A stretch of DNA of 64,000 nt from Hyphomonas atlantica corrig. (GTDB lineage Bacteria > Pseudomonadota > Alphaproteobacteria > Caulobacterales > Hyphomonadaceae), in NCBI RefSeq assembly GCF_000682715.1, contig NZ_AWFH01000056.1:62001-126000 (forward strand), given 5' to 3'. The notes below the pieces were generated by a model. That model searched no databases and was not told the origin of the DNA. It worked only from the letters and a program-made list of their open reading frames with translations. Of the stretch, positions 1-64,000 are shown piece by piece; the first letter of the stretch is position 1, and the number at the start of each line of letters is the position of its first letter. Both the position numbers and the translations under genes were made by a program.

Positions 1-1316
1 CCGGCGATGATCGTGCCGGCCAGTGTCCGCCAGCCGCCTTCGGGGGCGTTCTTGGTCGCTTTGGTTTTCACCTTGATGCGGATCAAGCTGTCATAGACCG
101 GGCTGTCCTCAGTCTTCGTCTCGGTCAGCTTGACGCCGCTGTCGGCCAGTATGGCCGGGGCGGAGACCATGTTCACATCGCCGCGGGAGGCGCGCAGCAG
201 ACCTGCGAGCAGGGCGGCCGTCAGCGGCTTGCGGTTCAGGTCAGCCACTTCGCCTTCATACTCGATGACGACTTCGTCATAGCCGAAGTCAGAGATCTGA
301 CCGGCGAAGCTGCCAATTTTTTCGGCCAGCGTTGCGAACGGCTTGATGCGCGGGGCTTCTTCAGCGGTGATGGACGGCATGTTCAGCGCATTCGTGACCG
401 CGCCGGAAAGCAGATAGTCGGCCATTTGCTCCGCCACCTGAAGGGCGACGTTTTCCTGTGCTTCAGTCGTCGCCGCGCCAAGGTGCGGCGTAGCAATGAA
501 GTTTGGCGTGCCGAACAGGGCGTGCTCTTTCGCCGGTTCCTCGGCGAATACGTCGAAGGCTGCAGCAGAAATATGGCCGCTTTCCAGCAAGTCTTTCACC
601 GCGAGTTCGTCGACCAGGCCACCCCGGGCACAGTTGACGAGGATGACGCCCTTCTTGGTTTTCTCAAGCGCCTCTCGGGACAGGACATTACGGGTTTGAT
701 CTGTAAGCGGAACGTGCAGCGTGATGACATCTGCGCGGGCGAGCAATTCTTCAAGCTCGACTTTCTCAACGCCCAGTTCAACGGCGCGCTCTTCCGTCAG
801 GAACGGGTCATGTGCGGCCACTTTCATCTTCAGGCCAATGGCGCGCTCCGCAACGCGGCTGCCGATATTGCCGCAACCGATCAGGCCGAGCGTCTTGTAG
901 GAAACTTCCGTTCCCATGAAGTCTTTCTTCGGCCATTCGCCAGCTTGTGTGCGGGCATTGGCGGCCGGGATCTGGCGGGCCGCAGCAAACATCATGGCGA
1001 TGGCGTGTTCTGCCGTCGTGATGGCGTTGCCGAATGGCGTGTTCATGACCACCACGCCTTTGGCGGTGGCGGCTTTGATGTCGATATTGTCGACACCAAT
1101 TCCGGCGCGGCCAATGACTTTCAGATTGTCAGCGGCGGCAATGACATCTGCATCCGGTTTACAGGCAGAACGAACGGCAAGGCCGTCATATTGTGGAATG
1201 ATCTCGATCAGCTCTTCTTTTGAAAGGCCAACCTTGATGTCGGTTTCGATTCCGCGCGCCTTGAAAATATCGACGGCGGCGGGGCTGAGTTTGTCAGCGA
1301 TCAGGACTTTGGTCAT
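1..1316 (-). CDS. serA: D-3-phosphoglycerate dehydrogenase, C-terminus beyond the window
   Basis: Oxidises 3-phosphoglycerate to phosphohydroxypyruvate with NAD, the committed step of serine synthesis in the cytosol. The protein begins MTKVLIADKLSPAA at an ATG and 438 codons are visible before the left edge. Seen in order: substrate-binding half, the Rossmann motif GLIGCGNIGSRVA, the VNCARGG segment and TPHLGAAT, followed by the start of the extra C-terminal (ASB/ACT-type) region. This is the long form of the enzyme, usually about 525 residues, so roughly 90 residues are missing only because the window ends. It lies directly downstream of serC and is probably co-transcribed. Confidence 0.96.
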   Translation of the reverse strand, partial: MTKVLIADKLSPAAVDIFKARGIETDIKVGLSKEELIEIIPQYDGLAVRSACKPDADVIAAADNLKVIGRAGIGVDNIDIKAATAKGVVVMNTPFGNAITTAEHAIAMMFAAARQIPAANARTQAGEWPKKDFMGTEVSYKTLGLIGCGNIGSRVAERAIGLKMKVAAHDPFLTEERAVELGVEKVELEELLARADVITLHVPLTDQTRNVLSREALEKTKKGVILVNCARGGLVDELAVKDLLESGHISAAAFDVFAEEPAKEHALFGTPNFIATPHLGAATTEAQENVALQVAEQMADYLLSGAVTNALNMPSITAEEAPRIKPFATLAEKIGSFAGQISDFGYDEVVIEYEGEVADLNRKPLTAALLAGLLRASRGDVNMVSAPAILADSGVKLTETKTEDSPVYDSLIRIKVKTKATKNAPEGGWRTLAGTIIA

Positions 1317-1354
1317 GTGTCTGTCTCTTCATGAGCATTGAGGGCTGCGTCCCC

Positions 1355-1377
1355 CATCCTCAGCAGGGCCGAGGATG
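1355..1377 (-). other. hairpin between serC and serA
   Basis: A perfect 7-bp inverted repeat (CATCCTC and GAGGATG) with a 9-base loop sits in the 95-bp serC-serA gap. There is no T run, so it looks like an mRNA-processing or attenuation hairpin rather than an intrinsic terminator. Its function is an inference. Confidence 0.35.
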
Positions 1378-1411
1378 AGAGAGGGCAGGAAAAGCAAGTC
1401 TGGACGTGGCC

Positions 1412-2575
<1,164 letters not shown>

Positions 2576-2661
2576 CTGTTTTACTCCTATCCTCACAGAT
2601 AGGCTGAGCGCCGTTGGGGGCGCCTGGCCCGCCGCGTCTGTCTCACATTTCCTTGGCGGGC
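2576..2661 (-). promoter_or_regulatory. serC leader RNA (three stacked hairpins, the last overlapping the SD)
   Basis: Read on the minus strand, the 86 bases before serC contain three perfect inverted repeats: GCCCGCC/GGCGGGC (arms at 2655-2661 and 2627-2633), GCGCC/GGCGC (2619-2623 and 2608-2612) and CCTATC/GATAGG (2598-2603 and 2586-2591). The 3' arm of the last hairpin merges with the Shine-Dalgarno AGGAG. A conserved 'serC' leader motif upstream of serC-serA operons in Alphaproteobacteria is established in the literature. Assignment to that family is made here from position and hairpin layout only. Confidence 0.6.
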
Positions 2662-2710
2662 GCAAATGACAATATTGCGTCGTGTGCAGGTCGGTGGTTC
2701 AGTAGAGCGC

Positions 2711-3547
2711 ATGACCCTGACCATTCAGCCATTGTCGGGCACTCTCGGCGCCGAAATCTTCGGGGCAGACCTTCTCAGCGGCCTGTCGAATGCCGAGTTC
2801 GATGAGATCCATCAGGCATTTCTCGATCACAAGGTGATCGTTTTGCGCGGCCAGAACGGGCTGACGCCGGACCAGCAGAAGGATTTCGCGCGGCGGTTCG
2901 GCACGCTGAATATACACCCATATGTGAAGGGCATGGACGGCCATCCGGAGCTGCTGGAAATCATCAAGGAACCGGACGAGAAAACCAATTTTGGCGGCGG
3001 CTGGCATTCCGACATGAGCTTTCTGGAGGAGCCGGCCCTAGGGTCTGTGCTGCACGCCATCGAAGTGCCGCCCTATGGTGGGGACACGCTGTTTGCCGAC
3101 CAGCAGGCGGCTTATGATCGCCTGTCAGATGGGCTCAAGGCGACGCTGGAGGGCATGACGGCGATCCATACGGCCAGCAAGGAATACGGCGCCGATGGGT
3201 ATTCGGCGGCGGTGCGCCAGTCGATGGACGCGAAATCAGCGCCCGATGCGCCGGAATTCGAACATCCCGTGATCCGCACCCATCCGCAGACGGGCCGCAA
3301 GGGCCTGTTTATCAATCCTGCCTTCACGCTGCGCTTTGCGGGCTGGAGCCGGAAGGAAAGCCGGCCGCTGCTGACCTATCTGTTCGACCTGTCCCGCGAG
3401 GAGCGCAATACATGCCGCGTGCGCTGGCAGGCGGGGGATGTGACCATGTGGGACAATCGCTGTGTCTGGCACTACGCTTTGAATGATTATCACGGCTATC
3501 GACGCCACATGCGCCGCGCCACGATCAATGGCGACCGACCCCGCTAA
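2711..3547 (+). CDS. TauD/TfdA-family 2-oxoglutarate- and Fe(II)-dependent dioxygenase
   Basis: Members hydroxylate taurine, alkylsulfates or aryloxy acids while decarboxylating 2-oxoglutarate; the substrate here is unknown. The 278-residue protein starts MTLTIQPLSGTLGAEI, the standard family opening. An upstream ATG at 2666 would add 15 residues without a good ribosome site. The metal-binding triad is visible as HSD in GGWHSDMSF and a distal His in VWHYALNDYHGYRR; the 2-oxoglutarate-binding Arg lies in the RRHMRRATINGDRP tail. Its stop codon overlaps the convergent stop of the next gene (CTAA at 3544-3547). No sulfonate transporter is adjacent, so taurine use cannot be inferred. Confidence 0.88.
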   Translation: MTLTIQPLSGTLGAEIFGADLLSGLSNAEFDEIHQAFLDHKVIVLRGQNGLTPDQQKDFARRFGTLNIHPYVKGMDGHPELLEIIKEPDEKTNFGGGWHSDMSFLEEPALGSVLHAIEVPPYGGDTLFADQQAAYDRLSDGLKATLEGMTAIHTASKEYGADGYSAAVRQSMDAKSAPDAPEFEHPVIRTHPQTGRKGLFINPAFTLRFAGWSRKESRPLLTYLFDLSREERNTCRVRWQAGDVTMWDNRCVWHYALNDYHGYRRHMRRATINGDRPR

Positions 3548-4197
3548 TCGAGGTTGCTGAGCACGCCCCAGGCGATCAGGGCCTGACCGCCATAATAGAG
3601 AAACCAGAGTGCGATGGAGGGCAGGGCGCGTTTCGGCGCATCTGCTGGCCTGACAAACAATTGAAACGACAGGATCACATCTGACGCGATGAACATGAGC
3701 GCACCCAGCAGGACGGGAAGATAGGCGGGGTCTAGCCGAAGCGCTGCTGCGCCCATCATCAGGATGATCGCGCCATATCCGATGACCGGGAAACGCATGT
3801 CTTTCGTTACCCATGGCGCGAGCCAGCGGATAAAAACGACGCCGCAGGCGATAAGGCCAATCTGTGCGGCGAGGATCAAGAGCGTCCGATCAGCCTGTGG
3901 CAGGGCCCAGAACAGCGCAATATAGGCAATATGCGCCGCGAAGAAGGCGCCCATGCCGGGCAGCAGGAATTTGTCGTTCTCATCAGCCTCAAGGAAGAAA
4001 TCGCCAAGCGCGCTCAGAGCCAGCCCAGCCACCAGCAGGACCGGGCCGCCAAGCAAATATGCCCACAGCGCGAGCAGGGCGGTGGAGCCGGTTTTCACAA
4101 TCAGTTTGAGCAGGCTGTGCGGACGCCAGCAGAATGCAACGCCGTACAGGGCGCCGAGAGCGATCGATGCGAGCAGGACGCCGGTTGAGAGTGTCAC
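3544..4197 (-). CDS. YhhN/TMEM86-family lysoplasmalogenase-like membrane protein
   Basis: 217 residues in about seven or eight hydrophobic segments, matching the YhhN (TMEM86) family, whose animal members hydrolyse the vinyl-ether bond of lysoplasmalogens. Family signatures seen are SALGDFFL and GMGAFFAAHIAYIALF. Bacterial members are less well characterised, so the substrate is inferred. It starts at a GTG four bases downstream of the preceding gene's stop, so it is almost certainly translated from the same message as the DUF1232 protein. Confidence 0.83.
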   Translation of the reverse strand: MTLSTGVLLASIALGALYGVAFCWRPHSLLKLIVKTGSTALLALWAYLLGGPVLLVAGLALSALGDFFLEADENDKFLLPGMGAFFAAHIAYIALFWALPQADRTLLILAAQIGLIACGVVFIRWLAPWVTKDMRFPVIGYGAIILMMGAAALRLDPAYLPVLLGALMFIASDVILSFQLFVRPADAPKRALPSIALWFLYYGGQALIAWGVLSNLD

Positions 4198-4201
4198 TGG
4201 A

Positions 4202-4603
4202 TCAGTCTTCGCGTCTGACTGGTTCGGGCATGCGCAGCAGGCGGCGCGCCATTCCGCGATGTACGTCCTTCACATGCATGCCCACAATGCCGAGCGCTGT
4301 GGCGAGCACGGTTGCGTCGTCCGTAAAGCCAAGCCCAGCCAGGAAATCCGGCATCAGATCGATTGGCATCACGAAATAGGCCGCCGCTGCAAACAGAACG
4401 CCTTTTGCCTTGAGTGGCGTGTCCGGATCGCGCGCCGCGAAATAGGCTGCCGCTAGGTCATCCGCAAACGGTATCTTTCCGGCGACTTTCAGCAATTTCG
4501 GCACGAGGCCTTTCGCGCCGCGCTCCATACGCTCCACCGATTGCGGCGTGAACCGGCCATCGGCGTCCTGCACCATGTTTATTATTTCCGCTGCGTCAGA
4601 CAT
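4202..4603 (-). CDS. DUF1232 (YkvA-like) membrane-associated protein
   Basis: 133 residues with a central hydrophobic stretch containing AAYFVMPIDLMPDF; the short IPxDLxPDF-like element is the hallmark of DUF1232. Family function is unknown. The N-terminal half is charged and amphipathic. AGGAG stands ahead of the ATG. It is the first gene of a two-gene operon with the YhhN-like protein, which suggests a membrane-lipid context, but this is only an association. Confidence 0.85.
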   Translation of the reverse strand: MSDAAEIINMVQDADGRFTPQSVERMERGAKGLVPKLLKVAGKIPFADDLAAAYFAARDPDTPLKAKGVLFAAAAYFVMPIDLMPDFLAGLGFTDDATVLATALGIVGMHVKDVHRGMARRLLRMPEPVRRED

Positions 4604-4668
4604 TGCGAACTCCTGTCAGCACTATAGACCAATAGTGTATCAACAAAAACAAGGGAGGGCAGCAGCCC

Positions 4669-5448
4669 ATGGAACTGAACTCTAACATCTCTGCAGTCAT
4701 CACCGGCGGTGCGTCTGGTCTCGGCGCAGCGACAGCCCGCAAACTGGCCGCACAAGGCGTCAAAGTTGCCCTGTTCGACCTGAACGAAGAAAAAGGTGAA
4801 GCTCTCGCCAGCGAGCTTGGCGGCGTTTTCTGCAAAGTGAACGTCACCGATGAGGCGTCTGTTGATGCCGGCTTTGAAAAGGCTCGCGCGGCAAACGGCC
4901 AGGAGCGTATCCTTGTGAACTGCGCCGGCACCGGCAACGCGATCAAGACCGCCAGCCGCAACAAGGAAACCGGCGAGATCAAGCATTTCCCGCTCGATAA
5001 GTTTGACCTGATTATCCAGATCAATCTGGTGGGTACCTTCCGTTGCATCGCCAAATCTGCCGCTGGCATGATGTCGCTGGACCCGATTGACGGGGAGCGC
5101 GGTGCGATTGTGAACACCGCATCTGTCGCGGCTGAAGACGGACAGATGGGGCAGGCTGCCTACTCTGCCTCCAAGGGCGGCGTGGTTGGCATGACGCTGC
5201 CGATCGCACGTGACCTGTCGCGTGAACTGATCCGTGTGAACACGATCCTGCCGGGCATCTTCGACACGCCGCTCATGCAGGGCGCACCGGACAATGTGAA
5301 ACAGGCGCTGGCCGCTTCCGTGCCGAACCCGGCCCGTCTTGGTAATCCGGACGAGTATGCCTCGCTCGCCTGCGAAATGATCAAGAACGGCTACTTCAAC
5401 GGTGAAGACGTCCGCCTCGACGGCGCGATCCGCATGTCGCCGCGCTGA
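4669..5448 (+). CDS. SDR-family 3-hydroxyacyl-CoA dehydrogenase (HSD17B10-like)
   Basis: 259-residue short-chain dehydrogenase. The NAD-binding motif TGGASGLG is near residue 13, NCAG follows around 85, and YSASKGG gives the catalytic Tyr and Lys. The insertion after NCAGTGNA (TASRNKETGEIKHF) and the ending VRLDGAIRM are typical of type II 3-hydroxyacyl-CoA dehydrogenases, which oxidise 3-hydroxyacyl-CoA in beta-oxidation. AGGGAGG precedes the ATG, and a strong terminator follows within 30 bases, so it is probably a single-gene unit. Confidence 0.9.
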   Translation: MELNSNISAVITGGASGLGAATARKLAAQGVKVALFDLNEEKGEALASELGGVFCKVNVTDEASVDAGFEKARAANGQERILVNCAGTGNAIKTASRNKETGEIKHFPLDKFDLIIQINLVGTFRCIAKSAAGMMSLDPIDGERGAIVNTASVAAEDGQMGQAAYSASKGGVVGMTLPIARDLSRELIRVNTILPGIFDTPLMQGAPDNVKQALAASVPNPARLGNPDEYASLACEMIKNGYFNGEDVRLDGAIRMSPR

Positions 5449-5475
5449 TCGGCCAAAGCCCTTCAGGAACGCTTC

Positions 5476-5508
5476 AAGGCCCGCTCCCGAAAAGGGGCGG
5501 GCCTTTTT
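5476..5508 (+). terminator. intrinsic terminator after the SDR gene
   Basis: A 12-bp stem (AAGGCCCGCTCC with GGGGCGGGCCTT, one G-T pair), short GAAAA-containing loop and five T residues. Confidence 0.9.
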
Positions 5509-5560
5509 AATGGAAGCGGGCCGCGAGGAAGACAGGGAGCCCGGCTCCCGGTCGTCCCCG

Positions 5561-6322
5561 TTACTGTCCCTTGCGTTGTTTCACGCCTTCCTCATCAGCA
5601 ATCGCACGATCTTCTTCGTCGAAGATGATTTCTGCTTCTTCTCCCTTGCCATAGGCCCGCGACTTCTTCGCGAGCGCAGACATGGACTCTCTCATCGAGC
5701 CCTGTCCAACGGCCATGGTCTTGGATGCAGATACGCCGACGGCCTCTGCATCATCGAACCGGGCGAATTCTGCGCCCAGGAAAACGACTTCCCAACCCTT
5801 GGCCTCGGCGCGATCGAGCGCAGCTTTTGCGCCATCCCTGGTCAGTTCACGGGAAGAATTCTCAAGGCCATCGGTCATGATTACGATCACGGCCTTTTCA
5901 GGATTGTCTGCCTCGGCGCGGGAGACGATGCGTCCGATGGCATCGAACAGGGGGGTCATGCCGCGTGGATTGGCTTCGTCGTTTGTGACGTTTGTCCAGT
6001 TTTCTGCCGTCACCTTGTCGCGCAGCACGTCAAACTGCATGCCATCCTGATAGTCAAATATGGCGAGCGTGACATCTGTCTTGATGTCATCGCCTTCGAT
6101 CTCTCCCTCGTCGGCTTCGCCAACGCTGGCGGCGTAGGCGTTTACAGAAGTGAGCGCTTCATCCCAGATGCTGCTCATGGAGCCGGTTCGGTCCAGCAGG
6201 ATGTAGGAATGCACCGCCCCCGGATCATCTTCGGGTTCCGGTGCGGGTATCTTGGCGGAAGCCTGTCCCATCAAGGAGATGGCGGCTGCGCCAGCGGCGA
6301 GCGTGGTGATGAGCTTTTTCAT
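5561..6322 (-). CDS. secreted von Willebrand factor A domain protein
   Basis: 253 residues with a clear Sec signal peptide (MKKLITTLAAGAAAISLMG then QASA) followed by a VWA domain. The metal-ion-dependent adhesion site is intact in variant form: DRTGS at the first loop, the Thr of GMTPL and the Asp of MTDGLEN. Such proteins bind partners through a divalent metal. The C-terminal 60 residues are very acidic and basic by turns and lack a recognised domain. It stands alone, with an isolated hairpin upstream; partner and role are unknown. Confidence 0.82.
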   Translation of the reverse strand: MKKLITTLAAGAAAISLMGQASAKIPAPEPEDDPGAVHSYILLDRTGSMSSIWDEALTSVNAYAASVGEADEGEIEGDDIKTDVTLAIFDYQDGMQFDVLRDKVTAENWTNVTNDEANPRGMTPLFDAIGRIVSRAEADNPEKAVIVIMTDGLENSSRELTRDGAKAALDRAEAKGWEVVFLGAEFARFDDAEAVGVSASKTMAVGQGSMRESMSALAKKSRAYGKGEEAEIIFDEEDRAIADEEGVKQRKGQ

Positions 6323-6433
6323 GCGTGCGTCCCTTCCCAGTAATCAACGATCTGGCCACCCGGCCTGATGTAGATCAATGTCTGGGCGAAATCAGGCACA
6401 CATGTGGCATTAACGCGTTGTTAGGAAGGTAAT

Positions 6434-6459
6434 CGGGTGCGAATGATGGTCCGCACCCG
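6434..6459 (-). other. hairpin between the desaturase and VWA genes
   Basis: Perfect 8-bp arms CGGGTGCG and CGCACCCG around a 10-base loop, extendable by three more pairs. It could end desaturase transcription, but there is no T run on either side. Confidence 0.35.
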
Positions 6460-6519
6460 GTTAATATGACTGACTGTTCATTTTCAGCAGCCAGCGTCTC
6501 CCGATGTTGATAGGATTGA

Positions 6520-7413
6520 TCAGGCGAATTGTGGCGCGATCTTCAGATTTCGCACCCAGCCGATCTTTTCCATCGCGAGCAGGATGGTGCCGTTATAATC
6601 GACAATCCGGTTCCACAGGCCGCGGCGCGGGCGGTGCAGCGCACTGACCGGCTGGTCGTGGTGATGATCGTGGAAGGCTTCCCCGCCGGTGAGCAACCCG
6701 ATGACGTGATCAGCCCAGAGCGGAGTCTTCAGGTGGCCGAGCACATTGATGCCATAAACGGTGGCGTGGAACTGAATGGCGCGACCGATCACGACCGAGG
6801 CGTGGATCAGCGCGGTCAGCAGGAGCGAGCCACCGGCGGCCCATACGACGAGATAGATCGCCGCCGGGATGACGAGGTGCACCACCAGGCTGATCTCATT
6901 ATAGAAGCGGTCCATCCAGACGACGGCTGGCTGGTTCTTCAACCACATGGCCAGCGGGCGCTGTGTGTCCTTCTTGTCGCGCCACAGGATCCAGCCAACC
7001 CACGCCCAGCGCTTGGACTCGAAGGGGTTGTGCGGGTCGCCCGGCTTGTCGGAGAAGCGGTGATGCTGCGAGTGATAATTCACCCAATCCTTCACATTGC
7101 CCTGCATGGCGATCACGAGATTGATCATGGTGACAATCTGGCCCGGCATGGCCAGTTCGCCGGCCCGGTGCTGCAGGATGCGGTGAAGCGGCCCGATGCC
7201 AGCATTACAGACAAAGATCGACGCGCCGATTACGGCAACGGCCAACGGAATGTACCACCAATGGAAGGTCAGCTGGGTCAGGGCGAGGCCCAGCACGATC
7301 ATGGTGATGAACAGGGCCAGGCCAAGCGCGGGATAACCGAAGGCCGAGAAAAAGCTCGCATAATTGAAATTTTTCCATGTCTTTGGAATGGCGAGCGAGC
7401 GGGGCAGCGTCAT
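6520..7413 (-). CDS. acyl-CoA/fatty acid desaturase (delta-9 type)
   Basis: 297-residue integral-membrane di-iron desaturase that introduces a double bond into acyl chains. The three histidine boxes are present: HRILQH, HSQHH and HDHHH. Four hydrophobic helices surround them. GGAGG stands 5 bases before the ATG. The 5' leader contains a perfect CCCGCC/GGCGGG hairpin (7431-7445) just upstream of the ribosome site, which could affect translation, although that is inference. No electron-transfer partner is adjacent. Confidence 0.92.
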   Translation of the reverse strand: MTLPRSLAIPKTWKNFNYASFFSAFGYPALGLALFITMIVLGLALTQLTFHWWYIPLAVAVIGASIFVCNAGIGPLHRILQHRAGELAMPGQIVTMINLVIAMQGNVKDWVNYHSQHHRFSDKPGDPHNPFESKRWAWVGWILWRDKKDTQRPLAMWLKNQPAVVWMDRFYNEISLVVHLVIPAAIYLVVWAAGGSLLLTALIHASVVIGRAIQFHATVYGINVLGHLKTPLWADHVIGLLTGGEAFHDHHHDQPVSALHRPRRGLWNRIVDYNGTILLAMEKIGWVRNLKIAPQFA

Positions 7414-7635
7414 TGAGTTCCTCCAGTGAACCCGCCTGAGGCGGGCCGTGTTTTATAGAAGTGTCCGGCAATGCGGATTGCTAAAGACTTAAGGTGAGGG
7501 GGCCACCCTCGTAAAGGTGTAACAACATCGCTGGCGCAAACGTTATCGATACGTGTGGTGTGGGGGTGACGAACCGGCCTCGGATTGGCTAGAACACGTG
7601 GGGAACATGTGCCGGGAACCTGTAGGAGGCGCTGC

Positions 7636-8841
7636 ATGGCGGACGATCGTCGCCAATTTGACTTGCAACGGCTCCGGGAACTCGGGCTCGATCTTGATTC
7701 CAGTCAGGATGAGGCAGAGGTAAAAAGCACATGCCGCCTGACGCAGGATTGCATCGAGGCAGGAGACAACAGCCTGACTCTTAACCAGGTCAGTGAGCAA
7801 TTCAGTTGCAGCAATTGTGGCGCGTCGGGTTCGTTCCGGGAATTGGTTCGCGCGCTTGAGACGGGAGAGCCTGCTTCTTCGCCCGTGGTTCGGGACATTG
7901 TTGATACAGATTATTCTGTCGCCCCTATCCGCGCCACCCGCGCAGTCGTGAAGACCGAGCCCAGAGTGGTTCATTTGGGGGAGGGGCAGCGTGTCCGATC
8001 ACAGGGCGAGCTACGGCGAGAGGCCAAAGCGGCGCGCAAGACAGCGCGGCAAGGGCGCCACACCGGCGAGAAGATCATCATCACTTTACTGGCGCTTGTG
8101 TTTCTTGGCGCTGGTCTGGCTGCGGCTGGGCTGTCGGGCTTTGCGAACTATCAGGCCTTTTCCAGCTCGGTCGCCGACCCATTGCAGTCTGGCGTCTGGG
8201 GCTGGACCGGTGTGATTGCCGCGGTCATCTCCTTTGGCGGATTTACCTTCTTCTATTGGCACTCTGCCAATGGCCGGATGAAGGAAGGCATTCGTGCCCT
8301 TCTGTTCGCCCTGGCGGGGGGCGGCACGTCCATCGTCGGCACGCAAATGTATATTGCTGCCAATAATCGCGCAGCCGAAGCCGAATTGGTACAGGCTGGA
8401 TCAAATCGGGACGTGCTGGAAATGCAGATCACCGATTGGCGGCGACAATTGGAGGGGATTCCCCCTGAGACGCGCTCGGTTGAGGGGCTGGAGGCATATC
8501 TGGCGGAAGTTGAACGCGTGGGGCGTACGCATCAGAAACCCTATCGTGATGCGCAGAACGAACTTGGCCTTGCCCGTCGCCGCGATGACCTGCAGGCGCG
8601 GATTGATGCAGCCAATGCAGAATTGCTTGGCACAGGCAGCGGCGACATCCTTGTTCAGGCCCAAACGCGCACCTCCATTCCGGGCTGGTTCTTCGCATTG
8701 ATGCTGGAGCTTTTTTCCAGTCAGGGCACGTCAATCGGGCTGGTTGCCCTGCTGATACTGTACGGGCGCAACCACGTTAACGCGGCAGCTGATAGCGTTA
8801 ACTCATTATCGCAACAAAAATTCGAACGATTTTGGATCTGA
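7636..8841 (+). CDS. unidentified membrane protein with N-terminal zinc-ribbon-like segment and coiled coil
   Basis: 401 residues, family not recognised. The ATG giving MADDRRQF is preferred because TAGGAGG precedes it by 6 bases. Seen in order: a cysteine segment near residues 30-65 (CRLTQDC, then CSNCG, a plausible metal site), a basic linker, three transmembrane helices at about 135-245, an alpha-helical charged region of about 110 residues, and a last hydrophobic helix near 350-380. A terminator follows about 50 bases later, so it is monocistronic. It is divergent from the desaturase. Confidence 0.75.
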   Translation: MADDRRQFDLQRLRELGLDLDSSQDEAEVKSTCRLTQDCIEAGDNSLTLNQVSEQFSCSNCGASGSFRELVRALETGEPASSPVVRDIVDTDYSVAPIRATRAVVKTEPRVVHLGEGQRVRSQGELRREAKAARKTARQGRHTGEKIIITLLALVFLGAGLAAAGLSGFANYQAFSSSVADPLQSGVWGWTGVIAAVISFGGFTFFYWHSANGRMKEGIRALLFALAGGGTSIVGTQMYIAANNRAAEAELVQAGSNRDVLEMQITDWRRQLEGIPPETRSVEGLEAYLAEVERVGRTHQKPYRDAQNELGLARRRDDLQARIDAANAELLGTGSGDILVQAQTRTSIPGWFFALMLELFSSQGTSIGLVALLILYGRNHVNAAADSVNSLSQQKFERFWI

Positions 8842-8889
8842 TGCATAGAGTCGGTGAAGCAACGCTCTGGTGCTTCTCCATCTGAACTA

Positions 8890-8917
8890 AGTCGGCACAG
8901 AATGTGCCGGCTTTTTT
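8890..8917 (+). terminator. intrinsic terminator
   Basis: Stem AGTCGGCACA with TGTGCCGGCT, three-base loop and six T residues. It ends the zinc-ribbon membrane protein transcript. Confidence 0.9.
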
Positions 8918-9097
8918 CGTGCTTCCTGCAATATTTACTACAATTCTGGCCCGCGTCTTGCGGATGCTCTCCTGTCCAGCTGAATGACTGACAAGCGGCG
9001 GAGTATTCCGGAGGGGTACTGTCACCGCGCGACCAGCCATCGACGCTGAAAGAGTCTGGTTACCTTATGCTCCATAATGCGGGCAGAGAGTTGTTGT

Positions 9098-9655
9098 ATG
9101 AATCTGTTCTTCCGGTTCCTCCGCATATTCCTACCGGCGTTCTTCACGAAGAAGCGCACTGGGCTGATGGATGTGCACACGATCCGGTCTTCGGTCTGGA
9201 TCGGGGACCAGGATCCGCTCGGTCACATGACCAATTCGCGCTATTCGTCTTTCACTGATCTTGGCACAATGAACTATATGGGCCGGACCGGTGCGCTGAT
9301 GACGTATCGAAAGCGAGGCTGGAGCCCGATCGTCCAGCATGAATCCATCACATTCTATCGAATGATGAAGTTTCCGCAGAAATTCGAACTGACAACGCAA
9401 CTCGTCGGGTGGGAGGATTGCTATATCTGCTTCCGTCACCGGTTTCACAGCAAGGGAAAGCTGATTGCGGAAAGTCGCATGGTGGCGCGCCTTGTCGGTC
9501 GGCGGCGACAAAAAGTGACAACGGATATGGCGCTGGAGGCGATGGGGCTGGACCTGACGAGCCCGCCGCTCAGCCAGCGTTATCTTGATGCGATTGCAGA
9601 TTTGCAGGCCAAAGACCGCGAGCGGGACGCAGAACAAGCTTCCAAGCAGGACTAA
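9098..9655 (+). CDS. hotdog-fold acyl-CoA thioesterase (THEM6-like)
   Basis: 185 residues from the ATG giving MNLFFRFLRIFLPAF, a hydrophobic N-terminal anchor. The hotdog signature is DPLGHMTNSRYSSFTDLG, close to the D-x-x-x-H-M-N-N-x-x-Y pattern of THEM6/4HBT thioesterases, which cleave acyl-CoA or acyl-ACP thioesters. The C-terminal 40 residues are a charged tail. Its TAA shares bases with the TAG of the convergent cytidine deaminase (CTAA at 9652-9655). The substrate is not predictable. Confidence 0.82.
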   Translation: MNLFFRFLRIFLPAFFTKKRTGLMDVHTIRSSVWIGDQDPLGHMTNSRYSSFTDLGTMNYMGRTGALMTYRKRGWSPIVQHESITFYRMMKFPQKFELTTQLVGWEDCYICFRHRFHSKGKLIAESRMVARLVGRRRQKVTTDMALEAMGLDLTSPPLSQRYLDAIADLQAKDRERDAEQASKQD

Positions 9656-10059
9656 CGGTCAAATTCGAACGCATGTGGCAGAAGGTCTGCCATCTTCCAT
9701 TCCTTGAGTATGGCTCCGTCGGCCGATACCGCGGATACGACACAATCAGATGTGCACAATTCAGCGATACGCTGACGACAGCCGCCGCATGGTGACAGAT
9801 CACCATCTCCGCCAACGATCAGCACATGCGAACAGGTCTTTCCACCAGCTGCGATCATCGCACCCAGCGCCACCGCCTCGGCGCAGGTGCCGAGCGGATA
9901 GGCAGCATTCTCCATGTTGCATCCCGCAAAAATCCGTCCCTGATTATCCAGTACGGCTGCACCGACCTTGAACCGGGAATAAGGCGCATGCGCGTTCTCG
10001 CGTGCCGCAATAGCCGCCGATTTCATTCTGTCTTTCAGGGGGATTTGAGCGTCAGTCAC
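9652..10059 (-). CDS. cdd: cytidine deaminase
   Basis: Zinc enzyme that deaminates cytidine and deoxycytidine to uridine and deoxyuridine. The zinc-site motifs are TCAEA and SPCGGCRQ, and HAPYSRFKVGAA is the substrate loop; length (135 residues) fits the homotetrameric class. The chosen start is GTG at 10059, preceded by AGAGGA at 7-base spacing; an ATG at 10101 would add 14 residues but has no ribosome site. It is divergent from the nucleoside hydrolase and ribokinase pair, so the three form a nucleoside salvage locus. Confidence 0.93.
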   Translation of the reverse strand: MTDAQIPLKDRMKSAAIAARENAHAPYSRFKVGAAVLDNQGRIFAGCNMENAAYPLGTCAEAVALGAMIAAGGKTCSHVLIVGGDGDLSPCGGCRQRIAELCTSDCVVSAVSADGAILKEWKMADLLPHAFEFDR

Positions 10060-10144
10060 GGAACAATCCTCTGGCCAAGGGCAGGCTTCATGCTTAGGCA
10101 TTGTCGTCTGTTTTGTCACTCGATAGCCTGTGTTGCGGAGCCTG

Positions 10145-11068
10145 ATGTCCACTCTTCCCCTGATAATTGACTGCGATCCCGGCGTGGATGATGCCGTCAT
10201 GTTGATGATGGCGCTGGCCAGCCCTGCGCTGGATGTGCGGGCCATCACAACGGTCGCTGGTAATGTTCCGCTGCATCTGACCAGCCGGAATGCACGGATG
10301 ATGTGCGATCTTATGGGACGCGAGGACGTACCGGTCTTTGCCGGATGCCCGAGGCCCATATTGCGACTGCCGGTAACGGCTGAGGATTTTCACGGCGAGA
10401 GCGGCATAGCGGGTCTCGACCCATTCGACCCGGAAACCCCTCTTGGTTCGTCTCATGCCGTCAACGCCCTGATCAGCACTCTTCGGGCGGCCGGGCCGAA
10501 TGAAATTTCGATCATCATCACCGGGCCGATGACCAATGTGGCGACAGCGCTGGTCATGGCGCCGGACATCGCGCACCATATCCGGCAATTGGTGATCATG
10601 GGCGGTGCAGACAGTGAGGGCGGCAACATCACGCCCTTCGCGGAGTTCAACGTCTTTGCCGATCCGCATGCGGCGGAAATCGTACTGAGCAGCGGTGTGC
10701 CCGCGATACTGCTTCCTCTGGATGCTACCCATCAGGTGCGCGCGCATGATCGGTATGTAGATCGCCTGCGGGACATACCAGGCGAACGACCAAAGATCAT
10801 GGTGCATCTTCTGGAAGCGGCGAACGTTCTGGAAGAGAAGTGGAAGGGTAAGCGCACGCCGATGCATGATCCGTCTACAATTGGCTTTATGCTGGCCCCC
10901 GAACTTTTCAGTGGCTATCGCGCCAGGGTTTCGGTCGAGACCGAAGTGGGGGAGCAGTTTGGTCAGACACGGCCTCGGAAGATGGAGTCGGGGCCGCACA
11001 CCTGGATCAGCCACGCGGATGCGGATGGCTTCTTTGACCTTCTTGTCAGTTTGATGGAGCGTGCATGA
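10145..11068 (+). CDS. inosine-uridine preferring nucleoside hydrolase
   Basis: Hydrolyses the N-glycosidic bond of ribonucleosides to base plus ribose. The calcium-binding motif IIDCDPGVDDAVM is at the N-terminus, as expected, and the 307-residue length is normal. The start is the ATG with GGAG five bases upstream. It overlaps the ribokinase start by four bases (ATGA), so the released ribose can be phosphorylated by the co-translated next gene product. Confidence 0.94.
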   Translation: MSTLPLIIDCDPGVDDAVMLMMALASPALDVRAITTVAGNVPLHLTSRNARMMCDLMGREDVPVFAGCPRPILRLPVTAEDFHGESGIAGLDPFDPETPLGSSHAVNALISTLRAAGPNEISIIITGPMTNVATALVMAPDIAHHIRQLVIMGGADSEGGNITPFAEFNVFADPHAAEIVLSSGVPAILLPLDATHQVRAHDRYVDRLRDIPGERPKIMVHLLEAANVLEEKWKGKRTPMHDPSTIGFMLAPELFSGYRARVSVETEVGEQFGQTRPRKMESGPHTWISHADADGFFDLLVSLMERA

Positions 11069-11901
11069 TAACCGTCGTCGGATCGATCAATCTTGACATC
11101 GTTGCGACCGGCTCCGCGCTGCCTCGACCGGGAGAAACGGTGACCGGCGCAAAGCTCGCCCGCCATCCCGGCGGGAAAGGCGCAAACCAGGCTTTGGCCG
11201 CGCGCCGCCTCGGCGCGGATGTGCAGCTTGTCGGCGCAGTCGGCGCAGATGATATGGCCGATGAAGCTTTGAAACTCCTGCAGTCAGGCGGAGTAGACCT
11301 GTCCAGCGTTCAGCACGTGAATGGTGAGACGACAGGTGTGGCTTTGATTGCGGTGTCTCGCGATGGCGAAAACCAGATTGTTGTTTGCCCCGGTGCAAAT
11401 GATGTGCTTCGTCCGGACGATGTCGCGCACATACCCATCGAGCATATGATGGGTGTGCTGGAGGTTCGCGCGGAAACTCTGCTCGCAGCAGCTCGAAAGG
11501 CGACAGGCTTTGTTAGCCTGAACCTTGCACCTGCCATGCACGTGCCGGACGCTTTACTCGCGAAGGCTGACCTGATCAGCGTGAACGAAACCGAAGCTGC
11601 GTTCTACGGCGATGCCTTGCACAAGCTTGATGCCTATATCGCGATCTCACTTGGCGGAGATGGCGCGGCTCTCTGGCGTGGTGGATGGGAAATCGCGCGA
11701 GTTGCGGCGCCAAAAGTGATGGTCGTCGATACGGTCGGGGCAGGGGATACGTTTACCGCTGCGTTGACGGTTGCAATGATTGAAGGAAAATCTCCCGAAG
11801 CCGCGCTTGCTTTTGCGGTGGCGGCTGGCGCGGTGGCATGTACCCGTCCCGGAGCCCAGCCAAGCCTACCAAAGCGCGCAGAGCTTCAGCCCTATCTCTG
11901 A
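11065..11901 (+). CDS. rbsK: ribokinase (PfkB family)
   Basis: ATP-dependent phosphorylation of ribose to ribose 5-phosphate. The first PfkB signature is GGKGANQALAARRLGA and the second is DTVGAGDTFTAAL with the catalytic Asp. Length is 278 residues, a little shorter than typical (about 305). Coupled to the upstream nucleoside hydrolase by ATGA. The stop codon lies in the loop of a perfect CTATCTC/GAGATAG hairpin (11892-11909) that has no T run. Confidence 0.92.
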   Translation: MITVVGSINLDIVATGSALPRPGETVTGAKLARHPGGKGANQALAARRLGADVQLVGAVGADDMADEALKLLQSGGVDLSSVQHVNGETTGVALIAVSRDGENQIVVCPGANDVLRPDDVAHIPIEHMMGVLEVRAETLLAAARKATGFVSLNLAPAMHVPDALLAKADLISVNETEAAFYGDALHKLDAYIAISLGGDGAALWRGGWEIARVAAPKVMVVDTVGAGDTFTAALTVAMIEGKSPEAALAFAVAAGAVACTRPGAQPSLPKRAELQPYL

Positions 11902-11989
11902 AGAGATAGAAGGCATGGCGCGTCACGTGGTTGACGTATCTTGGCGCTAGGGCTTTCTGGTGTCCTGTTTCCGATCTGGAGGTATTCCC

Positions 11990-12793
11990 ATGTTTCGCAC
12001 AATCGCGCTCGCTTGTTCTCTCGCCGCATTGGCTCTGCCGGCGTCGGCGTGGGGGAAAACCGGTCATCGGATTGTGGGTGAAGTTGCCACGGAATACCTT
12101 AGCGAGCCGGCCGCGCAGGCTGTGGAGGATATTCTGGGACCGGAGGGGCTCGCCGAGGCTTCTGACTGGGCGGATTACATGCGCTCCAATCCAGACGCTT
12201 TCTGGCGATCTGAAGCTAATCCCTGGCACTATGTGACGATACCCGAGGGGATGCGCTATACAGAGACGACCCCGCCAGAGGCTGGGGATGCGATTACGGC
12301 GCTCACCAAATTCCGGGCGATCGCGATGGATGAGGGTGCAAGTCTGGAAGACCGTCAACTTGCGCTGCGCTTCATTGTGCACCTTGTCGGTGATTTGCAG
12401 CAGCCTCTTCATGCTGGAAATGGCAAGGACCGGGGCGGCAACTGGGTCGACGTCGTCTTCTTTGAAGAGATGTCCAATCTCCATGAAGTCTGGGATGAGA
12501 AGCTGATCCAGTATGAAGAATTGTCTTATTCGGAATGGGCGAATTGGCTGATCCAGAAGATCACACCGGCAGATCTCGGTGAATGGGGGAAAGCGACCCC
12601 TGCGCAATGGGCCGATGAAAGCGCTGCCATTCGCGACACGATTTATCCGGAGTCGGAAATCCTGTCTTATGACTACGCTTATATGGCGCGGCCGATCCTC
12701 AACGAGCAGATGAGCAAAGGCGGAGTGCGCTTGGCGGCCTATCTGAATGCGATGTTCGATCCTGCGCCGACTGACGCATCAGGCACAAACTAG
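11990..12793 (+). CDS. secreted S1/P1 family nuclease
   Basis: 267 residues, starting at the ATG behind TGGAGG. The signal peptide ends ALPASA, leaving WGKTGHRIVGE as the mature N-terminus: the first Trp and the His are zinc ligands in this trinuclear zinc family. Further ligands appear in DWADYMR, HYV, HLVGDLQQPLH and the GGNWVDV stretch. Members degrade single-stranded nucleic acids and have 3'-nucleotidase activity, here presumably in the periplasm or outside. It may feed nucleosides to the salvage genes just upstream. Confidence 0.92.
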   Translation: MFRTIALACSLAALALPASAWGKTGHRIVGEVATEYLSEPAAQAVEDILGPEGLAEASDWADYMRSNPDAFWRSEANPWHYVTIPEGMRYTETTPPEAGDAITALTKFRAIAMDEGASLEDRQLALRFIVHLVGDLQQPLHAGNGKDRGGNWVDVVFFEEMSNLHEVWDEKLIQYEELSYSEWANWLIQKITPADLGEWGKATPAQWADESAAIRDTIYPESEILSYDYAYMARPILNEQMSKGGVRLAAYLNAMFDPAPTDASGTN

Positions 12794-12795
12794 GG

Positions 12796-14286
12796 TCAGG
12801 CGCTGGCGCGCAGGATGCGGCGGCGTTGGACACTGGATGGAATGTTGAGGCTTTCGCGATACTTTGCGACCGTCCGGCGGGCAATATCGACACCATAGCC
12901 CGTCAGGATTTCGACGATCTGATCATCCGAGAGCACATTGTCGGGTGTTTCATTGTCGATCAGGGTCTTGATCCGGTGACGGACAGCCTCAGCGGAGTGC
13001 GCTTCACCTCCGCCTGTTGCCGGGATTGCTGCTGAGAAAAAGTATTTCAATTCAAACAGACCGCGCGGTGTGGACATGTACTTGTTCGTGGTCACGCGGC
13101 TGACGGTCGATTCATGCATTTCAATGGCATCAGCGACTTGCTTCAAGTTCAGCGGGCGCAAATGTGCGACACCGTGTGCAAAGAAGGCGTCCTGCTGGCG
13201 TACGATTTCGCTGGCCACTTTCAGAATGGTCCGGGCGCGCTGGTCCAGAGACTTGATCAGCCATGTGGCGGACGCGGCGCATTCGGAGATAAATTCCTTC
13301 TCCTTCTCGCGCATCGGCAGAGCCGTGACTTCGGCATAATATGCCTTGTCCATCAGGACACGGGGCAGATTCTCAGAATTCAGTTCGACCGCGAACATCC
13401 CATTCGGCAGTTCCCGGACGAAGACGTCTGGTGTCACAGCAACGGAGGCATCGCTGGCAAAGCTGGAGCCTGGCTTGGGTGACAATTGGCGCAGCTCGCT
13501 CATCATGTCGAGCAGGTCTTCCTTGTCGACACCACAGATATCGGCAAGGCCTTTCAGATCGTGCTTCGCAACCAGTTGAAGGTTTTGAACCATCGCTTCC
13601 ATGGCGGGGTCGTAACGGCCGAGCTCTTTCAGCTGCAGGCCGAGACATTCCGGAATGGAGCGGGCCATCACACCAGTCGGGTCAAAGCCCTGGCAGACCG
13701 ACAGCACAGCTTCGACATTGGCCGTGTCGGCACCAAGTGCGACAGCGACTTCCTCGATATCTGCGCGCAGGTAACCCGTGTCGTCCGTTTCGTCGATCAG
13801 GCGCGACGCAATCAGGCGGTCTGCCGCCGACAGGGGCGCGAGATTCAGCTGGGTATGAAGATGTTCGTGCAGGGAAACGTCTGAGCTCAGATTGGCTGTA
13901 TAGTCGAAGTCTTCGCTGGAGCCGCCGCCACCAACGCCAGACCAGTCTGCCTTGGCAGATGGCCCGCTGGAGCCAGCGGGCGTCGCAGTGTCTGAGCCCG
14001 TGCCGGGTTCATAGACATCCTCGCCCGGCGCATCCAATTGATCTCGCGCAGCACCGAGACCAGAAGATTCATCGAGCGACAATTGTTCCCGGTTGTCCGA
14101 CTGCGCGCGTTCGGAATCACCGGACGAATCCTCCTCACCCTTGTTCAGAAGCGGGTTGCGCTCGATCTCGGCTTCAACGAACTCGGTAAGTTCCTGATTG
14201 GAAAGTTGCAGCAGCTTGATCGCCTGCTGGAGTTGCGGCGTCATTACCAGGGACTGGCCCTGGCGCATGTCGAGTGACTGTTTCAT
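12796..14286 (-). CDS. rpoN: RNA polymerase sigma-54 factor
   Basis: Recognises -24/-12 promoters and needs AAA+ activators such as PspF, encoded here at 24.5 kb. The N-terminal Q-rich activator region is visible (MKQSLDMRQGQSLVMTPQLQQ), followed by an acidic linker, the core-binding region, the HTH and the C-terminal RpoN box ARRTVAKYRESLNIPSS. Length 496. The ATG at 14286 gives the family N-terminus; a TTG at 14310 overlaps the lptB stop as TTGA and could be used for coupling. Unusually, hpf and ptsN are not next to it but 7 kb away. Confidence 0.95.
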   Translation of the reverse strand: MKQSLDMRQGQSLVMTPQLQQAIKLLQLSNQELTEFVEAEIERNPLLNKGEEDSSGDSERAQSDNREQLSLDESSGLGAARDQLDAPGEDVYEPGTGSDTATPAGSSGPSAKADWSGVGGGGSSEDFDYTANLSSDVSLHEHLHTQLNLAPLSAADRLIASRLIDETDDTGYLRADIEEVAVALGADTANVEAVLSVCQGFDPTGVMARSIPECLGLQLKELGRYDPAMEAMVQNLQLVAKHDLKGLADICGVDKEDLLDMMSELRQLSPKPGSSFASDASVAVTPDVFVRELPNGMFAVELNSENLPRVLMDKAYYAEVTALPMREKEKEFISECAASATWLIKSLDQRARTILKVASEIVRQQDAFFAHGVAHLRPLNLKQVADAIEMHESTVSRVTTNKYMSTPRGLFELKYFFSAAIPATGGGEAHSAEAVRHRIKTLIDNETPDNVLSDDQIVEILTGYGVDIARRTVAKYRESLNIPSSVQRRRILRASA

Positions 14287-14306
14287 TCCTAAGCCCGCGC
14301 CTTTCC

Positions 14307-15041
14307 TCAAGCGGCGAACTGTTCACCCAGATAGACCCGTCTGACCTCTTCATTCGTGAGCACGTCTTGCGGCGTACCGTCGAAGAGGACTTCACCTTCA
14401 TACATAACATAGGCCTTGTCGACGATTTGTAGCGTTTCGCGCACCTGGTGGTCCGTGATCAGGACCCCGAGGCCGCGTTGCTTCAGGTAGCGGACAAGTT
14501 CGGAAATGTCGGAAATGGCGAGTGGGTCGATACCGGTGAACGGTTCATCCAGTAGCATGAAGCTCGGACGAGAGGCGAGTGCACGGGCGATCTCTACGCG
14601 GCGACGTTCGCCCCCGGAGAGGGAGGTCGCCGCCTGGCCACGTAGATGTTCCACATGCAATTCGCTGAGCAGGCTATCGACTTGTGCCATTCGTTTCGCG
14701 CGGTCCTTTTCGACAAGTTCCGCAACGGCCATGACGTTTTCTTCCACGGTCATGCCCCTGAAAATGGAGGCTTCCTGTGGAAGATAGCCCACGCCGAGGC
14801 GTGCGCGCTGGTACATGGGCAGGCGGGTCACGTCTTCGCCGTCAATCGAAATTGATCCGGAATCCGCGCCGATGAGGCCCATAATCATGTAAAAGCAGGT
14901 CGTTTTGCCGGCCCCATTGGGTCCAAGCAGGCCGACAATTTCACCCCGTTGAAGGCTTAGAGATACGTCCCGCACAACCTGTCGCTTGCCAAAAGACTTG
15001 GCAATATTGCTTACGACAAGGCCTTCGGCCGGATCCGCCAT
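14307..15041 (-). CDS. lptB: LPS export ABC transporter ATP-binding protein
   Basis: Cytoplasmic ATPase that powers LPS extraction from the inner membrane by LptFG. Walker A GPNGAGKTT, signature LSGGERRR, Walker B SFMLLDEPF and the H-loop in LITDHQV are all intact in 244 residues. It sits between lptA and rpoN on the same strand; the rpoN reading frame touches its stop codon. Confidence 0.96.
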   Translation of the reverse strand: MADPAEGLVVSNIAKSFGKRQVVRDVSLSLQRGEIVGLLGPNGAGKTTCFYMIMGLIGADSGSISIDGEDVTRLPMYQRARLGVGYLPQEASIFRGMTVEENVMAVAELVEKDRAKRMAQVDSLLSELHVEHLRGQAATSLSGGERRRVEIARALASRPSFMLLDEPFTGIDPLAISDISELVRYLKQRGLGVLITDHQVRETLQIVDKAYVMYEGEVLFDGTPQDVLTNEEVRRVYLGEQFAA

Positions 15042-15139
15042 CTCTGTTCACTTCCCTCAATCTACTGGTGTTTGCCAACCCGGAGGATGGCTTATCCCGA
15101 CATACTTAAGATCGGCTTCACGCTTGCGCTAAAATTTGT

Positions 15140-15655
15140 TCAGTTCGCCGTTTGATTGTCGGGCTCAAGGACCATTCGCGTGCGTCCGTCGCCGCCATCC
15201 AGTGTGGTGCGCCGGTTGCCGATTTCCACCCGCAGCACTGCGCCTTCAGCAACGTCACGTTCACGCATCAGGGCCACATTACCGGTCATCGTGATGACGT
15301 CACTGGCCGCATCATAGACGCCGCGGTCGCCTTTCGCTTTCATGTCTGCCGTGATGTAGAAGACGTTACCTTCCGCGATCATGGTCTGAACCTGACCAAA
15401 ACCGCCGCCAACTGTTGATGACTGCGTTGCACCGGCAGGCCGCTCAGCGAAAATCATCGTAACCGTGTCAGCTCTCAGGCGGGCATCGCCCTGCTGGATA
15501 TCGACATTGCCAATCAGCAATACCTTGCGTTCCAGTTCCAGGCTCTCTGTGCGCTCGGAATTGATATAGATCGGGCCGCCTTCGGACGAGATCTGCGCGA
15601 AAGCCGGCATGGCAAACGCAATCAGAGCCGTCAGCGTTACAAGAAGCTTATTCAT
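15140..15655 (-). CDS. lptA: LPS transport periplasmic protein LptA
   Basis: Forms the beta-jellyroll bridge that carries LPS across the periplasm. The start giving MNKLLVTLTALIAFAMPAFA has a clean signal peptide; the ATG overlaps the end of lptC by eight bases. The repeated short beta segments (YINSERTESLELERKVLLIG, then ADTVTM, YDAASDVITMTGNVAL) are typical of the OstA-like domain. 171 residues. A 98-bp gap without obvious signals separates it from lptB. Confidence 0.92.
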   Translation of the reverse strand: MNKLLVTLTALIAFAMPAFAQISSEGGPIYINSERTESLELERKVLLIGNVDIQQGDARLRADTVTMIFAERPAGATQSSTVGGGFGQVQTMIAEGNVFYITADMKAKGDRGVYDAASDVITMTGNVALMRERDVAEGAVLRVEIGNRRTTLDGGDGRTRMVLEPDNQTAN

Positions 15656-16331
15656 CAGAGCCATCGGCCTCACCTTCAGTCGTCTCAGGTTCCGACGGTT
15701 CTTCGGTCGTCGGATAGAGCACCGTTTTCACATTGCCTTTACAGATGACGCGGTTGCCATCTTCCAGAACTTCATACGAGTCACAGCTGATATCGCCAAG
15801 GGGGCCTCTGCCTTGCAGGGGAGAAAGCCCTTCAATTCGCCCCTCGTTTACGAAGACGCGCGCCCCTGAAGTCATGAAGGTGAAGCCGTTCGAGTCGAGA
15901 ATGCGAACGTCCTCATACAGTTCGAGAATCCCAGCATCGCGATCATACATTCCGGACGGTGCGCGGATTTCACTGCCGGTCTCGTCATGCATTACAGGAT
16001 TGACCAGATCGACGAGCATTTCCGTCGCTTGGCGACGCCTTGCTGCGTCTGCGACGATCTGGAAACTCTGCCCTACGGAGTCACGGCCGGAAAAGCGCGG
16101 GTTCACCATGGTAACGGCTTGGCCTTGGGAAACCTGAACGGGCGTCGCATCCTTCGCAATCGCGCTGCGCACAATGTAACCGAGAAACAGGCCGATCGCG
16201 ACAGCTGCACACGTGGAGAAGCCGAGCCGCAACAGGAGAACGCCCTGAGATCGTTTCCGCGCCTGGGCAAGCGTGAGCTGGCGCCGGGGCGCCCACAATG
16301 ATGCCGGGTCGTGATGCTTGACGGCGTCCAT
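15648..16331 (-). CDS. lptC: LPS export protein LptC
   Basis: Bitopic inner-membrane protein that links LptBFG to LptA. 227 residues: a basic cytoplasmic N-terminus, a transmembrane helix (LRLGFSTCAAVAIGLFLGYIV) at about residues 33-55, then a periplasmic beta-rich OstA-like domain. The C-terminal 20 residues are strongly acidic, as in other alphaproteobacterial LptC proteins. Upstream of lptA with an eight-base overlap. Confidence 0.9.
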   Translation of the reverse strand: MDAVKHHDPASLWAPRRQLTLAQARKRSQGVLLLRLGFSTCAAVAIGLFLGYIVRSAIAKDATPVQVSQGQAVTMVNPRFSGRDSVGQSFQIVADAARRRQATEMLVDLVNPVMHDETGSEIRAPSGMYDRDAGILELYEDVRILDSNGFTFMTSGARVFVNEGRIEGLSPLQGRGPLGDISCDSYEVLEDGNRVICKGNVKTVLYPTTEEPSEPETTEGEADGSDE

Positions 16332-16419
16332 GAAAACTAAATGGCCTGCTGGAATGAGTGGATAAAACGTTTAGCGGCCCAACCTTGGAAACAAAAGCGG
16401 CGAAGGCATGACGGTTTCG

Positions 16420-17034
16420 TTAGCTGTGTGCGAAGATGTCCACATCGTCCCAACCAGACAGGTCCAGCGTCGCGCGAATTGGCAGGAAGGCAAAGCAGGC
16501 TTCCGCCAGCTCCAGCCGCCCCTCGCGCTTCAGCATGGCTTCAAGGCCGTCCTTGATCTTGTGCAGGTAGAGAACGTCAGACGCGGCGTACTGCAACTGG
16601 GCGTCTGTCAGCTCGGCTGAGCCCCAGTCAGAGCTCTGCTGTGCCTTGGACATGTCCGCCCCGGCGATTTCGCGGGCGACATCTTTCAAGCCGTGGCGAT
16701 CTGTGTAGGTGCGCGCCAGCTTGGAAGCGATCTTGGTGCACCAGATCGGCGCGCAATCAATGCCCATCCAGCGCTTCATCATTGCAACGTCAAACCGGGC
16801 AAAATGGAACAGTTTCAAAACGTTCGGGTCGGTCAGAAACTGTTTCAGGTTCGGGCAGTCATAATCCCGGTCGAGCTGGACGAGATGAGCTGTGCCGTCA
16901 CCGGAGGAGAGTTGCACGAGTGTGAGATTGTCGCGAAGCAGGTTGAGGCCCATCGCCTCTGTGTCGACTGCCACAACCGGGCCAAAGTCGAGACCAGCGG
17001 GCAGGTCGCCCTTGTGAAGTGTAATGCCGTTCAT
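16420..17034 (-). CDS. rnd: ribonuclease D-like DEDDy 3'-5' exonuclease
   Basis: 204 residues containing only the exonuclease domain; E. coli RNase D has extra HRDC domains that are absent here, as is usual for the short alphaproteobacterial form. Catalytic residues are seen in VDTEAMGL (Asp, Glu), FHFARFD (Asp) and YAASDVLYL (Tyr and Asp). It trims the 3' ends of structured RNAs. It heads the rnd-lptC-lptA-lptB-rpoN series, a conserved alphaproteobacterial order. Confidence 0.92.
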   Translation of the reverse strand: MNGITLHKGDLPAGLDFGPVVAVDTEAMGLNLLRDNLTLVQLSSGDGTAHLVQLDRDYDCPNLKQFLTDPNVLKLFHFARFDVAMMKRWMGIDCAPIWCTKIASKLARTYTDRHGLKDVAREIAGADMSKAQQSSDWGSAELTDAQLQYAASDVLYLHKIKDGLEAMLKREGRLELAEACFAFLPIRATLDLSGWDDVDIFAHS

Positions 17035-17089
17035 GGCGAGGCTGTAGCACTTCAGGCGTTAAGGGCAAGTGTCTCGCGACCCCGCCGGG

Positions 17090-17548
17090 TCAGTCCCGTG
17101 TTTTCTTCAGGGCCACCACGGCGGCGTCCAGCGCATTCAGGAAGCGTGAACGGTCTGCTTTGGAGAAAGGCGCCGGGCCCCTCTGGATGCCATCCCCGAG
17201 ACCAGCGCGCAAATCGGCATGAATGGCACGCACAGCGACGGCGCTACCGATTGAGGCGTCGGTAAATGCCTTGCCATTGGGTGCAAGTACGCGTGCACCG
17301 GCTTTCAGAGCCCGGTCAGCCAGCAGGATGTCTGCCGTGATGACGATGCTGCCGGGTCCTGCGGCTTCGGCGATCCAGTCGTCTGCTGCGTCGAATCCGT
17401 CTGAAACGATCTTGCGGCTGATCAGGCGGTGCTCCGGAATGCGAATATAGGAATTGGCGACGATCAGGACCGGCATTTCATGCCGAAGGGCAACCTTGTA
17501 GGTTTCTTCCTTCACGGGGCAGGCGTCGGCATCGACAAGAATTTGCAA
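17090..17548 (-). CDS. YaiI/YqxD family protein (DUF188)
   Basis: 152 residues beginning LQILVDADACPVKEE from a TTG with GGAGAG about 11 bases upstream; the acidic VDADACPV opening and ITADILLADRALKAGA segment are the family signatures of this PIN-like fold. The long open frame continuing to 18883 overlaps genes on the other strand and has no family features, so it is not part of the gene. Function unknown, possibly a nuclease by fold. Only 55 bases separate it from rnd, so it may be the first gene of that operon. Confidence 0.88.
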   Translation of the reverse strand: MQILVDADACPVKEETYKVALRHEMPVLIVANSYIRIPEHRLISRKIVSDGFDAADDWIAEAAGPGSIVITADILLADRALKAGARVLAPNGKAFTDASIGSAVAVRAIHADLRAGLGDGIQRGPAPFSKADRSRFLNALDAAVVALKKTRD

Positions 17549-17644
17549 GAGTCTCGCTCTCCGAAGTGTGATCGCTGACGCAAGGCAAGGTCTTGCGAGC
17601 CTCGCGTTTCCTGCGTCTTGTAGCGGCAAAATGGAGGAAGTCAT

Positions 17645-18583
17645 ATGGCAGCTGCACCCGTAAAAACCCGCATCACCGACATGCTGGGTATCGAGAAACC
17701 GATTATTCAGGCTGCAATGGGCTGGATCGCCCGCGCACCGCTTTCCTCGGCGTTTTCGAATGCCGGCGGCATGGGCATTATCGAGACCTCGTCTGGAGAA
17801 CTGGACGTGATCCGCGACGAAATTCTCAAGATGAAAGACCTGACCGACAAGCCATTCGGCGTAAACGTCGCGCAAGCCTTTGTGCGCGACCCGAATATTG
17901 TCGATTTCATCATCGATCAGGGGATTAAGTTCGTCACAACGTCTGCGGGCGACCCCATGAAATACACATCCATGCTGAAAGAGGCCGGTCTGACCGTTTT
18001 CCACGTGGTGCCGTCGCTGCAGGGGGCGTTGCGCGCGATTGAGGCCGGCGTGGACGGCTTGATTGTTGAAGGCGGGGAAGGGGGAGGCTTCAAGAACCCC
18101 AAGGATGTTGCGTCGATGGTCCTCATTCCGCTCGTTTGCGAGCATGTGAGCGTGCCCGTCGTGGCGGCTGGCGGTATTACGGATGGTCGTAGCATGGCCG
18201 CGGCTTTCGCGCTCGGCGCCGAAGGCGTGTTGATGGGCACCCGCATTCTGTCTTCCGAGGAAAGCCCGGTGCATCAGAACTGGAAGGATGCTATTTTTGC
18301 GGCTGACGCCACCGATACGGTTTTTCTCAATCGGTCTGGTCCTGGTCCAGCTCTGCGCGCCCTGCGTACGGAGCGTACGGAACGCATTCTGAATGAGGGT
18401 GTGGAGAATATATTTGGAGAGTTTGCGGGCACGCAGAAAGTCTATTTCGGAGGGGACCTCGAAGCCGGGATCGCCCTGACTGGACAGGTTGCCGGACGGA
18501 TCACGGGGGCAAAGCCTGTCGCTCAAATTCTGGACGAGACGATTATGGAATATTATAACGTCGTTGCGCGGCTCCCAAAATAG
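17645..18583 (+). CDS. NAD(P)H-dependent flavin oxidoreductase, nitronate monooxygenase family
   Basis: 312-residue FMN-binding TIM barrel. The motifs PIIQAAMGWIA, KPFGVNVA, the loop GLIVEGGEGGGF and VVAAGGITDGRSMAAAFALGA are those of 2-nitropropane dioxygenase-like enzymes. The catalytic His usually present in the GGHxG loop is replaced by Glu here (EGGEGGG), so true nitronate monooxygenase activity is doubtful; it may be an enoyl reductase-like or other flavin enzyme. TGGAGG precedes the ATG. Confidence 0.85.
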   Translation: MAAAPVKTRITDMLGIEKPIIQAAMGWIARAPLSSAFSNAGGMGIIETSSGELDVIRDEILKMKDLTDKPFGVNVAQAFVRDPNIVDFIIDQGIKFVTTSAGDPMKYTSMLKEAGLTVFHVVPSLQGALRAIEAGVDGLIVEGGEGGGFKNPKDVASMVLIPLVCEHVSVPVVAAGGITDGRSMAAAFALGAEGVLMGTRILSSEESPVHQNWKDAIFAADATDTVFLNRSGPGPALRALRTERTERILNEGVENIFGEFAGTQKVYFGGDLEAGIALTGQVAGRITGAKPVAQILDETIMEYYNVVARLPK

Positions 18584-18649
18584 TCTCAAGCCATCTGGTT
18601 TTTGCCCGAAATTATCGCTAAACGACAATTCTTCACCTGAGAGGACCAA

Positions 18650-20845
18650 ATGACCAGAAAATCTTTGCTCGTAGGCAGCGCCGCAGCGCTTGCTCTTGTC
18701 GTAACGGCCTGTGGCGAGAAGCCCGATGCTGCGAATGCGGAGGCTGCTGCCGAGGCGCCTGCCGAAGAAGCGAACTTGCCTGAGATCTCCGTGAGTGACG
18801 CGGAACTCGAGGGCAATCCGTTCCGTCAGGAGTGGGATACGCCCTATGGCGTGCCGCCTTTCGCAGAGATTGAAGATGCGCACTATATGCCAGCCACCAA
18901 GAAAGCCATTCTGGAGCTGCGCGCCGACATTGATGCCATCGTCAGCAATCCGGAGGAACCTGACTTCGAGAATACGATTGTCGGTCTTGATACGGCTGGT
19001 GCGTCCCTGAACCGCGTTCTGGGTGTCTTCTCAAACATCACAAACACAGACACGAACGACACGCTGAGCGAGCTTGAAGCTGAAATCTGGCCGATGCTGA
19101 CGCGCGAAACAGATGCGATCAGTTTCAATGATGCGCTCTTCACCCGCGTGAAGGCTGTCTATGATCAGCGTGATCGTCTGGGGCTCGATGAGCAGGATGC
19201 GCGCCTTCTGGAACTGACGCATCGTGAGTTCGTGCGCAACGGCGCAGCGCTTTCTCCCGAGGTGAAAGCTGAGGTTGCTGCGATCAATGAAGAACTCTCC
19301 GGCCTGACGACCAAGTTCGGCCGCAACCTGCTCCTGTCTACCAAGGCATTCAAGATCGAGATCACGGATGAGGCCGAGCTTGCCGGCTTGTCTGATGACT
19401 TCAAAAGTGCGCTCAAAGTCGACGGTGAGGACAAATGGGTTCTGACAGTTGACCGGTCAGTCTACGAGACCTTCATGACGCAGAGCGAGAACCGTGAACT
19501 GCGCGAAAAGATGTTCGATGGTTATCGCCTTCGCGCATCTGAAGGCGAGTACGACAATGGCCCGCTCGCTATCAAGATTGCCCAGCTTCGTGCCAAGCGT
19601 GCCGAACTTATGGGTTATAAGTCTCACGCCCACTACCAGCTTGAGCCCCGCATGGCGAAGACGCCGAAAGGCGCAGAGGAGTTCCTGCTGAAAGTTTGGG
19701 AGCCAGGGCTGGAGCGTGCAAAGGAAGAGCGCGCAGCCATGCAGGAAATGGTTGGCGACGAGTTTCAGATCGCCGGGCATGACTGGTGGCACTATGCCGA
19801 AAAGGTCCGCCAGGATTTGTACGCGTTCGACGACAATGCGCTCAAGCCATACTTTGAACTCGGCGCGGTGCGTCAAGGTGCGTTCGATGTGGCTTCCCGC
19901 CTCTTCGATATCACGCTTGAGCCGGTGGAGGTGGACGGCTGGAACCCCGTTGTTACGGCGTATGATGTGAAGGATGCGAACACCGGCGAGCATCTTGGCC
20001 TGTTCATGATGGATATGTACGCCCGCGATTCAAAGCGTGGTGGCGCGTGGATGAGTTCATATCGCAACACATCCAACATTAATGGCGACAATGTCCGTCC
20101 GATCATCACGAATAATTTGAACCTGATTACGCCTGCTGAGGGTGAGCCGACATTGATGCGGTTTGATGAGGTGGAGACTCTGTTCCATGAGTTTGGGCAC
20201 GGCCTGCACGGCCTGCTGACGCAGATCCGCTATTCCACCTTCTCCGGTGTGGATGGCCCACGCGACTATACCGAGTTCCCGGCCCAGATTCTGGAGCATT
20301 GGGCGGGCGCACCGGAAGTGCTTGCCGAATACGCCAATCACTACGAAACCGGCGAGCCGATCCCGATGGAGCTCATCGACAAGATGAATGCGGCCGCAAC
20401 CTTCAATCAGGGCTTCAAGACGACCGAATTTATCGCGGCATCTCTGCTGGACCTGCGCTGGCACATGCTGACCTCGGAAGAGGCGGCCGAAATTACCGAC
20501 GCGCGCGAGTTCGAACGCAAGGTCCTGGAAGAATACGGCCTGCTGCCCGAGATCGAGCCACGTTATCGCAGCCAGTATTTCAGCCATATTTTCGCAGGCG
20601 GCTATTCTGCCGGCTATTATGCGTATCTCTGGTCCGAGATCCTGGATGCAGACGGCTTCACGGCGTTCCGTGAGACGGGCGACATTTATGATCCGGAACT
20701 GGCGGCTCGCCTGAAGAAGTGGGTCTATGAGGCGGGTGGCTTGCGCGAAGCGGATGAGCTTTATCGCAATTTCCGCGGGTCCGACCCGACCATTGAGCCG
20801 CTGCTCAAGCTGCGCGGGTTCGCAGAGCAGCCGAGCGAAGGCTGA
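18650..20845 (+). CDS. dcp: M3-family oligopeptidase/dipeptidyl carboxypeptidase, lipoprotein
   Basis: 731 residues. The N-terminus is a lipoprotein signal (lipobox VTAC at about residue 21) followed by an Ala/Glu-rich spacer, so the enzyme is membrane-anchored in the periplasm. The zinc motif HEFGH lies at residues 513-517 and the third ligand region follows. It removes dipeptides from the C-terminus of peptides. Length matches bacterial Dcp plus a lipid anchor. GAGAGGA precedes the ATG and a strong terminator follows. Confidence 0.94.
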   Translation: MTRKSLLVGSAAALALVVTACGEKPDAANAEAAAEAPAEEANLPEISVSDAELEGNPFRQEWDTPYGVPPFAEIEDAHYMPATKKAILELRADIDAIVSNPEEPDFENTIVGLDTAGASLNRVLGVFSNITNTDTNDTLSELEAEIWPMLTRETDAISFNDALFTRVKAVYDQRDRLGLDEQDARLLELTHREFVRNGAALSPEVKAEVAAINEELSGLTTKFGRNLLLSTKAFKIEITDEAELAGLSDDFKSALKVDGEDKWVLTVDRSVYETFMTQSENRELREKMFDGYRLRASEGEYDNGPLAIKIAQLRAKRAELMGYKSHAHYQLEPRMAKTPKGAEEFLLKVWEPGLERAKEERAAMQEMVGDEFQIAGHDWWHYAEKVRQDLYAFDDNALKPYFELGAVRQGAFDVASRLFDITLEPVEVDGWNPVVTAYDVKDANTGEHLGLFMMDMYARDSKRGGAWMSSYRNTSNINGDNVRPIITNNLNLITPAEGEPTLMRFDEVETLFHEFGHGLHGLLTQIRYSTFSGVDGPRDYTEFPAQILEHWAGAPEVLAEYANHYETGEPIPMELIDKMNAAATFNQGFKTTEFIAASLLDLRWHMLTSEEAAEITDAREFERKVLEEYGLLPEIEPRYRSQYFSHIFAGGYSAGYYAYLWSEILDADGFTAFRETGDIYDPELAARLKKWVYEAGGLREADELYRNFRGSDPTIEPLLKLRGFAEQPSEG

Positions 20846-20863
20846 TCTCCTTCAATTCAACTG

Positions 20864-20897
20864 AAAAGCCCGCCGGATACGTTCCGGCGGGCTTTTT
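20864..20897. terminator. bidirectional intrinsic terminator
   Basis: Stem AAAAGCCCGCCGGA with TCCGGCGGGCTTTT, loop of five, T run after and A run before, between the convergent dcp and ptsN genes. It can serve both strands. Confidence 0.92.
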
Positions 20898-20925
20898 CGT
20901 GTTGGTTGCTTGCTGAAAGGTCAGA

Positions 20926-21396
20926 TCAGGCGGATTGTTCGGCCGCTTCACGGCATACGATCGCCTTTACCTCATCTTCGGTCTTGGCTTCTCTCAGGGC
21001 GTCGCGGATGGCGCTCTGACGGAAGGTGCGGCTGACCTGGGCCAAAGCCCGCAAATGGTCAGCGCCAGACGATTTGGGGGCCAGCAGCATGAAGACCAGA
21101 TCGCACGGTCGGTCATCAATGGCTTCAAAGTCCACGCCTTGAACAAGCCGTAAATAGCCGCCGATAGGCGCTTCGATGCCATCCAGTCGCGCATGTGGAA
21201 TGGCAACGCCTTCACCGACGCCGGTCGATCCGAGGCGTTCGCGCTCCATCACGGCATCCTCGATTTCACGAAGGCCAAGGCCGGTCGCAGCCGCCAGCGC
21301 TTCAGCGAGAGCGTGAATGGCTTGCTTGCGGCTCTTTGCCTCGAGCGAAGGGATAATCACCCCGTTTTCAAGCAGGGACGTCAAATCTGTCGCCAT
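20926..21396 (-). CDS. ptsN: PTS IIA-like nitrogen regulatory protein
   Basis: EIIA-Ntr of the nitrogen-related phosphotransferase relay (PtsP-NPr-PtsN), which controls potassium and stress regulators rather than sugar transport. 156 residues from MATDLTSLLENGVIIP; the phosphorylated His is H68 in GVAIPHARLDG. An ATG farther upstream is in frame but would overlap hpf. It follows hpf on the same strand by 23 bases. Confidence 0.94.
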   Translation of the reverse strand: MATDLTSLLENGVIIPSLEAKSRKQAIHALAEALAAATGLGLREIEDAVMERERLGSTGVGEGVAIPHARLDGIEAPIGGYLRLVQGVDFEAIDDRPCDLVFMLLAPKSSGADHLRALAQVSRTFRQSAIRDALREAKTEDEVKAIVCREAAEQSA

Positions 21397-21419
21397 GAAG
21401 TTACTTTCCGTCTTCCGGA

Positions 21420-22013
21420 TTAGTTCCTCGGGACGTTCGCAGGATCCACCCATCCAATGTGACCGTCTGGTCGGCGGTAGACCATATTAAGCCCGTCATG
21501 GCCAGCATTTCTGAACATGAGTGCCGGGACTTCCTGCAGTTCGAGCTGCATAACGGCCTCAGATACGCTCATTGTCCGAATTGTGTGCGACGTCTCTGCG
21601 ACGGTCAGGGGCGTGTCATCTGCCTCTTCTGCGAGTTCTTCTTCATGCGCATCCTGGCCATTTGCACGGAATACGGATTCCGGGACCAATTCGCTCGGCA
21701 TGGGGGCTGAATTTCCAGAATGGTGGTCTTTCAGGCGACGTTTGTAGCGGCGAACCCGCTTTTCCATCTTGTCGAGGCTGTTTTCCAGAGCCGCGTAGGG
21801 GTCTTCAGCCTTGCCCGTTGATTGAAGGATGATTCCGGATGGTAGGTGCACATTGCAGTCCACTTCAACAAATGGGCCCTGCTGCGATACGAATACGCGC
21901 GCGTCACCACTTCGGTTGAAATATTTACTGACTGCCGCCTCAAGTCCGTCTTCTATTCGGCTCCGCAGAGCTTCTCCGAGATCCATATGCTTGCCAGTAA
22001 TCTGTATCTGCAC
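21420..22013 (-). CDS. hpf: ribosome hibernation promoting factor, long form
   Basis: Binds 30S subunits and drives 100S ribosome dimers in stationary phase. 197 residues in two parts: the N-terminal YfiA domain (MQIQITGKHMDLGEALR to YKRRLKDHH), an acidic linker at about 105-135, and the C-terminal dimerisation domain (MSVSEAVMQLELQEVPALMF). The long form alone makes 100S particles without RMF. Upstream of ptsN. Confidence 0.94.
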   Translation of the reverse strand: MQIQITGKHMDLGEALRSRIEDGLEAAVSKYFNRSGDARVFVSQQGPFVEVDCNVHLPSGIILQSTGKAEDPYAALENSLDKMEKRVRRYKRRLKDHHSGNSAPMPSELVPESVFRANGQDAHEEELAEEADDTPLTVAETSHTIRTMSVSEAVMQLELQEVPALMFRNAGHDGLNMVYRRPDGHIGWVDPANVPRN

Positions 22014-22324
22014 GGGCGGTCTCCTTTGTTTTTTCAGGATTCAAGTATGGCGCAGAATTGCGACCGAGGCGAATCCAATTCCTCATCTTGATGACTTGGG
22101 AGCGGCTTTGGCCTGCCTCAAGAGCCCGGGCGCGAAATTGGGGCAATGCGTTGATAGCGTCTGTTGACCTGAAGCATTGCCTGCAGTTTCGCGGGTTCGC
22201 ATTCTCATCCAAAATACAGCCAAGAGAGTTTTAAGTTTCTTCGATTTGTTTGGCGGTAACTTGATCTATACTTTCAGTGACGCAGTCTAGTTAAGTTCCA
22301 TTCATCGAGGACTACCCCTAGCGT
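22014..22324. other. 311-bp divergent intergenic region
   Basis: No open frame with coding character. It must contain the promoters of hpf (leftward) and of the sensor kinase (rightward). I found no GGAAC-type stress promoter, no sigma-54 site and no terminator. Confidence 0.5.
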
Positions 22325-24096
22325 ATGGCGACCGACGACCCGGAAAAAATGCCTGGTTCCGACCGAACGCTCGCTGAGCGGGAAGCCATGTATAGAAGCG
22401 CCTTTGAGCAGGCGAGTGTGGGCATTGCGCATGTCGGTCCGCAAGGGGAGTGGCTCAACGTCAATCGCCGTGTTTCGGAAATCGTGGGCTATTCGCCTTC
22501 CGAGCTTTTGACGATCACCTTTCAAGACATCACGCATCCCGATGATCTCGATCTCGACGTAAATCTCCTGAATGAAGTGCTCGATGGCACAAGAGACGGG
22601 TATCGGATCGACAAACGCTACTTTCACAAGGCGGGGCGCATTGTATGGGTCACGCTGTCTGTCAGTTGCGTGCGGAAAGCGTCCGGCGAAGTCGACTACT
22701 TCATCTCCGTTCTGCAGGATATTACGGAGAAGAAACGCATTGGACAGGCATTGCTGGATAGCGAAATCCGCTTCCGGGCCGTTCAGGAAACCAGCCCTGA
22801 CGGGTTCATGATTTTCCATAGTCTCAGATCGACCGATGGTGAGATCGAGGATTTTGTGTGGGAGTTTTCAATCCCGCCGCAGAGCAACTCACGGGGCGCG
22901 TCAGTCAGGCCCTGATTGGCAAACGTTTGACCAAAGAGATGCCGGAAGTCAGCACTTATGGACTGTTTGAAGTGTTCTGCAATACCGTTCAGACTGGTGC
23001 GCCTTGGCGACGTGAGGTTTATTATCCGGGGCGGGATCGTCGACGATGGTTCAATTTCACGGTCGCGCGGGTGGGTGATGGCTTTGCGGTGTCATTTCAG
23101 GATGTCACGGCGCGAAAGAATGCAGAGCTTCAACTGCAGGCCAGTCAAAAGCGCCTTCGGACAATTCTCAACGGGGTGATGGCTATCATCGGGTTGGCGA
23201 AACCCGATGGCAAATTGCTCGAGGTGAATGAAACGACCCTGCGCCTGACAGGCGTACGGGAAGATGAAATGTTGGGGCACCGAATCTGGAACCATCCCGC
23301 CTGGTGTCAGACGTCGGAATCGCAAGATCAATTGGTCAAGGCATTCGAGGAAGCCAAGGTCGGAAAACGCATGCGCTTTGATACAGAGATTCGCGGATCT
23401 GGCGGGCAGTCGATTCCGGTTGACATGCAGCTCTCCCCGATCTTCGACGAGTTCGAGCAGGTAACGGAAATCGTTCTGTCCGCTGTGGATATATCCGAAC
23501 GCAAACGGTCTGAAGCGCACCGTGAAATGCTTTTGAGCGAGCTCAACCACAGGGTAAAGAATTCCCTGGCCACAATTCAGGCAATCGCTGCCCATACGGT
23601 GCGCGAGGCGACTGATTTGGAGGGGTTCCGTCGCGCCTTCACCGGGCGCCTCCGTGCTATCGCGGCCAGTCACGATTTGCTGGTTTCTTCAACTCGCGAG
23701 TCTGCGGACATTTCCCGACTTATTCGAGAGCAGATAATGGGATATGCTCCCGAGGAGGCTAGCCGGCTTGAACTGTCAGGTCCGCCATTGGTGCTTGGCC
23801 CGCAAGGTGCGCATGCGTTTGGCCTGATCCTGCATGAGCTGGCAACCAACGCGTCGAAATATGGTGCGTTCTCGAACGAGCGTGGCTGCCTCAGGATTGG
23901 TTGGCGTCTGGAAGGGGAAGATGTCGTTGTGGAGTGGCTGGAAAGGGGCGGGCCAACCGTTGTGCCCCCAACGCGAAGAGGGTTCGGCAGCGCGTTGATA
24001 GAGCAAAGTTTGTCGCACTCCCTTGGGGGACGTTCAAAATTGGATTTCAATCCAGAAGGGTTGAAGGCGGAATTTCAGTTTCCGGTTCGGAAATAG
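22325..24096 (+). pseudogene. PAS-domain HWE/HisKA_2 sensor histidine kinase, interrupted by one frameshift
   Basis: Two frames together encode one kinase of about 590 residues. The first frame (from 22325) holds PAS 1 (ASVGIAHVGPQGEWL to VLQDITEKKR) and the start of PAS 2, ending IEDFVWEF. The second frame resumes immediately with NPAAEQLTG, a canonical PAS motif, then PAS 3, the H-box LLSELNHRVKNSLATIQ and the ATPase region (ELATNASKYGA, GFGSALIEQ). One base is missing in the T run at 22865-22868: adding a T restores a single frame. Either a sequencing error or a real inactivation. A receiver protein follows 9 bases later, so it was a two-component unit. Confidence 0.88.
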
Positions 24097-24105
24097 GAGG
24101 ATTGG

Positions 24106-24471
24106 GTGGGGGACAAACCAAACATACTTCTGGTCGAGGACGATTTTTTGATCGCCTACGATATGAAGTTGCAATTGGAAGAGGCGGCATTCGTTGTTGT
24201 CTGGACAGTTAGTAGTGCGGAGGACGCGCTTGCATTGCTGGAAGATACCTCGGTTTGCGCTGCTGTGCTGGACATGGACCTTGGGGGCGTATCGTCATTC
24301 CCAATTGCACATCGCCTGAACGAAATGCGGATCCCATTCCTGTTTGTGTCAGGCAATGATGGGGGTGAGCTGCACGGTGATCTGGCGGGCAGCCCGATAA
24401 TGACCAAACCTGTCAACTATCCCCGTTTGATCAGTGTACTTAGAGGATTGCTAGGCGCGCAAGGTACTTGA
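24106..24471 (+). CDS. single-domain response regulator
   Basis: 121-residue receiver without an output domain. Acidic pair VEDD, phosphoacceptor in AAVLDMDLGG, the conserved Ser of FVSGND and Lys of MTKP are present. It starts at GTG with AGGAGG five bases upstream. It follows the kinase gene directly and is the likely phosphate acceptor of that HWE-type kinase; with the kinase frame broken, its present input is uncertain. Confidence 0.88.
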   Translation: MGDKPNILLVEDDFLIAYDMKLQLEEAAFVVVWTVSSAEDALALLEDTSVCAAVLDMDLGGVSSFPIAHRLNEMRIPFLFVSGNDGGELHGDLAGSPIMTKPVNYPRLISVLRGLLGAQGT

Positions 24472-24481
24472 CCGTTGCGGG

Positions 24482-25570
24482 TCACATACCGCGTACTGGC
24501 CCCTTGATGGGAGTTTCGCGTTCTGTTGCGGCCGGCTTACCAGCATTGCGTCCGTAGTCGTGCTTTTTAAGTAGTCCGCGAAACTGGTGATATGTTAAGC
24601 TGAGCATTTCCGAGGCTTTGCCCTGATGGCCTTGTGACAGGCTGAGGGCTTCATCTATCAGGCGCATTTCAAATGCGGAGACCTGTGCCGTGAAGTTTGC
24701 AGCGACTGTCTCTGGGGCCTGAGGGCCGGCGGCAGGAGTGACTGCTGCGCTTGCTTTCCCGGACTTTCCAGCGCCCTTCGGTCGCCAAGGGGAGGCAAAT
24801 GGATCCAGCGCGGACGGGTCGAACAAGACAGGTTCGTCCGGCGCCAGCAACATCGCTCTGTGCGCAAGTCGCTGTGCGAAGTTTCGCAATTCACGCACGT
24901 TTCCCGGCCAATCATGCGCTTCGATGGCGGCAATAGTGGATGGCGCAAAGCCGGGAAAGTCCTGCGCCATTTCAATCGCCATCCTGCGGGCAAAATGATC
25001 TGCCAGCAGGCTGGCATCGCCTGGGCGCGCCCGCAGCGGCGGCAGGGTGATCACGTCGAAAGCGAGCCGGTCCAGCAAGTCTGCGCGGAACTCGCCTGCC
25101 TCGACCATCGCGGGGAGGTCGGCGTTCGTCGCTGCTACGATACGTACATCAGTGGTGAGCACTTTGGAGCCGCCAACGCGCTGGAACTCTCCATACTCTA
25201 CGATGCGCAGCAGTTTTTCCTGTACCTGATTACTTGCTGTGGCGATCTCGTCCAGAAAGATCGTGCCGCCATCGGCAAGCTCAAATCGGCCACGGCGCAT
25301 CTCTGTTGCGCCAGTGAAGGCTCCGCGCTCGTGCCCGAACAATTCAGAGTCCAGAAGCGTTTCTGAGAGCGCGGCGCAGTTCACTTTGACGAACGGGCCG
25401 TCCCAGCGACTGGAAAGGAAATGAAGGCGCTCGCCTATCAGTTCTTTGCCCGTGCCGCGTTCACCAATGACGAGAATGGGTCTGTCCAGCGGGGCGACGC
25501 GGGAAACGTGCTCCTGCGCACTAAGCCAGGCGGGTGCCTGACCCAATAATTGGGTATTTTGACCGATCAT
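24482..25570 (-). CDS. pspF: sigma-54-dependent activator of the psp operon
   Basis: 362 residues: an AAA+ domain starting almost at the N-terminus (no receiver or sensor domain), with Walker A GERGTGKE, the sigma-54 contact loop GAFTGA, Walker B GGTIFLDEI and an arginine region, then a linker rich in Ala/Pro and a C-terminal Fis-type HTH (GKASEMLSLTYHQFRGLLKKH). This architecture is that of PspF, which is held inactive by PspA. It is divergent from the psp genes and shares their intergenic region. Confidence 0.93.
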   Translation of the reverse strand: MIGQNTQLLGQAPAWLSAQEHVSRVAPLDRPILVIGERGTGKELIGERLHFLSSRWDGPFVKVNCAALSETLLDSELFGHERGAFTGATEMRRGRFELADGGTIFLDEIATASNQVQEKLLRIVEYGEFQRVGGSKVLTTDVRIVAATNADLPAMVEAGEFRADLLDRLAFDVITLPPLRARPGDASLLADHFARRMAIEMAQDFPGFAPSTIAAIEAHDWPGNVRELRNFAQRLAHRAMLLAPDEPVLFDPSALDPFASPWRPKGAGKSGKASAAVTPAAGPQAPETVAANFTAQVSAFEMRLIDEALSLSQGHQGKASEMLSLTYHQFRGLLKKHDYGRNAGKPAATERETPIKGPVRGM

Positions 25571-25578
25571 GGGGTAAA

Positions 25579-25631
25579 TTTAGCTAAAAGAGGGAGTAAA
25601 ATCTACAAAAAATTTGGCGAATTTCACCAAA
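25579..25631. promoter_or_regulatory. probable PspF upstream activating sites
   Basis: Two inverted repeats lie 75-130 bases upstream of the sigma-54 promoter: a perfect palindrome TTTAGCTAAA (25579-25588) and TTTGG-N9-CCAAA (25613-25631). Position matches that of enhancer sites for PspF in enterobacteria. Binding is inferred, not shown. Confidence 0.45.
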
Positions 25632-25704
25632 CTCAATGTGGGGTGTGCGGGAAAATGGATAAAAAACTGAATAAAAACATCGGTTTGTAAAATTAATTCT
25701 GAGT

Positions 25705-25720
25705 TGGCACGCTCCTTGAA
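25705..25720 (+). promoter_or_regulatory. sigma-54 promoter of the psp operon
   Basis: TGGCACGCTCCTTGAA matches the -24 element TGGCAC exactly and the -12 element as TTGA, with the correct spacing of five bases between them. Transcription should start near 25730, about 50 bases before the first small gene. Confidence 0.88.
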
Positions 25721-25779
25721 ATGAGTGAAGGGCTCAGAGCGACAGGGCGTTGCTCACACTCAAGAAGGACAAAACGATA

Positions 25780-25911
25780 ATGGACGATCGCTACAACACT
25801 ACGGAAGCCCGCTCGGATGCTGGCCGTTTCGGTCGGTGGCTTGCGACACGCCCCGCGGAAAGCTGGATGTTTTTCGTGGTCGGCGTCTTCTTCGGCGGCT
25901 TGTTCTTCTAA
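25780..25911 (+). CDS. 43-residue membrane protein, first gene of the psp operon
   Basis: Reads MDDRYNTTEA at the start, then a basic segment with RFGRWLATRP, then a single hydrophobic helix ending GVFFGGLFF. AAGGA stands about ten bases before the ATG, similar to the AGGAC-type ribosome sites in front of the other psp genes. It lies between the sigma-54 promoter and pspA, 29 bases from the latter, and is too small for usual gene calling. Function unknown; probably an inner-membrane anchor or regulator of PspA. Confidence 0.7.
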   Translation: MDDRYNTTEARSDAGRFGRWLATRPAESWMFFVVGVFFGGLFF

Positions 25912-25940
25912 TTCCCCTCCAGACACGAAAGGACACCAAA

Positions 25941-26633
25941 ATGGGTTTGTTTTCCCGACTCGGTGACATCATCAATTCCAACATCAATGCGATGCTCGAC
26001 AGCGCAGAAAATCCGGAAAAGATTGCCCGGCTGATCATCCAGGAAATGGAAGATACGCTGGTTGAGGTTCGCACCGCTGCGGCACGTGCGATGGCTGACA
26101 AGAAAGAAATGGAACGCGAGATCGCGCATTTCTCCGCTACCCGCGACGAGTGGGCGGCAAAGGCTGAGCTGGCCATCGACAAGGGGCGTGAGGATCTGGC
26201 CCGAGGCGCTTTGGTTGCAAAGCAAAAGGCCGAAGGTGAAATTGACCGCCGCAAGGTGGCCATGGACGCCGCTGAAGAAGCTTTCGAAAAGCGTCAGGAC
26301 GATCTGGCCAAACTTCAGGCCAAGCTGGACGAAGCCAAGGCAAAGCATCGTGCCCTGATGATGCGCCGTGAGGCCGCGGAACAACGCATCCGCATCCGCA
26401 GCCAGGTTTATGATGGCAAAGTGGATGATGCGCTGGCCCGCTACAACAACATCGAACGCAAGGTCGATGAGATGGAAGCCTACGCTGACACCATCAAAGG
26501 CCGCGAGCCGAGCCTCGAAGCCGAGTTTGCTGCGCTGGAGCGTGACGAAAGCGTCGAGAAGGAGCTTGAGGCTCTCAAGGCCAAGCGTGCCAAGTCTTCG
26601 GCGAAGTCTTCGAGCAAGAAATCGGAGGAATAG
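25941..26633 (+). CDS. pspA: phage shock protein A (PspA/IM30 family)
   Basis: 230 residues, almost entirely alpha-helical coiled coil, starting MGLFSRLGDIINSNINAMLD, the amphipathic membrane-binding helix. PspA binds stressed inner membrane and, when free, inhibits PspF. The C-terminus is a Lys/Ser-rich tail (AKSSAKSSSKK) rather than the usual short end. AAAGGA precedes the ATG. Second gene of a seven-gene transcript. Confidence 0.95.
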   Translation: MGLFSRLGDIINSNINAMLDSAENPEKIARLIIQEMEDTLVEVRTAAARAMADKKEMEREIAHFSATRDEWAAKAELAIDKGREDLARGALVAKQKAEGEIDRRKVAMDAAEEAFEKRQDDLAKLQAKLDEAKAKHRALMMRREAAEQRIRIRSQVYDGKVDDALARYNNIERKVDEMEAYADTIKGREPSLEAEFAALERDESVEKELEALKAKRAKSSAKSSSKKSEE

Positions 26634-26636
26634 TCG

Positions 26637-26747
26637 ATGTTGTTTTCGCTCGCCTGCCTCGTTGGCTTCATGACGCTTGTTTGTGCACCTGGCCTGATCG
26701 CTCAGGCCCGTGCTGAGCGCCGCGCAACCACGAAAGAGGCCGCCTGA
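26637..26747 (+). CDS. 36-residue membrane protein between pspA and pspB
   Basis: Starts MLFSLACLVGFMTLVCAPGL, a single transmembrane helix, followed by a basic tail with RAERRATTKEAA. GGAGGA, embedded in the last codons of pspA, is spaced ideally from its ATG, and its stop overlaps the pspB start as TGATG. These couplings on both sides argue strongly for translation. Family unknown. Confidence 0.72.
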   Translation: MLFSLACLVGFMTLVCAPGLIAQARAERRATTKEAA

Positions 26748-27004
26748 TGGACGAAATTCTCATCCCCATCGTAGCGATTGTTGCGCTTTTCATAGTCTTT
26801 CCCGGCATGATTTTCCACTACATTACTCTGTGGCGGAAGCAGAAAACCCTGATGCCGGACGATGAGCGCATGATGGAGGATCTCTGGCGTTCGGCCCGCG
26901 CGATGGAGCGCCGGATCGAGACGCTGGAATCCCTCCTTGAACAGAGCGAGGCGGATAGCCCCCGCCGCCCGCCGCGCTCTTCCCGCCCCACTTTTGACGA
27001 CTAA
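26747..27004 (+). CDS. pspB: phage shock protein B
   Basis: 85 residues: one N-terminal membrane helix (IPIVAIVALFIVFPGMIFHY) and a cytoplasmic charged coiled coil (RRIETLESLLEQ). PspB with PspC senses membrane stress and draws PspA away from PspF. Starts one base inside the stop of the 36-residue gene. Confidence 0.92.
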   Translation: MDEILIPIVAIVALFIVFPGMIFHYITLWRKQKTLMPDDERMMEDLWRSARAMERRIETLESLLEQSEADSPRRPPRSSRPTFDD

Positions 27005-27015
27005 GGACCAACCCT

Positions 27016-27462
27016 ATGACCCGCCATTCCCGCCCGTATCGCGACACTGAGTCCGGTGAAGACCGGTACGGATCTCCCAACCCAAAGCGCTTTTATCGCT
27101 CGCGTCGTGACAAGGTGATCGCCGGTGTCTGCGGCGGCCTGGCTGAACGTTTCGGCTGGGAGCCAATTCTCGTTCGCCTACTCGCTATTCTGGCTTTTTT
27201 CTTCATTGCAGGACCGATCGCGATTATCGCTTACATCGTTGTCTGGATGATTACGCCGCGGACACCGCTGGGCGGTCGCTCCATCTCACCGGAAGAAGAC
27301 GCATTCTGGCGCAGTGTGAATGACCGCCCGAGAGCCACGTTCGGGACGCTGAAATATACTTTCATGGATCTCGACGAACGTCTGCGGGATATCGAACGCA
27401 AAGTCACATCTGACGAGTGGCGCTTGCGCAAGGAATTCCGAGATCTGGAGCGCGGCAACTAG
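27016..27462 (+). CDS. pspC: phage shock protein C
   Basis: 148 residues. The PspC domain is FYRSRRDKVIAGVCGGLAE followed by a membrane helix ending YIVVWMITP; a charged helical C-terminal region carries DLDERLRDIERKV, a leucine-zipper-like element for pairing with PspB. AAGGACC stands before the ATG. Confidence 0.93.
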   Translation: MTRHSRPYRDTESGEDRYGSPNPKRFYRSRRDKVIAGVCGGLAERFGWEPILVRLLAILAFFFIAGPIAIIAYIVVWMITPRTPLGGRSISPEEDAFWRSVNDRPRATFGTLKYTFMDLDERLRDIERKVTSDEWRLRKEFRDLERGN

Positions 27463-27507
27463 ACTGCGCCCACTCACCCCAACACTCCGACAAGAAGGAC
27501 CGGAAAA

Positions 27508-27717
27508 ATGCGTAAGGGGACGCTACTGACAAACAACTGGCTGCTTGGAGGCATTTCTGTCCTCATCCTGATGATGACACTGTTTGTTTCCAGCCTGCAT
27601 GGTGACACGGCTCTGGAGTTCGGCGGGCTTCAGATGACCTTTGCGCCGCACGAGGAGGGGGGCGTTCGCCTGAGCATCGCCCGCTCTTTCGGCCAGTCAG
27701 ATTTCACCGCGCTTTAA
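27508..27717 (+). CDS. 69-residue membrane protein ending the psp operon
   Basis: One transmembrane helix ([19 protein letters not shown]) followed by a short soluble tail ([19 protein letters not shown]). AAGGACC ribosome site as for pspC, 45 bases downstream of pspC. No family recognised; possibly a PspD/PspG-like accessory by position. Its last 21 bases overlap the 3' end of the convergent mnmC. Confidence 0.65.
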
Positions 27718-29547
27718 GGCGCGCAGGATAAGGCGCGAGGGGCTGATTGCTTCCAGCGCCGAAACCTCGGCGGCAACTGGTCCGCCCAGACACATGGCTG
27801 CGAGAATTCGTCCCGCCCAGGGACCCCAGGTAAACCCTCGCGCGCCAAAGCCATTCACCAAGAATATTCCCGGCAAAAGAGGTGCATCTGTTTCGGCGGC
27901 GCGCCCTGTTCTCAGTCCGGAAAAGGCTTCAAGCATCGCTTCAAGGTTTGGTACGGCACCGATCAGGGGCAGACGGTCGGCGGTAGTGGCGCGAATTGCT
28001 GCACGTGATGTGACCTGATGGTCTTTCGCGTCGCGTCGCCACCACGGGGAGAGCTTTTTTAGGGCTTCAGCATTATCTTCTCGCGCTGTGTCGCTTGTTG
28101 TCGCGTCGGCATCCTGCGGAATTTTTTCGAACGTCGCGCCCCATAAGCGCTCATCGTTCAGGGCAAGGGCGTAGTGTCCGCTGGCCAGAGCATCTGCCTC
28201 AACGCGTGTTGCGCCGGTTACAAACTCTACCTGGCCAAGCCTGCCTTCCAGTTTCAGCCAGTCGAACTGCTGAATGGCGGACATGGCATTGGCCATGATG
28301 ATTGCATCAAAGGTCTCGCCATTTACGGTCCGGTTGCGGAGGTCGATGTTCACGGTCCCGATCTGTACCCGGACACCTTCGAGAAGGCTCGCGACAATTT
28401 TCTGCGGCTCAAGAATCATTGCGCGTTTGTGCAGAAGACCGCCGCCTGAAATGGCCTCGAGGTCTTCCAGCGGCAGAGGTGGGTCAGCGAGCAGTTTGGC
28501 AAAGCGGCTCAATTCTGCCGTGTCTTTCGGCATCTGACGAACACTGGTTTCATGCGCGCCATCCATACTTGAATAGGTTTGCCGAGCGGCAAGATAGGCG
28601 TCGATCAAAAGGCGCGCCTGAACCGTGTCGCCGGCATCAAGGCGCGGCATCAGCAAGGCGAGAGGGTTGCCACTTGCGCCGCTGGCGATGCCTGCTGGAT
28701 CAAAGACGGTGACATTCGCTCCACGCACGGACAGCGCATGCGCCGCGCTGGCGCCAGCAATTCCCGCGCCGAGGATGGCGATTCTTTTCGCGGTCGAAGC
28801 GCTTCCACGAAGTCCGTATACATCTTGAGCGGAGGTGGAGGGCTTGAGTAGCGTGGCTTCCAGTCGTTCTCTCTTTCGCCCATGCCCTTGTGCCTTGGCG
28901 ACATTGAAGCCCTCATCCGCCAGTCCGCGGCGAACAGCGCCTGCGACGGTGAATGTGCCGATGACTGCGCCCGGTTTCGATCGCGCCGCGATCCGGCCGT
29001 AGAGTTCGGCGGCCCACATATCTTCATTTTTTGCGGGGCTGAAGCCGTCAAGGAACCAGGCATCGGCTTGAAACTCGCTTTGTGGCAGCGTGTCGTGAAT
29101 ATCGCCCAGATGCAGCGTGAGCGTTATGCCCAGATCTTGCCAGACTTCATGATGCACACGGCGGATGGGCCCGGGCCACGCCGCAAGCAGGCGATCTGCA
29201 TAAGGCTTCAGTTCCGGCCATGTTTTCAACGCTCTGGCAGCGTCGTCGCGGGTGAGTGGGAACCCCTCAAAGCTGACAAAATGAAGCCAGGCATCCGGAT
29301 GTGGGCGGTTTGCCTGCCACAATTCGCACAGGGCCAGGAAGTTCAGTCCGGTCCCAAAGCCTGTTTCGGCTATTGTGAACTCGTCCCGGCCGGTCCAGGC
29401 CTCTGGCAGGCCGCATCCCTTCAGGAACACGGCCCGCGTTTCTGCCAGACCGTCGCCAGCCGTGAAGTAAACGTCACCTGCCTCCCGCGCGACGGGTGTG
29501 CCATCGTCTTTCCAGTCGATAGTGGGGTGGGTCAGCAGGCGTGTCAT
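27697..29547 (-). CDS. mnmC: bifunctional tRNA mnm5s2U34 biosynthesis protein
   Basis: 616 residues combining two enzymes: an N-terminal methyltransferase domain (Mnm[12 protein letters not shown], and [17 protein letters not shown]) and a C-terminal FAD-dependent oxidoreductase ([17 protein letters not shown] and the [14 protein letters not shown] end). It turns cmnm5s2U34 into mnm5s2U34 in tRNA wobble positions. The ATG at 29547 gives [12 protein letters not shown]; an in-frame start at 29604 is less likely. A short 10-bp-phased GCGACA array falls in the linker encoding ATTSDTARE. Confidence 0.93.
28079..28104 (+). repeat. three-copy 10-bp-phased TGTCGC array inside mnmC
   Basis: TCTCGC at 28079, TGTCGC at 28089 and TGTCGC at 28099, spaced exactly 10 bases. 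The same hexamer and pitch occur at 54471-54527 and 60254-60329. Short enough that chance is possible on its own. Confidence 0.45.
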
Positions 29548-29699
29548 TGCACAGCAGGTAGCTGGGCAGGGGGCGTTTGAACAGACCTCGCGCGCCGCGT
29601 GCAACCTGTAGAGGATTTAATCGGATCGCTCTGCCTTCACGTGCGTTGATTGGATGACCGCACTCACGCGGCCGAACACAACCCATGAAGGAGATTGAA

Positions 29700-29870
29700 A
29701 TGGACAAGGAGCATGTCAAAGGCGCCGCAAAGAAAGCCGAAGGCGAAATCAAGGAAACTGTCGGCGAGATGACAGATAACAAGAAAATGCAGGCCGAAGG
29801 CAAAATGGACAAAGCCGAAGGCGAAGTCCGCGACACCGCAGGCGATGTAAAGGATGCCACGAAAAAATAG
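29700..29870 (+). CDS. CsbD family stress protein
   Basis: 56 residues, highly charged and without hydrophobic core: MDKEHVKGAAKKAEGEIKE then repeated AEGxxDKAEGEVRDTAGD elements, typical of CsbD, a small general-stress protein of unknown action. AAGGAG precedes the chosen ATG. A separate transcription unit with its own terminator. Confidence 0.9.
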   Translation: MDKEHVKGAAKKAEGEIKETVGEMTDNKKMQAEGKMDKAEGEVRDTAGDVKDATKK

Positions 29871-29891
29871 GCTGGCATTTCCTGAACTGAG

Positions 29892-29918
29892 AAAGCCGCC
29901 CCGAGAGGGGCGGCTTTT
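29892..29918 (+). terminator. intrinsic terminator after the csbD-like gene
   Basis: Stem AAAGCCGCCCC with GGGGCGGCTTT, four-base loop, followed by T residues. Confidence 0.9.
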
Positions 29919-29974
29919 CCTTGCGTACCGGCTATGCGCACGCCACATAGGGGTCAAAGCAGAAGGTGAACGGG

Positions 29975-30262
29975 ATGACCGAGATCAAGATCACGCGAGA
30001 GGACGGAAAGTCCGGAGGACGTTATGTTGCTGTCGTGAACGGTCATGAGGCCGAAATGACCTATTCCAGAGCAGGCACAGAGCGGATCATCATTGATCAC
30101 ACCGGCGTCCCAAGAGAGTTGGGTGGGCTTGGTGTCGGGGTGGCATTGGTCAAACAAGCGGTTGAGGATGCCCGGCGCGATGGAATCAAGATCATACCAC
30201 TCTGCCCCTTCGCGAAGGCTCAAATTCAGAAACACCCTGAATGGCAGGACATTCTTGCATGA
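29975..30262 (+). CDS. small GNAT-like N-acetyltransferase (YjdJ/NATD1 type), copy 1
   Basis: 95 residues; the compact one-domain GNAT of this type has the acetyl-CoA loop GVPRELGGLGVGVALV. AGAAGG precedes the ATG. Substrate unknown. Followed by a paralogue overlapping it by four bases. Confidence 0.85.
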   Translation: MTEIKITREDGKSGGRYVAVVNGHEAEMTYSRAGTERIIIDHTGVPRELGGLGVGVALVKQAVEDARRDGIKIIPLCPFAKAQIQKHPEWQDILA

Positions 30263-30534
30263 GTGCGATTACCCACGACGAGAACCATATGCGCTACAGC
30301 CACTACGAGGACGGGCTGGAAGCCTATCTGACCTATGAGCGTCCGCGCACAGGTCATCGACATATCACGCATACGATCGTGCCCGGCGAATTGGGTGGCA
30401 AAGGGCTTGGCAAGCGTCTGGTGACGGCTGCGATGGAAGATATCATTGCGGCGGGTGAAACGGTTTCATCATCCTGCTGGTTTGCCACCGCCTTGATCGA
30501 GAAAACGCCCGAATGGGCAGCGCTCCGCGTATGA
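30259..30534 (+). CDS. small GNAT-like N-acetyltransferase (YjdJ/NATD1 type), copy 2
   Basis: 91 residues, same fold as the preceding gene: IVPGELGGKGLGKRLV is the acetyl-CoA loop and it ends with the shared pattern (IEKTPEWAAL, compare IQKHPEWQDI). The two diverge elsewhere, so the duplication is old. Coupled by ATGA on both sides. Confidence 0.85.
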   Translation: MSAITHDENHMRYSHYEDGLEAYLTYERPRTGHRHITHTIVPGELGGKGLGKRLVTAAMEDIIAAGETVSSSCWFATALIEKTPEWAALRV

Positions 30535-30980
30535 CGCAGCCTTTCTGGCAGACGAAAACCCTCGCCGAAATGTCGTCGGAAGAGTGGGAGTCCCTCTGCG
30601 ATGGCTGCGGTAAGTGCTGCTTATTGAAACTGGAAGACGAAGACACCGGTGAGATAGCGTATACCCGTCTGCACTGTCGCCTTTTTGATGGTGAGACTTG
30701 CCGGTGCGCGGACTATCAGAACCGGAAGAAAATCGTCGAAGACTGCGTGATCCTGACCCCGCAAAAGGTCGAGGAGATCCGCTGGATGCCGCAGACGTGC
30801 GCCTACCGGCTTGTTCATGAAGGCAGGGATTTGCCGGAGTGGCACCATCTGGTCTGCGGGGATCGCGAGCGCATTCACGCTGAGGGCCATTCCATCCGGG
30901 GACGCACGATTTCCGAAGACACGGTTTTCGAAGAAGACACTGAAGACTGGATTGTCGACTGGGAAGGCAATGAGCCCTAG
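30531..30980 (+). CDS. YcgN/UPF0260 cysteine-cluster protein
   Basis: 149 residues. A CxxCxxCC cluster (LCDGCGKCC) with later cysteines in CRLFDGETCRC, VEDCVIL, TCAYR and VCGD matches the UPF0260/YkgJ-type putative metal-binding family. Function unknown; often thought to hold zinc or iron-sulfur. Starts four bases inside the end of the second acetyltransferase and shares its stop tetranucleotide CTAG with the convergent regulator. Confidence 0.9.
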   Translation: MTQPFWQTKTLAEMSSEEWESLCDGCGKCCLLKLEDEDTGEIAYTRLHCRLFDGETCRCADYQNRKKIVEDCVILTPQKVEEIRWMPQTCAYRLVHEGRDLPEWHHLVCGDRERIHAEGHSIRGRTISEDTVFEEDTEDWIVDWEGNEP

Positions 30981-31909
30981 ACGCCCACAACTTCGCTGTT
31001 CGTCGCTTCCGCTTTGAGCCATTTGATGAAATTACGTACATCCGGGGTCAGGTGACGCCCTTTCGGATATACAATCCAATAGCCGAAATCGATCAGGTGT
31101 GAGCCGTCCGCAAACGGTGCAACCAGGCGCCCTGAAGCAAGGTCTGCGGCGGCGATGGCGCGTTTTGCGAGCGCGACCCCGCGCCCGGCGGCTGCGGCTT
31201 CGATCACAAGGATTGCCTGATTGAAGCGCGGCCCTCGACTTCCATCCGCGTCGGTTACATTGCGCGCGCGCAGCCAGCTTGCCCAATCCGGGCAGGAAGG
31301 ATCATTTTCGTTGCTTTCATCATGGATCAGCGTGTGATGGCGCAAATCGGATGGCTTGCGGATGGCGTCAGGGCCGTCCAGCAGGGCGGGGGAGCAAACT
31401 GGCAGGACCGTCTCGTCCATCAGTTTTTCTGATTTCAGCCCGTCATAATTTCCGCGACCGTAGCGAATGGCAAAATCGGCATCGGCAGTGGTGAAATCAG
31501 TCAGCCCCATATCTGCGCTGATCCAGGCTTCCACGTCCTCATGGTCCCGGTGAAACCCATCAAGACGCGGGGCCAGCCATTTGGCGGCGAAGGAAGGTGC
31601 CGAGGAAACCATGACCCGGCCTTTTCGCGCAGGCGCCTGCATGATGCGGCCAGCTTCAGAAATTCTCTCAAATGCGTCGCGCACAAGGGGCAGGCTTGCC
31701 TGAGCGGCATCTGTCAGCAAAACTGAACGGCCGGTTCGTTTGAACAGTGGCGTTCCGGCGTATTCCTCCAACTGCCTTATCTGTTGTGAAATGGCGCCGG
31801 GCGTGACATTCAGTTCCTCGGCAGCCTGCGTGAAAGACAGGCGCCGCGCGGCAGCTTCAAAGGCTCTCAGCGCATTCAGGGGAGGCAGTCGGTCGGTTGG
31901 ATCTGACAT
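30977..31909 (-). CDS. LysR-family regulator, GcvA-like
   Basis: 310 residues. N-terminal winged HTH with LPPLNALRAFEAAARRLSFT and VTPGAISQQIRQLE, the GcvA/AmpR subgroup signature, then a periplasmic-binding-fold effector domain. The start at MSDPTDRLPPLNAL is preferred to two upstream in-frame starts that lack ribosome sites. It is divergent from the cysG operon (107 bases), so control of sulfite reduction genes is possible, but GcvA-like proteins are not the classic Cys regulators. Confidence 0.88.
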   Translation of the reverse strand: MSDPTDRLPPLNALRAFEAAARRLSFTQAAEELNVTPGAISQQIRQLEEYAGTPLFKRTGRSVLLTDAAQASLPLVRDAFERISEAGRIMQAPARKGRVMVSSAPSFAAKWLAPRLDGFHRDHEDVEAWISADMGLTDFTTADADFAIRYGRGNYDGLKSEKLMDETVLPVCSPALLDGPDAIRKPSDLRHHTLIHDESNENDPSCPDWASWLRARNVTDADGSRGPRFNQAILVIEAAAAGRGVALAKRAIAAADLASGRLVAPFADGSHLIDFGYWIVYPKGRHLTPDVRNFIKWLKAEATNSEVVGV

Positions 31910-32016
31910 GGATAGTTTCTCTAAAGGATCGCTGTAGGGGTTCATGGTTGCGTCCGCCGCGTCAAGAGCCATTTTGACATTCGACTGATCAGCTAACCTA
32001 AATGAGGTCCGCCCGC

Positions 32017-33423
32017 ATGCGCCAGTTCCCGGCTTTCTTCAACATGGATGACGCGCGCGTCGTCGTGTTTGGCGGCGGAGAAGAAGCGCGCCGCAAGGTG
32101 CGCCTGCTCGCAAAGACGCCAGCGCAAATCACTGTAATTATTGGCAAAGATATCGATCCAGGTTTCGCCGAGGAATTTGCGGGGCGTATCACGATCGCGC
32201 CTCAGAGCGAGGCTGGCCCGGCACTGGATATTGCCCGCTTTGCGATTGTCGCCTGCCGCATCGACGAAAATACAGAACGATCGATCACATGGGCGCGCCA
32301 ATATGGGGTGCCTCTGAACGTCGTCGACCGCCCTGAATTGTGCGATTTTACCGTTCCGTCCATTCTGGACCGGGGTGAGATTGTCGCGGCTGTTGCTTCC
32401 GGTGGATCTGCTCCTGTGCTCGCAAAATCAGTGCGCGCCAAGCTCGAAGGCCTGCTGCCGGCACGGATCGGTGATCTGGCTGAACTGGCGGGTCGGATGC
32501 GAGACGAAGTGAAGGAGAGATTGCCCAATGCTGGCGAGCGCCGGCAGTTCTGGGAATCTGTGCTGAATGGCAAGGCCGCTGAGCTTGCCTATGCGGGAGA
32601 AATTGAGGCTGCTGAGCAGGCTATGCGAGACGCACTCAATGGTCGTCGCGCACAGGGCGTGGTGCATTTGGTCGGGGCCGGTCCGGGTGATCCGGAATTG
32701 CTGACATTGAAAGCGCTACGCCTGCTTCAGGAGGCCGATATCGTCTACTTTGACCGGCTGGTGAGTGACGAGATTCTTACTCTGATCCGCCGGGATGCGG
32801 ACCGTGTGCCGGTTGGCAAGAGCAAGGGCGATCACTCCGTACCCCAAGAAGAAATTCACGAGATGCTGATCCGCTCTGCGCGTGATGGCAAGCGTGTCGT
32901 TCGCCTCAAAGGCGGTGATCCATTCATTTTCGGTCGCGGCGGCGAGGAAATGGAAGCTGTCCTGGCCGCGGGTGTTGAGGCGTTTGTCGTGCCAGGCATT
33001 TCGTCTGCGCTTGGCTGCGCAGCGCAGGCGGGCGTGCCGCTTACCCATCGCGATCATGCGCAGAGCCTGACCTTCGTGACCGGACACGCAAAGTCTGGCG
33101 GTGTGCCAGACCTCGACTGGGAATCTCTCGCCAAACCGAACCAGACCGTGACAGTCTTCATGGGCGTTGGTACAGCCGCCGCGATCACAGACAAGCTGAT
33201 CGAAGCCGGGCGCGCGCCTGACACGCCTGTTGCTGTCATCGAGAATGGCACGCGACGCGATGAGATTCAGGTTTTTGGAATTCTGGCGGAATTGCCGGAC
33301 CTCATCACAGATAACGGCATCAAGGGGCCGGCCCTGCTGATCATTGGCAAAGTGGCAGGTTTGCCATTCGCCAGCGGCACAATCGCTCAGGCTAATCCGG
33401 TCCAGCAGGAGACTTTCGCATGA
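32017..33423 (+). CDS. cysG: siroheme synthase (methyltransferase plus precorrin-2 dehydrogenase/ferrochelatase)
   Basis: 468 residues with both halves of CysG. N-terminal NAD-binding dehydrogenase/chelatase (ARVVVFGGGEEARRKV), then uroporphyrinogen-III methyltransferase (VVHLVGAGPGDPELLTLKA and VVRLKGGDPFIFGRGGEE). It makes siroheme for the sulfite reductase encoded two genes later. The ATG behind TGAGG is chosen over one 15 bases upstream. First gene of a six-gene operon. Confidence 0.95.
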   Translation: MRQFPAFFNMDDARVVVFGGGEEARRKVRLLAKTPAQITVIIGKDIDPGFAEEFAGRITIAPQSEAGPALDIARFAIVACRIDENTERSITWARQYGVPLNVVDRPELCDFTVPSILDRGEIVAAVASGGSAPVLAKSVRAKLEGLLPARIGDLAELAGRMRDEVKERLPNAGERRQFWESVLNGKAAELAYAGEIEAAEQAMRDALNGRRAQGVVHLVGAGPGDPELLTLKALRLLQEADIVYFDRLVSDEILTLIRRDADRVPVGKSKGDHSVPQEEIHEMLIRSARDGKRVVRLKGGDPFIFGRGGEEMEAVLAAGVEAFVVPGISSALGCAAQAGVPLTHRDHAQSLTFVTGHAKSGGVPDLDWESLAKPNQTVTVFMGVGTAAAITDKLIEAGRAPDTPVAVIENGTRRDEIQVFGILAELPDLITDNGIKGPALLIIGKVAGLPFASGTIAQANPVQQETFA

Positions 33424-33725
33424 CATCCGTCCGCCCGAAACTTAAGCCAGAGACACCGAAGGCAGTAACCGCCTGGGAAACGGCCACAGGTGAAAATGTC
33501 TGGATGACCGCCGATGGGGGCTGGACCAAGGATCCAGCCCAGATCGGAGCGTTCACAGGTGAGGAGGCCGAAGCCCGCCTTGCTGATGCGCAAGCCCAGG
33601 AAGGGCAGGTTACCGACCCTTACTTTATGGAAGTCACGGAAACCGGTGGTATTACAGGCCGGGAAACGTTGCGCGAGACCATTCGTGCGACCGGGCCGAC
33701 CGTTGCATACGGGGACGCTGGCTGA
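33420..33725 (+). CDS. DUF2849 domain protein
   Basis: 101 residues, starting in the cysG stop codon (ATGA). DUF2849 genes recur next to alphaproteobacterial sulfite reductases. Soluble, without cysteine; VTAWETATGENVWMTADGG is a beta-rich opening. Perhaps an assembly or electron-donor adaptor, by context only. Confidence 0.82.
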   Translation: MTSVRPKLKPETPKAVTAWETATGENVWMTADGGWTKDPAQIGAFTGEEAEARLADAQAQEGQVTDPYFMEVTETGGITGRETLRETIRATGPTVAYGDAG

Positions 33726-34354
33726 TGCCAAATCGCGAGATTACGCGTTTGACCCTTTACGGAGACTCCATCTCCGGCAATTGCATGAAGCCGAAATGGA
33801 CGGCCGACTTGCTGGGCATTGCTTATGACTGGGTTGAGGTAGACATTCTTCAAGGCGGCACGCGCACGGAAGACTTTTTGTCTGTGAACCCGGCCGGTCA
33901 GGTGCCATTGGCGCGCTGGCCGGATGGCCGCGCTTTGCCGCAGTCCAACTCCATCATGCTTTACCTCGCCGAAGACGCTGGCAGCGAGTTGGTACCTGCG
34001 GACTCATTCAAGAAAGCACAGATGATGAGCTGGCTGTTCTGGGAGCAGTATTCGCATGAGACAGCGATTGCCGTGCGGCGATTCCAGAAACACTATCTCA
34101 AGACACCTGAGGACCAGATCGATCCGCAGCTCATGGCCAGAGGGCGACGCGCCCTCGGAGTGATGGAGCTGCAACTGACTTATACGGACTGGTTGGTCGG
34201 TGATGCGATGACACTCGCAGATATCGCGCTGGTCGCCTATACGCGCGTCGCGCATGAAGGCGGCTTTGACCTGAGTGAATTTCCCTCCGTCGAACGATGG
34301 GTCAGCCGCACAGAAGCGGCGCTTAATATCCCGCATGCAAAAGAGGCTGCGTAA
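33725..34354 (+). CDS. glutathione S-transferase family protein
   Basis: 209 residues: thioredoxin-like N-terminal domain (TLYGDSISGNCMKPKWTADL, with a Ser at the usual active position, and the cis-Pro/SNSI glutathione segment QSNSIMLYLA), then an all-helical C-terminal domain. Overlaps both neighbours by one base (TGATG, TAATG), so it belongs to the sulfite-reduction operon. No characterised GST takes part in that pathway; it may handle sulfite- or persulfide-glutathione adducts. Confidence 0.88.
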   Translation: MPNREITRLTLYGDSISGNCMKPKWTADLLGIAYDWVEVDILQGGTRTEDFLSVNPAGQVPLARWPDGRALPQSNSIMLYLAEDAGSELVPADSFKKAQMMSWLFWEQYSHETAIAVRRFQKHYLKTPEDQIDPQLMARGRRALGVMELQLTYTDWLVGDAMTLADIALVAYTRVAHEGGFDLSEFPSVERWVSRTEAALNIPHAKEAA

Positions 34355-36012
34355 TGTATCGTTATGATGAATTTGATGCTCGGATCGTGTCCGAGCGTGT
34401 CGCGCAATTCCGGGGGCAGGTGGAACGCCGCCTGGCTGGAACGCTGCTCGAAGATGAATTCAAACCGCTGCGCTTGCAGAATGGAGTGTATCTCCAGCTA
34501 CATGCCTATATGCTGCGTGTTGCCATTCCCTATGGCCAGTTGAGCGGTCGTCAGCTGCGCCAGCTCGCAGTTGTCGCGCGGGACTATGACCGTGGTTATG
34601 GCCACTTCACGACCCGTCAAAACATTCAGTTCAACTGGGTTGCCCTGAAAGATATTCCCGATGTGCTCGCGAAGCTCGCGGAAGTAGAGATGCACGCAAT
34701 TCAGACCTCGGGGAATTGCATCCGCAACGTGACGTCTGACCATTTTGCGGGAGCGACAAAAGATGAGTTGATGGACCCACGTCCGTGGTGCGAGATCATC
34801 CGCCAATGGAGCACATTTCATCCGGAATTCGCTTTCCTGCCACGGAAATTCAAGATTGCGGTCACGGCCGCCGAGCATGACCGGGCCGCGATCCGCGTGC
34901 ACGATATTGGCCTGCACATTCGCAAACGCGGCGACGTCGTCGGGTTTGAAGTGCATGTCGGTGGCGGGCAGGGGCGTACGCCACATCTGGCGACGCTCGT
35001 GAACGAATTCGTGCCTGAAGCCGAACTGCTCGACTATCTCGAAGCAATCATGCGCGTGTACAACCGCTTCGGTCGCCGGGACAACAAGTACAAGGCGCGC
35101 ATCAAGATCCTGGTGAGTGAGCTGGGTGAAGGCGAGTTCCGCCGCTTGGTGGAAGAAGAATATGCGGCGCAACGCCCGCAGGAGAAAATCGATCTTCCGC
35201 AGGCGGAGATTGATCGGATTCACGCCTATTTCGCGCCTCCGGCCCTGGCTGAAAAACCTGCAACGTCTGATGCATTCGAGGCGCTCAAGGCCGAAGATCC
35301 GGAGTTTGCGCGCTGGGCGCGCGTGAACTTGCATCCGCACAAAACAGATGGTTACGCGTCTGTTACGGTGAGCCTGAAGCCGGTTGGCGGTCTTGCCGGG
35401 GACGCGACGGATGCGCAGATGATGACGGTCGCGCATCTGGCTGAGACCTATGCGTATGATGATATTCGCGTTAGTCACGCCCAGAACCTCGTCCTGCCGC
35501 ATGTGGCGCTGGATGACCTGCCGGATGTGTACCGCGAGCTGAAAGCGGCTGGCCTTCACACTGCCAATGAGAGCCTGATTACGGACATGATCGTCTGCCC
35601 CGGCCTCGACTATTGCAACCTTGCCAATGCCCGGTCCATTCCGGTTGGTCAGGCTGTCCAGCAAGTCTTCGCTGATCCTGATTATCAGGAGGATATTGGC
35701 CGCCTGCACATCAATATTTCCGGATGTATCAACGCTTGTGGCCACCATCATATCGGCCATATCGGCATTCTGGGCGTCGATAAGAAAGGTGAGGAATTCT
35801 ATCAGATCACCTTTGGCGGCCGCGCCGATGAGAAGGCCGCGATCGGCTCGATTGCCGGGCCGGGCCTGAAAGCCGATGATGTTCCGAGCGCGCTGAAACG
35901 CGTCGTGGATACCTATCGCGACCTGCGCTCCGACAAGAGCGAATTGTTTATCGAGACGTTGGCCCGCCTCGGCCATGATCCCTTCAAGGAGGCACTTTAT
36001 GCCGCTGATTAA
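34354..36012 (+). CDS. cysI: assimilatory sulfite (nitrite/sulfite) reductase hemoprotein
   Basis: 552 residues. Reduces sulfite to sulfide by six electrons using siroheme and a 4Fe-4S cluster, bound by CPGLDYC and the distal CINAC followed by GHHH. The two ferredoxin-like half repeats are visible (GQLSGRQLRQLAVVARDYDRG and the second repeat). No CysJ flavoprotein is in the window, so the electron donor is probably ferredoxin or encoded elsewhere. Confidence 0.94.
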   Translation: MYRYDEFDARIVSERVAQFRGQVERRLAGTLLEDEFKPLRLQNGVYLQLHAYMLRVAIPYGQLSGRQLRQLAVVARDYDRGYGHFTTRQNIQFNWVALKDIPDVLAKLAEVEMHAIQTSGNCIRNVTSDHFAGATKDELMDPRPWCEIIRQWSTFHPEFAFLPRKFKIAVTAAEHDRAAIRVHDIGLHIRKRGDVVGFEVHVGGGQGRTPHLATLVNEFVPEAELLDYLEAIMRVYNRFGRRDNKYKARIKILVSELGEGEFRRLVEEEYAAQRPQEKIDLPQAEIDRIHAYFAPPALAEKPATSDAFEALKAEDPEFARWARVNLHPHKTDGYASVTVSLKPVGGLAGDATDAQMMTVAHLAETYAYDDIRVSHAQNLVLPHVALDDLPDVYRELKAAGLHTANESLITDMIVCPGLDYCNLANARSIPVGQAVQQVFADPDYQEDIGRLHINISGCINACGHHHIGHIGILGVDKKGEEFYQITFGGRADEKAAIGSIAGPGLKADDVPSALKRVVDTYRDLRSDKSELFIETLARLGHDPFKEALYAAD

Positions 36013-36487
36013 GAACGGCACGGAGATCGACGATATCTGGGCTTATGTCCCCGATGAAGGAGAGCTGTCCCCTGGCGGATGTATTACAGTTTCGCTGGCA
36101 CGTTTTCGCAGCGAGACGGACGTGCTGCTTGCACGAAATACCGATATCGGCGTGCGTCTGGAGCCGGGCGATGATCCTCATGAGCTGGAGGAGCATCTGG
36201 AGCGTCTCCAGCTGATCGAGATCAGTTTTCCTAAATATACCGACGGGCGTGGATACTCGCAGGCGCAGCTACTACGCCGTCGCTTCGGATATTCTGGAGA
36301 GCTGCGCGCCGTCGGCCACGTCCTGCGGGATCAGATATTCTATATGAACCGTTCAGGCTTTGATGCTTACGAGACCGACCGCGCTGACCTACATGAAGTG
36401 CTGAACGCATTGAATGAGTATTCCGAGGTCTACCAGCCCGCAGCGGGTGATCGGACGCCGGTCTACCGGAAGAGACACGAAAGCTGA
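35999..36487 (+). CDS. DUF934 domain protein
   Basis: 162 residues, overlapping the sulfite reductase end by 14 bases. DUF934 proteins are found beside cysI and cysH in many proteobacteria and are thought to assist sulfite reduction. Signature segments GRGYSQAQLLRRRFGYSGELRA and VGHVLRDQ are present (conserved in the family). Catalytic role unknown. Confidence 0.88.
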   Translation: MPLIKNGTEIDDIWAYVPDEGELSPGGCITVSLARFRSETDVLLARNTDIGVRLEPGDDPHELEEHLERLQLIEISFPKYTDGRGYSQAQLLRRRFGYSGELRAVGHVLRDQIFYMNRSGFDAYETDRADLHEVLNALNEYSEVYQPAAGDRTPVYRKRHES

Positions 36488-36492
36488 CCCTT

Positions 36493-37236
36493 ATGCCTTA
36501 TGGCGACAGCCTGATCCGCAAGAACGAGACGTCGGACGCCCGGCTCGCACGCTTGAATGCCGAGCTGCGGGATGCGTCCGCGCAGACGATCTTGCGCGTT
36601 GCCATGATCCGTGAATGGCGCGATGGCTTGACCTATGTATCCAGCTTTGGCGCGGAAAGCGTGGCCATGCTGGCGCTGATCGCTGAAGTGAAGCCGGATC
36701 TGCCGATCATCTTTCTTGAGACTGGAATGCACTTCCCGCAAACGCTGGACTACAAGGACGAGCTGATCGAAAAGCTGGGCCTTACAGGCGTGCGCGAAAT
36801 TCCGCCAAGCGAGACAGAGCGCAAGGTGCTCGATCCTAAAGGCATGCTCTGGAAGACTGATCCTGATGCGTGCTGCGCCCTGCGCAAGGTTCGCCCGCTG
36901 GAGCCTGCTCTGGAAGGCTTTGATGCATGGATCACCGGCCGCAAACGCTTCCACGGCGGCGCCCGGATGAGCATGCCGGTCTTCGAGTTTGCAAATGGTC
37001 GCTACAAGGTGAACCCGCTGGCAAACTGGACGCCTGAAGATGTTGAGCTGCTCATCAAGCAGCGCAACTTGCCGCGTCATCCGTTGGTGGCGCAGGGCTA
37101 TCCGTCCATCGGCTGCTGGCCGTGCACGAAGCCGTCTGACAATCCTGACGATCCCCGCGCTGGACGCTGGGCTGGTCAGGAAAAGACCGAATGTGGCCTC
37201 CATGTCGACAAGACAGAGCGCCCGCGGGTTTTCTAG
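36493..37236 (+). CDS. cysH: phosphoadenylyl/adenylyl-sulfate reductase
   Basis: 247 residues; reduces activated sulfate to sulfite. The two cysteine pairs ACC and GCWPC identify the 4Fe-4S (APS reductase) subtype, and the catalytic Cys is in KTECGLH at the C-terminus. SSFGAES is the nucleotide site. Last gene of the operon; its stop is part of a CTAG shared with the convergent methyltransferase gene. Confidence 0.94.
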   Translation: MPYGDSLIRKNETSDARLARLNAELRDASAQTILRVAMIREWRDGLTYVSSFGAESVAMLALIAEVKPDLPIIFLETGMHFPQTLDYKDELIEKLGLTGVREIPPSETERKVLDPKGMLWKTDPDACCALRKVRPLEPALEGFDAWITGRKRFHGGARMSMPVFEFANGRYKVNPLANWTPEDVELLIKQRNLPRHPLVAQGYPSIGCWPCTKPSDNPDDPRAGRWAGQEKTECGLHVDKTERPRVF

Positions 37237-38045
37237 ACGGCTGCAGTGAACACATGTGACAAAGTGATCGCTCCGGCGGTCGCCACGTTCACACTGTCAA
37301 AGCCTTCTGACATCGGGATACGCACCGCCCGGCAGGCTGCGATCACTTCGTCTGGCAGGCCGGGGCCTTCTGCGCCTAGCAGGATCGCAAGCCTTGCCGG
37401 AACGGGCAGGGAGGTGAGCGATGCCGCGTCCGTGCGGGGCGTCATCGCCCAGACTTCATAGCCCGCCGCTTTCGCCGCGTTCACCATGTCCAGGCCCGTC
37501 CCGCCTTGGGCATAGGGCAGCCAGAGTGTGCTGCCGGACGAAACGCGGATGGCCTTGCGATAGAGCGGGTCGCAGCATTGCGCGTCCATCAGCACGGCAG
37601 AAGCGCCAAAAGCAGCAGCGTTGCGAAAGCAGGCGCCGATATTGTCGTGGTTTGACAGGTCCGACAGCAGCAGGAGAGTCGAGGCTGCCGACACGCCGCT
37701 CTCCAAAAACGCGGCCGGGTCCGGAATTTCCCCTTTCAGCCCACAGGCCAGCACGCCGCGATGCATCGGGAAGCCAGTCACCTTGTCCATCACACTCTGA
37801 GGCGCCGTATAAACCGGCACGTCTGCTGGAACCCGCGCCAATAGTTCCGCCAGTGGCTCGATACGGCTATCGGCAATGAAGATGCTTTCCAGCGCGAACC
37901 GGCCCCGTCGTACCGCAGTTTCGAGTGTCACTTTGCCTTCTATAATGAAGCGTGCGCCGTGACCTGAGGTCAGATCCTTTTCCCGGATTGATGTGTACGC
38001 CGCAAGTCTAGGGTCGCCTTCGTTATCGATTGGGATGGGGGGCAT
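37233..38045 (-). CDS. TrmH/SpoU-family RNA methyltransferase
   Basis: 270 residues with a short RNA-binding N-terminal region and a SPOUT knot: LLLSDLSNHDNIGACFRNAAAFG (motif 1, with the catalytic Asn/Arg), ILLGAEGPGLPDEVI (motif 2) and IPMSEGFDSVNVATAGAI (motif 3). It methylates 2'-O ribose in tRNA or rRNA; the exact nucleotide is not predictable. Confidence 0.92.
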   Translation of the reverse strand: MPPIPIDNEGDPRLAAYTSIREKDLTSGHGARFIIEGKVTLETAVRRGRFALESIFIADSRIEPLAELLARVPADVPVYTAPQSVMDKVTGFPMHRGVLACGLKGEIPDPAAFLESGVSAASTLLLLSDLSNHDNIGACFRNAAAFGASAVLMDAQCCDPLYRKAIRVSSGSTLWLPYAQGGTGLDMVNAAKAAGYEVWAMTPRTDAASLTSLPVPARLAILLGAEGPGLPDEVIAACRAVRIPMSEGFDSVNVATAGAITLSHVFTAAV

Positions 38046-38278
38046 GTTTCAGACGAGCTTTGGACAGGGAGAAGACTGGAGGGTTTCGGGGCGATGTGCG
38101 GGAGGAATGACCGCTTGTCAAAACGCAAATCCGCAGGTCGCCTTCCTGCTGCGGGTGCTTCAGAGCAATAAATTCCCCAAACAGGAGAAAAAATTCAATC
38201 TCAACTATTGAGAGCGCAATCATAAATAGATAGAAGACGGGCTGTTATTCGATTCTGCCGGCTGGGATGGGGGCAGGG

Positions 38279-38887
38279 ATGAGTGTGATGATGAAGTCGT
38301 TGATCGTGCTGTGGGAGCATCGTTTTGCGCTCACATTGATTGTGCTGGCGATGGCATTCCTGACGATTACTGCGGGGCGGCAGTTGCAGCGTTACGGAGA
38401 TTACAAGGAGGTGGTGCGTCACCAGGGCGATCAGAACGCGCAATTGGTGAATTGGGCCATAAGTGGAGAGCGCCCCGTTCTCCTGGATCAATTGCTGGCA
38501 TCGGATGCCGACAGGTTTGTGTCGCTTAACACGGCAGAGATGAAATTTGCCGTGTCCGATCCTGTCTGCCACCCTCATAGACCGCGGTCGTTCATTGGCT
38601 CGCGGCCTCATCCAACCATGTGTCCTCATACATTGCATACTGGAGAGGAGACGAACCCGTCGGACTATGTGTGTGAGACGGCTGTAAGCTGGTCACCAAG
38701 AGACCAGAAAAAAGCGGTCCCCGAAAAGGAGACCGCCTGTTTGGTTACAATCTGGACGCCGGAAAAGCAGGGCTACAAATCAGTAAAGGCAACGATGTTC
38801 TGGCCTGCGCACCTGTCCTCCGGAACCGATACGGCAGCCGAGTCCGCTCGTTTAGAGGGCGTAAAGTCAGCTTCCGCAGATCACTAG
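38279..38887 (+). CDS. hypothetical single-pass membrane protein
   Basis: 202 residues starting MSVMMKSLIVLWEHRFALT, one membrane helix, then a likely periplasmic region of about 165 residues with four cysteines (VCHPHR, MCPHT, YVCET, TACLV) that could form disulfides. No family recognised. GGGGCAGGG precedes the ATG. Tail-to-tail with rpoH at a 9-bp gap. Confidence 0.6.
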   Translation: MSVMMKSLIVLWEHRFALTLIVLAMAFLTITAGRQLQRYGDYKEVVRHQGDQNAQLVNWAISGERPVLLDQLLASDADRFVSLNTAEMKFAVSDPVCHPHRPRSFIGSRPHPTMCPHTLHTGEETNPSDYVCETAVSWSPRDQKKAVPEKETACLVTIWTPEKQGYKSVKATMFWPAHLSSGTDTAAESARLEGVKSASADH

Positions 38888-38896
38888 CAGGACAGT

Positions 38897-39811
38897 TTAT
38901 GCTGTGCCGGCCGCAGACGCTGATGCCAGCCCCTGTTCTTTCGCCATGCGTTTCATGGCCTTCTGCAACTTCTCAAACGCACGCACCTCGATCTGACGAA
39001 TACGTTCGCGGGATACGTTGTAAACTTCCGACAATTCCTCAAGTGTTTTTGGCTCTTCCGAAAGACGACGCTCCGTTAGAATGTGGCGTTCGCGCTCATT
39101 CAGGTCTTCCATGGCGGACGTTAGCAATTCCATCCGCGCATTGAATTCCTGTTTGTCTGCGAACTCTTCAGCCTGGCCCTGATCATCGTCAGCCAGCCAG
39201 TCCTGCCATTCCATATCGCCATCCGTGCCCATCGGCACGTTCAGGGACGCATCTGAACCGGACATCCGCCCGTTCATCGAGTAGACCTCATTCTCGGTCA
39301 CGTTCAGCTTCTCGGCGATCAGCTTGGCCTGTTCTGGCTTCAGGTCACCCTCGTCGAGCGCCTGCATCTCGCCTTTCAGCCGGCGTAGATTGAAGAAGAG
39401 CTTCTTCTGCGCAGCAGTTGTGCCCAGTTTTACCAGACTCCAGCTACGCAGGATGTATTCCTGGATCGCGGCGCGGATCCACCACATGGCATATGTTGCA
39501 AGGCGGAACCCCTTATCAGGGTCGAATTTCTTCACGGCCTGCATCAGGCCGACATTCCCTTCGGAGATAACTTCGGCCATCGGCAGGCCATATCCGCGAT
39601 AGCCCATCGCGATCTTCGCGACGAGGCGCAGGTGAGAGGTCACCATCTTTTCGGCTGCTTGCGTGTCTTCCTGCTCACGCCATTGACGCGCAAGCATGAA
39701 TTCCTCGTTCTTCTCAAGCATCGGAAATTTGCGGATTTCCGTGAGGTAGCGGCTCAGGCCCTGTTCAGGGCTAAGGGTCATGCTCGTACTGGCGGCAATC
39801 TTGTTTGCCAT
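38897..39811 (-). CDS. rpoH: RNA polymerase sigma-32 factor
   Basis: 304 residues, heat-shock sigma factor. Region 2 (ISEGNVGLMQAVKKFDPDKGF, ATYAMWWIRAAIQEYI), the RpoH box KKLFFNLRR, and region 4 HTH (LEELSEVYNVSRERIRQIEVRAF split here) are all present. AGGAGGAG precedes the ATG at 39811. The 282-bp gap upstream holds its promoter; no clear thermosensor hairpin was seen. Confidence 0.95.
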   Translation of the reverse strand: MANKIAASTSMTLSPEQGLSRYLTEIRKFPMLEKNEEFMLARQWREQEDTQAAEKMVTSHLRLVAKIAMGYRGYGLPMAEVISEGNVGLMQAVKKFDPDKGFRLATYAMWWIRAAIQEYILRSWSLVKLGTTAAQKKLFFNLRRLKGEMQALDEGDLKPEQAKLIAEKLNVTENEVYSMNGRMSGSDASLNVPMGTDGDMEWQDWLADDDQGQAEEFADKQEFNARMELLTSAMEDLNERERHILTERRLSEEPKTLEELSEVYNVSRERIRQIEVRAFEKLQKAMKRMAKEQGLASASAAGTA

Positions 39812-40093
39812 AGTCAAATCTCCTCCTTTGCAGACCAACCCCGCGTCGCGGCGATCGTTCCGGCATTCAGGTGTATTGGGTGTTTAGCCCTGCTTTGCAG
39901 CGGCGTCGTCCCGTATTGTCCGCATGAATGTCATCGCGGATTAACATAAATAAGAAGGCCTTCCCGGAATTTGAAGGTTTTTTTGGTGGCGGGCTGTCTC
40001 TCGAATTGTTGTCTGCAATCTTCCACTCAAAATTGGGGAACCGCATCGCAATCCGAAGGGTTCTTTGAGCGATAACAACTCAGGAACACACCC

Positions 40094-40789
40094 ATGAATA
40101 CCACATTCAAGGATAGACAGGAAGCGACTGTCACGCCGACCGAGGCGTTTCGGAAATTCGTGAAGTCTGACGAGTTCCCTTGTATCGGCGCGAAGTCCGC
40201 CATGGTCCGGGATAAATTGATGATTGCGGAGTTCGGGGAGATCGACTCCGCGGCTGGTGATATCAAGTTGCGATTGGCGCTGGAGACGTTCATCGACCAG
40301 CTCGATTTCGACTCCCCGGTCGTTCAGTCGTTCGTCGCGATATTCACCGGGCCAAACGATTTGCTGGAAGATGAATTCGAGCACGCGTTGTGGAACCGTC
40401 TCCAATCCCTGCATAATCTTGATGTGGTGGAGGGCAGGGGATGGGCGGAGAACGCCGACAGGGACCCTCAGTCTGCGCATTTTTCCATGGGATTGCTTGG
40501 CGAAGCCTTTTTTGTGATTGGCCTGCACCCGAATGCTTCGCGGCCCGCGCGACGATTTCGGTATCCAACCCTCGTCTTCAACTCGCATGAGCAGTTTGAG
40601 CGGCTTCGCCAGGACGGCCGGTTTGAGAAAATGAAACAGATCATTCGGGCGCGTGACGAAGCGCTTGCCGGGTCCGTCAACCCGATGCTGGCCGACTTCG
40701 GCAGTGGATCGGAAGCCGCGCAATATTCCGGTCGCGAAGTCGGACCAGACTGGAAATGCCCATTCACGCCCCAGGAGCCCATCAAATGA
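40094..40789 (+). CDS. YqcI/YcgG family heme-dependent N-hydroxylase-like protein (GntA-like)
   Basis: 231 residues. EFPCIGAKSAM near the N-terminus and WKCPFTP at the C-terminus are the marker motifs of the YqcI/YcgG family. One member, GntA, is established as a heme-dependent enzyme that N-hydroxylates an arginine derivative in guanitoxin biosynthesis. Whether this one does the same is inference. It is coupled by ATGA to a DUF1989 gene and then to DUF421, a small operon. Confidence 0.85.
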   Translation: MNTTFKDRQEATVTPTEAFRKFVKSDEFPCIGAKSAMVRDKLMIAEFGEIDSAAGDIKLRLALETFIDQLDFDSPVVQSFVAIFTGPNDLLEDEFEHALWNRLQSLHNLDVVEGRGWAENADRDPQSAHFSMGLLGEAFFVIGLHPNASRPARRFRYPTLVFNSHEQFERLRQDGRFEKMKQIIRARDEALAGSVNPMLADFGSGSEAAQYSGREVGPDWKCPFTPQEPIK

Positions 40790-41379
40790 TCCAGCGCATT
40801 CCCCCGAAATCCGGCGTAGCCTTCATCCTCCGCAAAGGCCAGCGCCTGACCGTGACAGATCCGGAAGGCGAGCAGGTCAGTGATCTGGTCGCCTACAATC
40901 TCGATGACCGAAAGGAAGTCATCTCTTCCGGGCGTTCGCTGGACTATGCCGGGCGCATGTTCCTAACCACCGGTGACGTACTGTACTCAAACCGTAGTCG
41001 TGACATGCTGAAGATCGTAAAGGACGAGGTTGGGCGACATGACTTCACGCTTACGCCATGTTCGAAGGACACATTTCGCAAGCTTTACAATGAAGCAGAT
41101 CCGCAAGGCGGATGTCAGGAAAACCTGGAAGCTGCTCTGTCTGAATACGGTATTGGGCCAGACGATATCCCCATTGCGTTCAATATCTTCATGCATGTGG
41201 CGATGGACCCCGAAACCGGAAAGATCAGCGTTCTGCCACCCTTGAGCAAGGCTGGACAATCGATCGTTCTCGAAGCCTGCATGGATTTGGTAATCGGCAT
41301 GACCAGCTGTTCCGCCGGCGAATCCAACAATTTTGTTTACAAGCCCATAGACTATCAAATCGGTTCGGGTGTGGCCTGA
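40786..41379 (+). CDS. DUF1989, urea carboxylase-associated family protein
   Basis: 197 residues. Family motifs QRLTVTDPEGEQVSDLVAYN, LTPCSKDTF and NIFMHV are present; Cys and His residues suggest a metal site. DUF1989 genes usually accompany urea carboxylase, but no carboxylase or urea transporter is in the window. Start ATG overlaps the previous stop (ATGA). It probably acts on the product of the GntA-like enzyme. Confidence 0.87.
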   Translation: MIQRIPPKSGVAFILRKGQRLTVTDPEGEQVSDLVAYNLDDRKEVISSGRSLDYAGRMFLTTGDVLYSNRSRDMLKIVKDEVGRHDFTLTPCSKDTFRKLYNEADPQGGCQENLEAALSEYGIGPDDIPIAFNIFMHVAMDPETGKISVLPPLSKAGQSIVLEACMDLVIGMTSCSAGESNNFVYKPIDYQIGSGVA

Positions 41380-41927
41380 TGGATATTTCGGCAATCTTCT
41401 ATGATGGTTGGAAAGACCTGGTAAGGATCGTTCTGGCGGCGCCCGCCATCTATTTCACCATTATTGTGTTTATTCGATTGGCGGGAAAACGGTCCACGTC
41501 CCAGATGAATAATTTCGATTGGGTCGTCACCGTGGCGCTCGGGTCTATTGCTGGTGCGGGTATCACCAGCAACTCGGTGACAGTATTTGAAGCATTGCTG
41601 GCCATCGCGACGCTGCTTACCATACAATGGGCGTTGACTTTCATGATCGCGCGCTCAATCGGTGTCGAAAAGCTGGTCAAATCCAGCCCACGGCTTCTGG
41701 TGTATCGGGGCAACTATCTGGACGACAATATTCTCGACGAGCGACTTACCCGATCCGAGATACTCTCTGCCCTGAGAGAACATGGATTGACGCAAGTGGA
41801 GCAAGCGGAAACGGTTGTGCTCGAAACCGACGCATCATTCAGCGTTATTGCTCGTGACGCCGGGAAGGTCTCTGCAGATGTCCTGCGCAGATCGGTTGTC
41901 GGGGTGCCAACGTCGGACACGCGCTGA
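41379..41927 (+). CDS. DUF421 (YetF-like) membrane protein
   Basis: 182 residues, three membrane helices at the N-terminus, then a cytoplasmic YetF domain (RLLVYRGNYLDDNIL and ERLTRSEILSALREHG). The signature FIRLAGKRSTSQMNNFDWVV is clear. Function unknown. Start overlaps the DUF1989 stop (TGATG), hence one transcript of three genes. Confidence 0.9.
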   Translation: MDISAIFYDGWKDLVRIVLAAPAIYFTIIVFIRLAGKRSTSQMNNFDWVVTVALGSIAGAGITSNSVTVFEALLAIATLLTIQWALTFMIARSIGVEKLVKSSPRLLVYRGNYLDDNILDERLTRSEILSALREHGLTQVEQAETVVLETDASFSVIARDAGKVSADVLRRSVVGVPTSDTR

Positions 41928-42063
41928 GTGCAACGTCTGTCACAATAAATTCACATAAAACAATGCGTTGTAACCTGCTGTAAACATTGTTGGTTACCAA
42001 GTTTTCAGAATGTCCTGTTAGCACGATACCCAGAGTGCCTTGGGTGGGGCAAATGGGTTTATT

Positions 42064-43779
42064 ATGAAGTTTCGCTCCACGTCCTGGAAGCATTTTCCGC
42101 CTTTGTCGGTGGATGACAGCTTTGATGCGCTGTCAGCTTTTTTCGTTAGTAATCCTGAGGCCACGCTGTGTCCGGTTGTTGACCGGCGCGGTCGGCCGAA
42201 CGGGTTTGTTTCCCTTCAGGCGTTTCAGCGCATCATATCCAATCCCTACGGGTACGCACTGAATCAGAAGAGGGGGTTGGCCGCGATTCTGGACCGAAAC
42301 CCGCTTGTCCTGGAACTCAACGATGACACGGCATCGGTTTTCAGCAGTATTCGAGACAAGTCAGATCTCCTGACGAACGGGTTGATCCTCGTGCATGACG
42401 ACGGTGTATATGCAGGGTGCCTGAATGCACTCGGCGTCTTTCATGCGCTTACCGAAATACATGCCAACATGCTCTCTGATCTCAAGGCAGAGATAGTCGA
42501 GCGCGAACGCGCCGAGCAAACGGTTCGCCAACTGGCCGATACGGATCCTCTGACTCGCATCCTGAACCGTCGTGCCTTCATTCGTGAAGTCGAGGCACTG
42601 ATCCATGCACAACAGCCTTTCACCTGCGCGCTGGTCGATCTGGACCGTTTCAAGCCACTGAACGACCGGTATGGCCACGCAGTTGGCGATCATGTGTTGA
42701 AAGAGCTGGCGCGGCGACTGTCCGAGGCTGAGGGGTGCAGACTGGCCTGCCGTCTGGGCGGAGACGAATTTGCATTTATCATCTGTGATGCCGATGCCTC
42801 CGAGATTGCAGCGCGAGCGCAGAGTGCAATTGTTTCTCCTGTGGAGACCGATTTGGGGCTGGTCTCGGTCGGTGCCTCAATTGGCCTTGCGTCCTATCCC
42901 GATGACGCTGTTGATGAAGTCAATCTGATGTATGCCGCCGATAAGGCAATGATCCGTATAAAGTCTGAAGGAGGTGGGATCGCTGTCTTCGACAGGCGTA
43001 TGGATTTGTCAGACATGGACGCGCAGGAGTTTGACAAAACAATCATCAGCGCCGTGAAGGACAACCGCTTCCAGCCGGCGGTCCAGCCCATCCTTGATCT
43101 CCGGTCCCATTCCGTGGCCGGATACGAAGTCCTGGCACGCTGGCCAAATAGTGGCTTGAAGCGGCAACCATCGCCGAAGCAGTTCATGCCTCCGGTGGAG
43201 CGTCTCGGGCTGATTGACAGCTTCTTCTGGTCGATGCTGAATCAGGCTCTACGGTGGCTGCCCGATGGCCGGAGCTTCCTGTCCTTCAACGTGTCGCCCT
43301 CGCAGCTCACCTCGCTGGAATTCTCGGATCTCTTCCTCAACGCGCTACGACGTCACAAGGTCGAGCCGTCCCGCATTGAACTTGAAATTACCGAGAACGT
43401 CCTTTTCCGGAATATCGATACCAGCAAGCAGGTGCTCGGAAAGATTGTCGATGCCGGTGTGTCATTGGCTCTGGATGATTTTGGCACGGGATACTCGTCT
43501 CTTTCCTTGCTGGAAGAATTGCCGTTCAAGAAAGTGAAGCTCGACAAGAGCCTGCTAGGCAAGAAGAGTGATTCCGGTGTCCTGCCGAAGGTCCTGACAG
43601 GCAGCCTGAAGATGTGCCGGGAAATGAACCTGATCAGCTGCGCAGAAGGCGTCGAGACAAGCTGGCAGCTTGAGCAATTGGCCGCACGCAAATGCGATCT
43701 GGTTCAGGGGTTTCTGATTGGTCGTGCCGTATTGTGCAAGGAATTGACGTCGCCATCGGTGATTACACAGGCGTCCTGA
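42064..43779 (+). CDS. GGDEF-EAL bifunctional cyclic di-GMP protein
   Basis: 571 residues: an N-terminal CBS-like sensor region (1-135), diguanylate cyclase domain with intact GGDEF at 232-236 and no RxxD inhibitory site before it, and an EAL phosphodiesterase domain. The EAL signature is EVL (YEVLARW), with DDFGTGYSS, EITEN and QGFLIG retained; EAL with Val is tolerated in active enzymes. Whether synthesis or degradation prevails cannot be told. Ribosome site weak. Confidence 0.92.
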   Translation: MKFRSTSWKHFPPLSVDDSFDALSAFFVSNPEATLCPVVDRRGRPNGFVSLQAFQRIISNPYGYALNQKRGLAAILDRNPLVLELNDDTASVFSSIRDKSDLLTNGLILVHDDGVYAGCLNALGVFHALTEIHANMLSDLKAEIVERERAEQTVRQLADTDPLTRILNRRAFIREVEALIHAQQPFTCALVDLDRFKPLNDRYGHAVGDHVLKELARRLSEAEGCRLACRLGGDEFAFIICDADASEIAARAQSAIVSPVETDLGLVSVGASIGLASYPDDAVDEVNLMYAADKAMIRIKSEGGGIAVFDRRMDLSDMDAQEFDKTIISAVKDNRFQPAVQPILDLRSHSVAGYEVLARWPNSGLKRQPSPKQFMPPVERLGLIDSFFWSMLNQALRWLPDGRSFLSFNVSPSQLTSLEFSDLFLNALRRHKVEPSRIELEITENVLFRNIDTSKQVLGKIVDAGVSLALDDFGTGYSSLSLLEELPFKKVKLDKSLLGKKSDSGVLPKVLTGSLKMCREMNLISCAEGVETSWQLEQLAARKCDLVQGFLIGRAVLCKELTSPSVITQAS

Positions 43780-43855
43780 CAGGCTTCAGCCATCCGTTTC
43801 AACGGGCATCATACATGGGTCGTTGAAAGGCGAGGCATCCAGCTCTCCGCTGGTT

Positions 43856-44983
43856 CTATTCCGCCTCGATCTCAATTCGTTCTTCGGCCAGGTAATCCGT
43901 TGACCGCATTTCATGAAGTCGGCTGACGGTGCGTTCGAATTCAAAGCTGCCGTCGCCTTCGGGGTAGAGTTCTTCCGGTTCAGCGGCGGCGCTGGCCACG
44001 AGTTTGACCTTCGCCTCGTAAAACGCATCAATGAGCGACACGAACCGGGCTGCCTCATTGCGGTTTTCTGGTCCGAGCGTCGGAATGCCGGATAGAATGA
44101 CGGTGTTGAAATTTGCAGCAATGGCAAGATAGTCCCGCGACCCAAGCGGACGGGCGCAAAGCTCCTCGAACGTGAACCGCGCAACGCCGGCAGCTTCGCG
44201 GTGGACCTCCAATTTGCGGCCCTTGACCGTCAGCACACAATGCTGCGGCTCAGCGCCCAGGGTCAGCCGGTCCCAGGCCTGATCCAGAGCCCTCTCGGAT
44301 TCTCCGCCCAGAGGCGCGTACCAGACCGGCGCCTCAATCAGACGGTCCAGTCGATAGTCCCGCTCGGAGGCCAGTTCCATCACGTCGCAATTGGCCTTCA
44401 GGTGCTCGATGAAGGGCAGGAAGAGGGGACGGTTGATGCCATCCTTGTAGAGATCGTTGGGGTGACGGTTTGATGTTGCAACGACGGTGACATGGCGCTC
44501 GAAGAGGGCCTCGAACAACCGGGCAAGCACCATGGCGTCAGCAATCTGGGTTACCTGGAACTCATCGAAACAGAGCAGGTTCGCCTCGGAGGCGATCTGT
44601 TTCGCCACTGGCGCGATCGGGTCGTCGCCAGCTCCCTTCACACGCCACTCGGACCGCTTGCGTTCATCTTCGGAAAGCTTGCGCCATGCATCCAGCCGGT
44701 CATGAACTTCGGCCATGAACTCATGGAAGTGAACCCGGCGGCGGGCTTCGACCGGTGCATGCTCGAAGAACAGATCCATCAGCATGGATTTGCCGCGCCC
44801 TACGCCGCCCCACATGTAAAGGCCCGTCACGCTCTCTGCCTTTGAAAACCATCCACCGGTCTTCCGGTTCGCCAGTCGATGGGCAAGATCATCCAGCGCA
44901 GTGGCGGCTTCGGCCTGCACCGGGTCCGGCATCAATTGTCCGTCATTGATCCGCGCCTCGTAGCGCTCAATCACATAGCCCAT
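43856..44983 (-). CDS. zapE: cell division ATPase ZapE (AFG1-like)
   Basis: 375-residue AAA+ protein; ZapE regulates Z-ring constriction under some conditions and resembles mitochondrial AFG1. Walker A GGVGRGKS, Walker B LLCFDEFQVT and sensor ATSNRHP are intact, with a characteristic VHFHEFM after Walker A. Stand-alone. Confidence 0.93.
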   Translation of the reverse strand: MGYVIERYEARINDGQLMPDPVQAEAATALDDLAHRLANRKTGGWFSKAESVTGLYMWGGVGRGKSMLMDLFFEHAPVEARRRVHFHEFMAEVHDRLDAWRKLSEDERKRSEWRVKGAGDDPIAPVAKQIASEANLLCFDEFQVTQIADAMVLARLFEALFERHVTVVATSNRHPNDLYKDGINRPLFLPFIEHLKANCDVMELASERDYRLDRLIEAPVWYAPLGGESERALDQAWDRLTLGAEPQHCVLTVKGRKLEVHREAAGVARFTFEELCARPLGSRDYLAIAANFNTVILSGIPTLGPENRNEAARFVSLIDAFYEAKVKLVASAAAEPEELYPEGDGSFEFERTVSRLHEMRSTDYLAEERIEIEAE

Positions 44984-45133
44984 TCAGAGACGCCCATGCA
45001 GGAGTGGAAACTTGCCCGGCACCGTCTAGACGGCTTCAGGCTGCTGGTGAAACTTATACAGTCAACTCGATTATTGGAAATGCGTTCCGCTGAGAGAGTA
45101 TGGCACTGCGTCACCGTGCTGGCCGCTGGGGGG

Positions 45134-45739
45134 TCAGCCCAGTCTCTCTGCCACTTGTGTGATCAGGCGAGACCAGGATCCCGGAACCAGCAGGAAAGTC
45201 AGTGCAGCCCCGGCCAGTGCGCCGCCCAAATGCGCGCCGTGCGCAATCATCGTGTTCGGACGGCGGGACAGGAAGAAACTGACGGAGATGAACAAGGCGG
45301 CGGCCACGATTGCCCACATCGGAATGATGAAGAACAGGCCGAGCAATGCGAAAGGGGCGAGCACGCTGAACGACAGGATGACGCCGGACGTCGCGCCCGA
45401 CGCTCCAACGGCCCGATAGTCCGGCTGGTCCTTCTTGTCGAAATACTCCCACAAGTTTCCGCCAAGCAGCGAGCCCCCATAGATGATCAGGAATGTTGTC
45501 GCGCCGAGGCTGCGCTCCAGAACGCGGCCAAATTCCCACAGAACGTACATATTGATCAGCAGGTGAGTCAGGTTCACGTGCAGAAAGGCTGACGTCACGA
45601 ACCGCCACCATTGCCGCCCGTCCCGGATCGGGGCGATCCAGAAGCTGTTGTCAGTGAAGAAGTCGCGATTTGAGAGGCCGATCAGGCTGACCAGCACATT
45701 TGCCACGATCAGGCTAATCGTTACCGGGAATTCCATCAT
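45134..45739 (-). CDS. rhomboid intramembrane serine protease
   Basis: 201 residues, six predicted membrane helices. The catalytic Ser is in GASGATSG and His in IAHGAHLGGALAG; the HLLINMYVLWEFG and NLWEYF segments are the usual loop 1. Cleaves membrane proteins within the bilayer; substrate unknown. Confidence 0.9.
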   Translation of the reverse strand: MMEFPVTISLIVANVLVSLIGLSNRDFFTDNSFWIAPIRDGRQWWRFVTSAFLHVNLTHLLINMYVLWEFGRVLERSLGATTFLIIYGGSLLGGNLWEYFDKKDQPDYRAVGASGATSGVILSFSVLAPFALLGLFFIIPMWAIVAAALFISVSFFLSRRPNTMIAHGAHLGGALAGAALTFLLVPGSWSRLITQVAERLG

Positions 45740-45770
45740 CGTCTGGCTGCTCTCCTGTTATGCCGCCAGC

Positions 45771-45802
45771 AAAAAAGCCGCCCGGACGTGTCCAAGCGGC
45801 TT
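45771..45802 (-). terminator. intrinsic terminator of the receiver gene
   Basis: On the minus strand: stem GCCGCTTGGA with TCCGGGCGGC (two G-T pairs), short loop, then six T residues. It stops transcription of the 45841-46275 gene before the rhomboid gene. Confidence 0.85.
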
Positions 45803-45840
45803 AGCAAGGGGAAGGGGCGCTTCGCAAGCGCCCGACAGAT

Positions 45841-46275
45841 TTAGGCGGCGCGGACGGCGGCGGTCTCGGCGGCTGGCATCAGGTCCATCAGGAAGTCTTC
45901 GAAGGCATCCGGGCGCTGGATGAAACGGTTGAAGGGCAGGTTGGCCTTGAAGATCGCCTCGGGATGGATGTTTGCGCCGCAGCGAAGCGCGGATTCGACG
46001 GCCTGGTCACGCACATCCATGGAGGACACGACAGCGATCCGGTATTTGCCCATATTGGCCACCCGGGCAATCGTCATGTCAGGGTCGAAGGAGTCTGGCA
46101 GGCCAAGGTCAAGCACGACAAGATCAAAGCGCTCAAGGCGAAGGCGGGACTCTGCGAGCATCAGGGTTGGCGCCATGACGAGGTCGATCTGGACACGAGA
46201 ACGAGCTGCCTTGTCCGCAGCAATTGCCAGCATGTCTCGAACTGGCTCGTGATCTTCAACCCAAAGAACTTTCAT
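45841..46275 (-). CDS. receiver-domain protein, divergent
   Basis: 144 residues, receiver fold with phosphoacceptor in LVVLDLGLPDS, acid pocket VEDHE, but no clear Thr or Ser in the usual AVVSSMD region beyond VSS, and Lys in IFKAN. No output domain. Runs with no partner kinase; role unknown. An Ala-rich tail follows. Confidence 0.78.
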   Translation of the reverse strand: MKVLWVEDHEPVRDMLAIAADKAARSRVQIDLVMAPTLMLAESRLRLERFDLVVLDLGLPDSFDPDMTIARVANMGKYRIAVVSSMDVRDQAVESALRCGANIHPEAIFKANLPFNRFIQRPDAFEDFLMDLMPAAETAAVRAA

Positions 46276-46516
46276 CTACTCGTATCCCGATTAATTTGCC
46301 CGCGAAGGAAAGGCTTAAGCCAACCCCCCTGTTGCGTTCACAATGGCACGTGGCTCTTACGTCTTGGTAAAGCGAAACTTTCCGAAGTGTTTATTTTTCA
46401 ACAGAGTGCGGCAGCTGAGCGGTAAGCTTCCCGCCTCTGTCTCATGCGTTTCACGCTTTCAGGGAATCGCCCGAACCCCTATGTATCTAAAGGGAGATTG
46501 GAGTGGCCGTGACACC

Positions 46517-47419
46517 ATGAGTGACGAGAGCCTGACAGCGAAAACACCCGCCTTGCGGGCGTCTGCGTTTCTGGACGCAGAAAAAAATAATGACCAGCAT
46601 ATCGTTGATACGTTGATCGAGGAACGCTGCCCGCAACTTCGCTCAAGCTGGAGCTGGCCGCTTGTCCGCCCCGTTCTTTACAAGATGCTGGGATACAGTC
46701 GCGCGCGCGAGATGGCGGATACGATCATGCAGCTCAATGGCCGGGACTCATTCGATCATCTGTCAGCGCAGCTCGATTTCTCGCTCGACATTGAGGGGCT
46801 GGAGCGTCTGCCTGAATCCGGGCGTGTTATTATCGCGGCCAATCATCCAACCGGTCTGGCCGATGGGGTGGCCGTGTGGGATTTGCTCAAACAGATCCGT
46901 CAGGACATCATCTTCTTCGCAAATGCAGATGCCATCCGGGTCAATCCGCGTTTCCAGGATGTCATCATCCCGGTGGAGTGGGTGGCGGAAAAGCGTACTC
47001 CGGCCAAGACACGCGAGACCCTTAAGCGGGCGGGGCAAGCATTCTCCGAGGAGAAGTGTGTGGTGATCTTTCCGTCAGGCCGTCTGGCGAAGAAGGAGGA
47101 TGGCCGACTCGTCGAGAAGGAGTGGTTTTCCACCGTGGTCGGGCTCGCCCGCAAGCAGAACGCACCGATCCTGCCGCTCAATCTCGATGCGTGGAATTCC
47201 TGGCTGTTCTACTTTTTCAGCGAGCTGAATGGCGAATTGCGTGACATAACCCTGTTCCACGAATTGCTGAACAAGCGCGGCGCCAATGTACGGATGACAT
47301 TCGGCCAGATGATTCAGCCGGATCAATTGCAGGGCGACGTGAACGAGTTGACCGAGAAACTGAAACACCACGTCGCCTACGATCTCGGGCGCGACAACAC
47401 TGCTGTGTTCCGGCCTTAG
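46517..47419 (+). CDS. PlsC-like lysophospholipid acyltransferase family protein
   Basis: 300 residues. The acyltransferase motif HPTGLADG (HX4D) sits near residue 107 with a following FPSGRLAKK block (the FPEGTR-like site) and IPVEWVAEKR. Acyl acceptor unknown; it may reacylate a lysolipid. The ATG giving MSDESLT was chosen; an upstream extension to 46343 lacks family similarity. YedK starts two bases after its stop. Confidence 0.85.
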   Translation: MSDESLTAKTPALRASAFLDAEKNNDQHIVDTLIEERCPQLRSSWSWPLVRPVLYKMLGYSRAREMADTIMQLNGRDSFDHLSAQLDFSLDIEGLERLPESGRVIIAANHPTGLADGVAVWDLLKQIRQDIIFFANADAIRVNPRFQDVIIPVEWVAEKRTPAKTRETLKRAGQAFSEEKCVVIFPSGRLAKKEDGRLVEKEWFSTVVGLARKQNAPILPLNLDAWNSWLFYFFSELNGELRDITLFHELLNKRGANVRMTFGQMIQPDQLQGDVNELTEKLKHHVAYDLGRDNTAVFRP

Positions 47420-47421
47420 CC

Positions 47422-48111
47422 ATGTGTGGTCGCTTTTTCCGTCATGGGGTTTCGTGGGAGGAATACCACAACGCGCTGAACCTGATCCATCCAAATGGTA
47501 TTCAGCCGCCAGAGCCGGCCTACAATATTGCGCCCACACAATATGCCCCCATCATACGCATGGCCCCGGAAGGGGAGGATGTTCCCCGCCATGCGATCCA
47601 GATGGCGCCAGCGATGTGGGGGCTTGTGCCCAGTTGGTGGAAGAAACCACTCAGTGAAAAGAAATTCTCCACCTTCAATGCGCGCAGCGAAGGGTTGGAA
47701 GCTTCCAACACATTTCGTGGCCCGTTTCGGCATCATCGCTGCCTGATTCCGGCGAGCGGCTTTTACGAATGGACGGGGCCGAAAGGGAAGAAACAACCTT
47801 ATGCGATCGGCTTGCGCAATCGTCGCTGGTTCTGTTTTGCCGGATTGTGGGACCGGGCCATGATCGACGGATCGGAGATCGACACATTCACCATCCTGAC
47901 GACAAAGCCAAATGACCTCATGGCAGGGCTGCACACGCGTATGCCGGTGATCCTCCATCCGTCAGACTATCGGACATGGCTGGACGCGGACAATCGCAAG
48001 GTCGAGCATCTCTACGAACCATTCCCGACGGCGGACATGCACGCATGGCCGGTCAATCCGGCAGTCGGCAATGTCCGCAATCAGGGGCCGCAACTGATCG
48101 AAGAGGCCTAG
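47422..48111 (+). CDS. SOS response-associated peptidase (YedK/HMCES)
   Basis: 229 residues. SRAP domain: Cys2 becomes the N-terminal nucleophile after Met removal (MCGRFF), with NARSE, and SGFYEW plus a histidine in HTRMPVIL. Forms a covalent shield on abasic sites in single-stranded DNA. Stop shares CTAG with the convergent hydrolase gene. Confidence 0.93.
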   Translation: MCGRFFRHGVSWEEYHNALNLIHPNGIQPPEPAYNIAPTQYAPIIRMAPEGEDVPRHAIQMAPAMWGLVPSWWKKPLSEKKFSTFNARSEGLEASNTFRGPFRHHRCLIPASGFYEWTGPKGKKQPYAIGLRNRRWFCFAGLWDRAMIDGSEIDTFTILTTKPNDLMAGLHTRMPVILHPSDYRTWLDADNRKVEHLYEPFPTADMHAWPVNPAVGNVRNQGPQLIEEA

Positions 48112-49655
48112 TTCTTCTTCCAGGCCACCTGATACAGGTCGAGCCGTCGATCCTTCAAATTCTGCACCGCACCCGACTGGCGAGCTGTCAGCAGGTCGGA
48201 AATCGACAGATCTGCCAGCGCAATCGTTTCGGTGTTCGGCGCAGTGTCTGCCGCCACGCCGTCGCGCGAGAACGGGAAGTCAGATGGTGTCAGAATGCAG
48301 CTCTCCGCATAATGAATATCCATGTTCTCGACGTTTGGCAGATTGCCGACGACGCCCGACATGGTGACATAGCACTGATTCTCGACGGCTCGCGCCTGAC
48401 AGCAATACCGTACACGCATATAGCCGCGGCGCTCGTCCGTGCAGAAGGGCACGAACAACATCAGCGCGCCCTGGTCGACCAGGTGACGCGCAATTTCGGG
48501 GAACTCGCTGTCATAGCAGATCATCACGCCGATTGGGCCGCAGTCTGTCTGGATGACGGAATTGCCGCGTCCGCCCTGGATGTTCCACCAATGGCGTTCC
48601 GATGGGGTGGGGTGCAACTTCTGTTGAGTGTGAACGGATCCATCGCGCAGGAAGACATGCGCCACATTCAGGATCTCGCCGTTCTCCATCTGGCTCGGAT
48701 GGGTGCCGCCGATAATGTTGATATTGTAGGAGACAGCCAGCTTCTCCATGAATTCAACAAAGCGCGGCGTGTATTCCGATATCTGAGCGATGGCGTCGAT
48801 GGGCCCCAGCGGGCGTTCAGCAAGCGACAGCAATTGCAACGTCACCATTTCCGGGAACACGACGAAATCGCTCTTGTAGTCGGACGCGATGTCCACCCAG
48901 TATTCCAATTGGCTTTCGAACTCGTCGATGGAGGTGATGCGGCGCATCTGCCATTGCACGGTCGCGATACGGACGCTTTCGGGCAGCGATGTGTCGCCAA
49001 AACTCGTATTGGTCTGGATCTTCTCCTGCGCCAGCGGGTTCTCCCAGAACATGTGCGTGGCATGTCCCATGGAATCCGTGTCTTCCGGCAAATAGTGGCG
49101 TAGCACGCCGAGCGGCTCGTATCCCTGGTTCAGCTGGAAGGTGATGACCGGGTCGCGCAGTTTGGACTCCCGCACGGCCTTCACATAATCTTCCGGTCTG
49201 GGATACTGCTTCGCCTTGCGCGCATAGCCGGGCATGCGGCCAGCGAAGACAATGCCTTTCAGCTCCAGCCACTGACACAATTCGCGGCGTGCCTTGTAGA
49301 AGCGCTGCCCAATGCGCAGGCGGCGATAGTTGGGGTCGACCGCCACATCCATGCCGTAGAGCACATCCCCTTCAGGATCATGCCGCGCAGCATAGCCGCC
49401 GCCGGTGATCTGCATCCAGGTGTGTGGCCCGAAGGCGTGCTCGGAGGCGATCATGAAGGTCGCGCAATGGCCGACAATCGTGCCTTCATACTCGGCCACG
49501 AACTGGCCGTCGGGAAAGCGGTTGATCTGCGCCATGAGGTGGTCGCGGGAATACTCCTCGCCCTCCCCATAGACTTTTGCGGAAAGGGCCTGCAGGCCCG
49601 GAATGTCATCCGGCGTCGCATTGCGGATGATCAGCTTGGCTTTGCTATTGCTCAT
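48108..49655 (-). CDS. GNAT acetyltransferase fused to carbon-nitrogen hydrolase
   Basis: 515 residues. Residues 1-200 form a GNAT domain (GMDVAVDPNYRRLRIGQRFY) and 225-500 a nitrilase-superfamily amidase: catalytic Glu in VVFPEM, Lys in QQKLHPTPSE, Cys in IGVMICYDSEFPE. Such fusions are known; the substrate is not. The final residues follow the amidase fold. Confidence 0.92.
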   Translation of the reverse strand: MSNSKAKLIIRNATPDDIPGLQALSAKVYGEGEEYSRDHLMAQINRFPDGQFVAEYEGTIVGHCATFMIASEHAFGPHTWMQITGGGYAARHDPEGDVLYGMDVAVDPNYRRLRIGQRFYKARRELCQWLELKGIVFAGRMPGYARKAKQYPRPEDYVKAVRESKLRDPVITFQLNQGYEPLGVLRHYLPEDTDSMGHATHMFWENPLAQEKIQTNTSFGDTSLPESVRIATVQWQMRRITSIDEFESQLEYWVDIASDYKSDFVVFPEMVTLQLLSLAERPLGPIDAIAQISEYTPRFVEFMEKLAVSYNINIIGGTHPSQMENGEILNVAHVFLRDGSVHTQQKLHPTPSERHWWNIQGGRGNSVIQTDCGPIGVMICYDSEFPEIARHLVDQGALMLFVPFCTDERRGYMRVRYCCQARAVENQCYVTMSGVVGNLPNVENMDIHYAESCILTPSDFPFSRDGVAADTAPNTETIALADLSISDLLTARQSGAVQNLKDRRLDLYQVAWKKN

Positions 49656-49685
49656 GGCGAAGAAATGCCTCTGGAGGGATATGGT

Positions 49686-50984
49686 TCAATGCGGCAGGCG
49701 CAGGCTGGCCCTGAGGCCGCCAAGGGGGCTGTCGCTGAGGCGGAGGTCACCGCCATGTGCGCGCGCCGTATCCCGGGCGAGTGTCAGGCCGAGCCCTGTG
49801 CCCGGCGTGTTCTGGGTTCGGGCCTCGTCCAGCCGCATGAACGGCCTGAAAGCGTCCTCCCGGCGCTCTGGCGGTATGCCCGGTCCATTGTCGTCGACAT
49901 GTATATCAGCCGCATGCGGACCGTCCACAAGTGTGATCTGCACATCGGTGGCAAATTTCATGGCGTTCGAGATCAGATTGCTGACCGCCCGCTTGATGGC
50001 GAGCGGACGTCCATTGACCGCAATCTCATCCGGACCGTTCACAATGATATGCGGTCCAAAGCCAGCGGCGGCCTCCCGCACCAGCTCAGACAAGTCGAGA
50101 TCGCTTGCCTCGTCGCCTTCCTCGCCGCGCGCAAAGGTCAGGTATTCGTCCAGCATCATCGACATGTCATCGAGGTCCGAGCGCGCCGCCCTGATGTCGT
50201 CAGTCTCCTCCATCATGGCAAGGGCCAGTTTCAACCGGGTGAGGGGGGTGCGCAAATCATGACTGACGCCCGCCAGCATCGCCGTGCGTTGTTCGGTAAA
50301 AGCGGTCAGACGGTTCTTCATGTCGATTACGGCGCGCGCCGCTTCGCGCACCTCATTGGCCCCCGAAGGCCGGAAGTCGGGAGCGTCGCGCCCCCGGCCA
50401 AACGCGCGCGCGGCTTTCGACAGGCGCAGGATGGACCGGACCTGCTGGTTCAGGAACGCAATCGCCAGTGCGATCATGAACAGGGAGAACAGGATCACCC
50501 AGACAATAAAGATGTGTGCATTGGCGACGAATACGCGCTTTCGCTCGACAATGATCTCCACTGTGCGCGGCCCGGACGCGAAACGCAGGTGCAGCATGGA
50601 GTCTCGTGGATTGAGCGCCGTCTCCACCGGCACGCCCAACCGCGTCTCCAGTTCATTGTCCAGCGTGCTGCTATAGGCAAACCGGTCCAGATAGCTGGAC
50701 GATGCCAGCGCCTGTTCCGGGCTTTTGCAGGTAAAGGTCAGGTCCAGCCGTTCATCAATGGTGCGATGAACCGAAGGCGAGTCTTCGCGGCGATCACAAT
50801 AGGCCTGGATCAGGCTGGCATCCCGCGCGATAGACTGGGCTAGCTTGCGGTTCACCTCGGCAATGTGGCTGTCGTAATAATACCAGGTCATCAGTGACAG
50901 GATCAGCACGACAGGCGTAATGACCATCAGCATGCTGCGGGCATACAAACCGCGCGGTGTGATATCCCTCAGGCGAAACATCAT
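49686..50984 (-). CDS. EnvZ-like sensor histidine kinase
   Basis: 432 residues. Two membrane helices (about 17-40 and 155-180) enclose a 110-residue periplasmic domain with two Cys; then HAMP, H-box GVSHDLRTPLTRLKL, N-box NLISNAMKFA, G1 VDDNGPGIP and G2 GTGLGLTLA. Paired with the response regulator two bases upstream. Confidence 0.93.
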   Translation of the reverse strand: MMFRLRDITPRGLYARSMLMVITPVVLILSLMTWYYYDSHIAEVNRKLAQSIARDASLIQAYCDRREDSPSVHRTIDERLDLTFTCKSPEQALASSSYLDRFAYSSTLDNELETRLGVPVETALNPRDSMLHLRFASGPRTVEIIVERKRVFVANAHIFIVWVILFSLFMIALAIAFLNQQVRSILRLSKAARAFGRGRDAPDFRPSGANEVREAARAVIDMKNRLTAFTEQRTAMLAGVSHDLRTPLTRLKLALAMMEETDDIRAARSDLDDMSMMLDEYLTFARGEEGDEASDLDLSELVREAAAGFGPHIIVNGPDEIAVNGRPLAIKRAVSNLISNAMKFATDVQITLVDGPHAADIHVDDNGPGIPPERREDAFRPFMRLDEARTQNTPGTGLGLTLARDTARAHGGDLRLSDSPLGGLRASLRLPH

Positions 50985-50985
50985 C

Positions 50986-51669
50986 TCAGTCCGGCATCAG
51001 GCGATACCCGATACCGCGCACAGTCTGCAAATGTATCGGTTCGCGGGGATTGGGTTCGATCTTCCGGCGCAGGCGCGTGACCTGAACATCGACAGAGCGT
51101 TCCATGCCGGCGGAGGTCAGCGACGCCAATTGTTCGCGGCTGACGGGTTCGCCGGGGCTGCCGGCCAGCACGGTCAACAATTGCAGTTCGGCTTCCGTCA
51201 GCCGGATACGCTTGTCGCCTTCCTTCAGTTCGCCGCGCTCTGCATTGAAGATCAGGCCTGACATTTCGACCTCGGCAGGGGGCTCTGCCTTGTGAGAGCG
51301 CCGCAGGATGGCTGCACAGCGCAGGGATAATTCCTCGGGTTCGAAGGGTTTGGCCAGATAATCATCGGCGCCATGCTTCAGTCCTTCGATCCGACTGGAG
51401 GCCTCGCCCTTCGCGGTCAGCAGCATGACCGGAGTCTCGCGGTTGCGACCTTCGCGCATGGATTTCAGCAGGGAGAGGCCATCTTCGCCCGGCATCATGA
51501 TGTCCAGCACGGCAAGATCGAATTCCATCGCCTCCATCATCTTGCGCGCGCCGGCAGCGTCAGGCGCAGATGTCACGCGGTAGCCTTCACGCGTCAGGTA
51601 GCGCTTCAACAGATCGCGAATCCGGTCGTCATCATCGACAACGAGAATATGGGCGACATCTTGAGTCAT
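50986..51669 (-). CDS. OmpR-family response regulator (PetR-like)
   Basis: 227 residues: receiver (VVDDDDRIRD, phosphoacceptor in LAVLDIMMPGEDG, TAKG) and winged-helix output domain (RLTEAELQLLTVLAG and DVQVTRLRRKIE). With the MarR gene overlapping by ATGA, the order resembles petP-petR. Target genes unknown. Confidence 0.93.
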   Translation of the reverse strand: MTQDVAHILVVDDDDRIRDLLKRYLTREGYRVTSAPDAAGARKMMEAMEFDLAVLDIMMPGEDGLSLLKSMREGRNRETPVMLLTAKGEASSRIEGLKHGADDYLAKPFEPEELSLRCAAILRRSHKAEPPAEVEMSGLIFNAERGELKEGDKRIRLTEAELQLLTVLAGSPGEPVSREQLASLTSAGMERSVDVQVTRLRRKIEPNPREPIHLQTVRGIGYRLMPD

Positions 51670-52133
51670 CGTGTGAGCGAATCCAGAACCTTGCGAGCAC
51701 CTTCAACCGCATCCGGGCCTGCGGCGCGATAGGCCAGTCGCAGTCGTTCTCGCAACACAATGGTGATCTGCGTGGTCAGCGTGGTGCCGACGTCCGACAG
51801 GGTGAGCGTCCGGCGGCGCTTGTCGCTGGCTTGTTCTCGCTCGCGTTCGATCAGTCCGCGCTTGTCGAGTTCGCCAATGATACGGGCGAAAGTCGGCACC
51901 GTCATGCTCAGGGAATCCCGCAAATCGCCCACCGTCTGGCCGGGCGCGTAGCGTATAGCCATGAGAATTTGCAGCTCTGGCTTGCTCAGCCCAGCCTTGT
52001 GTCGCGCCTCTTCTGCGGCTCTCATCAATTCCGCACTGCCGGCCAGCAAGAGTCCCACGCCGCGGTCAAGCTCCTGATCCATAAGGAAAAGGCGCGGATC
52101 GAACGGTCTATTCAGGTTGACGTCAGGGGCCAT
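51666..52133 (-). CDS. MarR-family regulator (PetP-like)
   Basis: 155 residues, winged HTH (MAPDVNLNRPFDPRL start, then helix GDLRDSLSMTVPTFARIIGELDKRGLI split). The ATG at 52133 is chosen; no strong ribosome site is visible and the 5' end lies about 55 bases from the divergent ilvE start. First of a three-gene operon with the regulator and kinase. Confidence 0.85.
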   Translation of the reverse strand: MAPDVNLNRPFDPRLFLMDQELDRGVGLLLAGSAELMRAAEEARHKAGLSKPELQILMAIRYAPGQTVGDLRDSLSMTVPTFARIIGELDKRGLIEREREQASDKRRRTLTLSDVGTTLTTQITIVLRERLRLAYRAAGPDAVEGARKVLDSLTR

Positions 52134-52189
52134 GTTCTGAAATGAACGCAAAAAATGCTATAAGTGCAAGCGAGGAGCGCTGAACTATT

Positions 52190-53068
52190 ATGTCTGCATA
52201 TGACGATCGCGACGGTTATATCTGGATGGATGGCGAATTCGTGCCGTGGCGGGACACGAAAGTTCATGTGCTGACCCACGCCCTGCACTACGCCTCTTCG
52301 GTATTTGAAGGCGAGCGCGCCTATGGCGGCAAGATCTTCCGCTCCCTCGACCATTCCAAACGTCTTCACAATTCCGCTGAGATCATGGGGTTCGAAATCC
52401 CGTTCTCGGTTGAACAGCTGGAGCAGGCCAAAACCGAAGCGCTGGCGAAATCCGGTCTGGAAAGCGCCTACGTCCGCGCTGTTGCCTGGCGCGGGTCTGA
52501 AATGATGGGCGTTTCGGCTCAGAACAACACGATTCATCTGGCGGTCGCCGTCTGGCATTGGGGCGATTACTTTGCGGACAAGATGAAAGGTATTCGTCTG
52601 ACGCACGCCAAATGGCGTCGCCCGGCGCCGGAAACCGCGCCATGCCACGCAAAGGCTGCGGGCCTCTACATGATCTGCACCCTGTCCAAGCACGCCGCTG
52701 AGCGTGATGGCTACGCCGACGCCCTCATGCTGGACTATCGCGGGCAGATTGCCGAAGCGACCGGCGCGAACATCTTCTTCGTCCGCGACGGCGCCCTGCA
52801 TACACCGACACCCGATTGCTTCCTGAACGGCCTGACCCGTCAGACGACGATCAAGCTGGCGAAGGAACGCGGTATTGAAGTGATCGAACGGGCCATCTTC
52901 CCGGACGAGCTATCGACCTTCAGCGAATGCTTCATCACGGGCAGCGCAGCGGAAATCACGCCTGTCGCAGAGATCGGCGAGCATGTGTTCAAACCGGGCC
53001 AGATCTCCGAGACTCTGGTCAATGATTATACAGCCCTGGTGAACGGCAAGCTGGAGCTGGCGCTATAA
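52190..53068 (+). CDS. ilvE: branched-chain amino acid aminotransferase
   Basis: 292 residues; transfers the amino group between branched-chain keto acids and glutamate. Class IV PLP motifs: the Lys in [10 protein letters not shown] and [10 protein letters not shown], and the GSAAEITPV loop. GCGAGGAGCG precedes the ATG by about 12 bases. Divergent from the petP-like operon; no other branched-chain gene is near. Confidence 0.94.
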
Positions 53069-53136
53069 GGGCGCCAGCGCAAGCTGTACGAAAAGTAACT
53101 GAGGCCCTGAAGGGCTGGCTGGTAGGGCTTTCACCC

Positions 53137-54957
<1,821 letters not shown>

Positions 54958-55013
54958 GGCCTGAAGGTCTATCGGCTTGACTCAGATGTGCGACTCCGCC
55001 AACGGCTGAATTC

Positions 55014-55469
55014 ATGAAGAAAGTTACCGTCTCTGTCCGCCCGCTGGCGCATTTTGAAGGGCTGGAATTGCCCACTTATGAAACGGTCGGATCGGCCGGA
55101 ATGGATGTGCGCGCAGCCGTGCCGGAAGATGACCCGATCCTGTTGCAGGCGGGTGAGCGGGCCATGATCCCGACCGGCCTGTCAGTCGCCATTCCGCAGG
55201 GCTACGAGATCCAGGTGCGCCCCCGTTCAGGGCTAGCCGCCAAGCATGGCCTGACCTGCCTGAACACGCCTGGTACGATCGACAGCGACTATCGCGGCGA
55301 GATCAAAGTGATCCTCATAAACCTCGGCCAGTCTGCCTTCACCATCAATCGCGGGGAACGGATTGCCCAATTGGTGCTTGCCCCTGTAACGCAGTTGGCG
55401 TGGGAAGAGGTGGACGCGCTTGACGAAACCGAGCGCGGCGAAGGCGGCTTTGGGTCAACTGGCAAATAA
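55014..55469 (+). CDS. dut: dUTP diphosphatase
   Basis: 151 residues; trimeric dUTPase hydrolysing dUTP to dUMP. All five motifs are visible: [41 protein letters not shown] and the C-terminal GFGSTGK. Lies 56 bases after the rod-protein gene. Confidence 0.96.
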
Positions 55470-55634
55470 ATCCGGTTTCTTCTTGAACAAGCATTCATCG
55501 CTCCTTACATATTGAATATCGATAAGTTCAGGAGAGCGGTGCATCCGGCGAATTGCGGATCCATCCAATAAACGGGGGAGCTCCAAACGACTGGCTTTCG
55601 ACAAGATTGCTGAGTCAGAAAAGGAGCCCAAACC

Positions 55635-55826
55635 GTGTCATTCTTCGCTTTTATCCTGTTTGTCCTCGTGATCATCATGGTCGCCCGGTCGGGGCGCTCG
55701 AACGCGCCACAGGCACGTGCGGAAGATGATCGCATTGGTGAACTGGCCGAACGGGTCAGGACGCTGGAGGCCATCATTCTTGACCGCGACCGTCGCCTGC
55801 GCCGCGAGATTGACGGTTTGAGGTAA
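55635..55826 (+). CDS. PspB-like small membrane protein, copy 1
   Basis: 63 residues: membrane helix (FAFILFVLVIIMVARS) and a charged coiled coil (RVRTLEAIILDRDRRLRRE). Begins at GTG behind AAGGAG. Resembles PspB and, more closely, the next gene. Not in a psp operon. Confidence 0.75.
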   Translation: MSFFAFILFVLVIIMVARSGRSNAPQARAEDDRIGELAERVRTLEAIILDRDRRLRREIDGLR

Positions 55827-55910
55827 AGGAGGGGCACCAGCGGGAGAAGATATCTCCTGTACGGCCTGCCCAATGCTTAGTATTCAAAAGACATTTAGAG
55901 GAGTGCCCCA

Positions 55911-56141
55911 ATGGACCCGATCTTGATGGTCGTTCTTATTGTGCTGATTTCGGTCGGTGCCGGTGTGGTGAACAATTACCTGAAACTGAAGGCAAATTCG
56001 GCGTCAGACATTGCGTCAGATGCTGATTTTCAGAAGGTTCTGGGTGAGGTCGACCGCCTGAAAGAGCGTGTGCGCGTCCTGGAAAAGATTGTGACCGATC
56101 AGGAGCGTCAGCTGTCAGAGGAAATCCGGAAACTGGCCTAG
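55911..56141 (+). CDS. PspB-like small membrane protein, copy 2
   Basis: 76 residues: membrane helix (ILMVVLIVLISVGAGVV) and coiled coil RVRVLEKIVTDQERQLSEE, aligning with copy 1 over the whole helix. AGAGGAG precedes the ATG. Stop codon shares CTAG with a small minus-strand gene. Confidence 0.78.
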   Translation: MDPILMVVLIVLISVGAGVVNNYLKLKANSASDIASDADFQKVLGEVDRLKERVRVLEKIVTDQERQLSEEIRKLA

Positions 56142-56311
56142 TTTCCGCCGCCGCCAGGAATGCGCATCTTGCGGCGTTGGGCTGCAATCTGAGCTTGCGT
56201 CTTTTTGGTGGGCGAGCTGCCGAGATCGGAGCGGAGCAAGACCCTGCGCTGACGGCGTTCGTTGATGGCTTGCATGGCGCTCGCCCTTTCGGTTGGTTTC
56301 TGAATGCTCAT
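56138..56311 (-). CDS. 57-residue basic hypothetical protein
   Basis: Starts MSIQKPTERASAMQAINERR and ends RRKMRIPGGGGN, strongly basic and without hydrophobic stretch. Its stop shares CTAG with the convergent PspB-like gene, a pattern repeated at other convergent pairs here, which supports it. No strong ribosome site. Confidence 0.45.
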   Translation of the reverse strand: MSIQKPTERASAMQAINERRQRRVLLRSDLGSSPTKKTQAQIAAQRRKMRIPGGGGN

Positions 56312-56398
56312 CACACGGAAACAATGCGTCAGCTTTATGATCGTTTCGTTAACGCCGCATTAGGGGATTGGATTACGATCAGGCCATGATGCAGACGG

Positions 56399-57739
56399 TC
56401 AAAGCAACTGGTCTTCGGCTGTCGCGAACTTGGCGAGCAGGTAAGCGTCCGTATCCTCAATCGTGTCGAGTTTTCCGAACGCGAAGGCGTCGCGATCAAG
56501 GACCAGGTCCCGAGGGCGTAATTCCCGGCTGATAGATAATCCATCCAGTGAGCGTGCGCGGGAAAACGCGACATAGGCCTGCCCATGCGCGAACATGCCG
56601 GAGTCGAAATCAATGAACACCTTGTCCAGCGTCAGGCCCTGCGCCTTGTGGATGGTAACGGCATAGGCGAGCCGAAGCGGCATTTGCTTGAAGGTGCCGA
56701 CAACTTCACGTTTCACCTTCTTGGTTTCGGGGTCCAGTTCGTAGCGGTATTTCTCCCACGCGGTGGGCTCGATCTCATAGACATGATCATCGATTTCCAC
56801 GATGACGCGGCTGCCGGAAAAGCCCGCGACCGTTGCCAGCGTACCGTTTACCCAGCGTCCTTCGGGATCATTCTTGATCAGCATGACCCGCGCGCCTTCC
56901 TTCAGTTCAAGGTCGGCTTCGGTCGGGAAGGCCTTCTCCTCGAACTGCCCCTGCACATCGGCTTCGAAAATTTGAGAGCGTGTGTTCAGACCCTCCAACC
57001 TCGCTTGGTTGATGCGGTAGGCATTGGCGTTGTTCGGCGTCAGCACGACATGGGTTTCGGATGCCTCGACAGCAGATTTCGAACTGACGAGACCGCGCAG
57101 AACCGCCTCATCATTCGGGGTGACGCGGCCCGTGCGCAACGCGCCAAGGAGAGCCAGGAAGCGGGGTTCGGCCTGCCGGAAGACATGTTTCAACGCCAAT
57201 AGCGAGAATTCGGCGTCCTTGAAGGCCGGGGCGTTGAAGAAATAGCTACCGCCATATCGCTCCCGGAGAATTGGTGTTTCTTGGCCGGAAACAACCGGGG
57301 GCAATTGGTGAAGATCGCCCGACAGGATCATGCGCACGCCACCAAACGGGCGCTTAGAGGCGCGGTTCAGCTTCAGGCTCTTGTCTATGGCGTCAAGCAT
57401 GTCCGAACGAACCATCGAGATCTCGTCAATGATCATCGTGTCGATCGCTTTCACCAGCCTGGTTGAGCGCAGGCGTTTGATGTCAGTCGGTTCGATCAGG
57501 CGTGGCGGGAATTTGAAAAACGAATGGATGGTCTGCCCGCCAGCGTTCATCGCAGCCACACCGGTCGGGGCCAGAACGATGGCCTTTTCGCCAGCGCCAG
57601 CCAGAAACTTGCGAAGCATTGTGGTCTTGCCCGTTCCGGCCCGGCCAGTGAGGAACAGGTTGCCTTGGGCGCCCGTGCCGGAGGCGACCCATTTGGCGGG
57701 CGCAGCATAGATGGAGTCGGGAGTGTTCTCGGTGGTCAC
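56399..57739 (-). CDS. Pif1/RecD-like superfamily 1B helicase
   Basis: 446 residues. Walker A GRAGTGKTT, Walker B IIDEISMV, GDLHQLPPV (motif III), and the C-terminal UvrD-like block VTIHKAQGLTLDKV and YVAFSRAR. Matches bacterial Pif1-like helicases, which unwind 5'-3'. Target unknown; may deal with G-quadruplexes or R-loops. Confidence 0.9.
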   Translation of the reverse strand: MTTENTPDSIYAAPAKWVASGTGAQGNLFLTGRAGTGKTTMLRKFLAGAGEKAIVLAPTGVAAMNAGGQTIHSFFKFPPRLIEPTDIKRLRSTRLVKAIDTMIIDEISMVRSDMLDAIDKSLKLNRASKRPFGGVRMILSGDLHQLPPVVSGQETPILRERYGGSYFFNAPAFKDAEFSLLALKHVFRQAEPRFLALLGALRTGRVTPNDEAVLRGLVSSKSAVEASETHVVLTPNNANAYRINQARLEGLNTRSQIFEADVQGQFEEKAFPTEADLELKEGARVMLIKNDPEGRWVNGTLATVAGFSGSRVIVEIDDHVYEIEPTAWEKYRYELDPETKKVKREVVGTFKQMPLRLAYAVTIHKAQGLTLDKVFIDFDSGMFAHGQAYVAFSRARSLDGLSISRELRPRDLVLDRDAFAFGKLDTIEDTDAYLLAKFATAEDQLL

Positions 57740-57796
57740 GTTTCTGGCTTAACGGCGTTTTACAGGGAAGGCGAGGGCAAGCGCTGCCGGGAAAGG

Positions 57797-57828
57797 AAAA
57801 GCCCCCGAAGAATGACTTCGGGGGCTTC
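57797..57828 (-). terminator. intrinsic terminator of gcrA
   Basis: Stem AAGCCCCCGAAG with CTTCGGGGGCTT, five-base loop; on the minus strand it is followed by TTTTCC. Confidence 0.85.
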
Positions 57829-57856
57829 CTGTCAGCCATAAAGGTGCGTGCCGGGC

Positions 57857-58384
57857 TTAGCCAGCGATACGGCGGACATAATCATATGCGCCCTTGCGGC
57901 TCTCACGCTTGCGCGCGGGCTGGAACGCCACTTTCGCATGCTCAGAGCAGTATGGGCCGCAGTCCGCCTTGCGGCCGCAGAAGGCGAATTTCGGATCCGC
58001 AGGATCACCGATTGGCCATTTGCACATGGAATCCCGCAGCGTGAGGATGGAGGCTGGCTCGCCGTCGGCCTGTTGCAGCGGCGGCAGGGGAGCCATGACT
58101 TCGGTGCGTTCAGCAGCGGGACGCACTTCCGGCGTCTCCGGTGCGGCCGGCGCCGCGACCTTGACGCTGCCGTCTGGCAACACGCGTGGTTTTGGACGGG
58201 CCAGGCGCGGCGGGCGTTTGACGGGGCGCGACGGTGTTGCGCGACCCGACAGGCCCAGACGGTGGACTTTGCCGATCACCGCATTGCGGGTGACGCCCCC
58301 CAATTGTTTGGCAATCTGAGAGGCTGAATGGCCCTCTGCCCAGAGTTTCTTCAGCACGCTTACCCGTTCTTCGGTCCAGGACAT
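57857..58384 (-). CDS. gcrA: cell cycle regulator GcrA
   Basis: 175 residues. N-terminal helix-turn-helix MSWTEERVSVLKKLWAEG with ASQIAKQLGG and VIGKVHRLGL; basic linker; C-terminal region with CKWPIGDPADPKFAFCG that binds sigma-70. GcrA binds GANTC sites methylated by CcrM and activates cell-cycle genes. Its own terminator and the DnaA-like boxes upstream are noted separately. Confidence 0.96.
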   Translation of the reverse strand: MSWTEERVSVLKKLWAEGHSASQIAKQLGGVTRNAVIGKVHRLGLSGRATPSRPVKRPPRLARPKPRVLPDGSVKVAAPAAPETPEVRPAAERTEVMAPLPPLQQADGEPASILTLRDSMCKWPIGDPADPKFAFCGRKADCGPYCSEHAKVAFQPARKRESRKGAYDYVRRIAG

Positions 58385-58529
58385 GGTTGGTCTCTCCCAG
58401 CTCGGATCAGGATCGTTAACACTTTCGATCCATCAGCCCCAATATATTGAGATGGCTTGGTACGCGCCATCCGCTCAGCACCTAGATATCGTATCAGGAG
58501 CGTAACGAAACACAACATGCTGAGAAGGC

Positions 58530-58634
58530 TTTCCACAGGCTTTCTACATCTTGTGGTTAACTGCGTCAGCCTGTGGACAAAGTTTGTGCATCGAAATTTG
58601 CGTGCTTTTTCCGAGTCTTGCCCCTCGCAGACTC
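58530..58634. promoter_or_regulatory. DnaA-box-like cluster and GANTC pair upstream of gcrA
   Basis: TTAACCACA (complement of 58552-58560) and TTGTCCACA (complement of 58572-58580) each differ from TTATCCACA at one base and lie 20 bases apart; CTTTCCACA (58529-58537) and CGATGCACA (complement of 58585-58593) have two differences. GAGTC (58613-58617) and GACTC (58630-58634) are CcrM-type sites. The latter also sit just upstream of the ABC permease. Confidence 0.4.
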
Positions 58635-58659
58635 AGGCAAAGACGCCTAAATACCGCGC

Positions 58660-59496
58660 ATGACAGATACTGCGACCGAACAGACTTCCGCCCGCCGCCA
58701 GGTTCGCCAATATGGCCAGTTCAACGGTTTGGGCCTGTGGACCCTGTTCAAGCGTGAGATTGGCCGCTTTCTGAAAGTGTGGATGCAAACCGTGTTTGCG
58801 CCTGTCGTGACCACGCTTTTGTTCATGACCGTGTTCAAGCTGGCGTTCGGTGACCGCGGTCGACTGATGGGTGACTTTGAAGGGCTCAACTACATTGAGT
58901 TCCTCGCGCCGGGCCTGATCGTCATGGCGATCCTTCAGAATGCCTTTCAGAATACGAGTTCCAGTCTGGTGCAGGCGAAGTTCAATTCCACCTATGTCGA
59001 CTTCCTGATGCCGCCATTGTCGCCGATGGAACTGACCATCGGATTCATCGGTGGCTCGGTTGTGCGCGGCCTTCTGGTGGCCCTGATCTCGGCCATCGGC
59101 ATCCAGTTGAGCGGACTGGCCGACCTGACCGTCGTTCATGTCTGGCCGATCCTCTGGTTCAGCATCACATCCGCGATTGCCCTCGGCGCGCTGGGCGCCA
59201 TTGGAGGCATCTGGGCCGACAAATTCGATCATCTGTCCGCCGTGACGAATTTCGTGATCGTCCCGCTCACCTTTCTGTCGGGCACCTTTTACGACATCAA
59301 GGTGATGTCCGAGCCATTCTACACGATGGCGCTGCTGGACCCCTTCTTCTACATGATTGACGGGTTCCGTTATGGTTTCCTCGGGGTTGCCAACAGCTCT
59401 GTCATTGTGGGGGTCTGGGTAACCGGATTGTTGGCGCTCGCTGGCATCCTCGCTGTCTGGCTCATGTTCCGGTCGGGGTACAAGCTCAAGGCATAG
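58660..59496 (+). CDS. ABC-2 type transporter permease
   Basis: 278 residues, six membrane helices; family motifs include GRFLKVWMQTVFAPVVTTLLF and FLSGTFYDIKVM plus the P-D-P-F-Y like LLDPFFYMIDGFRYGFLG. Substrate unknown (drug or polysaccharide export in relatives). No ATPase gene is adjacent, so its partner is encoded elsewhere. Confidence 0.9.
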   Translation: MTDTATEQTSARRQVRQYGQFNGLGLWTLFKREIGRFLKVWMQTVFAPVVTTLLFMTVFKLAFGDRGRLMGDFEGLNYIEFLAPGLIVMAILQNAFQNTSSSLVQAKFNSTYVDFLMPPLSPMELTIGFIGGSVVRGLLVALISAIGIQLSGLADLTVVHVWPILWFSITSAIALGALGAIGGIWADKFDHLSAVTNFVIVPLTFLSGTFYDIKVMSEPFYTMALLDPFFYMIDGFRYGFLGVANSSVIVGVWVTGLLALAGILAVWLMFRSGYKLKA

Positions 59497-59588
59497 CGAC
59501 TCCCCTCAGGCGGGAGCGGCATTGACGCTCCACTTCTGCCCCCCTTGAATAAAGCCAAAATTGGCTGGGGCCAGAAATGGAGACCATA

Positions 59589-60203
59589 ATGGGTAATGGA
59601 AAAATCCTCGCAGGGGCCGCCTTGTCGGCCATGATGCTGGCAGGTTGCCAGATGATACCGGCGGAGCAGACCGTCGCGCAGTATTGCGCGGATCCTGACA
59701 AGGCCACTGAGGCCGTCTGCAAGCTGAAGCTGGAAATCGACGGAAACACGACCGCGCTTGCCGATACGGACATGCGCCTCTCACAGGCCCGTTCAATGGC
59801 CGATAATGCGACCGAGGCCGCTGCGCGTGCGCAGGCCAGCGCTGATGCCGCACAGGCGCAGGCTGATGCAGCACTCGCAATGGCAGAGGAAGCCAACAGC
59901 AAGGAAGTGCAGTGCGAGACGCGCACCATCCAGAATTCTGACACGGGTTCATGCCGGCCGGGCTATGCGCTGACCAGCTGTACGCAGACGCGCTACACCT
60001 ACCGGGCAGGGGGCATGTCCATCCTGCGTGAGATCAATGACGAGCAGTGCCGGTTCAATAGCCGTGTGCTCGAGATGCAGGTGCGTTGCTGTGCTGTGTC
60101 CGGCTCAGCCCCTGAGCCGGAAGATACGCTGGTCGAGAACGAAATTCCGCCGCAGCCACCTCAGCCAGAAGCGCCAAAAGAGCCTGTGCCGGTTAGCCCA
60201 TAG
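59589..60203 (+). CDS. lipoprotein with coiled coil and cysteine-rich domain
   Basis: 204 residues. Lipobox LAGC near residue 20, an Ala-rich coiled coil (about 60-105, Lpp-like heptads), a cysteine-rich segment of about 70 residues (VQCETRT, SCRPGYALTSC, QCRF, RCC) and a Pro/Glu tail. No family known. Faces the caspase lipoprotein gene tail to tail. Confidence 0.7.
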   Translation: MGNGKILAGAALSAMMLAGCQMIPAEQTVAQYCADPDKATEAVCKLKLEIDGNTTALADTDMRLSQARSMADNATEAAARAQASADAAQAQADAALAMAEEANSKEVQCETRTIQNSDTGSCRPGYALTSCTQTRYTYRAGGMSILREINDEQCRFNSRVLEMQVRCCAVSGSAPEPEDTLVENEIPPQPPQPEAPKEPVPVSP

Positions 60204-60227
60204 TCGGCGCGACAGCCTCAAAATGAT

Positions 60228-60257
60228 GACGCCGCCAAGACCTGTCTCGGCGGCGTC
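60228..60257. other. hairpin between convergent lipoprotein genes
   Basis: Perfect 9-bp arms GACGCCGCC and GGCGGCGTC around a 12-base loop. No T run. It overlaps the first unit of the phased TGTCGC array. Confidence 0.5.
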
Positions 60258-60329
60258 GCTGTTTGGCGCGCTATGTCGCGTATTGTCACTGATCGTCACA
60301 TAGTGTCGCCGGATGTCGCTATTCGTCGT
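60254..60329 (+). repeat. eight-copy 10-bp-phased YGTCRC array
   Basis: Hexamers at exactly 10-base steps: CGTCGC 60254, TGGCGC 60264, TGTCGC 60274, TGTCAC 60284, CGTCAC 60294, TGTCGC 60304, TGTCGC 60314, CGTCGT 60324. Six match YGTCRC and two differ by one base; the four spacer bases are unrelated. It fills the gap between two convergent genes and runs into the end of the caspase gene. Confidence 0.78.
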
Positions 60330-62433
60330 CCTGCAGGAAGTAGAAGTCGCCACCCGTGGTGCCATCGGTATAGACCGGTCGCTGTTTCTGACCTGTGCGG
60401 GCAGCCACCGCATCCTGGACCCGTTTGAAGACGACGTTTGCCGGGTCATCGAGCGTGCTGATCAAATTGGCGAGTTCTTCGGAATAGATGCCGTCATCGG
60501 CCGCCGTCTTGCCGGGTTCCGTGGCGAACGCCTGGAAGACGCCGGATGCCCAGCCGACCGGACTGTAGGCGCGCATCAGGCCGCGGCTCTGATCATCCAT
60601 GACTGTCCGGCAGGCATCAAAGACGATGAAGGAAGTCGGCGCAACAGTTGTCGATACGCGGTTGAAGATCTGTTCGAAGCTGACGCCGAAGTCACGAATA
60701 TCCTCCGGCGAGGCGCCCGGAATGTCGGTGGGCAAGATGAAGTTCGTGCCCTCAACATTCACGCCATGGCCGGAATAGTAGAAGAAGGTGACCGGGTAGG
60801 CACCGGCATCCTTGCGGGCTTTCGCCATGCGCCCGAGAAGGCTGAGCGCGCGCACCGTTTGTCGCTGGCCAAGGTCTTCGCATTGCAGGACCGAGAAGCC
60901 GACATCCGTCAGCGCGGCGGTGATGCGGTCGCCATCCTGATGCGTCACGCTGAGGCGACTGACGGGAGGCGAATAGGCCAGATTGCTGAGCACCATGGCC
61001 TGCCGGTCGGGGTTCGGCCCGTTGATCCATGTGCAGCCAGCGATTTCCGTATCCGGCAGCAAGCCGCTCGCAGCGTTTGCGATTTCTGCCGCGCTCATCG
61101 CGGACGCATCGCTTACCCCCGTCGGCGGGGCAGACAATGTGCTGGTCAGGGGCGCAACCGGATCGCTGTCGCTTTCAACGGATCTGTGCGCGCTGATGCT
61201 CGTATCCGGATCAGGGCCGGGATCGGCAAGAAGCGTATCCAGCGAGACGACCTTGATTGACAGCGGAATGGTCTTCACGGCCTTGGCCATCTTCTGGCCA
61301 TTCACCTCAACCTGCTGGGACACTGTGAAAGTGAGGTCTGGCGAGCCTTCCTGAGTGGGAACGACTTTCCATTGCCAGAGTGTTGGCTCGCCCGGAATGA
61401 GCGGCTGTTCCTCCGGCGTTGTCGCTGTCAGGTCATATCCGTCGCCGACGATGGATGCCATCATCACGCCACTGGCGCGCACCGTATCGAATTCCAGCGA
61501 CAGTGCGTCCTGTGTGCTGTCAGGCGCGAGACCTGTGCCCATGATGGAGCGCAGAGATTCATCAATCTCTGCCTCGCTCGTGTCGCGCTGGATCGGTTGA
61601 ATGGCCACTTCAAGGAAATAGGGCTGGCCCAGCACCATCTGCTCTGGTGCGTGATGGGCGATCCGGCCACTGTCAAACGCATTCGCGGACTCGGCTGCCA
61701 GTTCCGAATAGCGATAGTCCCATTCCGGGCAATTCATGACGAATGCAGAATCGTCGATTTGGATGGTCTCGCTCCAGAAACAGAGCTGCTTGTCCATCAG
61801 TCCGGCTTCGAAGCCTTCGCCGGCAAGGTCCTTGGCCAATGCGTCCAGCGTCTCCGTCAAATTGCCCTGGATGCGATGGGTTGCCTGTTCGAACTCGCCA
61901 GAGCCGCCCTTGTCACATGTGATCAACAGGGTGCGCGGCGCAGAGATTTCCGCCTGGCATATTTCGACATTCTCAGCGCCGGCGGCCGTCTCGAGGTCGC
62001 TCAGATCGCCGCCTTCGGCCAGTGCGTCGAGCCATTCCAGCATGTCCGGGTCGTCGGCATGCAGCTCGCGCAGTTCGTCGAGATCTGTCTCGCTGCCAAA
62101 CTCCAGCGCGAGACCTGGCTCTTCTTCGGCATAGTCGTCGCCTCGAACCGGATCAGGTTGATCCCGGCCGGGTCGGACAGGGCGGCCGGGATTTGGGCTG
62201 GAGCCGGGGGCGGCCGCTCTGGGCGGTTCGGGCTGGACCTGAACGGGTGCAGGTGCGGGCGGAGGCGGGGGGGCAGGCTCCTGGTCGATCGGGGCGGGCT
62301 CAGGCGCTTCCACCGCTGGTTCGGGTGGCGCGCCGGCGGGCTCATCCATCGCATCATATTGGGCGCTGCAGGCGGCGAGGAGCGCGGCCAGCACAATTGC
62401 GCCGAGGCCTGTCATGAATGAGTTGATCCGCAT
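60319..62433 (-). CDS. lipoprotein with C-terminal caspase (metacaspase-like) domain
   Basis: 704 residues. Lipobox LAAC near residue 22, Pro-rich linker (EPAPPPPPAPAPVQVQPEPP), a mid region with several Cys of no known family, then a caspase-type peptidase fold at about 490-700: catalytic His in YYSGHGV and Cys in VFDACR. Extracytoplasmic caspase-like lipoproteins are rare. Start at the ATG 6 bases inside ATGGTGATG. Function unknown, perhaps processing of envelope proteins. Confidence 0.8.
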   Translation of the reverse strand: MRINSFMTGLGAIVLAALLAACSAQYDAMDEPAGAPPEPAVEAPEPAPIDQEPAPPPPPAPAPVQVQPEPPRAAAPGSSPNPGRPVRPGRDQPDPVRGDDYAEEEPGLALEFGSETDLDELRELHADDPDMLEWLDALAEGGDLSDLETAAGAENVEICQAEISAPRTLLITCDKGGSGEFEQATHRIQGNLTETLDALAKDLAGEGFEAGLMDKQLCFWSETIQIDDSAFVMNCPEWDYRYSELAAESANAFDSGRIAHHAPEQMVLGQPYFLEVAIQPIQRDTSEAEIDESLRSIMGTGLAPDSTQDALSLEFDTVRASGVMMASIVGDGYDLTATTPEEQPLIPGEPTLWQWKVVPTQEGSPDLTFTVSQQVEVNGQKMAKAVKTIPLSIKVVSLDTLLADPGPDPDTSISAHRSVESDSDPVAPLTSTLSAPPTGVSDASAMSAAEIANAASGLLPDTEIAGCTWINGPNPDRQAMVLSNLAYSPPVSRLSVTHQDGDRITAALTDVGFSVLQCEDLGQRQTVRALSLLGRMAKARKDAGAYPVTFFYYSGHGVNVEGTNFILPTDIPGASPEDIRDFGVSFEQIFNRVSTTVAPTSFIVFDACRTVMDDQSRGLMRAYSPVGWASGVFQAFATEPGKTAADDGIYSEELANLISTLDDPANVVFKRVQDAVAARTGQKQRPVYTDGTTGGDFYFLQDDE

Positions 62434-62538
62434 CACCATCCCCTTGGTTCCTGTGGTTAACAGGAAGTTACACGGGATTGGATGGCCTGCCAATTGAATG
62501 CGGGTTCAACCGGGTGGCGCAGGGCGCAGGCGGGGCGA

Positions 62539-63513
62539 TCAGGCGGGCGTCAGCTGGAACCGGTACAGCATGGGATAATGATCTGATCCGCAGGGGCGCA
62601 GGCGGTGGATGCCCAGCAATCTGAAATCATCCGTGACAAAGGCATGGTCCAGCGGCCAGGCCAGAAACGGGTTTTGCGCGCCATAGGAATTGTAGAGGCC
62701 GCGTCCGCGTTTCGGATCGCAGAGGCCGGCATGTTGCTTGAACTCCTTTACCATCCAGGACCAGCCGACCTCGTTGAAGTCCCCGATCACCATGGCGGGG
62801 CGGTGTTGCTCGCGCAGTTCATCGGCGACGATCATCAGCTCGTCATCAAGGTGCTGGGTGTCGTCGCGCGGGCGGGGCGGGCGCGGGTGGATGCAATAGA
62901 GGCGCACTTCGCGGCCGTCCAAATCCATGTCCACGGTCAGGGAGGGGACATGGTCCTGACAGAAATACCGTTCCTGCACTTCGCTGACGGGATAGCGCGA
63001 ATAGAAGAGGAGGCCGTTATGGGCTTCCTTGTCGAGAAGGTATGTATGGGGATAATCTGCCTCCAGCGGAGAGAGGGCCTCTCGCCAGCGGGCATTGGTT
63101 TCCGAGAGGAAGACCACATCGGCCTCACTGTCACGGATGCGGGCCAGCACGGCGGCATGGTCTTCATTCTCCTGCAGCACATTGATCAGCAGCACGGAGA
63201 GCGGCGTGCCCGGCATGCCCGGCCGGGCGCGGCGCAGTTCGCGTTTTCGACCGGGCAGGTAGGGCCAGATATCCAGTGCACAGATGACCAGCGCGACCGC
63301 ATAGGTCATCAGCAGGGTGGCATTGCCGATCTCGCCTGCCGGATACAGCGCCAGATAGAGCAGCAGCGCGGCGAGCAGGATGAGGCAGGTTTGCAGGCGG
63401 CCATAAATCCAGACGCGCATCCACCAGATTTCGGTGCGCAGCTTTGGCGCGATGGCGGCAAACAGGCCCCACACGCCGATCAACACAAAGACAGGTTCGA
63501 TCAGGGCGAGCAT
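62539..63513 (-). CDS. EEP-family (endonuclease/exonuclease/phosphatase) protein, membrane-anchored
   Basis: 324 residues: two or three membrane helices at residues 1-90, then an EEP domain at about 105-320. Catalytic signature residues: INVLQENEDH (Asn), FLSETNARW (Glu), IHPRPPRP, GDFNEV (Asp, Asn) and SDHYPML (His). Members are phosphodiesterases of nucleic acids or lipids; the outward-facing domain suggests an envelope or extracellular role. Confidence 0.88.
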   Translation of the reverse strand: MLALIEPVFVLIGVWGLFAAIAPKLRTEIWWMRVWIYGRLQTCLILLAALLLYLALYPAGEIGNATLLMTYAVALVICALDIWPYLPGRKRELRRARPGMPGTPLSVLLINVLQENEDHAAVLARIRDSEADVVFLSETNARWREALSPLEADYPHTYLLDKEAHNGLLFYSRYPVSEVQERYFCQDHVPSLTVDMDLDGREVRLYCIHPRPPRPRDDTQHLDDELMIVADELREQHRPAMVIGDFNEVGWSWMVKEFKQHAGLCDPKRGRGLYNSYGAQNPFLAWPLDHAFVTDDFRLLGIHRLRPCGSDHYPMLYRFQLTPA

Positions 63514-63611
63514 GGGGAAGGGGCCTTTCCGGGCGGCGTGTGACGGGGTGTGTTGCCCTATCTACGCGTGAGACCGGAAGAGAGTTGCGTGCCCGCCGCA
63601 CGATCCGGGGG

Positions 63612-63633
63612 CAGATCACGCAGGTGTGATCTG
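63612..63633. repeat. perfect 8-bp inverted repeat, six-base spacer
   Basis: CAGATCAC and GTGATCTG. An operator-like or hairpin site with no gene directly downstream on either strand. Confidence 0.4.
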
Positions 63634-63814
63634 TGTTCCCGTCAGCACAAACATCCGGACTGGCGCACGCCATCCGGGTATCCCGTATTCCCGGCCCCTG
63701 ATGGAACCGACAGCGCGGCGGGCGCCGTGGCGCTCCGCCTGATGATTTGTAGATGGCTACGGAGTGGAGCGTTACCGCCCGCCGCGCCGGAGATGCGGAA
63801 ATGAGGAGAGTTTG

Positions 63815-63914
63815 TCATCCCGGAAAGCGCCTCGCGCTTATCCGGGACCCACCCCGCAAGAAGGCACCCATGCTGCTGGGTCCCGGATATTTGCTCACGC
63901 AAATTCCGGGATGA
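63815..63914. repeat. nested palindromic repeat element (REP/MITE-like)
   Basis: Outer arms TCATCCCGGAA (63815-63825) and TTCCGGGATGA (63904-63914) are perfect complements; inner arms TATCCGGGACCCA (63840-63852) and TGGGTCCCGGATA (63877-63889) are also perfect. Two small hairpins (AAGCGC/GCGCTT and TTTGC/GCAAA) flank the inner stem, giving a cloverleaf fold of 100 bp. Similar dispersed palindromes are known in Alphaproteobacteria. Only one copy is in this window. Confidence 0.8.
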
Positions 63915-63934
63915 CAGGCACGGGAACCCCGTGG

Positions 63935-63952
63935 GGCGGGTCATGACCCGCC
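63935..63952. repeat. perfect 18-bp palindrome
   Basis: GGCGGGTCATGACCCGCC, without spacer. It lies 20 bases from the nested element and could be an operator or part of a larger composite repeat. Confidence 0.6.
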
Positions 63953-64000
63953 AGCCCGCCCTACCGATTGCTGAGCGCGCGAGGCGATCACCACGCTGAC

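Follow-up and report, generated by a model that had tools for sequence, protein, structure and literature searches.

In phage lambda, the origin iterons lie inside the initiator gene. Phased direct repeats also form the operators of OmpR/SARP-type and MraZ regulators, the words of mycobacteriophage stoperators are group-specific, and the regulator BldC is related to HTH_17 proteins. According to the parts of the cited papers available to us, phage-encoded resistance (PER) supplies extra phage origins in trans, to which phage proteins have been proposed to bind (PMC6356513), BldC occupies direct repeats of 9 bp in a head-to-tail manner (PMC5859096), and the filaments made by RdfS are also head to tail (PMC11963761). 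In equally partial sources, TAACTGA of Beggiatoaceae is a dispersed short direct repeat, patchy among relatives, whose binder is not named in the portion consulted (PMC4679880); the DUS of Neisseriaceae is a genome-wide word that differs by species together with its specific binder (PMC3630211); and the stoperators of Cluster A mycobacteriophages are numerous, dispersed, asymmetric sites for a repressor, at which transcription is stopped (PMC9283540, PMC6550527).

Here we compare with these systems a helix-phased array found in a 64,000-nucleotide stretch of DNA, which is the whole stretch analyzed and is called the window below. Table 1 lists its features, with genes called by a simple codon-based caller. 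The eight hexamers of the original prediction start at 60254, 60264, 60274, 60284, 60294, 60304, 60314, and 60324, as read in the sequence, and six of them match YGTCRC; those at 60264 (TGGCGC) and 60324 (CGTCGT) carry a one-base change. When scanned with a position matrix for this word, trained on the arrays of the same genome (the own genome hereafter), the array proceeds in steps of 10 bp apart from one 11-bp step.

Table 1. Coordinates of the arrays in the window and of the features adjoining the array under study
Feature	Position	Strand	Basis and remarks
Phased array, 9 units, word YGTCRC	60241..60331	+	Position-matrix scan; holds the eight reported hexamers, 60254-60329
Hairpin GACGCCGCC...GGCGGCGTC, putative terminator stem of the lipoprotein gene	60228..60257	.	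Sequence and alignment of six relatives
Lipoprotein gene, lipobox-like LAGC	59589..60203	+	Gene prediction; stop 37 bp ahead of the array
Caspase-domain (Peptidase_C14) gene	60319..62439	-	Pfam PF00656, E 3.4e-18; gene prediction
Second array, 11 units	54428..54539	-	Matrix scan; antisense within gene 53137-54957
Weak third array, 3 units	28077..28106	+	Inside gene 27697-29547 (-)

The array overlaps the final codons of the caspase-domain gene, and its start shares bases with the hairpin, which lies directly 3' of the lipoprotein gene; a Pfam scan of that lipoprotein gave no match. The original prediction placed the array between two lipoprotein genes and over the end of a caspase gene. The location was correct. 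However, the caspase-domain protein, whose N-terminal part is lipoprotein-like and proline-rich, appears by our reading of its signal sequence to be itself a lipoprotein, so that the flanking genes number two in all. Convergent placement likewise holds for the window array but is not typical, being found for 3 of 84 arrays in four genomes, and a link to the caspase gene found no support. What stood of the earlier interpretation was the phased array with its kept word. Conservation at the same locus, the lack of which had been named as a refutation, was not seen: none of the six aligned relatives has an array here. Their matched segments, which begin at the upstream gene, are 76-78% identical, and in the alignment their spacer at the array position is shorter than the own one. 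In these relatives an equivalent stem is followed by a T-rich tail, whereas in the own genome the stem is followed by the array. The word of the third window array is not kept in the orthologue of genome G213. The gene that bears the second array, of word TGTCGC, is TonB-like by our reading and has no Pfam match; it also contains a perfect GCCAGA repeat of 59.5 copies (53313-53669) that codes for a Glu-Pro run.

We then compared the arrays with chance. In the window, triples of the word with up to two mismatches numbered 10, against a mean of 0.29 and a largest value of 3 in 100 shuffles. The genome-wide search suggested with the prediction, allowing no more than one mismatch per triple, gave 45 matches in the 3.6 Mb of own sequence (overlapping ones counted) and 0 for the reversed pattern. 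The codon-preserving control agreed: the window's 232-kb contig held 13 triples, whereas 100 randomisations in which proteins and codon counts were preserved gave a mean of 0.28 and a maximum of 2. Among 86 TGTCGC-TGTCGC pairs with starts no more than 18 bp apart, 52 were at exactly 10 bp, with 8 at 9 bp, 8 at 11 bp, and 18 spread over seven other spacings. De novo repeat scans of the own contig ranked the 10-bp TGTCGC repeat first after masking of a simple repeat. Single TGTCGC words were not enriched in the 232 kb (280 on both strands versus 277 expected).

In the stretches read, 31 own arrays were scored at 24 bits or more and 11 at 40 bits or more. These counts cover arrays of at least three units in fetched stretches; since the stretches were drawn by pattern and profile hits, they are not a full census, and the position matrices were fitted on the same arrays that they detect. 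The longest own arrays have 15, 12, 12, 12, 11, and 11 units. Inside own arrays of at least 28 bits, 105 steps were of 10 bp, 26 of 11 bp, and 5 of 9 bp. The word fitted on 360 units is T (71%), G (94%), T (92%), C (89%), G (92%), C (82%), and, as predicted, the spacer is unconserved: in the same units its columns are near uniform except for a preference for C right after the word. Chance, tandem duplication, or a by-product of coding is therefore hardly credible as an explanation of the arrays, as the triple counts and the 10-bp peak argue against chance, 10 bp is not a codon multiple, and the unconserved spacers rule out tandem duplication as the origin of the arrays. Short repeats are nonetheless common in GC-rich genomes, and at the loose 24-bit cut we found 5 arrays in the real 232 kb against 5 in total in 12 codon-preserving randomisations, which leaves room for a few chance hits among the 31 own arrays; by scaling, about six own arrays genome-wide could be chance hits at this cut. 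Chance is thus refuted for the set as a whole, while weak three-unit cases may still be due to it. The array was thereby borne out as non-random and helix-phased, with word and phase kept, as expected for a cooperatively binding protein.

The window array is one of many in its genome, and the word differs between sister species. A strict triple of the own word had 16 matches in the own genome and none in 17 congeners, a further point against chance, nor in 23 other family members sampled; in the order sample, 5 of 159 other genomes had one match each, and the reversed control had one match each in seven genomes. With a profile built on both words, which would miss genomes with an unrelated word, many arrays were found in 5 of 105 family genomes, all of one genus, which we infer to be Hyphomonas (G206, 23; G213, 14; the own genome G000, 12; G220, 11; G207, 8), and one or two weak matches in 20 others. 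At an E value of 0.001 in 398 order genomes, the profile recovered the same five and two genomes with one match each. In three of the other array-bearing genomes the word, from a matrix fitted on G213 and G220, is CGTTTCAG at the same phase; in G206 it is CGTTTCAWW, also at the same phase. We read G207 as near G220 in word and sites. GTTYCAG triples with up to three mismatches numbered 21 in G213, 13 in G220, 3 in G031, 2 in G105, 1 in G001, and 0 in the own genome, and the reversed control gave 0 in all ten genomes.

At thresholds of 22, 28, and 35 bits, the own 232 kb yielded 8, 5, and 4 arrays with the own matrix and nothing with the sister matrix; on 240 kb of G213, the sister matrix, which was fitted partly on this same DNA, found 4, 2, and 1 arrays over these thresholds, and the own matrix none. 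De novo repeat scans of the 240 kb of G213 did not reveal its array word, which was found only via sites orthologous to own arrays.

At two loci orthologous to own arrays, G213 carries 10-bp phased repeats of the other word, and by our reading a few arrays stand at orthologous places in register, with the word exchanged. At the 5' end of a GH25 lipoprotein gene, in-register arrays are present in the own genome, G213, G220, and G207. The intergenic region that we read as bfr/bfd has in-register arrays in the own genome and G213 and a weaker one in G220; by eye, no other species had an array among 29 congener segments read around it, and in these array-free congeners the spacer is shorter in many and similar in length in some. 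In ligA, the own array is strong and those of the relatives are weak, and in a gene that we read as proB, the codons that read GTTTCA in G220 read GTCGCC in the own genome. The likeness among relatives in ligA and proB appears to reflect partly conserved coding, which is a point for a coding by-product at these places. Upstream of a bacterioferritin-like gene, a block (for example CAATTGCATATGAAAGTGCGACACAGTTGCA) is kept in L068 (2407-2466) and in 29 of 30 genus loci (L227-L256), and is likely, by our reading, a promoter or operator.

Of the 84 arrays with at least three units and 24 bits in the fetched stretches of four genomes, 50 are in genes, 22 are tandem intergenic, 7 are divergent, 3 are convergent, and 2 are at stretch ends. 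Among strong arrays (at least 40 bits), 26 of 42 are intergenic, versus about 10% of the DNA. Positions relative to gene ends, which the prediction had proposed to check, showed a stop codon no more than 30 bp away in 17 of the 32 intergenic arrays with both flanking genes called; it is the convergent arrangement that did not generalize. Divergent places hold 7 of these 32 arrays, although on the window's contig they account for about 36% of the intergenic sequence, and some divergent-placed arrays overlap gene starts. No common function was evident by eye among the neighbors of a set of 32 arrays chosen for inspection, nor by Pfam on ten proteins, and neither approach revealed an initiator-like array-bearing Hyphomonas gene.

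These positions bear on the main rival explanation, in which the arrays are read by a host regulator or filament-forming nucleoid protein whose recognition surface changed between species, and which acts locally (roadblock, insulator, or repression) or on chromosome shape. We consider this quite possible, though we do not favor it. Phased direct repeats are the operators of BldC, as described in the part of the paper available (PMC5859096), the intergenic share of strong arrays and the nearness of stop codons fit such a protein, and the 7 divergent arrays could be regulator sites. However, most arrays are intragenic, that of ligA being mid-gene, divergent places hold fewer intergenic arrays than their share of bases, the neighbors lack an evident common function, and arrays are numerous in only 5 of 105 family genomes. 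The BldC repeats, in the same excerpt, are likewise direct repeats on one strand that vary in number and recur roughly every helical turn, but they are of 9 bp, of AATT type, and located in promoters (PMC5859096), whereas 7 of 84 arrays are divergent intergenic and 50 of 84 are in genes. No BldC-like protein could be linked to the arrays. TAACTGA is likewise dispersed and patchy, but its heptamers are mostly right upstream of start codons, and the portion consulted describes one word and no switch between sister species (PMC4679880).

The orientation of the arrays suggested another role. In genes, 40 arrays are antisense and 10 sense (binomial P about 1e-5), whereas single in-gene TGTCGC words are balanced (123 antisense, 128 sense). 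An element linked to transcription and polar in its action, with sense arrays stopping or cutting transcripts, arrays surviving in genes only in antisense, and arrays serving as terminators after stops, would give this bias, and it would suit the window array, which follows a terminator-like stem where relatives have a T-rich tail. We nevertheless find it improbable, since the antisense words encode tolerated hydrophilic linkers (A-T-x-D-x-R-Q), tandem intergenic arrays are without a sense bias (8 sense, 14 antisense), and 19 of 22 phage initiator arrays are, by our reading, also antisense to their gene; the same bias in phage initiator linkers weakens the antisense bias as proof of a role in transcription. 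Stoperators differ in being single sites in phage genomes with a known cognate repressor, whereas Hyphomonas has chromosomal arrays.

We also considered that the arrays are tags by which own DNA is taken up or loaded into capsids, in dialects that differ by species as in the Neisseriaceae DUS. The species-specific words, their enrichment in permissive and intergenic DNA, and the likeness to DUS dialects, as far as the source seen in part describes them (PMC3630211), speak for such a signal. It is very improbable, as single words are unenriched and there are tens of arrays rather than thousands of sites; the DUS themselves are thousands of sites, single or in inverted pairs, as opposed to phased arrays. 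A DUS-like uptake word, which would be over-represented as a single word, was thus rejected.

Phages carry the same architecture in replication-initiator genes. In IMG/VR, exact TGTCGC N4 triples occurred in 97 stretches, against 26 for the reversed control. Exact triples of TGTCGC N5 occurred in at least 120, of GTTTCA N4 in 56, and of CGTTTCA N3 in 4 stretches; the reversed control applies to the TGTCGC N4 count, and all these counts may include redundant contigs. The 11-bp TGTCGC triples (at least 120) are thus at least as frequent in viral contigs (L495-L574) as the 10-bp ones (97), and many of them lie inside DnaD-like initiator genes. Many viral TGTCGC loci have long arrays, and at some N5 loci the array is an ordinary tandem repeat, its spacers conserved as well. 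Of 30 loci from the GTTTCA set, only the pair L455/L457 is in an initiator-like ORF by our reading, the others having been judged by eye.

Among 27 array-bearing phage ORFs, 22 matched PHROGs of replication initiation, DnaD-like helicase loader, or primase (6/7, 7/10, and 9/10 by batch); of the other five, four had no match and one was a virion structural protein. As these ORFs were picked from 44 loci after viewing, long, initiator-looking ORFs were favored. The 17 loci left out of the scan (L365, L375, L376, L383, L391, L395, L406, L424, L429, L431, L505, L506, L509, L524, L545, L557, and L569) mostly contain no long ORF resembling an initiator on visual inspection; L424 and L505 do resemble initiators. 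Two first-batch proteins that are not array-bearing (L401:6935-7666 and L376:11513-11809) were excluded, and the array-bearing L401 ORF was scanned later. By our reading, the phage array comes after a winged-helix-like N-terminal part. In 12 aligned phage initiators, HTH_36 was matched weakly in 3 and Phage_rep_org_N in 2, the initiator match of the one member shown in full being weak and below the curated cutoff. Relatives of one initiator are found in named phages of Arthrobacter, Gordonia, Pseudomonas, Xanthomonas, and Mycobacterium; in three of the seven named-phage records read, other words recur within the gene every 8, 10, or 11 bp, and the remaining four showed no clear in-gene repeats. 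A phage contig of alphaproteobacterial appearance, L393, has a long 10-bp TGTCGC array adjoining a GcrA-like ORF, both judged by eye, and its array-bearing ORF had no PHROG match. Three contigs (L383, L429, and L391) have two TGTCGC blocks about 30 bp apart or opposite in direction, possibly two-part origins to judge from this layout.

By analogy with lambda, the phage in-gene arrays would be origin iterons. In lambda-O-like, DnaD-like, and replisome organiser genes, the iterons share with the Hyphomonas arrays the word TGTCGC (GTTTCA in one phage pair) and the 10-bp or 11-bp phase, and are mostly antisense inside the coding gene. Tandem same-strand words at about one turn, one mark of a phage-origin iteron array, are thus present in Hyphomonas, but the second mark, location in or beside the own initiator gene, is not: a phage has one array inside its initiator gene, whereas Hyphomonas has many, scattered in unrelated genes and intergenic DNA. 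PER resembles the arrays as extra origin-like copies outside the infecting phage but, in the part of the paper available, is a noncoding phage origin region (PMC6356513), as opposed to dispersed chromosomal arrays; no dispersed chromosomal form of PER turned up in the open-licence literature. A name for the element, for which the prediction knew none, was not found in that literature either.

As sister-species words occur in the same layout, which phages also have in initiator genes, a DNA-binding protein probably reads the arrays, and it is very likely that they are protein-binding arrays. Same-strand recognition words in tandem, one per helical turn, are the predicted binding site. A winged-helix protein would sit on consecutive turns head to tail, one subunit per turn, like BldC-type regulators, a moderately likely arrangement. 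The phage data make a winged helix of phage-initiator type the nearest known reader of these words; that the binder is of this type, whose in-gene iterons the arrays resemble, is a tentative assignment with belief and doubt close to balance. The dispersed copies may further titrate the initiator jointly, as extra phage origins do in PER. Since the sites are scattered at places of low constraint (after stops and in tolerant coding DNA) without a common neighbor function, titration is likelier than local control, yet titration or decoy action as the joint effect is in itself rather doubtful. Iteron-like sites for a winged-helix protein of phage-initiator type, with joint titration, are our best explanation overall, which we hold tentatively. 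Points against it are the missing initiator-like gene among the array-bearing Hyphomonas genes examined, the unmatched array-bearing ORF of L393, the single initiator-like pair among the GTTTCA loci, the ordinary tandem repeats of some phage arrays, the divergent arrays, and the absence of the window array from its locus in the aligned relatives, besides the binder searches described below. In a more specific and unlikely version, the arrays would be natural origin decoys, tens of chromosomal copies of phage iterons that soak up or handcuff the initiator; they would have evolved in some Hyphomonas species, through point changes where they lie in genes and through additional DNA where they lie between them, and the word would differ between species because phages change theirs.

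Several candidate binders were weighed. Of 12 genomes tested, some with and some without arrays, 11 have HTH_17 proteins, whose presence hence does not discriminate between the two kinds. A ParB half-site was considered as CGTTTCAG resembles half of parS; among the genomes listed, parS TGTTTCACGTGAAACA occurs twice, 525 bp apart, in G000, G031, and G213, so that it is unchanged while the word changes, and a ParB-type reading was rejected. A specificity switch in the OmpR family was also rejected. The own genome, G213, and G220 have nine PF00486 matches each; six orthologous triplets were aligned and have near-identical DNA-binding domains despite the differing words, which also argues against a host regulator of this family, and two more were compared by eye in mixed alignments. 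The ninth protein differs by genome (for example L226), which does not fit two genomes sharing one word. L226 (G000, C17) is an OmpR-type DNA-binding protein without a counterpart, by our reading, among the G213 and G220 matches. No match was returned when solved structures were searched with the phage initiator alignment, and no paper on MraZ turned up in the open-licence literature.

A word kept in tens of arrays and exchanged, across the genome and in part at matching sites, between species of one genus points to a protein specificity that co-evolves rapidly with its sites, and the natural sister pairs make the evolution of a recognition code directly testable, in a group that we take to be related to Caulobacter. 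If the decoy reading is true, the arrays would be a protein-free, sequence-only antiphage defense aimed at replication initiation; if it is false, they would still reveal a new chromosome-wide binder. Short phased arrays in initiator genes would also let candidate phage origins and their words be read from sequence.

We also rejected replication polarity, as the array strands in the one-contig genome G213 follow no replichore rule by our reading. Next to the array at L066 (2543-2645) is a REP-like palindromic sequence, of which each of six congeners searched has several copies. In G220, an ORF (L191, 400-885) located about 1 kb away from a 14-unit array resembles, as we read it, a REP-associated tyrosine transposase.
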